This document shows positions 1-34,409 of a stretch of 34,409 bases of DNA, piece by piece. Every line of letters starts with the position of its first letter. Position 1 is the stretch's first letter. Below the pieces are notes generated by a model that was not told the origin of the DNA, did not search any database, and saw only the letters and a list, made by a program, of their open reading frames with translations. The stretch is from Chitinispirillaceae bacterium (lineage in GTDB: Bacteria > Fibrobacterota > Chitinivibrionia > Chitinivibrionales > Chitinispirillaceae): positions 1 to 34,409 of the forward strand of contig JAFGIN010000059.1 in the NCBI GenBank assembly GCA_016929595.1, read 5' to 3'. The position numbers and the translations under genes were made by a program.

Positions 1-119
1 AAGGTGAAAGGTGAAAGGTGAAAGGTGAAAGGTGAAAGGTGAAAGGTGAAAGGTGAAAGGTGAAAGGTGAAAGGTGAAAGGTGAAACGCGAAAGGTGAAA
101 CGCGAAAGGTGAAACGCGA
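1..119. repeat. 7-bp tandem repeat array (17 units)
   Basis: Seventeen contiguous heptamers. Units 1-12 (1-84) are identical AAGGTGA; units 13-17 (85-119) alternate AACGCGA and AAGGTGA. The array begins at the window edge, so its true length is unknown. The 7-bp period is not a multiple of three, so a repeat-encoded peptide is unlikely. It lies about 200 bp upstream of the first gene. A slippage-prone array is the simplest reading. Confidence 0.95.
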
Positions 120-324
120 AAATTTCAATTCGGAGTACTTGAAAAGGATGTATTGTTTACAAAAAATACTTTCAATTTTCATATCCTCCTCACTCCTTAC
201 TCCTCTATACTCCTTGGAGCTGCAGACCATTACAATTTTCCAGAAAAATAAAATGTACAGTGACAAAAAATCTCATTGCGACGTCAGGTACATAGGGTAT
301 TTTATCAAAAAGGAACATTTAAGA
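120..324. other. non-coding leader upstream of the AraC-type gene
   Basis: A reading frame is open from a GTG inside the repeat array through this stretch, but its translation looks non-coding and precedes a better start with a signal sequence at 325. A pyrimidine-rich segment around 185-220 repeats ACTCCT-like words. An AAGGA at about 311-315 is a reasonable ribosome binding site for the ATG at 325. I see no clear promoter. Confidence 0.5.
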
Positions 325-1845
325 ATGGTTAAATACGCAAGCATGTCAGTTCTTTTTATCATTGCGATAAGTTTTGCAACAGAAGATTTTGATTCTGTTC
401 GTCTCTCTCTGAAGTTGCTGGAGAAAGCAGAAACAAAGAAGGACAGTGTTACAGCGGTAACGAAAGTGATCATAGCTGATAGTGCAGGCTTTATGAAACC
501 TCCTGTTCTTACAGTTCTTAAAAGCAGCTCTGTTAGCCTGGAGATAAAACCTTCACTTACTGTTGATTCGGTAATGGCAGTTGTACGGTATGGAGGTGCA
601 ATGGTAGATACCGTCGGAACAAAATCCCGATCACCTTATGAGTTTAACTGGGATTGTTCAGATGTTTCAGATCAGGACCAGATTCATCTTCAATTCGGGT
701 ATACATTGTTCGCTGATTCATTTCATACAATTGTCTCTCCACCCTTACCTCACCGGTGGATGCTTATGCGGGAAACAAGGAAAAGTCGCAAAGTACTCCA
801 TGCACATCAGATAACAAGGCCGGATACGATCTGCGTTGATGGAAACCTTGATGACTGGAAAGGGATTCGAAAAACAAGGCTGGGTAATGCAGGAAATGCC
901 AGAATTTGCTGGACTATAGGGAAAGTGTACGTTGCAGCATTTGTAAAAGATGCCTCAGTGTGCCCCTCCGATTATCTTGAACTGCACTTTGATATGTACA
1001 ATGATAAGAGCGATTTTGCGGGGAAGAATCATCGCAGCATTCGGTTTGGTCCCCGCAGTAGAGCACTTTGCTTTACGGTGGAACTGAATGATTCAGGCTT
1101 TACGCCGGCAGATAGTGTAACCTTGCTTATAAAAGAGCAGATGGAGTGGCGTGCTGTGGTGAAAGAGGATGGATACATCATTGAAGCTGCAATTCCTTTT
1201 TTCACTCTTTCCGATCTTATGTATCCATCAATGAAATCAGGTTTCGATCTGACTGTTGTCGATGTTACTCACAACAGGGACACCGTATTCTATTCCTGGG
1301 GGGGGAACAAAGATCTTTTCTGCAGGTACACTCCTTCCCGATGGGGAACGCTTAGGCTTCATCAGGCAATGGTATCACTTCATTATATTATGCTCTTCAG
1401 CGCTCTATTTTTTGTTGTTGTGATATGCTCGATTATCGCATGGCTTTTGTACAGGCATTATATCGACAGCAGGATCGATGATATTGAGGAGAGAAGGTAT
1501 TCCGAGACCATGGAGAAAATAGTAACCTGCATAAAAGAGAATCTGTCTGATCCGGATCTCTGTTCATCGGTAATTGCCGAATTACTCTCCCTGGACAGGG
1601 AATCTGTCGAACAAACGGTTACAATGGAAGCTACCTGCAGTGTCGATTATCTCATTTTAAAAGAGCGTATTAATTGTTCAAAAAAGCTTCTTTCTGTCGA
1701 GACGTATGTGATTGAAACGATTGTTAAAACGGCAGGTTTCAGGGATAATGAGGCATTTGAAAGGGCTTTTAAAGAGATTACCCGGACTACTCCGGAAAAA
1801 TATTATGAACGGAAGAGGCTTGATGCACTTGAGGAGCAGAATTGA
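325..1845 (+). CDS. Membrane-anchored AraC-family regulator with CBM9-like sensor domain
   Basis: A predicted one-component transmembrane regulator of 506 residues from ATG 325. That start follows AAGGA and opens with a hydrophobic signal/anchor (residues 1-17). Residues about 30-160 look like an Ig-like beta region. Residues about 165-345 resemble a CBM9/DOMON-type carbohydrate-binding module, beginning with ICVDGNLDDW around 168-177. A strong transmembrane helix covers 354-380. Residues 393-500 form an AraC-type double helix-turn-helix with the typical ending GFRDNEAFERAFKEITRTTP. The inferred topology is an outside sensor and a cytoplasmic DNA-binding domain. The gene lies 146 bp upstream of a GH8 glucanase on the same strand, so control of that enzyme is plausible but unproven. 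The AraC assignment is firmer than the CBM9 one. Confidence 0.8.
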   Translation: MVKYASMSVLFIIAISFATEDFDSVRLSLKLLEKAETKKDSVTAVTKVIIADSAGFMKPPVLTVLKSSSVSLEIKPSLTVDSVMAVVRYGGAMVDTVGTKSRSPYEFNWDCSDVSDQDQIHLQFGYTLFADSFHTIVSPPLPHRWMLMRETRKSRKVLHAHQITRPDTICVDGNLDDWKGIRKTRLGNAGNARICWTIGKVYVAAFVKDASVCPSDYLELHFDMYNDKSDFAGKNHRSIRFGPRSRALCFTVELNDSGFTPADSVTLLIKEQMEWRAVVKEDGYIIEAAIPFFTLSDLMYPSMKSGFDLTVVDVTHNRDTVFYSWGGNKDLFCRYTPSRWGTLRLHQAMVSLHYIMLFSALFFVVVICSIIAWLLYRHYIDSRIDDIEERRYSETMEKIVTCIKENLSDPDLCSSVIAELLSLDRESVEQTVTMEATCSVDYLILKERINCSKKLLSVETYVIETIVKTAGFRDNEAFERAFKEITRTTPEKYYERKRLDALEEQN

Positions 1846-1879
1846 AATCGAAAGTCTAATCTGAGCGATCTGTTTTTGA

Positions 1880-1933
1880 GTTTCAAAAATAAAAAAGTTT
1901 CAAATTTCATTATAAAAATTCGTATTTTTATAA
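1880..1933 (+). promoter_or_regulatory. Candidate regulatory region of the GH8 gene (direct repeats plus hairpin)
   Basis: Two direct copies of GTTTCAAA start at 1880 and 1897, 17 bp apart. They are followed by a perfect inverted repeat, TTATAAAAAT (1910-1919) and ATTTTTATAA (1924-1933), with loop TCGT. A weak sigma70-like pair, TTCATT (1906-1911) and TATAAA (1929-1934), spaced 17 bp, overlaps it. The GH8 start is 58 bp further on. Direct repeats are common AraC-type binding sites, but no binding is shown; the hairpin could also end transcription from the upstream gene. Confidence 0.3.
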
Positions 1934-1991
1934 ACCATTCAATCATCTATGCACATTTCATATCGGCTTCTTATTCCTGGGGGGGAATAAT

Positions 1992-3398
1992 ATGATGAAA
2001 AAACAGCGGTTGATTTTATTTGTCTTGATTGCACTTCTTTGGGCTGGAGAATCATTCAGTCAGAATCCTAAATACCCATATCCTCTGAATATCAAATATC
2101 GATATGGCTTTCTTCCGGCAAACATAAAGCCAGCTCTGGACAGATGGTATAAAAATTACAAGGCAAACAAACTCCTGCTCGATTGTAGTGGAGGGCTGAG
2201 AACCACTTCCGATGTAGATGGTCAAACGTTAGTTGAATCGATGGGATGGGCGATGATTATCGCGGCATATATGGGTGACAAGGTATCATTTGATGGATTA
2301 TACAGATATTACAAAAGCAAAATTCAGGGACATGGCATGATGGCCTGGAAAACAACATGTAATGGCGTAGTTGATGGTGGCAGTGCAAGTGATGGAGATC
2401 TTGATGTCGCTTTTTCGCTGCTTGTGGCAACATGGCAGTGGGGGGACAGCTATAAGTCTGAAGCGAATAAGGCAATTTCAACTGTCAAAAAACTGATCAT
2501 TGACTGTGGCGGCACATCGGTTATTGCAGGTGGCATGTACAGTAACAACAATGTTTACGGCGGCTGCCAGGAGACTGATATTTCATATTACTCACCTGCA
2601 TTTTTCAGGTGCTTTGCAGATTTTACAGGGGATAATACCTGGAAAAAACTTGCTGATGATACCTATACTGTCCTGAATAATGGGGCAAATAAGTCAACTG
2701 GACTTGTGCCTGACTGGCAGGCGCTCTCCGGTGGTCCGGCAGCAAACGGAAGAAAACATACGTACTCATTTGATGCGTCACGTGTTCCCTGGCGAATCGC
2801 GCTCGATTACCTCTGGAACGGTAATGAAAAGGCAAAAACCTGGTGTACAACAATCTCAAACTGGGCAAACAAAACTGGTCCTAAAAATATCAAGGACGGG
2901 TATAATCTTGATGGCTCAGTATTCGGCACTAACCACAATATGTCTTTTGTCGGAGGATTTGCAGTTGCCGCAATGTGCAACAATCAGACTGTTGCGGACG
3001 CGTTTGGTTCTGAAGTGTCAAAAATGAATTTCGACAAATTCTGGTATCATGGATTCCTCGGTAACTGTTATATGCTTGCGATGAGCGGAAATATGTGGCA
3101 GATTAAAGACACTGGTCTTGCCGTAAAAGTAGCTGTAAACAGCAGGCAGTCTGCTCTCAGGAGTGCTCCGATAGCGGTTGCACTACATAAAAATCGTCAG
3201 ATCGAACTATCCGGCGCTCTGGAAGGGTGTGAAGTTTTCCTTACAACACTTCAGGGAAGAGTGGCTGTAAAGAATGTTGTCACTGCAGGAGAGAAACATC
3301 TTATCGATATATCATCATTGCGTAGTGGCTGTTATATGCTCTCCATTTATGATATACACGATAAAATAAGTCTGCAACAGGTTATTTCGATTTACTGA
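1992..3398 (+). CDS. Secreted glycoside hydrolase family 8 (endoglucanase-like) with sorting-type tail
   Basis: A 468-residue secreted hydrolase of the GH8 clan (endo-beta-1,4-glucanase, lichenase, chitosanase or xylanase). Residues 1-23 are a signal peptide with likely cleavage after SFS. E82, in the motif VESMGWAM, fits the family's general acid. Residues 132-146 (ASDGDLDVAFSLLVA) match the GH8 signature with its conserved aspartates. The (alpha/alpha)6 domain extends to about residue 375. The last 70 residues form a small beta domain ending DISSLRSGCYMLSIYD, which resembles type IX (type A) sorting tails and suggests surface display or secretion. A G-rich run precedes the tandem ATG start. 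Substrate cannot be decided from sequence alone. Confidence 0.92.
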   Translation: MMKKQRLILFVLIALLWAGESFSQNPKYPYPLNIKYRYGFLPANIKPALDRWYKNYKANKLLLDCSGGLRTTSDVDGQTLVESMGWAMIIAAYMGDKVSFDGLYRYYKSKIQGHGMMAWKTTCNGVVDGGSASDGDLDVAFSLLVATWQWGDSYKSEANKAISTVKKLIIDCGGTSVIAGGMYSNNNVYGGCQETDISYYSPAFFRCFADFTGDNTWKKLADDTYTVLNNGANKSTGLVPDWQALSGGPAANGRKHTYSFDASRVPWRIALDYLWNGNEKAKTWCTTISNWANKTGPKNIKDGYNLDGSVFGTNHNMSFVGGFAVAAMCNNQTVADAFGSEVSKMNFDKFWYHGFLGNCYMLAMSGNMWQIKDTGLAVKVAVNSRQSALRSAPIAVALHKNRQIELSGALEGCEVFLTTLQGRVAVKNVVTAGEKHLIDISSLRSGCYMLSIYDIHDKISLQQVISIY

Positions 3399-3456
3399 GT
3401 ACCATCCCTGTGAGCGACTCTCTGAAAACAAATGTTACTGAAGTCGCTATTGCAGA

Positions 3457-4848
3457 CTACCTCAATACAGTCAGTTTCATCGTAGAACGAAATGTGCCTG
3501 CAATGAGGCTGACAGCGTAGGAACCGGCCGGGACCATACTCCCATCAGATTTCGCACCATCCCACATCATTGATAATGTGCCCGCTCTGTTGGCAATCTC
3601 CCGAACCAGCCTGCCGCGCAAATCGGTAATGCGTACTTTAATGTCCATTTTAGAGCCTTTAGGCAGGGCAAACTTAAGAGTTGACATTTTCATTGTGGTA
3701 CCCGTAAGAGTAAATGAAAAAGTATCTGAGGGGGTAACGGTAGTAACTTTTTGAACCGAAACGGTTTCCGGAGTCATCTCAACCCATACCGGATCTGTTT
3801 CTTTGTAGCCAAAGCTGGTAAGAAATTTGGGAATAACTTCAGTTTCATGGTTGGTTACGTTCATAATTTCTTCACGGATTTTTTTCACGCAACAGTAATC
3901 CACTGCACCGGCAAATGTTCCCATGACTATCCGGTCCGGTTTATGAGTGATCGCGGTGTCTGGTCCCTTTTTGGCTGCCCATATACTGTCGATGATACAA
4001 AGTTGCTGCCTGACAGGATTGCCTCCAACAGTAGCAGCAATTTTATTGATATTGATAAGTCCGTTGGTTGAATGCAGATGCATTGCCATACCACTACTCT
4101 GAAGAAATGTGCCGAAATGATTTTTCAGGCACAGGGTAGTTTTCCCTATATTGAAATTGCTGTCATGTCCTTTGTTTACTGCGATGTTAACAATAATATC
4201 GGTTACTCCATCGACAAGATCCTTTGGGGCGTATCCGCTGGAAATATCAGGGATGCTTATTGATGCTCTCCCACCGAGGGAATCGTACTTGTTACTCATC
4301 GTGCCCCGTATTTTTGTATCATCAGTTAGACTGGTAACAGACTGAAAATCTTTCCAGTTTCCACCCTGCCCATCAAACAGGACAATGTTTTTTGGCTGTA
4401 CACCAAATCCAATCAGCACATCGACTATTTTTTTTACAATGGCAGCACGAGCCTGCATTTTGTTCGAAACCGTATTGATCTTTACCATTACCTTGGTATC
4501 AGCCCAGGCTTTGCTGGATCTGAAAATAGTTTTCCACGCATCATCAGCAGTCGTTTTATTACTTAGTGCCATCGCCATTTTGTCAAGATTTTCATAAACA
4601 CGTTTCTCATCGGCTATTTTATTCTGAGCGCTGAATGAATCTGCATTGGATTTATTGTACATCAGAGGGTCATGCATACAGATCACGCGCATATTATCGA
4701 TATCAGGATTGATCGGCATTTTATCGGTCCAGACAAAACCATTCGCAGGGGCTGAAGCAAGAATTGATTGGGCTCCAGGTACGGTAACTGAAAGGCCTGC
4801 AGCTCCAGCGACGGAAGTTTTTAGAAACGAACGCCGATCGATCGACAT
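3457..4848 (-). CDS. Tat-exported DUF362 protein with FlgD-like C-terminal domain
   Basis: 463 residues from ATG 4848, chosen because AAAGGAGAT lies just upstream and the protein then starts with a clean twin-arginine signal (RRSFLK at residues 5-10, then a hydrophobic stretch). An in-frame ATG ten codons earlier is less likely. The central 300 residues look like DUF362, with VMVKINT, VLFDGQGG and TLCLKNHFGT segments. Members of this family have no assigned biochemical function. Residues about 390-463 form a FlgD-type Ig fold (VRITDLRGRLVREI, then WDGAKSDGSMVPAGSY), as found on secreted proteins with sorting tails. I see no ferredoxin-type cysteine cluster. It is convergent with the GH8 gene, 58 bp away. 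Folded export to the periplasm or surface is inferred. Confidence 0.82.
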   Translation of the reverse strand: MSIDRRSFLKTSVAGAAGLSVTVPGAQSILASAPANGFVWTDKMPINPDIDNMRVICMHDPLMYNKSNADSFSAQNKIADEKRVYENLDKMAMALSNKTTADDAWKTIFRSSKAWADTKVMVKINTVSNKMQARAAIVKKIVDVLIGFGVQPKNIVLFDGQGGNWKDFQSVTSLTDDTKIRGTMSNKYDSLGGRASISIPDISSGYAPKDLVDGVTDIIVNIAVNKGHDSNFNIGKTTLCLKNHFGTFLQSSGMAMHLHSTNGLININKIAATVGGNPVRQQLCIIDSIWAAKKGPDTAITHKPDRIVMGTFAGAVDYCCVKKIREEIMNVTNHETEVIPKFLTSFGYKETDPVWVEMTPETVSVQKVTTVTPSDTFSFTLTGTTMKMSTLKFALPKGSKMDIKVRITDLRGRLVREIANRAGTLSMMWDGAKSDGSMVPAGSYAVSLIAGTFRSTMKLTVLR

Positions 4849-4957
4849 AGTATCTCCTTTGAGTTTTTTACAAGACAATGAACTGGAAAACCAACATTCC
4901 CTTAATGTAGTCGATTATTCTTAAAAAAGTGTTCAAAAAAAGTGATATATAATCACA

Positions 4958-6070
4958 TCAATGATTTTTTATAAACAGGCACTGTTCAAGTTCGGTAATG
5001 CGTTCGTTGATCTCAAAACGTTCACGTACCGATTTTGCAGCGGCTTCACCCATCTTTTTGCGTAACAGAGGATCTTTGATTAAAGTAATAGTTTTGTCGG
5101 CAAACATTTCAAGATCCTGACAATCAGTAAGAAAACCGGTGATGTCAGAGGTTACGATTTCCGGGTTGCTTGTTGCATTGAAAGCCACGACCGGTTTACC
5201 TGCAATCATCGCCTCAACAAGGGCAAAACCAAAGCCTTCCCATAATGAGGTGAAAAGAAATATGTCAATTGAATTCATGAATCCGGGTATATCTTCGATA
5301 AAACCGGTAAAAACCACTTCCTGTTGTAATCCATATTCATCTCGTAATGATTCCAGTTTTGACTGAAGTTCTCCTGTGCCTGCAACGAATAGGGTAAACT
5401 CTATTCCCCTTTTTTTGAGTATCGATGCGATCCGGATAAGATACACCTGCCCTTTCTGGGCTGTGAGTCTTCCTGCATTTCCAAGGATAATACCACGACC
5501 TTTTTCACGGATGACAGGCAGTCTTTCAGACACATCTGTATCAGAAATCGTTACATCGATCCCGTGATAAATTACATGGACTTTTTTTCCATTGACATAT
5601 TTTCCAAGGCGTTTGAGTGTGTTTCTCTTTGTGTCTTGGGAATTAAGAATAATATGAGTAAGAAATGATTTAAAAATGAGAATATTCAACAGGTCTGCTT
5701 TGACTGGAGATGCAAGACCTCTGAGGTACACTATATTTTTAACTCCTGCAAGTTTTGCCGAAATACTTCCAAGTTTAAGGTCCTGTGATGCCGAAAATAT
5801 GACGGTGTCAATGTTGTGCCTTTTGTAAAATAGTAAACATTGTATGATTTTGAAAGGGTTGAAGAATGAAAGATTACTTACCGAAACAGGGTAGGAAAAA
5901 AAGCCCTCAGCAATAGCTTTTTTAGAAAGAGGCGAACCTTTCCTGGATGCAATAACAACCTTGTAGTCTCTTTTTCTGAAATGTATAGCGTTTTCCAGAT
6001 GAAGCTTTTCGCCGCCACCCCAGAATTTGACACTGTTAAAAAAACAGATGGTACACTTATTTTCTTGCAT
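4958..6070 (-). CDS. Glycosyltransferase family 4 (GT-B)
   Basis: A 370-residue cytoplasmic GT-B glycosyltransferase, probably adding a sugar from a nucleotide-sugar donor to a lipid-linked glycan. The N-terminal acceptor domain has the early glycine-rich FWGGGEKLHLENA segment (residues 16-28). The C-terminal domain has GNAGRLTAQKG (197-207), which fits the phosphate-binding Arg/Lys of the family. It also has the EX7E motif, with E278 and E286 in EGFGFALVE. Length is normal. No strong ribosome binding site precedes ATG 6070. It is the last gene of a same-strand envelope block that includes a polyprenyl glycosylphosphotransferase, so a role in exopolysaccharide or O-antigen assembly is likely; the sugar is unknown. 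Confidence 0.9.
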   Translation of the reverse strand: MQENKCTICFFNSVKFWGGGEKLHLENAIHFRKRDYKVVIASRKGSPLSKKAIAEGFFSYPVSVSNLSFFNPFKIIQCLLFYKRHNIDTVIFSASQDLKLGSISAKLAGVKNIVYLRGLASPVKADLLNILIFKSFLTHIILNSQDTKRNTLKRLGKYVNGKKVHVIYHGIDVTISDTDVSERLPVIREKGRGIILGNAGRLTAQKGQVYLIRIASILKKRGIEFTLFVAGTGELQSKLESLRDEYGLQQEVVFTGFIEDIPGFMNSIDIFLFTSLWEGFGFALVEAMIAGKPVVAFNATSNPEIVTSDITGFLTDCQDLEMFADKTITLIKDPLLRKKMGEAAAKSVRERFEINERITELEQCLFIKNH

Positions 6071-6147
6071 ATATTGATTCGATCGAGTATGGTCATTTTA
6101 CTTTACGCAGATAATATAGAACCATGGCTTCAATTCGTGCAACTGTT

Positions 6148-6876
6148 TTAGTCGGATTGCCTTAAATAACTCAAAAGTAATGATCTCAATCCGGTGTTTC
6201 CCTCAAAGGAGAGATACTTGAAATGAAGAGTATCTAAAAGTTCGGATACCTCCTCCTGCGTATCAAGGAGGTACGTGGGAATATCATCTTCGTTTATATA
6301 TTCAGGCTCACACCGGGAGGGGTCAGAAAAACTGAAATAAATGCGGCAGGTGATCGGGCGGACAGGGTATATAGAACATCTTCCATTGTTGTCAAGAAGC
6401 GGGCACGGTCGTTTAAATTGATAGAAAACAGCTAACAGAAGGTCTGTCTGATCGAGCTGATCATCAGGAGTCTGGGACACATCGGGATGAGACAGCATTG
6501 TTTTTTCAAGGTGTTCCAGTTGCTGCAGATCTTTTTCACATGTTTTAATAATTTCAGGAATACGTTCAGGAATGTTCTTTAAAATATAATCATAGATGAT
6601 TGCAGCTTCGAAAGAATTGACATCCTCTACCCAGTGATTACAGCAGCAGCAACAACCGCTTCTGCAGGTAACAGTCATCTGGTTATGTTCGAGTATGGCA
6701 GCCTGGTACTGATCAAACAGTTTAAGACAGGACGAGAAAGGTACTCTGAATGAAGGGGCCAGGCAGTTATCGGATTTGAGTACAATAAGCTCCTTTAAAA
6801 GAGCGACCATCCTGGTATGGATTGCAACTCCCTTTGCGGGTACGGTTAACAACGGCTTATTATGAGGGCTGTCCAT
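6148..6876 (-). CDS. YkgJ-type cysteine-cluster protein
   Basis: A 242-residue soluble protein of the YkgJ family, thought to bind zinc or an iron-sulfur centre; no member has a well-established role. Cysteines lie at 71, a run at 75-79, and at 158, 167, 177 and 189. The second group sits in the typical CPLLDNNGRCSIYPVRPITC arrangement. Five cysteines in a row at 75-79 is more than the family's usual CxxCC. The start lies 8 bp after the stop of the upstream barrel gene and has no clear ribosome binding site, so translation is probably coupled. Confidence 0.8.
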   Translation of the reverse strand: MDSPHNKPLLTVPAKGVAIHTRMVALLKELIVLKSDNCLAPSFRVPFSSCLKLFDQYQAAILEHNQMTVTCRSGCCCCCNHWVEDVNSFEAAIIYDYILKNIPERIPEIIKTCEKDLQQLEHLEKTMLSHPDVSQTPDDQLDQTDLLLAVFYQFKRPCPLLDNNGRCSIYPVRPITCRIYFSFSDPSRCEPEYINEDDIPTYLLDTQEEVSELLDTLHFKYLSFEGNTGLRSLLLSYLRQSD

Positions 6877-6884
6877 TATAACTA

Positions 6885-8363
6885 TTACTTTTCAGGTAGT
6901 TTGACATAAAGATCACTGAAATGGACTGAAATTCCCGCCTGTATAATCGGATCGAAATTGTACTTTTCAGTTTTAATATTATTTTTGTTCTTTTTCCATG
7001 AACCACCGGCACTTATCCAACCGTCAACGTAGTCTCTGAAATACCCCCGGGCGTTAAGTGAAAAAGAGAACGTTTTTTCCTTAATGTCGGGCAGCGTATC
7101 AAATGGTAAGCCGGGAAAATGTGTGTGGTCGTTCCACTGGCTGTTGGGATTATTATTACCTTTTTCACTATATGAGACCCTGGCATCTGCAAGCCAGTAA
7201 TTACATCCGATAACCTGAGCACCCAGAGTGAATCGGGTCAGATCATTTTCGGGATATCCCAGACTTTTCCTAAGGTAAATATATCGCTCGCCATTGTTGG
7301 AGTTGTTATCTGGAACCGTATACATCCACTCTGACAACGTGGTAAATTCACTGTAGATCGTATGTTTCAGCTTAAATGCAAACGGATCATACCAGTAAGC
7401 ACCGCAATCTATACCCCAGTGCGCAGGCTCTTTGTCTGTTTCAATTTCGTTATCCACCTGAAAATCATCAAATGCAAGCTGTCCTTTGAGAGATACTTTT
7501 TTAGTAAAGGGGTGGACATCCCAGTTAAACGCAAGCATCAGATTCCCATCACCCTCCTGATTGGTATTGGTGACCGTATAAATTGAGAACGGGTTAACAT
7601 ATTGAAGGTCTGGAAATGACTTATCTCGTGTAAAAAGGACTGTTTCAGTTAATCCTGCCGTAACCCACTCACCGAACATAAGTGAAAGTGAATGGGCTGC
7701 AAAAAATCTGTTCCAGACTGTGCCGTTATCTGTATCCCAGTTTGTTTTTTGATGGGGAAAAGCGGCAACTAAATGACGGAATTCAAAAACTGATGAATGT
7801 ACCTGCCACTCAAGAGCATCGAATGTATAGGGATTTGTTGAAAGAACAAGACTCCTGTCCGGAAAGGGACCCCAGTTGCGGTTAAGTCTTCCAAGTCTGA
7901 AAAAGCCATATTTCCAATCTAATTGACAGTATGCCTCCTCAATCCGACCGTGGGCACCTCTCTGGCGGTGCCCTGGATAATAGGTATCAAATTCAAATCG
8001 GGAGTCTATATCAGCGGTTTGACGGATAGAAAGGTTGTAAAAACGGATTTCATTGAGCAGTTCGCCATGTAAAAAAGAATTTTCATATCCCGCAACAGCA
8101 GGTTCAAGATAACCGAACTGGAATGCCGGTTCAACAATCAGATGGTTACGATTTAATTGTGAGTCACTGAACCAGATAAGTGAATCGAAAACCGGAGCGG
8201 AACTTAAATCATCCCAGAACATGAGAGATGGAGAACTGGTGCGGACATAACCGCCTGTTGCTGCTGCAAAGAAGAAGGGCTTTCGCCAGTTATCATACTG
8301 CACTGCCAAAACTATTGACACAAGAATAAAAATGTAAGAAACGAACCTGAAATTTAACTTCAT
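6885..8363 (-). CDS. Outer-membrane beta-barrel, Wzi-like capsule assembly protein
   Basis: 492 residues with an N-terminal signal sequence (about 1-20), followed by alternating polar/aromatic strands typical of a beta-barrel. The segment FRLGRLNRNWGPFPDRSLVLS, found in the first half, resembles the Wzi family, whose members anchor capsular polysaccharide at the outer membrane. The protein ends in an amphipathic strand (GISVHFSDLYVKLPEK). It sits between a polyprenyl glycosylphosphotransferase and a YkgJ-type gene, on the same strand as a GT4 enzyme, which supports a polysaccharide-export role. A plain outer-membrane porin of unknown function is the alternative. Confidence 0.65.
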   Translation of the reverse strand: MKLNFRFVSYIFILVSIVLAVQYDNWRKPFFFAAATGGYVRTSSPSLMFWDDLSSAPVFDSLIWFSDSQLNRNHLIVEPAFQFGYLEPAVAGYENSFLHGELLNEIRFYNLSIRQTADIDSRFEFDTYYPGHRQRGAHGRIEEAYCQLDWKYGFFRLGRLNRNWGPFPDRSLVLSTNPYTFDALEWQVHSSVFEFRHLVAAFPHQKTNWDTDNGTVWNRFFAAHSLSLMFGEWVTAGLTETVLFTRDKSFPDLQYVNPFSIYTVTNTNQEGDGNLMLAFNWDVHPFTKKVSLKGQLAFDDFQVDNEIETDKEPAHWGIDCGAYWYDPFAFKLKHTIYSEFTTLSEWMYTVPDNNSNNGERYIYLRKSLGYPENDLTRFTLGAQVIGCNYWLADARVSYSEKGNNNPNSQWNDHTHFPGLPFDTLPDIKEKTFSFSLNARGYFRDYVDGWISAGGSWKKNKNNIKTEKYNFDPIIQAGISVHFSDLYVKLPEK

Positions 8364-8428
8364 AAATTCAAAAATCCGATATAGTTAAAGTGATGTTATT
8401 GTTCCGCACGAGTAATAGATCCGAAACT

Positions 8429-9805
8429 TTAATACGCGCCTTCCCGTTTAAAAAGTATCAGAAATGTCTTGGTAATAATCTTGATATCTTCCCAGATACT
8501 CCAATTGTCAATGTATTTTAAGTCAAGTTTAACGATTTCATCAAAGTTGGTGATTGCATTTCTGCCGGATACCTGCCACATGCCAGTGATTCCGGGACGG
8601 ATACTTATTCTGCGGTGGTGCCATTTCTGATATTTAGAGACTTCATCCGGGGTAGGAGGGCGAGTACCGACAAGTGACATTTCACCTTTGATAACGTTGA
8701 TAAACTGTGGAAATTCATCGAGACTGAGTTTACGCATGAATTTTCCGACAGACGTTACCCGAGGATCATCTTTCATTTTAAAAACAGCACCATCACATTC
8801 ATTGTGCGTCATCAACTCCTCTTTGCGTTTTTCTGCATCATTGGCCATCGATCTGAATTTGTATATGACAAAACGCTTTCCGTTTTTACCTACCCGTACC
8901 TGTTTGAAAAAAACGGGACCTTTTGAAGTCAACTTAATGGCAAGTGCAAGAAAGGGATACAATATAATAAGTATAGTAAGGCCAGCAAGAGCACCACACA
9001 CATCGAAAATACGTTTAAAAAGGATCTGATCGGGATCGAGTTCAACAGTATGGGAAACTAATGTGGATCGCTGCAGAAACTCATGGTACTCCCAGCGGGC
9101 ATAGAACGTGGCTCCTGAAATGTTCAGAAAAATACGTGCCGGCCTCCCCATCTCCTCACAGATCTGCAGGTACATGTCAACAGGATACCCTTCAGTGGTA
9201 ATTTTACGCGGGATACAGAAAAAAACCTCTTCAACATAATAGCTTTTTAAAATCTCTTCGAATTCCGCCGGAGAAATACTGAGATCGAGCTTCCTGATAA
9301 TTCGTAATCCCCATTCCGGATGGCAGCAGATCTCCTGATTAACCTGCGCAGCATCACGCCCTCTGCCAACAAGGATGATCGGCGTAGTGTTGAGGTTGTT
9401 CCTTCTGATTTGCGCGATAACCTGTTTTATAAGTAGTTTTTCGATCAAAATTAAACAGAATGCAATCAATGCAAACGTAAGATACAAGAAACGACTGTTG
9501 TGGTTATCCGGAAGCAGGTACAATATTGCAGCACCAAGAAATCCTGCTGAAACAAAGATCATGACAATTCGCCACAGCAGGCCACTCATCCAGTTGAAAT
9601 GCAGTACTGAAAAAAGAGAGCGGGTCCAGGCAAAGTAGAGATAAAATCCCAGAAAACCTGCAAACATCACCCAGTAATTCATAACTGGCAGCAATTCTTT
9701 ATGATTGCCAACAAGAAAATAGGCAGCGTAAAATGCAATAAAAACAAGAAAACAGTCGAGTACTGCTATGGACTGTTTAACAAATGAGGAGTGTTCCTTG
9801 AGCAT
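8429..9805 (-). CDS. Exopolysaccharide polyprenyl glycosylphosphotransferase
   Basis: A 458-residue inner-membrane enzyme that transfers a sugar-1-phosphate from a nucleotide sugar to undecaprenyl phosphate, the first step of a polysaccharide repeat unit. Four hydrophobic helices lie within residues 10-125. A Rossmann-like CoA-binding domain follows (TPIILVGRGRDAAQV, 141-155). The C-terminal bacterial sugar transferase domain begins at KRIFDV (264-269) with a further membrane segment. Conserved catalytic-domain motifs include YKFRSM (315-320), SLDEFPQF (361-368) and SLVGTRP (377-383), the last with Thr where many members have Pro. The length is normal for the WbaP/EpsE class. AAAAGG precedes ATG 9805. 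Which sugar it uses cannot be read. Confidence 0.93.
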   Translation of the reverse strand: MLKEHSSFVKQSIAVLDCFLVFIAFYAAYFLVGNHKELLPVMNYWVMFAGFLGFYLYFAWTRSLFSVLHFNWMSGLLWRIVMIFVSAGFLGAAILYLLPDNHNSRFLYLTFALIAFCLILIEKLLIKQVIAQIRRNNLNTTPIILVGRGRDAAQVNQEICCHPEWGLRIIRKLDLSISPAEFEEILKSYYVEEVFFCIPRKITTEGYPVDMYLQICEEMGRPARIFLNISGATFYARWEYHEFLQRSTLVSHTVELDPDQILFKRIFDVCGALAGLTILIILYPFLALAIKLTSKGPVFFKQVRVGKNGKRFVIYKFRSMANDAEKRKEELMTHNECDGAVFKMKDDPRVTSVGKFMRKLSLDEFPQFINVIKGEMSLVGTRPPTPDEVSKYQKWHHRRISIRPGITGMWQVSGRNAITNFDEIVKLDLKYIDNWSIWEDIKIITKTFLILFKREGAY

Positions 9806-9831
9806 ATACCTTTTGGAAGTCCAGTGAGATG

Positions 9832-10809
9832 CTACATATCCCGGTCAAATTCAAACGGAAATTCAAATTTCATGGTTCCAGCCTCTGCCGGAATAGATTT
9901 AAATTTGATCAGTTTCAGATAATTTAATAACGGATCCAAAAACCCACTATCGACAATATCTGTTTTGGCAACAGAAACTTCAAGAACCTTTCCAGTGGGG
10001 GCGAGATTAAAAGTTACCTTTATTGTTCCCCTAATGTTTTCATTTCGTTTCAAATGTTTTTTATATAATGCCCGGATCTCCGGTATATGTCTGGTAATAG
10101 TGTCGAGGATCGATTCCTGATTACGTAGCTTGAGCATATTTTTTTCATTATTTTGTCGTGGTGCTTTTTTCGTGCGGGAAATTTTTCTGATAGTGTTGGT
10201 TGTGCTGCTGGAATCAAAAAGAAGACCTTTGATACTTTGCTGCAGTTTCTGATTATCTTCTGAATGCTGCTCACTAGTGAAAACTGCCAGCGCAGTAGCC
10301 GTTGGCCCATCAAGATTGAATAGCTCCGAAAAGAGTACACTTATCCATCGGATCCGGTTTTTATCAGGAGGATTGACAGTGATTTCAGGGAATGAATAAC
10401 TTTTTTCGGTGTTAACGATCTGAAACAACGATTCAGCGAAGGCAACTGTTGCGGAGCAATTTTCTGCCTGCCCAAGTTTTGTCCGAATCTGGTGCGCTGC
10501 ATCGTATAGAAGATTGGCTGCCTGAATAGACCACTCAACTCCGGACTCAAGGCTGAGCTGATCAGCCAGCAATGAATCAAACGAGTCGGGCATTCTGTTT
10601 TCAACATCTATTGTTAGCCCAAGACGAACCAGTACATTACGATATCTGATCGAATCTGCTTTTTCACCGGGATCAAGCATCGCAACAAGGTGGCCGGTGA
10701 GGGTGTCACCTTTTCCGGTAATAAAAAACCGTTCCTTCCCGGGCTCATTCTGACAGGAAACAAGTATAGTAAACAAGATAAATGATAACGTGGAAATGGT
10801 TCTGTTCAT
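9832..10809 (-). CDS. Lipoprotein with AgmX/TonB-C-like C-terminal domain
   Basis: 325 residues with a lipoprotein signal and lipobox LVSC (modified Cys19). The middle (20-230) has no recognisable domain and is mostly helical, polar sequence. The last 90 residues resemble the AgmX/PglI or TonB C-terminal fold, with the pattern GTIKVTFNLAPTGKVLEVSV followed by a terminal strand KFEFPFEFD. Such domains occur on envelope-spanning proteins, but this one lacks the Pro-rich linker and N-terminal helix of TonB itself. It lies 28 bp after coaE and 26 bp before the glycosylphosphotransferase gene, so co-transcription is likely. Role unknown. Confidence 0.65.
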   Translation of the reverse strand: MNRTISTLSFILFTILVSCQNEPGKERFFITGKGDTLTGHLVAMLDPGEKADSIRYRNVLVRLGLTIDVENRMPDSFDSLLADQLSLESGVEWSIQAANLLYDAAHQIRTKLGQAENCSATVAFAESLFQIVNTEKSYSFPEITVNPPDKNRIRWISVLFSELFNLDGPTATALAVFTSEQHSEDNQKLQQSIKGLLFDSSSTTNTIRKISRTKKAPRQNNEKNMLKLRNQESILDTITRHIPEIRALYKKHLKRNENIRGTIKVTFNLAPTGKVLEVSVAKTDIVDSGFLDPLLNYLKLIKFKSIPAEAGTMKFEFPFEFDRDM

Positions 10810-10837
10810 GATATCTTTCGTTCTGTACGATGGTTTG

Positions 10838-11458
10838 TTATGAAAGAAGACGTTGCGCTAATTCCGGAACTGAATGTATCCAATCCATAACCTGCTCAAA
10901 AAACGCATGTTCTGTGTTTTCATTGAGCATGTGATGCCAGTTGTTCTTTGAGGGTGGACTGAAAAGGGTTTCCTGAATCCTCATTCGATGGGCCAGCTCA
11001 TGCATGTTGAGGCTTGCATCAGAACGGAATATGTTGAGACGATGAAGCCTGACTTCAAAGTCTGCATAAATCCACAACCGATGCTTGAACCAGTCCTCAA
11101 TGTTCCATAACGGAACAAGCGCTGCATCAAGGAGCATGACATTATCTGAAGATTCATCAATCAGTTTTCTGAGATGTTCTATTAAAGGAGGGTGCACTAT
11201 AGTGTTCAATGCCTCAACGGTTTTTGTGGTTTTAAAAACGATCTGGCCTAAGAGCGAATACCGGATTTCACCATTGATAACAACCTCCGAACCAAATTCC
11301 TGAACCAGTCTGTTTTTTATTTCATCAGAGCTGCCCATCAACCGTTTGGCTTCATTGTCAGCATTAATCTCCCTGCAGCCAAGAGAGGCAAGTAGTTTGG
11401 TGCAGGTAGTTTTTCCAGACCCCATATATCCGGCAACTGCTATTACTGTTTTACTCAT
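10838..11458 (-). CDS. coaE: Dephospho-CoA kinase
   Basis: 206 residues, the normal CoaE length. It phosphorylates the 3'-hydroxyl of the ribose of dephospho-CoA, the last step of coenzyme A synthesis, in the cytoplasm. The P-loop GYMGSGKT lies at 10-17, followed by CREINADNEAKRL, corresponding to the conserved DAD region. VHPPLIEHLRKL and LLDAALVPLWN match the VHP and LLFE-type motifs of the family. The P-loop and the DAD region are somewhat divergent from typical CoaE. Its ATG overlaps the stop of the upstream phosphatase gene by 4 bp (ATGA), so the two are translationally coupled, an uncommon pairing. Confidence 0.85.
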   Translation of the reverse strand: MSKTVIAVAGYMGSGKTTCTKLLASLGCREINADNEAKRLMGSSDEIKNRLVQEFGSEVVINGEIRYSLLGQIVFKTTKTVEALNTIVHPPLIEHLRKLIDESSDNVMLLDAALVPLWNIEDWFKHRLWIYADFEVRLHRLNIFRSDASLNMHELAHRMRIQETLFSPPSKNNWHHMLNENTEHAFFEQVMDWIHSVPELAQRLLS

Positions 11459-12687
11459 TCTACATTTAATCCATGTTTTTTCTTGACGGTAACCCGATTA
11501 CCCTTTTCACTGAATGAAATCTGGTCGACGTAGTGGTATGCAATATAAAGTCCGCGTCCACAATCCCTTGAAAGGTTTTCCGAAAGAGTTGGATCGGGGA
11601 CTTTGGCAGGATCAAACCCGTTTCCTTCATCAAGTATTGAAATAACCGCTTCTCGTTTATCTACTATATGACCAACTGTTACCTTTTTGGAGAAATCACG
11701 TTTGTTACCATGCAGTATTGCGTTGATGAGAAGCTCTGTAAGGACTACTTTCATTTTCCGGATATGATCATCCGGATACCCGAACGCATCCATACTGCTC
11801 AATATTACCGCAATAGTCCGATCGATTTCTTCATAGTAATTGAGAAATTGCATGTAAACCGGATCGGCGGCTTTGAATCCAAGCTTCTCCTTGATCTGGT
11901 TTTTACGCGATTGAATAAGTACTTCGGCAACAATCGCAGTGACATCATCCTCCATTGCTCCGGCTTGAGAGATCTGGCTAAATCTTTTTTTTATCATCTC
12001 AAGAAACGCAACGGGAGTGGCAGATGAGAATGTGTCCAGGACCGCCTGTTCAAACAATAATCTTCCTTCATGAAGATTCTCGGAGAAGACCCGGTAGATT
12101 CCATCAGTGACGAGTAGTAATGAATCGCCAGTACCTATATGGACTTGCTGTTCTTCAAAAAAACCATTATCAAAAACACCGATAAAGGTGCCCTGCGTAC
12201 GGAGTGGCAGTGTTGTTTGATCTTTTTTGCGGTAAATGAGCGGATAGGCATGGCCGGCGTTACAATAGGTGAGCCGGTTGTCATGTAAGTCAAGATACCC
12301 CAGAAAGGCGGTGATATAAAAATCCGCAGAGATGTCCCTGATCAATTCGAGATTAACCCGCTCTATAACAGCCCTTGGAGAAATACCCGGTTTTATATGA
12401 TTGATAAAACATACTTTTGCCATTGCAGAGATCAGCGCAGAGGAGACACCAAAGCCGGTGACATCAAAAATAAAAAATGCAAGGACATCGTTAGAAAGTT
12501 GAATGACATCATAAAGATCTCCACCTACTGCTCCACAGGGAAGATAGATGGAATTAAGCTCGAGCCCTTCAACAACAGGGAAAGAGCGGGGTATCATTGC
12601 TGCCTGAATTTTTCTGGCGATTTGAAGGTCAGCTTCTCTGCTGTCAGCTTCAGAAGATATTTCCAGACTTTTTGTTTTTTTTGCCAC
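11455..12687 (-). CDS. PP2C-type (SpoIIE/RsbU) phosphatase fused to an RsbW-like HATPase
   Basis: A 410-residue soluble fusion, starting at GTG 12687 behind GGGAG. The N-terminal PP2C domain carries the metal-binding motifs GGDLYD (55-60), FDVTGFG with D75, CNAGHAYP, VTDGIY and EDDVTAIV (near 237-244). The C-terminal part (about 290-405) is a HATPase_c domain with ELLINAILHGNK (N box), DEGNGFDP (G1 box) and GRGLYIA (G2 box). RsbU-like phosphatases dephosphorylate anti-anti-sigma factors and RsbW-like kinases phosphorylate them, so one chain may set both sides of a partner switch. No STAS partner gene is in the window. It heads the envelope block and precedes coaE with a 4-bp overlap. Confidence 0.88.
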   Translation of the reverse strand: MAKKTKSLEISSEADSREADLQIARKIQAAMIPRSFPVVEGLELNSIYLPCGAVGGDLYDVIQLSNDVLAFFIFDVTGFGVSSALISAMAKVCFINHIKPGISPRAVIERVNLELIRDISADFYITAFLGYLDLHDNRLTYCNAGHAYPLIYRKKDQTTLPLRTQGTFIGVFDNGFFEEQQVHIGTGDSLLLVTDGIYRVFSENLHEGRLLFEQAVLDTFSSATPVAFLEMIKKRFSQISQAGAMEDDVTAIVAEVLIQSRKNQIKEKLGFKAADPVYMQFLNYYEEIDRTIAVILSSMDAFGYPDDHIRKMKVVLTELLINAILHGNKRDFSKKVTVGHIVDKREAVISILDEGNGFDPAKVPDPTLSENLSRDCGRGLYIAYHYVDQISFSEKGNRVTVKKKHGLNVE

Positions 12688-12762
12688 GATACTCCCGGGG
12701 AATCAGTAGATTGCTGATTTCGTTGATTTAATTATAAGATATATACAATGGTTTGTCCACTT

Positions 12763-13563
12763 TTAACCGTTTTCTGCTTTCTTGTAACCTGGATCCGGAC
12801 GTGGAACCGCAGTAAGAAGTGCTCGTGTATACGAGTGCTGAGGTGTTTTAAAAATAGATTGTGACGGACCGGATTCAACAATAGTACCTTTGTACATCAC
12901 GGCAACCTTATCGCAGATATATCTTACAACTGCAAGGTCATGTGAAATGAAAAGCATTGTAAAAGAAAAGGCTGCGTGCAATTTTTTTAATGTGTTAAGA
13001 ATCTGTGCCTGTACAGAAACATCGAGTGATGAAACCGGCTCATCGGCAATAATCAACGATGGCTCTGCGGCCAGAGCTCGTGCAATAGCGATTCGTTGTC
13101 GCTGTCCACCCGAAAATTCATGAGGAAATTTATTCATCATGTCCGGGTCAAGCCCAGTGGAAAGCATCAATTCTGCAACACGGTCAGCTTTTTGAGATGT
13201 CCTCAGATTACCACGGATTGCTTCGGCAATAGTGTCAAAGATACTCATTCTGGGGTTTAGTGATGAGTAGGGGTTTTGAAAAATCATCTGCATCTTCGCC
13301 CGTATCGATCGGAGTTGTGATTGTTTTAAGGAACACAAATCTGTATCTTCGAGGTAAATACTGCCGCAATCTTCCTTCTGAAGACGAATGATGGTACGCC
13401 CGAGTGTCGTTTTTCCGCACCCCGATTCTCCTACCAGGCCAACGATTTCACCCTTTTTAATCGTGAGGTTAATGTTGTCAATTGCCTTGAACAGCTGTCC
13501 TTTCGTCTGCGAAAACGTTACCGAAAGATTAACAACTCTGAGAAGATCGTTAAATTGATTCAT
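12763..13563 (-). CDS. oppF: Oligopeptide ABC transporter ATP-binding protein OppF
   Basis: 266 residues from ATG 13563, which overlaps the oppD stop by 4 bp (ATGA); an in-frame ATG eleven codons earlier lies inside oppD and is less likely. It is the second ATPase of a peptide importer at the inner membrane. Walker A is GESGCGKT (45-52), the ABC signature FSGGQRQRIAIARAL, Walker B LIIADEP, and the switch histidine is in FISHDLAVV. It is shorter than typical OppF (about 330 residues): it stops soon after HSYTRALLTAVPRPDP and so lacks most of the C-terminal oligopeptide-binding extension. Last gene of the operon. Confidence 0.92.
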   Translation of the reverse strand: MNQFNDLLRVVNLSVTFSQTKGQLFKAIDNINLTIKKGEIVGLVGESGCGKTTLGRTIIRLQKEDCGSIYLEDTDLCSLKQSQLRSIRAKMQMIFQNPYSSLNPRMSIFDTIAEAIRGNLRTSQKADRVAELMLSTGLDPDMMNKFPHEFSGGQRQRIAIARALAAEPSLIIADEPVSSLDVSVQAQILNTLKKLHAAFSFTMLFISHDLAVVRYICDKVAVMYKGTIVESGPSQSIFKTPQHSYTRALLTAVPRPDPGYKKAENG

Positions 13564-14534
13564 AAAGAGATCTCTCCCTTTTTTATTCTGACACATGCAC
13601 TTGCGTGGCCCGGAGCAACTTCTTCAAGTGTGCATGGGGTAGATCTGCAGTATTCATTTGAATAATCACATCGCGCAGCAAATGGACATCCGGTAAGAGG
13701 CTGTGATGAGTCGAAGAGAGATCCGCTTATCATCTGAAGTGAATCTGCTGGATTGTCAAGTGATGGAACGCAGCGGATAAGTGCTTTTGTATACGGGTGG
13801 GCGGTATGCCTGAAAACTTCATTTGTAACACCACATTCAAGAATCGTACCTGCATACATTACATTGATGCGGTCACAGAACGTTGCTGCAATCCCAAGAT
13901 TATGGGTTATGAAAATAATTGACATCAAAAATTTCTGCTGAAACATTTTCAGAAGATCAAGAATCTGCGCCTGCGTCGTGACATCAAGTGCAGTCGTAGG
14001 TTCATCAGCTATAAGAAATGCCGGCTTAGTGATCAGGGCCATAGCGATCATTGCCCTCTGAAGCATACCGCCGGAAAACTGATGTGGATATGTGTTTATT
14101 TTATGATGCGCATCACTAATACCGGTTTGTGTCAGAAGGTCGACCGCAAACTCCAGAGCCTCTTTTTTTGAAACACGGTCATGGTATATCAATGGCTCAA
14201 TAATCTGATCTGATAACTGCATAAATGGATTGAATGCACTTAAGGGATCCTGAAAAATCATGCTGATACGTTTGCCTCTGATTGAACGGATCTGTGACGG
14301 ATCACAACTGAGGAGGTTAACATTGTCAAAAACTGCCTCTCCGGAAATTATGGCCGGCGGGCGCGGAATGAGCTGCAACAGAGAAAGCGCAAGTACCGAC
14401 TTTCCGGAACCGGATTCACCGACAATCCCAATAATCTCTTTGTCTTTGACTGTAAAAGAAACACCCCGTACCGCATAAATAACAGATTTTCTTAAATGGA
14501 ATGATGTTACTACGTTGTTTAATTCAATAGGCAT
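13560..14534 (-). CDS. oppD: Oligopeptide ABC transporter ATP-binding protein OppD
   Basis: 324 residues from ATG 14534. Tandem ATGs exist at 14537 and 14534; the second is better spaced from GGGAG, while the first overlaps the oppC stop by one base. Walker A is GESGSGKS (39-46), the signature FSGGMLQRAMIAMAL, Walker B LIADEP, and the switch His is in FITHNLGIA. The C-terminal oligo_HPY extension is present (HPYTKALIRCVPSL), followed by four cysteines within about 20 residues (CPFAARC, then two more). A cysteine group here is seen in many OppD/DppD proteins, where it can hold an iron-sulfur cluster. Confidence 0.93.
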   Translation of the reverse strand: MPIELNNVVTSFHLRKSVIYAVRGVSFTVKDKEIIGIVGESGSGKSVLALSLLQLIPRPPAIISGEAVFDNVNLLSCDPSQIRSIRGKRISMIFQDPLSAFNPFMQLSDQIIEPLIYHDRVSKKEALEFAVDLLTQTGISDAHHKINTYPHQFSGGMLQRAMIAMALITKPAFLIADEPTTALDVTTQAQILDLLKMFQQKFLMSIIFITHNLGIAATFCDRINVMYAGTILECGVTNEVFRHTAHPYTKALIRCVPSLDNPADSLQMISGSLFDSSQPLTGCPFAARCDYSNEYCRSTPCTLEEVAPGHASACVRIKKGEISL

Positions 14535-14536
14535 CA

Positions 14537-15409
14537 TTACTCCCGTGATGATCTGGGGTCGAGTGCATCACGCAAGCCATCCCCGATGAAGTTCAGTGAA
14601 AACAATGTCAGAGAGAGAACGACAGCCGGAAATATCAGAAGCCACGGATACGTTTCCATCGACTCTGTTCCTTCACGGATAAGAATGCCCCATGAACTCG
14701 ATGGCGGTTGAACACCTAGTCCAAGATAACTTAAAAACGCTTCAAGAAGCATAATTGCCGGAATGGTAAGAGTCGCGTAAACGATCACAGGACCAATGAT
14801 ATTCGGGAGAATATGACGGAGGAGTATCTGATGCTGTCGCAACCCCAGCCCGATTGCAGCATCGACAAATTCCTGATGTCTCAGCGCCATTACCTGGCCC
14901 CGGACAATTCTTGCCATGGTAAGCCACTCAACCGCTCCGATTGCAATAAAGAGAAGCAGCAGGCTTCTTTCAAAAAAAACCATGAGAATGATAACGAAAA
15001 TGGTAAAAGGAAAGGCGTAAGCGATATCGACAAAACGCATCATGATTGTGTCAGTTTTACCGCCATACCATCCGGCAATGGCACCCCAGGCGACACCAAT
15101 AAGAACCGAAACGAGTGTTGCACATAATCCTACTGCGAATGAAACGCGTCCCCCATAAAGAATGCGTGTAAAGAGATCCCTTCCAAGAATGTCGGTGCCC
15201 AGAAGGTGCTGTGCTCCCGGAGGTGTCGCTCCTGATGAGAGGTTCTGATAATCGTAGGTGTACGGAGTGAGCAAGGGTGCAGCAAGACACAACGTGATTA
15301 TGAACAGCAACACGATACATCCGGTAACAGAGAGCCGGTTACGTACAAATCTGCGAAGCGCATCCCGCATGAGTGATGTTCCCCTCGAGTATGTACCGTT
15401 TTTTTTCAT
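14537..15409 (-). CDS. oppC: Oligopeptide ABC transporter permease OppC
   Basis: 290 residues with about six transmembrane helices. The N-terminal OppC-type region reads FVRNRLSVTGCIVLL, followed by the typical HLLGTDILGRDLFTRILYG. The EAA loop that contacts the ATPases is EFVDAAIGLGLRQHQILLRHILPN (split by the family's central Gly). It ends with GDGLRDALDPR, as in most DppC/OppC proteins. Its ATG overlaps the oppB stop by 4 bp and AGGAG sits nine bases upstream. Forms the inner-membrane channel with OppB. Confidence 0.94.
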   Translation of the reverse strand: MKKNGTYSRGTSLMRDALRRFVRNRLSVTGCIVLLFIITLCLAAPLLTPYTYDYQNLSSGATPPGAQHLLGTDILGRDLFTRILYGGRVSFAVGLCATLVSVLIGVAWGAIAGWYGGKTDTIMMRFVDIAYAFPFTIFVIILMVFFERSLLLLFIAIGAVEWLTMARIVRGQVMALRHQEFVDAAIGLGLRQHQILLRHILPNIIGPVIVYATLTIPAIMLLEAFLSYLGLGVQPPSSSWGILIREGTESMETYPWLLIFPAVVLSLTLFSLNFIGDGLRDALDPRSSRE

Positions 15410-16332
15410 CGTAAACTGCTCCTGAGCCGGGGGTTAACTAATGCAGTAAGGACGTCGACGATGGTGTTGAAAGATATCATAATAAATGCATAGAAAACAA
15501 CCGTACCCATAATCATTGTGTAATCACGGTTGAATGCTGCAGCGACAAAAAATCTTCCAAGCCCCGGGATGGAAAAAATGGTCTCGACTACAAATGATCC
15601 GGTAATAAGTCCGGCTGCCGCAGGGCCAAGAAATGAAAGCACCGGAAGCAGCGCACCACGCAGCGCATGACGGATCAGAATCAGTCGTTCAGGAAGTCCC
15701 TTGGCACGTGCGGTTCTGATGTAATCCTGAACCATTGTATCAAGCAGTCCTCCCCGGGTCAGTCGTGCAATATAGGCAATGTACACCATACCCAGCGTTA
15801 TTGATGGAAGAATGCGGTTTGAAAAGGTGTTCCATCCCGAAACCGGAAACCATCCCAGGATCAGGCTGAACAGTAACACAAGCAGCGGTCCCATGACAAA
15901 CGTTGGAATGCAGATTCCCCCCATGCTGATTGACATGGTCAGATAATCACGGAGAGAGGATGGCTTTGATGCAGCAATTAGTCCCGCCAGTATACCAGAT
16001 ACAATTGCAATACATAGTGCATATACCCCAAGTTCAAGAGATACAGGAAACGATTCCGCAATAAGTTCAGTAACTGTCCGCCCGGGATATTTGAATGATG
16101 GTCCAAAGTCAAAAGTAATGATTCTTGCCATGTAGGTGAGATACTGAGTGAACAGATGTTTGTCAAGGCCATAAAACGCGTTCAACTGTGTGAGAACCTC
16201 TGGGGAAATACTCTTCTCTGTACTGAATGGGCCACCCGGTGCAAGTCTGATAAGAAAAAAGGTGATCGTGGCAATAACAATCAGCGAGGGAATCGTCTCA
16301 AAAAAAATACGCTTCAGGATAAATCGTACCAT
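15406..16332 (-). CDS. oppB: Oligopeptide ABC transporter permease OppB
   Basis: 308 residues, with the standard OppB/DppB start (MVRFILKRIFFETIPSLIVI) and the early LAPGGPF motif. Six membrane helices are visible. The EAA loop is DYIRTARAKGLPERLILIRHALR. It ends VDVLTALVNPRLR, as expected for the family. Its start is two bases beyond the oppA stop codon, so translation is coupled. Partner of OppC in the inner membrane. Confidence 0.94.
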   Translation of the reverse strand: MVRFILKRIFFETIPSLIVIATITFFLIRLAPGGPFSTEKSISPEVLTQLNAFYGLDKHLFTQYLTYMARIITFDFGPSFKYPGRTVTELIAESFPVSLELGVYALCIAIVSGILAGLIAASKPSSLRDYLTMSISMGGICIPTFVMGPLLVLLFSLILGWFPVSGWNTFSNRILPSITLGMVYIAYIARLTRGGLLDTMVQDYIRTARAKGLPERLILIRHALRGALLPVLSFLGPAAAGLITGSFVVETIFSIPGLGRFFVAAAFNRDYTMIMGTVVFYAFIMISFNTIVDVLTALVNPRLRSSLR

Positions 16333-16333
16333 G

Positions 16334-17956
16334 TTATTCCAGATAGAGATGTTTATAGTTGTGCATGTTCAGTATGTTGGAATACCATCCCTTCACTGAC
16401 GGTTTCAGCAGGTAAACATTAGTGTAAAAATATATAGGTATTGCCGGCAGTTCATCAAGGAATATCGATTCTGCCTGACTGAAAAGGCGAAAACGCTCCA
16501 CCTGATCGGCACTCTTTGATGCCTGCTTGACAAGACTGTCATATGTCGGGCTGGACCATCCGGTATTATTGTTGCCGCCACCGGTTAACCATAGGTCAAG
16601 AAATGAGTTGGGATCATTATAATCACCTATCCATCCCATGCGTGCAATATCATACTCTTTTTTTGTCTTTGATGCCAGGTATACTTTCCACTCCTGATTA
16701 ACAAGGGTTACATTTATTCCCAGATACCGCTTCCACATCTGCTGAATCGCCTGAGCGATTATATGATGTGATTCGGAGGTGTTGTAGAGTACTGAAATCG
16801 GAGGCAGCGAATCACCTGACTTGAAACCCGTTTCAGAGAGTATCTTTCTTGCTTCGATTGTGTCAAAGGTAACCACAGGATCAAATAAATAACCGGCAGT
16901 GTTGGGGGGCGTAAAACTTCCCGCCGGGATCTGTCCCCCTTTCAGGATATCATCAGTAAGCGATTTTCTGTCGATTGCAAGAGCGAGTGCTTTACGGAGT
17001 TTTTTATTATTCAATGGCGGCCTGTTGATATTGCATATATAATAGTAGGTGCCAAGATAAGGATCGATATGAAGGAGATGAGGCGCGTTGTTTTTGTACC
17101 AATCTATTTTCTGCAGAGGAAGATTAGTGGTTACATGAAGCTCATCATTCCGGAACATACGCTCTTCTGTCTGGTTATTTTCTATCGGATAGAAATTGAT
17201 TCCGTTGAGTTTGACATTTTGTGCGTCCCAATAATCCGCACGTTTGACAACGTTGATGATTTTGTTGATCTGCCAGTCTGCGAGCTTGAACGCTCCGTTA
17301 CCTGTAAAATTTTCGGGGCGGGTCCAGCGGGTGCCTCGGCTGTCAATGTTGCCGAATTTAAGGATAGTTGGAGGGTGTACCGGATACCAGGAATCGTGCA
17401 TAATCAGAGACATGAAATAGGGGGTTGGCGAACCCAATCTGATTATCAGCGTAGTGTCATCTTTCGCGCGGGCACCTACCCGGGCAAAATCTTTGAGAGC
17501 ACCTTTGTGATATTTTTCTGCGTTATCGATACAGTAGAGCATGTAAGCGTATTCTGAGCCAAGCCGGGGAGAGAGTATTCGCTGGAAAGAAAAAACAAAA
17601 TCGCTGGCTTTCACCATCTCCCCGTTGGACCAGGTGGCTTCAGAGCGCAGATGAAACGTATACACAAGATTATCTTCCGAGATATCCCAGGAATGCGCAG
17701 CACCTGGCAGCGGATGAAGATCGCGTGGGTCCGGAGTAACCAATCCTTCAAAAAGTGATTGAAGAATGTGAAATTCAGGCACACCTGTGACTATATGTGG
17801 ATCAAGATCCTCAGGCTCAGTCTGGTTTCCGAAGTAAAGAACACCGTTTTTAGTACCTAGAGAAACAATCGTGTCCCGTCTCTGGTTCTTACACGATGAA
17901 ATTGCAAGGAGAATGATAGCGGCGGCTGTCATATAAAAGATGCAGAAATATTTCAT
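16334..17956 (-). CDS. oppA: Oligopeptide-binding lipoprotein OppA (solute-binding family 5)
   Basis: 540 residues from ATG 17956, preceded by AAGGA seven bases upstream; a TTG one codon earlier is not needed. A lipoprotein signal ends at Cys22 (AISSC). The family-5 fold is clear: TEPEDLDPHIVTGVPEFHILQ, the LFEGLVTPDP motif, then FHLRSEATWSNGEMVKASDFVFSFQR, which is the family signature region. The later segment LRKALALAIDRKSLTDDILKGG is also typical. It captures peptides in the periplasm for OppBCDF. It is the first gene of the operon. No convincing promoter was found in the 145 bp upstream. Ligand could be peptides generally or another family-5 substrate. Confidence 0.93.
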   Translation of the reverse strand: MKYFCIFYMTAAAIILLAISSCKNQRRDTIVSLGTKNGVLYFGNQTEPEDLDPHIVTGVPEFHILQSLFEGLVTPDPRDLHPLPGAAHSWDISEDNLVYTFHLRSEATWSNGEMVKASDFVFSFQRILSPRLGSEYAYMLYCIDNAEKYHKGALKDFARVGARAKDDTTLIIRLGSPTPYFMSLIMHDSWYPVHPPTILKFGNIDSRGTRWTRPENFTGNGAFKLADWQINKIINVVKRADYWDAQNVKLNGINFYPIENNQTEERMFRNDELHVTTNLPLQKIDWYKNNAPHLLHIDPYLGTYYYICNINRPPLNNKKLRKALALAIDRKSLTDDILKGGQIPAGSFTPPNTAGYLFDPVVTFDTIEARKILSETGFKSGDSLPPISVLYNTSESHHIIAQAIQQMWKRYLGINVTLVNQEWKVYLASKTKKEYDIARMGWIGDYNDPNSFLDLWLTGGGNNNTGWSSPTYDSLVKQASKSADQVERFRLFSQAESIFLDELPAIPIYFYTNVYLLKPSVKGWYSNILNMHNYKHLYLE

Positions 17957-18101
17957 CAAAAATCCTTAAATGTTGAATGCGCGTTGCACTTTAGACAAAA
18001 ATTAAATCATGGGATAGGTTTGATGGCTGATCACTTGAATATTTTTTCTTCTGGTATTCTCCCTCTTTGGTTAAAACTTCGGAGGACGGGCCAATTTTCG
18101 T

Positions 18102-19325
18102 TTATTTACCAGTAACAGCCACAACATCACACTTAACTGTAGCCGGAGTAGTAATGAAGAAAGCAGAGATGAGGTTGACTAAAGCTATGATAGCTCCGGC
18201 AAGAAAGACCGTTTGGTATCCCCATTTTGCCCAGAGCACGCCACCGGCAAGAGCGATTGAAATTGAAAAAATGTGATCCAGAGAAACAGCCATTGTCAGG
18301 GTGGGAGTGATATGCTCTTTTTTAACAACGATTTTCTTAAGGTAGGTAGATCTGGCCATGTTGACAGACATTAAAAGCTGGTCGGCGACAAAACAGATAC
18401 ATGCGACAATGAATGCCTGATTCCCGGGAAAAAGAGTTTTTGAAAAACCATAGCCAAAGCAGATAAAAATAAGTAGAAACGCTTCCATTGCAAGTACTTT
18501 TTTTTCACCGTAGATATCGATTGCTTTACCAAGCATGGGTTGAAATATAATGCCGGAGATACCTGCAATTGTCAAAAGTGTCGCGAGAACCGCTGTTGGT
18601 TGATGGAACTCTGTTACCAGGACCCAGGGGGCAAAGGTAAGAAAGATCTGTTTTCTGGTTCCGAATAAAATTGCCAGCCAGTAGTACAATCGGTACTCTT
18701 TATGCAGTTTCATATGACTCGATCGGGGCTGTGCACTTCCGGGGTGCATAAAGTAAAGGAAACACGCTGCGCACAGATAGACAAACGCTGCGATGCAGAA
18801 CGAGATTTTGAAATTAAAATGGAAATATTTGAACCCAAGGAAGATAAAAAAGCTGCCCGCAATTATGGAAAAATTTCGTATTGCGTTGAACTGGCCCAGC
18901 CGTTTTCCGGTTTCCCCCTCTTTTGCCAGCTCCATCGATATACTTGTATTGATTGGCATGAACAGATGCTGGCCAAGACTGAAAATGAACAGCCACACAA
19001 ACATCCAGTGGAAAGTCACCGAAAAAAATGCCATACAAACCAGCCCGATAGCTCCAAGAAGCAACGAAATCGCTGCCATTCTTCGTGAAGGTATAAAGAA
19101 CAGAAGTGCTGAGACTAAAATTATGAGTAATCCCCCCGATTCCCTTGGTAACTCGAGGAATGTACGGTAAAAACTGTTAAGACTGAATGTTGAGTCCAGA
19201 AAATTGTTGAAAATGGAGTTAAAAACGCTTTCAGAAAAAGCTGAAGCTGCAAGAGCAGAGATGAATAAAAGCATGTCTCTGTTGAGTGAAAAAATTTTCT
19301 TCTTAATTCTGTCGACCTGTTGCAT
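18102..19325 (-). CDS. Major facilitator superfamily transporter
   Basis: 407 residues with about 12 predicted membrane helices in two halves joined by a charged loop (around MHPGSAQPRSSHMKLHKEYR). MFS-like features include a charged inter-helix loop (FIPSRRMAA) in the first half and GKAIDIYGEKKVLAMEA in the second, which is the equivalent of the conserved loop 8-9 motif. The substrate cannot be told. It is a single gene on the minus strand, with 145 bp to oppA downstream and a long gene-free region upstream. Confidence 0.82.
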   Translation of the reverse strand: MQQVDRIKKKIFSLNRDMLLFISALAASAFSESVFNSIFNNFLDSTFSLNSFYRTFLELPRESGGLLIILVSALLFFIPSRRMAAISLLLGAIGLVCMAFFSVTFHWMFVWLFIFSLGQHLFMPINTSISMELAKEGETGKRLGQFNAIRNFSIIAGSFFIFLGFKYFHFNFKISFCIAAFVYLCAACFLYFMHPGSAQPRSSHMKLHKEYRLYYWLAILFGTRKQIFLTFAPWVLVTEFHQPTAVLATLLTIAGISGIIFQPMLGKAIDIYGEKKVLAMEAFLLIFICFGYGFSKTLFPGNQAFIVACICFVADQLLMSVNMARSTYLKKIVVKKEHITPTLTMAVSLDHIFSISIALAGGVLWAKWGYQTVFLAGAIIALVNLISAFFITTPATVKCDVVAVTGK

Positions 19326-19646
19326 ATAATTTCTTCAATTTTAATGTACTGATCCGCTGGTATTCACACTGGTTAAAGGTTTAATCATCAGGTGAACGGT
19401 GTACAATATAATTTTTGATACGCAGCAGGGTATCCAGAATTCAGGAGCCATCCCGAGCTTGGGAAGAATAAGAAAATAGGTTTCTGAAAAGCGGGACACT
19501 TTTTCAGCAGAAATCATTATTCAAACGGAATAACAGGTTCCCGGATACTTTTTATTCTGAATGCTCACTCCTTAGCAATTAATTTATGGGTATTCACCTC
19601 ACTGGTGTGACAATGCAAAATTCTCATATTACCTCACCTCCTCGAT

Positions 19647-19675
19647 CCCCCTCCCCATAAAAAATGGAGAGGGGG
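19647..19675. repeat. GC-rich palindromic repeat, copy A
   Basis: Arms CCCCCTCCCCAT (19647-19658) and ATGGAGAGGGGG (19664-19675) pair with one mismatch around an A5 loop. The core matches the inner part of the large palindrome at 31151-31218, so these are probably members of one dispersed repeat family. There is no T-run, so it is not an intrinsic terminator. Confidence 0.75.
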
Positions 19676-19799
19676 AAGAAAAACATTATTTCTGTACTGT
19701 GCCCAGCTACCTGAATTTCCAACAATGATTTTACTTTGGGGTAGTTCATAATAGTATTTTCCAGAGTGATTTGTAATACTGGCTGAATTGAGCCTGAAA

Positions 19800-19815
19800 A
19801 AATGATTAATCATTT
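19800..19815. promoter_or_regulatory. Perfect 16-bp AT-rich palindrome, possible operator
   Basis: AAATGATT followed directly by its reverse complement AATCATTT. It lies 136 bp upstream of the ychJ start, in a gene-free region. Dimeric repressors often bind such sites, but AT-rich palindromes also arise by chance. Confidence 0.25.
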
Positions 19816-19951
19816 AAGTTTAATCACTGCACATTGCTGGTTCATGTATAAAAATGTAATTTCCAGGAAAGTCTGTGGATCACAATTGCTGAATGACTGA
19901 TATGCAGCCGTTTTGGTCAGTGTACTGTTTATTCAAAAGGAGAAAGATGTT

Positions 19952-20449
19952 ATGGAACTTTGCCCGTGTGGCTCACAGCAATCGTATGATATTTGCTGCG
20001 AACCTATCATCACATTTAAAAACAAAGCTGCCACAGCCGAACAACTGATGCGTGGTCGGTATACTGCGTACGTTAAAGGCGCAGTGGATTTTATTCTTCA
20101 GACTACCCTTGAAGAAAAACGGAAAGAGTGTGATGAAAAGGCAATAAGAAGCTGGTCTCAAAATTCAGTGTGGCATGAACTGGTAGTCTTGGGTACCTCA
20201 AAAGGAACTACCGGAGATACTGAAGGAGTGGTAGAATTCACGGCTCATTTCACTGAAGGCGGTATTAAAAAAAATCTTCATGAAAAGGCTGTGTTCAAAA
20301 AAATTGATGATACATGGTTCTATGTTGATGGAGAGATCCAGAAGTCAAAACCATTTGTCCGGGCTGAAAATAAGCAATCCAGAAACGAGCCCTGTCCGTG
20401 CGGGAGTGGGAAAAAATATAAAAAGTGCTGTGGCGTTTTGAAGCATTGA
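19952..20449 (+). CDS. ychJ: YchJ-like protein with two SEC-C metal-binding motifs
   Basis: 165 residues from ATG 19952, which has AAGGAG upstream; a longer frame from 19913 is unlikely. The N-terminal zinc-binding SEC-C motif is [13 protein letters not shown] (4-16) and the C-terminal one is [14 protein letters not shown] (near 147-160). Between them lies the NTF2-like UPF0225 domain, with [17 protein letters not shown] and FTAHFTEGG. Length and layout match Escherichia coli YchJ. Function is not established for the family. Single gene on its strand. Confidence 0.9.
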
Positions 20450-20468
20450 AGAAATTGTGTGAACCGTT

Positions 20469-20637
20469 ATTAGTACTACAACGTTAACATTACTGTTCCG
20501 GTCGTCGAGCGGAGTCGAGACGACGCGTTTTAAGCAAATCACGCTTGTCATTTCAACCTTTCGACTTCGCTCAATGCACCGCTCCGCTCAATGACCTTTT
20601 TGATGCGATTCAGGTATTTTAACGTTGTAGGATTAGT
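20469..20637. mobile_element. MITE-like element with terminal inverted repeats and 6-bp duplication
   Basis: Terminal inverted repeats CTACAACGTTAA (20476-20487) and TTAACGTTGTAG (20619-20630) bound about 155 bp. One base outside each, the direct repeat ATTAGT occurs (20469-20474 and 20632-20637), as expected for a target-site duplication. The inside is palindromic: GTCGTC (20501-20506) pairs with GACGAC (20519-20524), and GAGCGGAGTCGA (20507-20518) pairs with TCGACTTCGCTC (20561-20572) with one mismatch. There is no coding capacity, so it would need a transposase in trans. It lies between convergent ychJ and the DUF2267 gene. Confidence 0.7.
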
Positions 20638-20677
20638 TCTAATAAAATTACAAAAAGAGTTTTAAGCTGGCACTAGT

Positions 20678-20704
20678 TGCTTGTCCTGTCTTACAGGACA
20701 AGCA
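20678..20704. terminator. Hairpin between convergent genes, possible bidirectional terminator
   Basis: A perfect 12-bp stem (20678-20689 with 20693-20704) and 3-base loop, containing CTTGTCCTGT and its complement. It sits just past the stop of the DUF2267 gene and downstream of ychJ. No T-run follows on either strand, so it may block or stabilise transcripts rather than act as a classic intrinsic terminator. Confidence 0.45.
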
Positions 20705-20709
20705 CGTTG

Positions 20710-21135
20710 CTATTTCCAGAGGCTGGAGAATTCTTTCGGAAGCATCCCTTTAACATCATCGATTTCGCCTTCAGTAATCTTTTTTTCCAGCAATCTGAAT
20801 ACTGCACGGGCAATCTGGTTGATACTTATCTGAGGGTCACCGTGATAGTTGTTGCTCATCCTGGTGAGGAAGTCATCAAGATGGCGGTCTGGTATCGGGG
20901 TCTTTGAGGGATCCCATTCATCATAGTAAATACCTTTTATCAAAAGAGGCAGCTGAGCTCCAAGATCAACTGCTTCATCAACAGTGAGCCTGTCACGCAG
21001 TGTGTGAAGTACCGCCCGAAGACCTGCATATGCAATTCTTCTGCTGTCAACGTTTAAATCGATCATAATTTCTTTGAGCCAGATATCAGCTTTCTGTACT
21101 GTAGTGTCAAATGTTTCAAGACCTGTCCAGGTCAT
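20710..21135 (-). CDS. DUF2267 family protein
   Basis: 141 residues, the normal size for DUF2267, an uncharacterised all-helical soluble family. Recognisable parts are the repeated helical pattern AYAGLRAVLHTLRDRLTVDEAVDLGAQLP (about 35-63), followed by the family's LLIKGIYYDEW segment and a second similar half with ISINQIARAVFRLLEKKI. An AGGGGG-type site precedes the ATG. It lies 40 bp downstream of the DHH phosphoesterase gene on the same strand, so it may share its transcript. Confidence 0.88.
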   Translation of the reverse strand: MTWTGLETFDTTVQKADIWLKEIMIDLNVDSRRIAYAGLRAVLHTLRDRLTVDEAVDLGAQLPLLIKGIYYDEWDPSKTPIPDRHLDDFLTRMSNNYHGDPQISINQIARAVFRLLEKKITEGEIDDVKGMLPKEFSSLWK

Positions 21136-21175
21136 TGCTGCCCCCTTTAAAAATGGTTCCTTCTATGCAGCTGCA

Positions 21176-22312
21176 TCAGCGACTCTCAGAAATGTTCAGT
21201 TGTAATGATACTGTGTCATTCAATAACATTTGTGAAAACTCACCAGCAGCGAAAGTATTATTTCCATATAAATCAAAGCACACATTCTCACGTTTTTTGT
21301 TGGTTATTCTTTTTTTATCTATCATTAATACTCCCAGAAGATTGTTAGCACAGGATAGAATGTGTTTTTGCAATTTTTTGCTTTTTCTGACAACACATCC
21401 GGCAGCATTGAGATGTCCACCGCCGCCAAATGTTTCAGCCAGATGCGCCACATTAAGCCCGTTTTTCGATCTGAAACTTATCCGCCATTTTTTATCTTTT
21501 GTCTCTCTGAACAGTATGGCGATTTCCACACCTTGAATAGATTGCATTCTTTCCGGCACAGGATCTGCATCAGCGTCTGTTGACCCTGTTTTTTCAAAAT
21601 CTTTCGTGTTGAGTTCGGTCCACACCAGCGCACCATCAGCAACAAATTTACATTTTGATAATGATATGCCTGTCAATGCTGCAGTCGCACGGGAGGTCTT
21701 CCAGTAAACAGTTTCACTCAATTCTTTCATATCGATACCTGTCTTGAGCAGTTCGGCACAGATCTCAAAGGTTCGTGAATGTATACCTGGTAAACGGAAT
21801 GAGTTTGTTTCAACGATTATTGAAGTTAGAATGCAGCGGGCAATTTCTCCAGTGATTGGTATGTCCATACATTCAAGTAATTCATATACCAGTTCGCCGG
21901 CGGACGCGACCTCTGTATCTACAATAGATTGACGGGCAAATGATACGCGGCTTCTATGGTGATCTATCTCAATAGTCTCTTCTGCCAGATCAAAAAAATG
22001 TGCTGCACTTCCAAGCATCTCTCTGGAACCACAATCAACAGCGACTGCACAATCAACTCTGAATGGAAATTTTTTTGCAATACGGGATGCTCCGTATAAT
22101 CCCTTGTATCTTTCCGGTACAGGATCATCACAAAGAAGATAGACATTTTTACCAAGGAACTCCAGCCCTGCACCGAGAGCCAGAATCGAACCGATCGAAT
22201 CACCATCAGGATTTCTATGTCCCGCTATGGCAATGTTTTCCGAATTCATCAGTATATCTTTAACCTGACTTACACCTTGTAAGATCCAGAATGGTTCATT
22301 CATTGTGTGCAT
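21176..22312 (-). CDS. DHH-family phosphoesterase (NrnA-like)
   Basis: 378 residues. Manganese-dependent phosphoesterases of this type degrade short RNA (nano-RNA) or phosphoadenosine phosphate, or cyclic dinucleotides and their linear products. Metal-binding motifs are GHRNPDGDS (31-39; H32, D36, D38), VDCGS with D93, and the namesake DHH at 117-119, with D132 in VDTEVASAG. The DHHA1 substrate domain has FGGGGHLNAAG (295-305). About 50 residues follow DHHA1, ending in a polar segment with no recognisable motif. AGGA precedes ATG 22312; ATG 22303 is an alternative. Specificity among NrnA-like activities cannot be fixed by reading. Confidence 0.9.
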   Translation of the reverse strand: MHTMNEPFWILQGVSQVKDILMNSENIAIAGHRNPDGDSIGSILALGAGLEFLGKNVYLLCDDPVPERYKGLYGASRIAKKFPFRVDCAVAVDCGSREMLGSAAHFFDLAEETIEIDHHRSRVSFARQSIVDTEVASAGELVYELLECMDIPITGEIARCILTSIIVETNSFRLPGIHSRTFEICAELLKTGIDMKELSETVYWKTSRATAALTGISLSKCKFVADGALVWTELNTKDFEKTGSTDADADPVPERMQSIQGVEIAILFRETKDKKWRISFRSKNGLNVAHLAETFGGGGHLNAAGCVVRKSKKLQKHILSCANNLLGVLMIDKKRITNKKRENVCFDLYGNNTFAAGEFSQMLLNDTVSLQLNISESR

Positions 22313-22528
22313 CAGCAGGTCCTTTTTTATTTAACGAACAATTTCCGTATTGTATAAGCAATGGAAGCAAGTGAAGTGCCGGAATTTTACTCGTTAAATA
22401 ACAGAATTTTAACAATTTTACCAAAAAAAGCAGGTACTCTCTGTTGAAATTGGAGTTATTTTTCTCACTATTGGAAAACCGTACGTAACATCCTGAAAAT
22501 ATGAACACTCATAAGGAACACACCTGCT
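22313..22528. other. Divergent intergenic region between DHH and AmpG-like genes
   Basis: 216 bp that must carry both promoters. A TATACAAT-like box on the minus strand, about 55 bp upstream of the DHH start, is a possible -10 without a convincing -35. On the plus strand an ATG at 22501 opens a 12-codon frame ending at 22539, overlapping the TTG start at 22529. Confidence 0.35.
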
Positions 22529-24073
22529 TTGAACACTGAAAACAACAATAAAAATACAAATACAAATACAACCTTATTTTCACATCCGCTGATCTGGTGC
22601 TTTACGACCTATTTTACTGAGGGATTTCCCTACTCGATTATAAGAACTGTGTCATCATTCTATTTCAGAACTATGAATGTAAGTCTGGAATCGATCGGGC
22701 TGACATCGTTTTTCGGACTTCCATGGATCCTGAAATTTTTATGGGCACCACACATTGACCGTTTTTTAACGAAAAGGGTGTGGCTTATTGTGATGCAGGT
22801 GTCAATAGCAATTCTCTTTCTTCTCTGCGCGGCTCTGGTACCTTTTCCCTGGGGAGTTAAAGCGGTGGCCATACTATTTATGGTTGGAGCAGTGTTTGCC
22901 GCGACGCATGATGTTGCTATTGATGGATACTATCTTGTTTCTCTTGATAACGAAAAGCAGAGCCGCTATGTTGGCTACAGGGTTCTGGCGTACCGATGTG
23001 CTCTCATGATGGGAAGCGGAGCGATTGCATCAATCGGAGCACTTAAGGGGTGGGGGTGGCAGCTGGCATTCGCGGCAGCAGGTGGTCTTCTACTTCTGTT
23101 TGCATTTTACCACCTGTTTTTTTTACCACGCAGTCAGCAGTCGCAGTACTCATTTCGTGCACTCATTGCATCATTGGTAACACCTGGATCAATTACCGGA
23201 ATACTCGTCGCCGGGTGCGCCGTGACAGTACTCTACATATCAGTTAACTCGCCACAGTATCTTGCACTTAAGGAACGTTCTGCTTTTTTCAGGCAACTTG
23301 GGTTTCCGATGTGGATAAACATTGTTCTGTTCGGGGTACTGGTGAGTGCCGCTCTCATGAGAAAACAGATATCATCATACATTGTAAAAAAGAGCGGTGC
23401 ATTTTACGCACGTGCGTTTATAACATTCATGGAGCAGGATCGTATCGGTTTACTGCTGGCTTTTATCATCTTTCTAAGAACCGGAGAACTTCTTCTCAGT
23501 AACATGACATCTTCATTTGTGGTTGATTTAGGAATAAAAGAACATTTCGGATGGATCACCGCCGTAGTCGGGCTTCCGGCATCAATCGCAGGTGCACTGC
23601 TTGGTGGTTACTGCATTTCGCGTTTGTCGTTAAAAACCACGATGATACCTTTTCTGCTGCTTCAGAATGGCACAAACCTGATCTACATGTGGCTTGCTTT
23701 CCACCTGCAGCATTATATCAGTGTCAATACTGCATCTGTAAGCCCTGAATTTATTGGAACGTTAAATATAACATTTGTGGCTGTTGTCCACGGATTTGAT
23801 CAATTTGCCGGAGGTCTTGGCACATCGGTACTGATAACTTTTCTTATGCTTATATGTAAAGGTGAGTTCAAAGCGGCACATTACGCGATCGGATCCGGCC
23901 TGATGAATCTGACCGGTTTGTTTGCCGGTACACTGAGCGGAATTATAGCCGCAAAGCTTGGCTACGGATGGTTTTTTGGGGTCAGCTTTGTCGCATCAAT
24001 ACCGGGAATGGCGCTTGCGATTCCTCTGTTGCCACTATTGGGAGAGGCTTCGAAGGGCGAAAAGACCGCATAG
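22529..24073 (+). CDS. AmpG-like MFS transporter
   Basis: 514 residues starting at TTG 22529; AAGGA lies upstream, and the next in-frame ATG would remove most of the first helix. About 12-14 membrane helices. The motif PWILKFLWAPHID (65-77) and the helix AATHDVAIDGYYL (125-137) match the AmpG/PAT branch of the MFS, whose best-known member imports muropeptides from the periplasm during cell-wall recycling. No beta-lactamase or amidase gene is nearby, so muropeptide transport is inferred from family only; the branch also includes acetyl-CoA and siderophore carriers. Confidence 0.82.
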   Translation: MNTENNNKNTNTNTTLFSHPLIWCFTTYFTEGFPYSIIRTVSSFYFRTMNVSLESIGLTSFFGLPWILKFLWAPHIDRFLTKRVWLIVMQVSIAILFLLCAALVPFPWGVKAVAILFMVGAVFAATHDVAIDGYYLVSLDNEKQSRYVGYRVLAYRCALMMGSGAIASIGALKGWGWQLAFAAAGGLLLLFAFYHLFFLPRSQQSQYSFRALIASLVTPGSITGILVAGCAVTVLYISVNSPQYLALKERSAFFRQLGFPMWINIVLFGVLVSAALMRKQISSYIVKKSGAFYARAFITFMEQDRIGLLLAFIIFLRTGELLLSNMTSSFVVDLGIKEHFGWITAVVGLPASIAGALLGGYCISRLSLKTTMIPFLLLQNGTNLIYMWLAFHLQHYISVNTASVSPEFIGTLNITFVAVVHGFDQFAGGLGTSVLITFLMLICKGEFKAAHYAIGSGLMNLTGLFAGTLSGIIAAKLGYGWFFGVSFVASIPGMALAIPLLPLLGEASKGEKTA

Positions 24074-24135
24074 ATTAATTTATCGGCAACTAAATAGACA
24101 TTGGTGAAAATGGTGCTGGACGTGGATATATTCTA

Positions 24136-24174
24136 CCCCAGCCCTTCTCTTACCAGCCTGTTTGAGAAGTGGGG
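24136..24174. repeat. Imperfect palindrome downstream of the AmpG-like gene
   Basis: CCCCA (24136-24140) plus CTTCTC (24144-24149) pair with GAGAAG (24164-24169) plus TGGGG (24170-24174); a 3-base bulge lies in the left arm and the loop is 14 bases. C-rich left and G-rich right arms recall the palindromes at 19647 and 31151, so it may be a decayed copy. The rest of 24074-24334 shows nothing recognisable. Confidence 0.4.
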
Positions 24175-24334
24175 AGAAAATGTTGATGCAAAAAAGTGCT
24201 TTCCTGTAAAATCTAAATTGAATTAAATGGGTGATAGGGTAATCTCCTCTCGGAGAAAATTTGAATTGCCTGCCACGTTTTCGTATATTTCTATTTTCAG
24301 TAAGTAGTAATTTCACGTTCATCCAGGGATTTTA

Positions 24335-25984
24335 ATGCGACGAACTGCTCTGTTTTTCCTGTTAGGGACTGCGCTTGTTGTTTCAGTGTGTACTCCACCG
24401 CCGGTATCGAAAGGGGAGGCTGGTAAGGCTGTATCACCAATTATTAAAAAAGGCGATACGACGACCTATTCAATTGAATTTTATAATCAATCCGAAAAGA
24501 GTCGTTTTCTGCATTCATTCAAAGAATTTATGAATACGTACCCTTTTTCTGCAATGGCTGCTGACAGTACCTATAGTCTCATTCGAATTAAGATACTGCA
24601 CGATGAAGCAATGCCACAGGGTGATTCTATTACTTCGGTTCAGAGGGGATTTTTCTTTGAAGACAACATTGACGGTGGAATAGAACTGGCCGATAATGAG
24701 CTGCTGCCAGCTACTGATTCTGTGATGCAATTCCCTTTTTCACCATGGGACACCATAGTTCCTCCGCTTGGAGGTGTGTTACGTCTCTATTCACCACGAG
24801 CCGCATTTGACCAGACGATATTGCCGCTGGTGCTGCTCAAGGGGGATACCGTTTTTTCAGATACATCGTATTTTTCGTTGGCAGATACCTCACCGGTAAA
24901 GGTAACCATTCGTCTGAAAGACAGAATTGTAAATGGCAGAAAAAGAGCGATAAGTGCGCTCGATCTGATTCAGCAATGGACCTCTTTTGTTAAGGAAAAT
25001 CCGGCGCAGGGTCAGGCGATGTTTCGCGGTGTTCAGGGCTTGATTGATTTTATCAACGGCAGGGAAGCGTTAATCCGTGGTTTTAATGCACCCGATCAGC
25101 GTACCGTCCAACTTCGTTATGATACTCCGCAGCAACATGCAGTTGAGAGATTGAAAACACCGCTGATCATGGTTCCAAAACTGTTGCTGGGAAATTATTA
25201 TGAAGGTATGGTTTCAGGAGAGACGGTATTGTTGCCTAACACCGAAACCTTCGGTACCCGAAAGGCGTTTCTTGATAAAATTATACTGAAAACAGGTGGG
25301 GATCCAAATCCTGTTTTGTCGTTTTCACTAAACAAGTATGATGCGCTTCTTCTTAATGCACTCAATGATATTAACTATGTACGCTCAACACTTTCTATGA
25401 AAGCGGACCTCTATAAAGTCGGCTCAGACCGGTATTTTATCTCGTGCCGGATACCGGATCAGCAGTTGAGAAAAATGGTACGATCAATTGTCAATGCTGA
25501 ATTGTTACTTAAAAATTATCTCAAAGTTGAAGGTGAAGTGATAAAAGCGGTTGGATCTGATACAATTGTTCTGGAGAACATGCCTGTTCTTCCACCGCAG
25601 AACACCAAAGGGTTTGGTGCGGTAAAAATACTTTTCAGAAAAGATGATCAGGTCTCAAAGAGCATTGCGGAGAAACTCATGGCAGACTGTTCGGCAAAGG
25701 GTATTTCAGCGGCCCTTGATGGTAGGGATCCATCAGGGTACGAACGAGGACTTGTATCTGGAGAGTATGATTGCGCTGTAGGATGGGTCAGCCATTCGGT
25801 TGTATCTAACAATAATGAAAAGCTGCAGCTTGCATCTATGTGGTTTGATAACGAAACTGATGAAATGCTGCGGATTACAGGGCTGCGGGAAATACCACTC
25901 TTCTCTGTAAATACATACCTGTGCTGTAGAAAAAATGTACGATTGTACAGGGATGAACTTGAAGGCGTTTATTTAACAAAGTGA
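24335..25984 (+). CDS. Divergent solute-binding family 5-like lipoprotein
   Basis: 549 residues with an N-terminal export signal and Cys19 in VVSVC. The -1 valine is unusual for a lipobox, so lipid attachment is uncertain. From about residue 180 the order of motifs follows family-5 binding proteins: VTIRLKDRIVNGRKRAISALDLIQQW resembles the family's signature region, then FNAPDQRTVQLRYDTPQ, and late on SGEYDCAVGWVSHS. Similarity is weak and the N-terminal 150 residues have no match I know. There is no permease or ATPase gene beside it. AGGGA precedes the ATG. It may feed a distant importer or act as a sensor. The PstS-like gene follows after 37 bp. Confidence 0.6.
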   Translation: MRRTALFFLLGTALVVSVCTPPPVSKGEAGKAVSPIIKKGDTTTYSIEFYNQSEKSRFLHSFKEFMNTYPFSAMAADSTYSLIRIKILHDEAMPQGDSITSVQRGFFFEDNIDGGIELADNELLPATDSVMQFPFSPWDTIVPPLGGVLRLYSPRAAFDQTILPLVLLKGDTVFSDTSYFSLADTSPVKVTIRLKDRIVNGRKRAISALDLIQQWTSFVKENPAQGQAMFRGVQGLIDFINGREALIRGFNAPDQRTVQLRYDTPQQHAVERLKTPLIMVPKLLLGNYYEGMVSGETVLLPNTETFGTRKAFLDKIILKTGGDPNPVLSFSLNKYDALLLNALNDINYVRSTLSMKADLYKVGSDRYFISCRIPDQQLRKMVRSIVNAELLLKNYLKVEGEVIKAVGSDTIVLENMPVLPPQNTKGFGAVKILFRKDDQVSKSIAEKLMADCSAKGISAALDGRDPSGYERGLVSGEYDCAVGWVSHSVVSNNNEKLQLASMWFDNETDEMLRITGLREIPLFSVNTYLCCRKNVRLYRDELEGVYLTK

Positions 25985-26021
25985 TAATGAAGTCCGGTAA
26001 TTTGCGATCTCAGGAGGCGCT

Positions 26022-26867
26022 ATGAATTGTTCTGCAAAAATGGTTTTTGCATCGCTTACGTTGTGTGGTGTGTTGTTTTCATCGGGCTGTGGAAAGAAAG
26101 AAGTACCGTCAATTCGTATTTATGGGTCAACGACTCTCGAACCGTTTATGTCGGCTGCTGTGAAAGCATATCAGAAAAAACGAGATGTTACATTTGATAT
26201 TAAGGCAATAGGTTCCAGAGATGGAATTGACTCACTGATCAGTGGATCCTGTGATATGGCGATGTCTTCGATGGAGATTTCATCCGATCTGATTGAACAA
26301 GAGAAAAAAAAAGGTGTTTCTCTGAAACCGTTTCTTCTGGGGTATGATGCAATTATACCAATAGTAAATCCAAAGAATCTGGTTTCCGATATCAGCTATC
26401 AGCAGCTTCTTGATATTTACAGGGGTGTCATTAAAAACTGGTCGGTTCTGGGTGGAAAGGATACTGCTATCGATGTCGTAGAACGTACTGATGCATCAGG
26501 GACTCATTTTATCTGGCACAAAGACGTTGTTCCACCAGGGACGGTATCTGATCATTTTACAACAAGGGAGTCAAACAGTGCGTTAACCGGATATGTAGCA
26601 GACCATAGTAATGCTATTGGCTACACAAGTGCAGTTTTTGTGAATCCGGAGTTGAAGGCATTACATATCGATGGGATCTCTATTGCAGAAAATGATTCAC
26701 TTTTGTCACAGTATCATCTGAAGCGTCAGTTGTTACTCTATGTTAATGAAGACGAAATGGATGGAGAACTGCGCAGTTTCCTGACATTCCTTATTTTCGA
26801 CGAGCAGGGTAGAAAACTGCTGAAAGAATCGGGGTTCTTTACTAATTATGCCCATGGTTCATTGTAG
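26022..26867 (+). CDS. PstS-like phosphate-binding lipoprotein
   Basis: 281 residues behind AGGAGG. A lipoprotein signal ends at Cys23 (FSSGC). The PstS-type anion-binding loop appears as YGSTTLEPF (34-42) and the second as ERTDASGTHFIW (154-165), where classic PstS has DGSGT. GSRDGIDSLISGSCDMAMSS also fits the family. Such proteins bind phosphate or a similar anion in the periplasm. No pstC, pstA, pstB or phoU gene is adjacent, so it may serve a distant Pst system or have a sensory or structural role. It ends one base into the next gene's start codon. Confidence 0.85.
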   Translation: MNCSAKMVFASLTLCGVLFSSGCGKKEVPSIRIYGSTTLEPFMSAAVKAYQKKRDVTFDIKAIGSRDGIDSLISGSCDMAMSSMEISSDLIEQEKKKGVSLKPFLLGYDAIIPIVNPKNLVSDISYQQLLDIYRGVIKNWSVLGGKDTAIDVVERTDASGTHFIWHKDVVPPGTVSDHFTTRESNSALTGYVADHSNAIGYTSAVFVNPELKALHIDGISIAENDSLLSQYHLKRQLLLYVNEDEMDGELRSFLTFLIFDEQGRKLLKESGFFTNYAHGSL

Positions 26868-27610
26868 TGGGCTTCTGTCAAACTTATTGCCAGTTATTAT
26901 TTCGGGAAGTGCTCTTTTTTTTAAGGGCGTTACCTCAAATCGGAAAGGAGCGCCGGTGCATTGTATGCGGGTGGCGTTTCTCGCGATTTTTATCCACTGG
27001 AATTGATGTACGTCCTGATGTACGGTGTCCAAGGTGTAATTCGCATGAGCGACACCGGGCGGTCTGGTTTTATTTGAATGGAAATACCAGTCTGTTTAAT
27101 TCAAAGAAAAAAAAGCTGCTTCATGTTGCACCTGAGTTTTGCTTCGCACGAAAATTTCGCAAACTGAGATCAATTGAATATACAAGTGTAGATTCGTGGT
27201 ACGGGTTAGCGCAGGTAAATCAGGATGTTACCCGGTTGAGATTTTCAGATGATTCATTTGACTGTTTCATCATTATACATGTGCTTGAGCACATACAGGA
27301 TGAAAAAAATGCCCTTGGTGAACTTCATAGAGTGTTGAAACAGGGTGGATGGGGTATTATCCAGGTTCCGATGGATCTTTCACTGGAAAAAACGAAGGAG
27401 GACTCATTTGCGGATACACCCGAAAAACGGCTCGCTGCGTTCGGTCAGGATGATCATGTGCGTTTGTATGCGAAAGATTTCAAAATAAGGCTTGAACATG
27501 CTGGTTTTAAGGCCGAGTATATCGATATGTGGAATAAGTTGGCAGAAAAAGATCGGGAATTATATCGTATTTCGGAAAATGAACCTTTTTATTTTGTTAA
27601 GAAGAATTGA
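26867..27610 (+). CDS. SAM-dependent methyltransferase with N-terminal zinc ribbon
   Basis: 247 residues from GTG 26867, which overlaps the PstS-like stop by one base; another GTG 14 codons later is possible. Cysteine pairs C31/C34 and C54/C57 (CIVC and CPRC) form a likely zinc ribbon. The Rossmann methyltransferase has LLHVAPE (84-90) as motif I, acidic D109 at the end of the second strand, and FIIIHVLEHI (134-143) as the motif-IV region, typical of methyltransferase type 11. The substrate is unknown. Overlap with the lipoprotein gene implies a shared transcript. Confidence 0.78.
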   Translation: MGFCQTYCQLLFREVLFFLRALPQIGKERRCIVCGWRFSRFLSTGIDVRPDVRCPRCNSHERHRAVWFYLNGNTSLFNSKKKKLLHVAPEFCFARKFRKLRSIEYTSVDSWYGLAQVNQDVTRLRFSDDSFDCFIIIHVLEHIQDEKNALGELHRVLKQGGWGIIQVPMDLSLEKTKEDSFADTPEKRLAAFGQDDHVRLYAKDFKIRLEHAGFKAEYIDMWNKLAEKDRELYRISENEPFYFVKKN

Positions 27611-28016
27611 GACATACTGCAGGCAGGTCATTAAACAACCGCCTATTTTCCAAAAAAGGTTATTCTTCGGCAAAACCCATTATAGATTCTGACAGTTTTT
27701 ATATCTTTCGTGCATTCTTTACGGCAGAACCTTTTTGATTTTGTCTGATATACTATTAATAAGCACCTGTCTGAGTCTGTGAGTTGATTCAAGAAAATCT
27801 CACGATAGTCCCGGTTGAATCAGCTTCGAATTCATTGCTATACTATCAGACCGGGTACTATGAAAATCCCATATACAAGACCGTATGATTTAAAGTGACG
27901 GTGAAATCTTGAAAGAAAAAGTTTCACTATATTTTCCTCAAAGAAGTATAAAACTTCTTATTCCATACACAGATAGTCGAATGTATTTTAATAAATTACT
28001 CAGATATGGAGAATAG
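27611..28016. other. 406-bp leader region upstream of the T6SS genes
   Basis: No reading frame or known RNA is visible. Three inverted repeats occur in its last 210 bp: ATAGTCCCGGT with ACCGGGTACTAT (27805-27815 / 27850-27861, one-base bulge), GTGAAA with TTTCAC (27901-27906 / 27922-27927), and AAGAAGT with ACTTCTT (27941-27947 / 27953-27959). A candidate promoter lies within the first. GGAG is properly spaced before the tssE start. Confidence 0.5.
27815..27844 (+). promoter_or_regulatory. Candidate sigma70-type promoter for tssE
   Basis: TTGAAT (27815-27820) and TATACT (27839-27844) separated by 18 bp, about 170 bp upstream of tssE. The arms of an 11-bp imperfect inverted repeat flank it (27805-27815 and 27850-27861), which could be an operator or a stem. 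Found by eye only. Confidence 0.4.
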
Positions 28017-28436
28017 ATGAAGCAGGGGTTATTCGAAAGTCTTACGGGTGAGTTTCTGGATCTTACACCCATTGATGCAGTTCCGGTAAAGAGCCGTCGG
28101 ATAGTGTCGATAATGGATCACCTTAACCGGATGTTTAACACCCGGGAAGGAAGCATCGGGCATCTCAAGGGGTATGGTCTTCCTGACATTTCTGAAATTT
28201 ATAGAAAAATGCCTCATGGTATTGAAGAGCTTCAGGCTGCAATTAAAAAGACGGTCGAAGTTTATGAACCTAGAATGACAAATATAAAGGTTATACCAAG
28301 GGATTCTGAAGGAGATAAATTTAAACTTGTATTTATAATTTCCGGTGAGATGAAGGGTGGCGGGACCGTGCGGTTTCAGACGACCTTTACAAGTCAGGGG
28401 AAGTCATCAATTTCGCCGTGGAAAAAACCGGAATAG
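28017..28436 (+). CDS. tssE: Type VI secretion baseplate protein TssE (gp25-like)
   Basis: 139 residues, the usual TssE size. It is a homologue of phage T4 gp25 and helps start sheath assembly at the baseplate. The conserved motif NTREGS is at 41-46, followed by GYGLPDI (52-58), both diagnostic of the family. The C-terminal half has the beta-rich gp25 pattern. GGAG precedes the ATG. First of four consecutive T6SS genes; tssF starts 12 bp later. tssB and tssC, which often precede tssE, are not here. Confidence 0.93.
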   Translation: MKQGLFESLTGEFLDLTPIDAVPVKSRRIVSIMDHLNRMFNTREGSIGHLKGYGLPDISEIYRKMPHGIEELQAAIKKTVEVYEPRMTNIKVIPRDSEGDKFKLVFIISGEMKGGGTVRFQTTFTSQGKSSISPWKKPE

Positions 28437-28448
28437 CAGTGGAGGGAT

Positions 28449-30203
28449 ATGTCTGAATTTGAACGATATTATGAAGAGGAGCTGCGCTATCTGTATGAAT
28501 CGGGGCGCGAGTTTGCGCGGGCACATCCTGACAGAGCTCAATTTTTAAATATTGATGCTGTTGGAGATCGTGATCCTTACGTGGAGAGGCTCTTTGAGGG
28601 TTTTTCGTTTCTTACAGCTCGTATTCGTGAAAAACTTGATGATTCTTTTCCGGAACTTACTGAGGGACTGGTTAATCTGCTCTGGCCTCACTTTCTGATG
28701 GAGTTTCCCTCACTGGCGATTGCTGAATTCAGACCGCGTAAAGGGCATCTTCAGGAAACAAGAGTTCTTCCGAAAGGTTCAAGACTGTTATCAAATCCGG
28801 TTGGGCCGGAGTCTGTAGCATGTAAATTTGTTACCACATATGATATTCAGCTCAGTCCTGTCAGTTTCATGTCAATTGATAAGAAGTCCGATACCCGGAG
28901 GAAAGGCGCTCTTTCATTTAATTTCCAGATCGATCCGGGTGTTAAATGGCAGAATCTTAAAATAGATCCCTTGCGGATGTATATTCATGCGGAAACGCCG
29001 ACAGCGCTTGCTGTGCACGAAATTCTTACCCGTCATGTGGTTCGGGCTGAATTGTCTTTTGATAATGGAAGAGCTGTTGTGCCGCTGGATCCATCCATGG
29101 TAATAAGTGCTGCGGGTTTTAAAAAGGAAGAATCGCTTCTTCCGCATGATTCGCGGGGGTTCTGGGGATATGCACTGCTGCTTGAATATTTTGTATTTCC
29201 CGAAAAGTTTTTCTTTTTTGATTTTAATGGCCTTTCGGCCGCTCCCATACTCGATCCGCCTCCTGCACGTTTTTCAATAAACCTCTATTTTGACTGCGAT
29301 TTTCCTCATGATAAACCGTTCGGGCAGGAAATTTTCAAGTTGCACTGTTCTCCAATAGTCAATCTTTTCAAAATTGATACTGAGCCAGTTGTCAACACTG
29401 GCAGAATGACCGAATATCTTGTCAGGGCTGATGCATCAGATTCCCGGTCGGTTGTTCACAGTCTTATCTCTGTTGCATCGGTTGATAGAAAAACCGGTGA
29501 ACGGTTTGTATACGAACCTTTTTATCAGTTCAGAAATATTGGAAAGAAAAATGCCAGGACCTTTACATCCCATTATCGGGAAGGGTTTAATGGAAAACGG
29601 GAATTGTGTATTTCTATCGGAGGCAGCCAGCTTGATGCAAACAGTGTACTGCATGAAGAGAATCTCTCTATTGAAGCGTACTGTACAAATGGGGTGCTTC
29701 CACGTGATGAGATCCGGGAGGGAATGATATCAAAGCCCGGAGTGGATTTTCCCGACTATGTGATGTTTACTAACATTACAAGGCCGACACTGCCGTCAGC
29801 ACCTCCGCCCAATGAAGATTACTTGTGGACGTTCCTGTCGCATCTTGGCGCGACATATGCATCATTCGGTTCACCGGATAGACTCAAGAGCTTTTTGAAA
29901 TTATATGAATGGTCAAGGAGTGAAGGGCGAAACCGTCGGATCGAGGCGATCAGTGATGTCGCCCTGCAGCCGGCAGAGCTGTTTTATAAGGGAGGCATTG
30001 TCCGCGGAATCGAATTTGTAATTGCCATTGAAGAATCAGGGTTCTCGGATGGAAATGATATGCATCTTTTGGGTGAAGTGCTTCGTGAATTTTTTGCACA
30101 ATATATTTCAATCAACTCCTTTCTTGATCTGATCATTGTCGCTCGTCCATCAGGCGTGACTATGCGGTGGAATTCATTAAGAGGTGTCAAATGGCCAGTC
30201 TGA
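28449..30203 (+). CDS. tssF: Type VI secretion baseplate protein TssF
   Basis: 584 residues, a typical TssF (VasA/ImpG) length. The family start YYEEELRYLYESGREFARAHP (7-27) is clear, and VERLFEGFSFLTARIREKLDD and LTEGLVNLLWPHFL follow as expected. TssF forms the wedge of the baseplate with two TssF per TssG. GGAGGG precedes the ATG closely. The gene overlaps tssG by 13 bp, so the partner proteins are translated together. Confidence 0.95.
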   Translation: MSEFERYYEEELRYLYESGREFARAHPDRAQFLNIDAVGDRDPYVERLFEGFSFLTARIREKLDDSFPELTEGLVNLLWPHFLMEFPSLAIAEFRPRKGHLQETRVLPKGSRLLSNPVGPESVACKFVTTYDIQLSPVSFMSIDKKSDTRRKGALSFNFQIDPGVKWQNLKIDPLRMYIHAETPTALAVHEILTRHVVRAELSFDNGRAVVPLDPSMVISAAGFKKEESLLPHDSRGFWGYALLLEYFVFPEKFFFFDFNGLSAAPILDPPPARFSINLYFDCDFPHDKPFGQEIFKLHCSPIVNLFKIDTEPVVNTGRMTEYLVRADASDSRSVVHSLISVASVDRKTGERFVYEPFYQFRNIGKKNARTFTSHYREGFNGKRELCISIGGSQLDANSVLHEENLSIEAYCTNGVLPRDEIREGMISKPGVDFPDYVMFTNITRPTLPSAPPPNEDYLWTFLSHLGATYASFGSPDRLKSFLKLYEWSRSEGRNRRIEAISDVALQPAELFYKGGIVRGIEFVIAIEESGFSDGNDMHLLGEVLREFFAQYISINSFLDLIIVARPSGVTMRWNSLRGVKWPV

Positions 30204-31132
30204 GTGAACGGCTCCAGCAGGAGTATCACCAGTTCAATTTTTTCCAGGCTGTATCCCTGATCGAAGAGTATTTTCAGAGTCAGGGAGAACGCAATCCTAT
30301 TGACACGGGAAAAATACGTTTTGTACCGGATCCATCGATATCATTTCCGCCTAATGATATTGCCGGGATCAGGGATATACAGGGCGTATATGTCTTGATG
30401 CTCTCTTTTATGGGGTTGGTAGGTATTACATCACCGCTTCCCGTCTATTTCTCAGAGTATTTGTCGAGGCGACAGGAGCACGCTCCTCCATTATATAACT
30501 TTCTGACCATTTTCAATCACAGAATTCATACGCTTTTTTACAAATCCTGGAAAAAGTACCATTTTATTAAAGCGTTTTCAACTGATGGTTCCGACCTTTT
30601 TTCAAGAAATATAGGCAGACTTACCGGGTGTACCAGTGAGACACAGTCACCGGAGCAGTTGCGGTTGCTGGCATATTGCGGTATTCTGGCCGGATTGCGA
30701 AGGGGGCCAGCTGCGCTCGAGGCTTTGCTAAGTGATTACTTTGGAAACATTCCGGTAAGAATAGAACAGTTTTTTCCCCGGTGGACGCCGTTACGTGAAA
30801 AAACGAAGCTGGGAATTGATAGTCGGCTGGGAATGACCGCTTTGTGCGGGACATCATTCTATGATGTTGCCGGTAAATTCAGGGTGGTAGTGGGACCGCT
30901 AAAACGTGAAATTTACGAAGAATATCTTTGCGGCTCTGATAACATAGGGATCATGAAATCAATTATAAGAGACTATATTGCAGATCCGCTCGATTTTGAT
31001 ATCGAGGTTCAGCTTCAGAGTATGGAGTTGATACCGGTTCGTCTTGGATGGGATACTTCACGATTAGGAACAACATCCTCGCTTGGAAAGTCATCATCCA
31101 GATCGGAAATTGAATCCGTGATAATAGAATAG
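30191..31132 (+). CDS. tssG: Type VI secretion baseplate protein TssG
   Basis: 313 residues from ATG 30191, chosen for GAGGTG just upstream and the family-like start (LQQEYHQFNFFQAVSLIEEYF). The TssG (VasB/ImpH) pattern continues with LTIFNHRIHTLFYKSWKKY and the late LCGTSFYDVAGKFRVVVGPL. It is slightly shorter than many TssG. It partners TssF in the baseplate wedge. An insertion-like palindrome separates it from clpV. The C-terminus ends in a Ser-rich tail (TTSSLGKSSSRSE). Confidence 0.93.
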   Translation: MASLSERLQQEYHQFNFFQAVSLIEEYFQSQGERNPIDTGKIRFVPDPSISFPPNDIAGIRDIQGVYVLMLSFMGLVGITSPLPVYFSEYLSRRQEHAPPLYNFLTIFNHRIHTLFYKSWKKYHFIKAFSTDGSDLFSRNIGRLTGCTSETQSPEQLRLLAYCGILAGLRRGPAALEALLSDYFGNIPVRIEQFFPRWTPLREKTKLGIDSRLGMTALCGTSFYDVAGKFRVVVGPLKREIYEEYLCGSDNIGIMKSIIRDYIADPLDFDIEVQLQSMELIPVRLGWDTSRLGTTSSLGKSSSRSEIESVIIE

Positions 31133-31139
31133 TTGACAG

Positions 31140-31231
31140 TGATGTCCTCCTTCGCCTCAGTCCCTTGGTCCCCCTCTCCATTTACCAATGGAGAGGGGGA
31201 CCAAGGGACTGAGGCGAATGGAGAATGATGT
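31140..31231. mobile_element. Palindromic element with 32-bp perfect stem and 6-bp duplication
   Basis: Arms 31151-31182 and 31187-31218 are perfect 32-bp reverse complements around loop TACC. CTCC (31147-31150) and GGAG (31220-31223) extend the pairing past a one-base bulge. The direct repeat TGATGT flanks it at 31140-31145 and 31226-31231, as in a target-site duplication. The inner core is shared with the palindrome at 19647-19675. No coding capacity. It lies between tssG and clpV within the operon and would form a very stable RNA hairpin. Confidence 0.8.
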
Positions 31232-31329
31232 GAATTCATTAGATACGATATTCTCTTTTCGTCTCACATAGAGTGAATAGAGACTATGTAACAATACCTT
31301 TTAGATTAACACAAAGGAGAAAAACACCC

Positions 31330-34059
31330 ATGATTGTCAAAGACATCAGATCGTTGCTTCAGACGCTCAATGATACCTGTACAAAAGTGTTGGAACGTGC
31401 GGTTGGTGCATGTGTGAGCCGTGGTCACTATGAAGTACGCTGGGAACATCTTTTCATTGAGTTTCTTGAATTGCAGCAGAATGATCCCGTTCTGATCCTG
31501 AACCATTTCAATATCGATACTGCTCATTTACGCAAAACTATACAGAAGGATCTTGAGTCGTTCAAGAGCGGTAATACAGGGAAGCCTTCATTTTCTCCAC
31601 CTTTCCTTGAAGCGATCGAGAGTGCCTGGAGTTATGCATCACTGAATTATGGTTTGCCAAAGGTAACTTCAGGGATATTGTTTATAGCTGCTCTGGAAAA
31701 AAGTCAGATGGCACTGAGCCTTTCATCAGAGTTTCTCCGTAAAATTGATATAGAGACATTAAAAAGCAATTTTCTGAAAATTGTGGCATCATCGGTTGAA
31801 TACAGCGGCGGTGGGTCAGCTGGAAAACCGGGTGAAGCATCAGGAATGACTACTGAGGCCGGGCTTGAGATTCTTACGCAGTTCTGTACAAATTTCACCG
31901 AACAGGCTAAAAGCGGAAAAATAGATCCGATACTGGGGCGTGATGATGAAATTCGTCAGGCGCTTGATATTCTTAACCGTCGCCGGAAGAACAACCCGAT
32001 TCTAGTTGGTGAAGCTGGAGTCGGAAAAACTGCAATCGTCGAGGGGCTTGCGTTGCGTATCGCTTCGGGTGATGTACCTGATCACCTTAAAAACGTTGAT
32101 TTATGGGGTCTGGATCTCGGATTACTCCAGGCGGGAGCGAGTGTAAAGGGCGAATTTGAAAAAAGGCTGAAAAATGTCATAGACGCTATAAAAAACAGCC
32201 CGAAGCCGACCATACTGTTTATCGACGAAGCCCATACGCTTATCGGTGCCGGCGGGTCGGCTGGACAGAATGATGCTGCCAATCTGCTCAAACCTGCTCT
32301 GGCGCGTGGTGAGCTGCGGACACTTGCCGCAACAACCTGGTCGGAATACAGAAAATACTTCGAAAAGGATCCTGCGCTTGCCCGACGGTTTCAGCTTGTA
32401 AAAATAGATGAACCTGATGAAGAACGCTGTTCTATCATGTTGCGTGGTATCGCTAAAAGTTATGAGAAGCATCACAAAGTTCGTATCTCTTACGATGGTA
32501 TTAAAGCGGCGGTTTCGTATTCTCACCGGTATATCTCGGGCCGTCAGCTTCCTGATAAAGCTGTTGATGTTCTTGATACTGCATGTGCACGGGTTCGTAT
32601 GAGTCAGGCCACAAAGCCGGCATCACTGGACATTGCGGAACGTGCATTGCTTAACGCTGAACTTGAGCTTAAAACTTTGACCAAAGACCTTGATGCAGGA
32701 CTTCCTGTTGCCGAAGAAATTATTATTGCGTGCAAAGAAACAATAGAATCGAAAAAGGAAGAGATCGCCAGTCTTACTGAAAAGTGGACAAAAGAAAAGG
32801 ACCTTGCTGCAAAAGTGATACAACTTCAGGATGAACTTGTGAAGGCCCGTGAGGATAAGGCCGGGGAATCGGTTCTTGACGCAAAGAATAAAGAGGTTGA
32901 AGCTGCAATGGATGAGCTCTCTGATGCTCAGGGTGAGTATCCGATGGTATTTTCACATGTATCGGCACAGGTGTGTGCGCAGGTCATTGCCGACTGGACC
33001 GGTATACCAATCGGATCGATGGTCAGGGATGAAGCAAAATCGCTCCTGGAGATTGAAGACAAGTTGGGTGAACGCGTGATCGGCCAGGACGCTGCAATTG
33101 GTGAGCTTGCTAATACAATCCGTTCATCAAAGACCGGTATGGGTAATCCTGACGCACCGATTGGGGTATTTCTGTTTACCGGACCATCGGGGGTTGGAAA
33201 AACGGAGTGTGCACTTGCTCTTGCGGATTCACTTTTTGGTGGCGAGAAATTCATGACGGTTATTAACATGTCGGAATACCAGGAAAAACATACCGTTTCA
33301 CAACTCAAAGGTTCTCCACCTGGATATGTCGGTTACGGTGAGGGGGGGATCCTTACCGAAGCGGTTCGTCAGAAACCATATTCGGTTGTCATTCTTGATG
33401 AGGTTGAGAAAGCGCATCTCGAGGTAATGAACCTGTTTTATCAGGTGTTTGACAAAGGATTTATGCGTGATGGTGAAGGGCGTGAAATCAATTTCAGAAA
33501 TACTTTGATTATCATGACATCGAATCTGGCATCAGATGTTATTGTTGAACTGTGTTCAGATGATGAAAAAGCGATTACTGATAAGGAGCTTGTTGATGCA
33601 ATTCGTCCGAGGCTGAGCGCGCATTTTCAGCCAGCCCTTCTTGGCAGATGTAAAATTGTTCCGTTCCGTCCGCTTTCACTGGAGGTGATGCGTGGGGTGG
33701 TTGCGTTGAAACTTGACAAAATTGCTCAGCGTATCCGTAAAACCCATGGTATCACATTCAGCTGTTCACCGGATCTTATCGATCAGATTGCGGAGAACTG
33801 TACGGCTGTTGAAGCTGGTGCCCGCAATGCTGATGCTGTTATCGATCAGTCACTGCTTCCGGGAATCTCCCGTCAATTACTGATGCATCTGGGAGAAGAG
33901 GGCAAGGAATACACACGTCTTCATATAGGAGCTACTGAAGAGGGCGATTTCGAGATTATCTTTTCGGAAGAAGGTGATGTTGAGGATGAGGACGCGACAT
34001 CGATTATTCCAAAAGAGGAGATGGATGTCGAAGAACAGACAGAGATGGAAGGCGCGTAA
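31330..34059 (+). CDS. clpV: Type VI secretion sheath-recycling ATPase ClpV (TssH)
   Basis: 909 residues from ATG 31330, chosen for AAAGGAG upstream; a frame open from 31273 is less likely. It is an AAA+ unfoldase that disassembles contracted TssB/TssC sheaths. The N domain (1-150) binds sheath. The first ATPase domain has Walker A GEAGVGKT (227-234) and Walker B LFIDEAH with D299/E300. A coiled middle domain spans about 400-530. The second has GPSGVGKT (618-625) and [10 protein letters not shown] with D690/E691. The T6SS context distinguishes it from ClpB. The last 35 residues are strongly acidic, an unusual extension. A terminator follows the stop. Confidence 0.94.
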
Positions 34060-34087
34060 AAGTAACCTTCAGGTCGAATTTTTCAGG

Positions 34088-34113
34088 ATGCCCCTTTTGA
34101 GGGGCATTTTTTT
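34088..34113 (+). terminator. Rho-independent terminator after clpV
   Basis: An 8-bp perfect stem ATGCCCCT / AGGGGCAT (34088-34095 and 34100-34107) with loop TTTG, followed by a seven-base T-run (34107-34113). It starts 29 bp after the clpV stop, so it closes the T6SS operon here. Confidence 0.92.
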
Positions 34114-34409
34114 AGATGTGGAATAAATTGATTTCTGAGTATGTATCTGAATGGTTACGCGGTATATTTTTTATATTTGTACCGTTTTTGTACAACAGCA
34201 GATACTACATGCCAAATCAGCTCAACTTCAACGACCGAATAATGCAGAGGCTTCTATTTTGAAGTCGGGGTCGCAATCGGTATCGGCATCGAAAAACGCC
34301 GCATTTGAGAATCGATCCCGATCCCGATTCCGATACCGACAGCGACCCCGATTACTGCTCAACACAAGCGGTCACGTAAATATTGGTGTCAATGTACCTG
34401 AATAGTTAC
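34114..34409. other. Gene-free window end
   Basis: No credible gene. An 84-codon open frame (34151-34405) runs through the hexamer repeat and has an arginine/serine-rich, low-complexity translation with no ribosome binding site, so it is not annotated. The notable content is the inverted hexamer repeat at 34265-34351. Confidence 0.6.
34265..34351. repeat. Inverted hexamer-periodic repeat
   Basis: Left arm 34265-34291 and right arm 34325-34351 are reverse complements over 27 bp with three mismatches, loop 33 bp. Both are made of degenerate 6-bp units of the type ATCGGN (right side: ATCCCG, ATCCCG, ATTCCG, ATACCG, ACAGCG, ACCCCG from 34315). Likely an intergenic palindromic repeat able to extrude or form an RNA stem. 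Confidence 0.8.

Follow-up and report, generated by a model that had tools for sequence, protein, structure and literature searches.

The window, i.e. the whole stretch of 34,409 nucleotides analysed here (contig JAFGIN010000059.1 of a Chitinispirillaceae bacterium), carries close to its start a gene for a transmembrane AraC-type regulator. The encoded protein is probably a one-component transcription regulator that spans the inner membrane once (bitopic); it resembles TfoS of Vibrio, but has a different sensor and drifting targets. It is a member of a conserved family, designated group A, in one branch of polysaccharide-degrading bacteria. The domain order, the single hydrophobic helix and, in the predicted structure, the CBM9 and AraC folds characterize a single clade across Chitinispirillia. 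More tentatively, we propose that in this membrane AraC family of one phylum a changed CBM9 fold that has lost its sugar clamp senses a single conserved ligand in the periplasm, and the DNA output is rewired in each lineage, the reverse of what is seen in a second group (group B). This contrast in which domain is conserved was absent from the initial annotation of the window; we consider it the most interesting feature, and it is directly testable. The regulator gene contains the following elements:

310 to 314, plus strand: ribosome-binding-like AAGGA in the sequence, 10 bases before the ATG at 325
325 to 1845, plus strand: gene for the transmembrane AraC-type regulator, an open reading frame of 506 amino acids plus stop, group A member
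325 to 381, plus strand: signal peptide by sequence, residues 1-19 (helix 5-16 in the model), with putative cleavage after SFA
460 to 774, plus strand: Ig-like beta-sandwich domain, residues 46-150, from the predicted model and alignment, with a near-invariant DQDQ.HLQFGY motif
790 to 1371, plus strand: CBM9-fold domain, residues 156-349
1393 to 1449, plus strand: transmembrane helix by hydropathy, residues 357-375, inside a continuous helix of the model
1504 to 1815, plus strand: AraC-type double helix-turn-helix, residues 394-497

A search of the source genome (6.6 Mb) yielded one group A copy. An alternative GTG start at 109, in the same frame, would give a longer reading frame, and sits within tandem repeats. 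When the regulator was scanned against Pfam, CBM9_1 (PF06452) matched residues 187-346 with 43.0 bits (E 5.9e-11, cut-off 23.4). HTH_18 matched residues 417-495 with an E value of 1.2e-7 and 32.3 bits, which is 1.3 bits below the cut-off of 33.6; the group A orthologue L063 scores 37.7, above the cut-off. With E values up to 10 admitted, all 21 group A members match both families, and the Ig-like domain gave a weak Big_7 match in one orthologue.

In an AlphaFold2 model computed from 14 sequences of group A (pLDDT 78.3, pTM 0.52), residues 46-150 form an Ig-like sandwich and residues 156-349 a CBM9 sandwich; a continuous helix spans residues 349-389, and the AraC-type helices follow at 394-505. 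Structural alignment of residues 156-349 gave Z scores of 20.7 to 7nwn and 20.3 to 1i82, two solved CBM9 structures, with an rmsd of 2.2-2.4 across 167-169 residues. The prediction thus agrees with a CBM9/DOMON-like fold of the middle region, and a failure of this region to fold in such a way, which had been named as the outcome that would speak against the initial annotation, did not occur. Residues 390-506 align with the AraC-type domain of AraT (6swi) with a Z score of 17.2 across 116 residues, which confirms the C-terminal double helix-turn-helix of the initial annotation.

Only one segment of the protein is strongly hydrophobic (residues 357-375, mean hydropathy 2.81), and it is directly followed on its C-terminal side by Arg 377, 383, 390 and 391. 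Together with the signal peptide, this would place the helix-turn-helix in the cytoplasm, as judged from hydropathy and the positive-inside rule. The proposed order of signal peptide, CBM9-like module, one membrane helix and C-terminal AraC domain is thus upheld by Pfam, hydropathy and the model. All the named domains are present, but the Ig-like domain at about 46-150 had been overlooked. Likewise, the suggestion of a sensor outside and a helix-turn-helix inside holds for the latter by inferred topology, but the sensor side has to be corrected to the periplasm. Fibrobacterota are diderms, and the ectodomain would thus meet only ligands that reach this compartment.

AraC-type proteins that sense polysaccharide products from the membrane are already known, and the rarity of the membrane-bound form had been overstated. 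In Vibrio, the chitin sensor TfoS is such a membrane AraC-type protein and responds to a polysaccharide breakdown product, chitin oligosaccharide; it likewise combines a periplasmic sensor, which is needed for function, a membrane anchor and an AraC-type DNA-binding domain in one chain (PMC7564644). The TfoS sensor is related to hybrid two-component proteins, whereas here it is composed of Ig-like and CBM9 folds; a periplasmic domain of the hybrid two-component type was absent from the Pfam scan of the regulator, which gives CBM9_1 and HTH_18 only. The hybrid two-component systems of Bacteroides (PMC3404733, PMC11253607) also join a membrane sensor and an AraC-type domain in one chain and are connected with polysaccharide genes, but the Pfam scan shows the present protein to be without their histidine kinase, receiver and propeller domains. 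ToxR and CadC are bitopic one-component regulators as well, with an N-terminal winged helix instead of a C-terminal AraC double helix-turn-helix (PMC5936718). Our literature searches found no paper on a membrane AraC protein with CBM9, and no description of the Ig-CBM9 sensor, its clamp loss or the family across Chitinispirillia.

Full-length group A orthologues were found in 20 of 40 relatives (Chitinispirillia/Fibrobacterota), and a partial one in 1 further genome. Among 168 genomes of the phylum, group A is limited to three families (f1, f2 and f6). The titles of the homologous records name Chitinispirillaceae, Chitinispirillales, Fibrobacter sp. or Fibrobacterota, and one peptide-pattern scan of GTDB genomes returned 13 loci, all with Fibrobacterota-lineage titles. 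Group B is a paralogue with the same layout that is also widespread, and the source genome has its own copy (L038:9227-10672). Group C is a distant set, again with the same layout, that occurs in several copies per genome (G166, G167 and G153). In the tree, groups A, B and C are each set apart by a branch of high support (100/100, 100/100 and 100/96). Group B genes are divergently oriented to two conserved genes, one for a 345-aa protein and one for a protein with receiver, GAF and HD domains, in clusters of 12 loci; in the source genome this arrangement spans L038:5790-10672.

The domains of the two paralogous groups differ in their conservation. Within group A, sequence pairs are on average 47.0% identical in the Ig-like domain, 42.9% in CBM9 and 28.8% in the helix-turn-helix, whereas the corresponding values in group B are 37.4%, 32.0% and 44.9%, and the second helix-turn-helix alone reaches 60.6%. 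The Ig-like domain of group A is thus as conserved as the CBM9 domain, and of the 28 invariant residues 27 are found outside the DNA-binding domain. Since the recognition helices lack conservation among the orthologues, the DNA-binding domain might be decaying or serve another role, so that the protein would mainly be a helix-anchored periplasmic binding protein. We consider this very unlikely, because HTH_18 is still matched by every group A member, the model shows a confident AraC fold, and dN/dS of the DNA-binding domain is 0.18-0.37 in four close group A pairs, which indicates purifying selection and rules out neutral decay (for L063/L067 the value is less certain, since dS exceeds 1, and the pair L059/L060 is saturated). 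By sequence comparison, the DNA-binding domain is retained while its recognition surface appears to drift, as would be expected if the targets were few and lineage-specific.

Species from the environment and from termite guts share the conserved ectodomain, but its pocket differs from that of the carbohydrate-binding CBM9 modules. CBM9-2 grips sugar between Trp71 and Trp175, and CBM9.3 between Tyr89 and Trp191; CBM9.1 of CkXyn10C, which has no such clamp, did not bind any natural carbohydrate that was tested (PMC8280721). CBM9-2 of Thermotoga Xyn10A (1i82) and CBM9.3 of Caldicellulosiruptor (7nwn) share the fold of residues 156-349, but in group A the clamp is lost and the module is fused to a regulator instead of an enzyme. 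By sequence alignment, and not by superposed coordinates, the Trp71 loop is deleted in 21/21 members, the Trp175 position has lost its Trp in 21/21 (it holds Arg or, depending on the alignment, Cys, Asn or Thr one residue earlier), and Glu77 of CBM9-2 is kept in 20/21. In group C, the first clamp position is aromatic in 9 of 11 sequences of the alignment. Sensing of polysaccharide, as initially suggested, is thus not supported for a normal CBM9 site, as the aromatic clamp is missing throughout group A. Because the residues around the pocket are conserved, the alignment suggests that the group A ectodomain does bind some ligand, although not in the textbook CBM9 manner. CBM9-fold proteins include heme and other proteins, which counts against the reading that we prefer; the heme protein 2ivf_C matches the CBM9-fold part with a Z score of 14.4, a likeness of fold only as far as heme binding is concerned. 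A CBM9 match need not mean that a protein binds plant polysaccharide, nor does a nearby hydrolase have to be its target.

We infer every step beyond the domain content in the following mechanism. The Ig-CBM9 part would lie in the periplasm and bind a putative ligand common to the whole group, such as an oligosaccharide or a piece of envelope glycan, in a pocket around Glu219, His221 and Arg334 in which this Glu and conserved His/Arg residues are retained, without the usual aromatic clamp. Binding would alter the pairing or the position of the continuous helix 349-389, and this change may in turn alter the DNA grip of the cytoplasmic double helix-turn-helix, probably as a dimer, along the lines proposed for TfoS. 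The targets would vary between lineages.

According to the initial annotation, the target would be the adjacent glucanase gene:

1879 to 1904, plus strand: exact direct repeat AGTTTCAAA, start-to-start distance 17 bases, between regulator and GH8, a candidate operator only
1992 to 3398, plus strand: GH8 glucanase gene (Pfam E 8.8e-44) with a weak T9SS-like C-terminal tail

A glucan sensor (for plant or other glucans) that directly switches on this GH8 gene in the source organism would represent a recent rewiring. The gene starts 146 bases downstream of the regulator on the same strand, with two copies of AGTTTCAAA in between, and the branch of the window protein (0.98) is the longest among the five sequences of its clade. 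However, GH8 is a neighbour at 0 of 40 other homologous loci, and the source genome has 13 GH8 matches. The closest GH8 homologues in relatives (62% identity, genomes G006 and G008) are found on other contigs than the regulator (C100 versus C85 and C65 versus C353, respectively), and relatives that have both genes carry them on different contigs. The missing aromatic clamp also speaks against such a sensor. Group C genes often adjoin secreted carbohydrate-active genes (GH44, GH30, PL6-like, PcRGLX, Sde182), which would fit this explanation, but genes 4-8 places away also include GH1, GH30-type and T9SS-tail proteins, so that a clear enrichment next to group C was not borne out. The AGTTTCAAA direct repeat occurs once in the genome, with weak statistics, and a regulon could not be derived from it, as 3 genome matches at no more than 2 mismatches compare with 2 for a control pattern. 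We thus regard a direct GH8 switch as unlikely and reject GH8 linkage as a family trait. The absence of GH8 at the other loci, the location of its homologues on other contigs and the recurrence of a different gene run (see below) indicate a local link: GH8 probably lies next to the regulator by chance, and although the regulator could act on it locally, it is not the ancestral target of the family.

A sigma-70 promoter scan gave no signal above that of shuffled sequences. A near-identical stretch, TATTCCTGGGGGGGGAA / TATTCCTGGGGGGGAA, is found at window positions 1291-1307, inside the regulator gene, and at 1972-1987, just before the GH8 start codon. Positions 1-115, at the very end of the contig just before the regulator, are a tandem array of the 7-base unit GGTGAAA that shifts to CGCGAAA variants.

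The run of genes that does recur next to group A is also present in the window:

6148 to 6876, minus strand: gene for a YkgJ-like CxxCxxCC protein, convergent with group A genes and conserved next to them
6885 to 8363, minus strand: gene for a Wzi-like protein of the outer membrane (26.0 bits, below the cut-off of 30.1), conserved neighbour
8429 to 9805, minus strand: bacterial sugar transferase gene of the exopolysaccharide-initiating type, conserved neighbour

These genes are convergent to group A in clusters of 10, 10 and 9 loci, respectively, with the window included, and adjoin it in three bacterial families. In the window, GH8, DUF362 and GT4 genes separate them from the regulator, at a distance of 4.3 kb. 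Such neighbours, and the conservation of the ectodomain across habitats, would be consistent with a regulator that monitors the envelope or exopolysaccharide of its own cell and is tied to the Wzi-like and sugar-transferase genes. We consider this quite unlikely, as the neighbours stand tail to tail with the regulator and therefore share no promoter with it, and as the other group A neighbours are housekeeping genes (NadA, CoaE), so that the gene order may be plain inheritance. A TfoS-like regulator with drifting targets is the reading that we prefer.

Fibrobacterota are strong cellulose degraders, and our literature searches found no description of how their polysaccharide genes are controlled; groups A, B and C are a concrete candidate for this role. 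Two deep lineages add to this candidate set many further membrane AraC proteins whose ectodomains are unrecognised. At L124-L140 (genomes G166 and G167), many longer proteins of about 570-780 aa combine a membrane helix and HTH_18 with ectodomains that match no Pfam family, and represent an expanded set of membrane AraC regulators. As to the rest of the contig, window positions 24335-25984 hold a 549-aa open reading frame with no convincing Pfam match, and positions 28449-34059, at the opposite contig end, hold the type VI secretion genes TssF and TssG together with a ClpV-like double AAA ATPase identified by Pfam.
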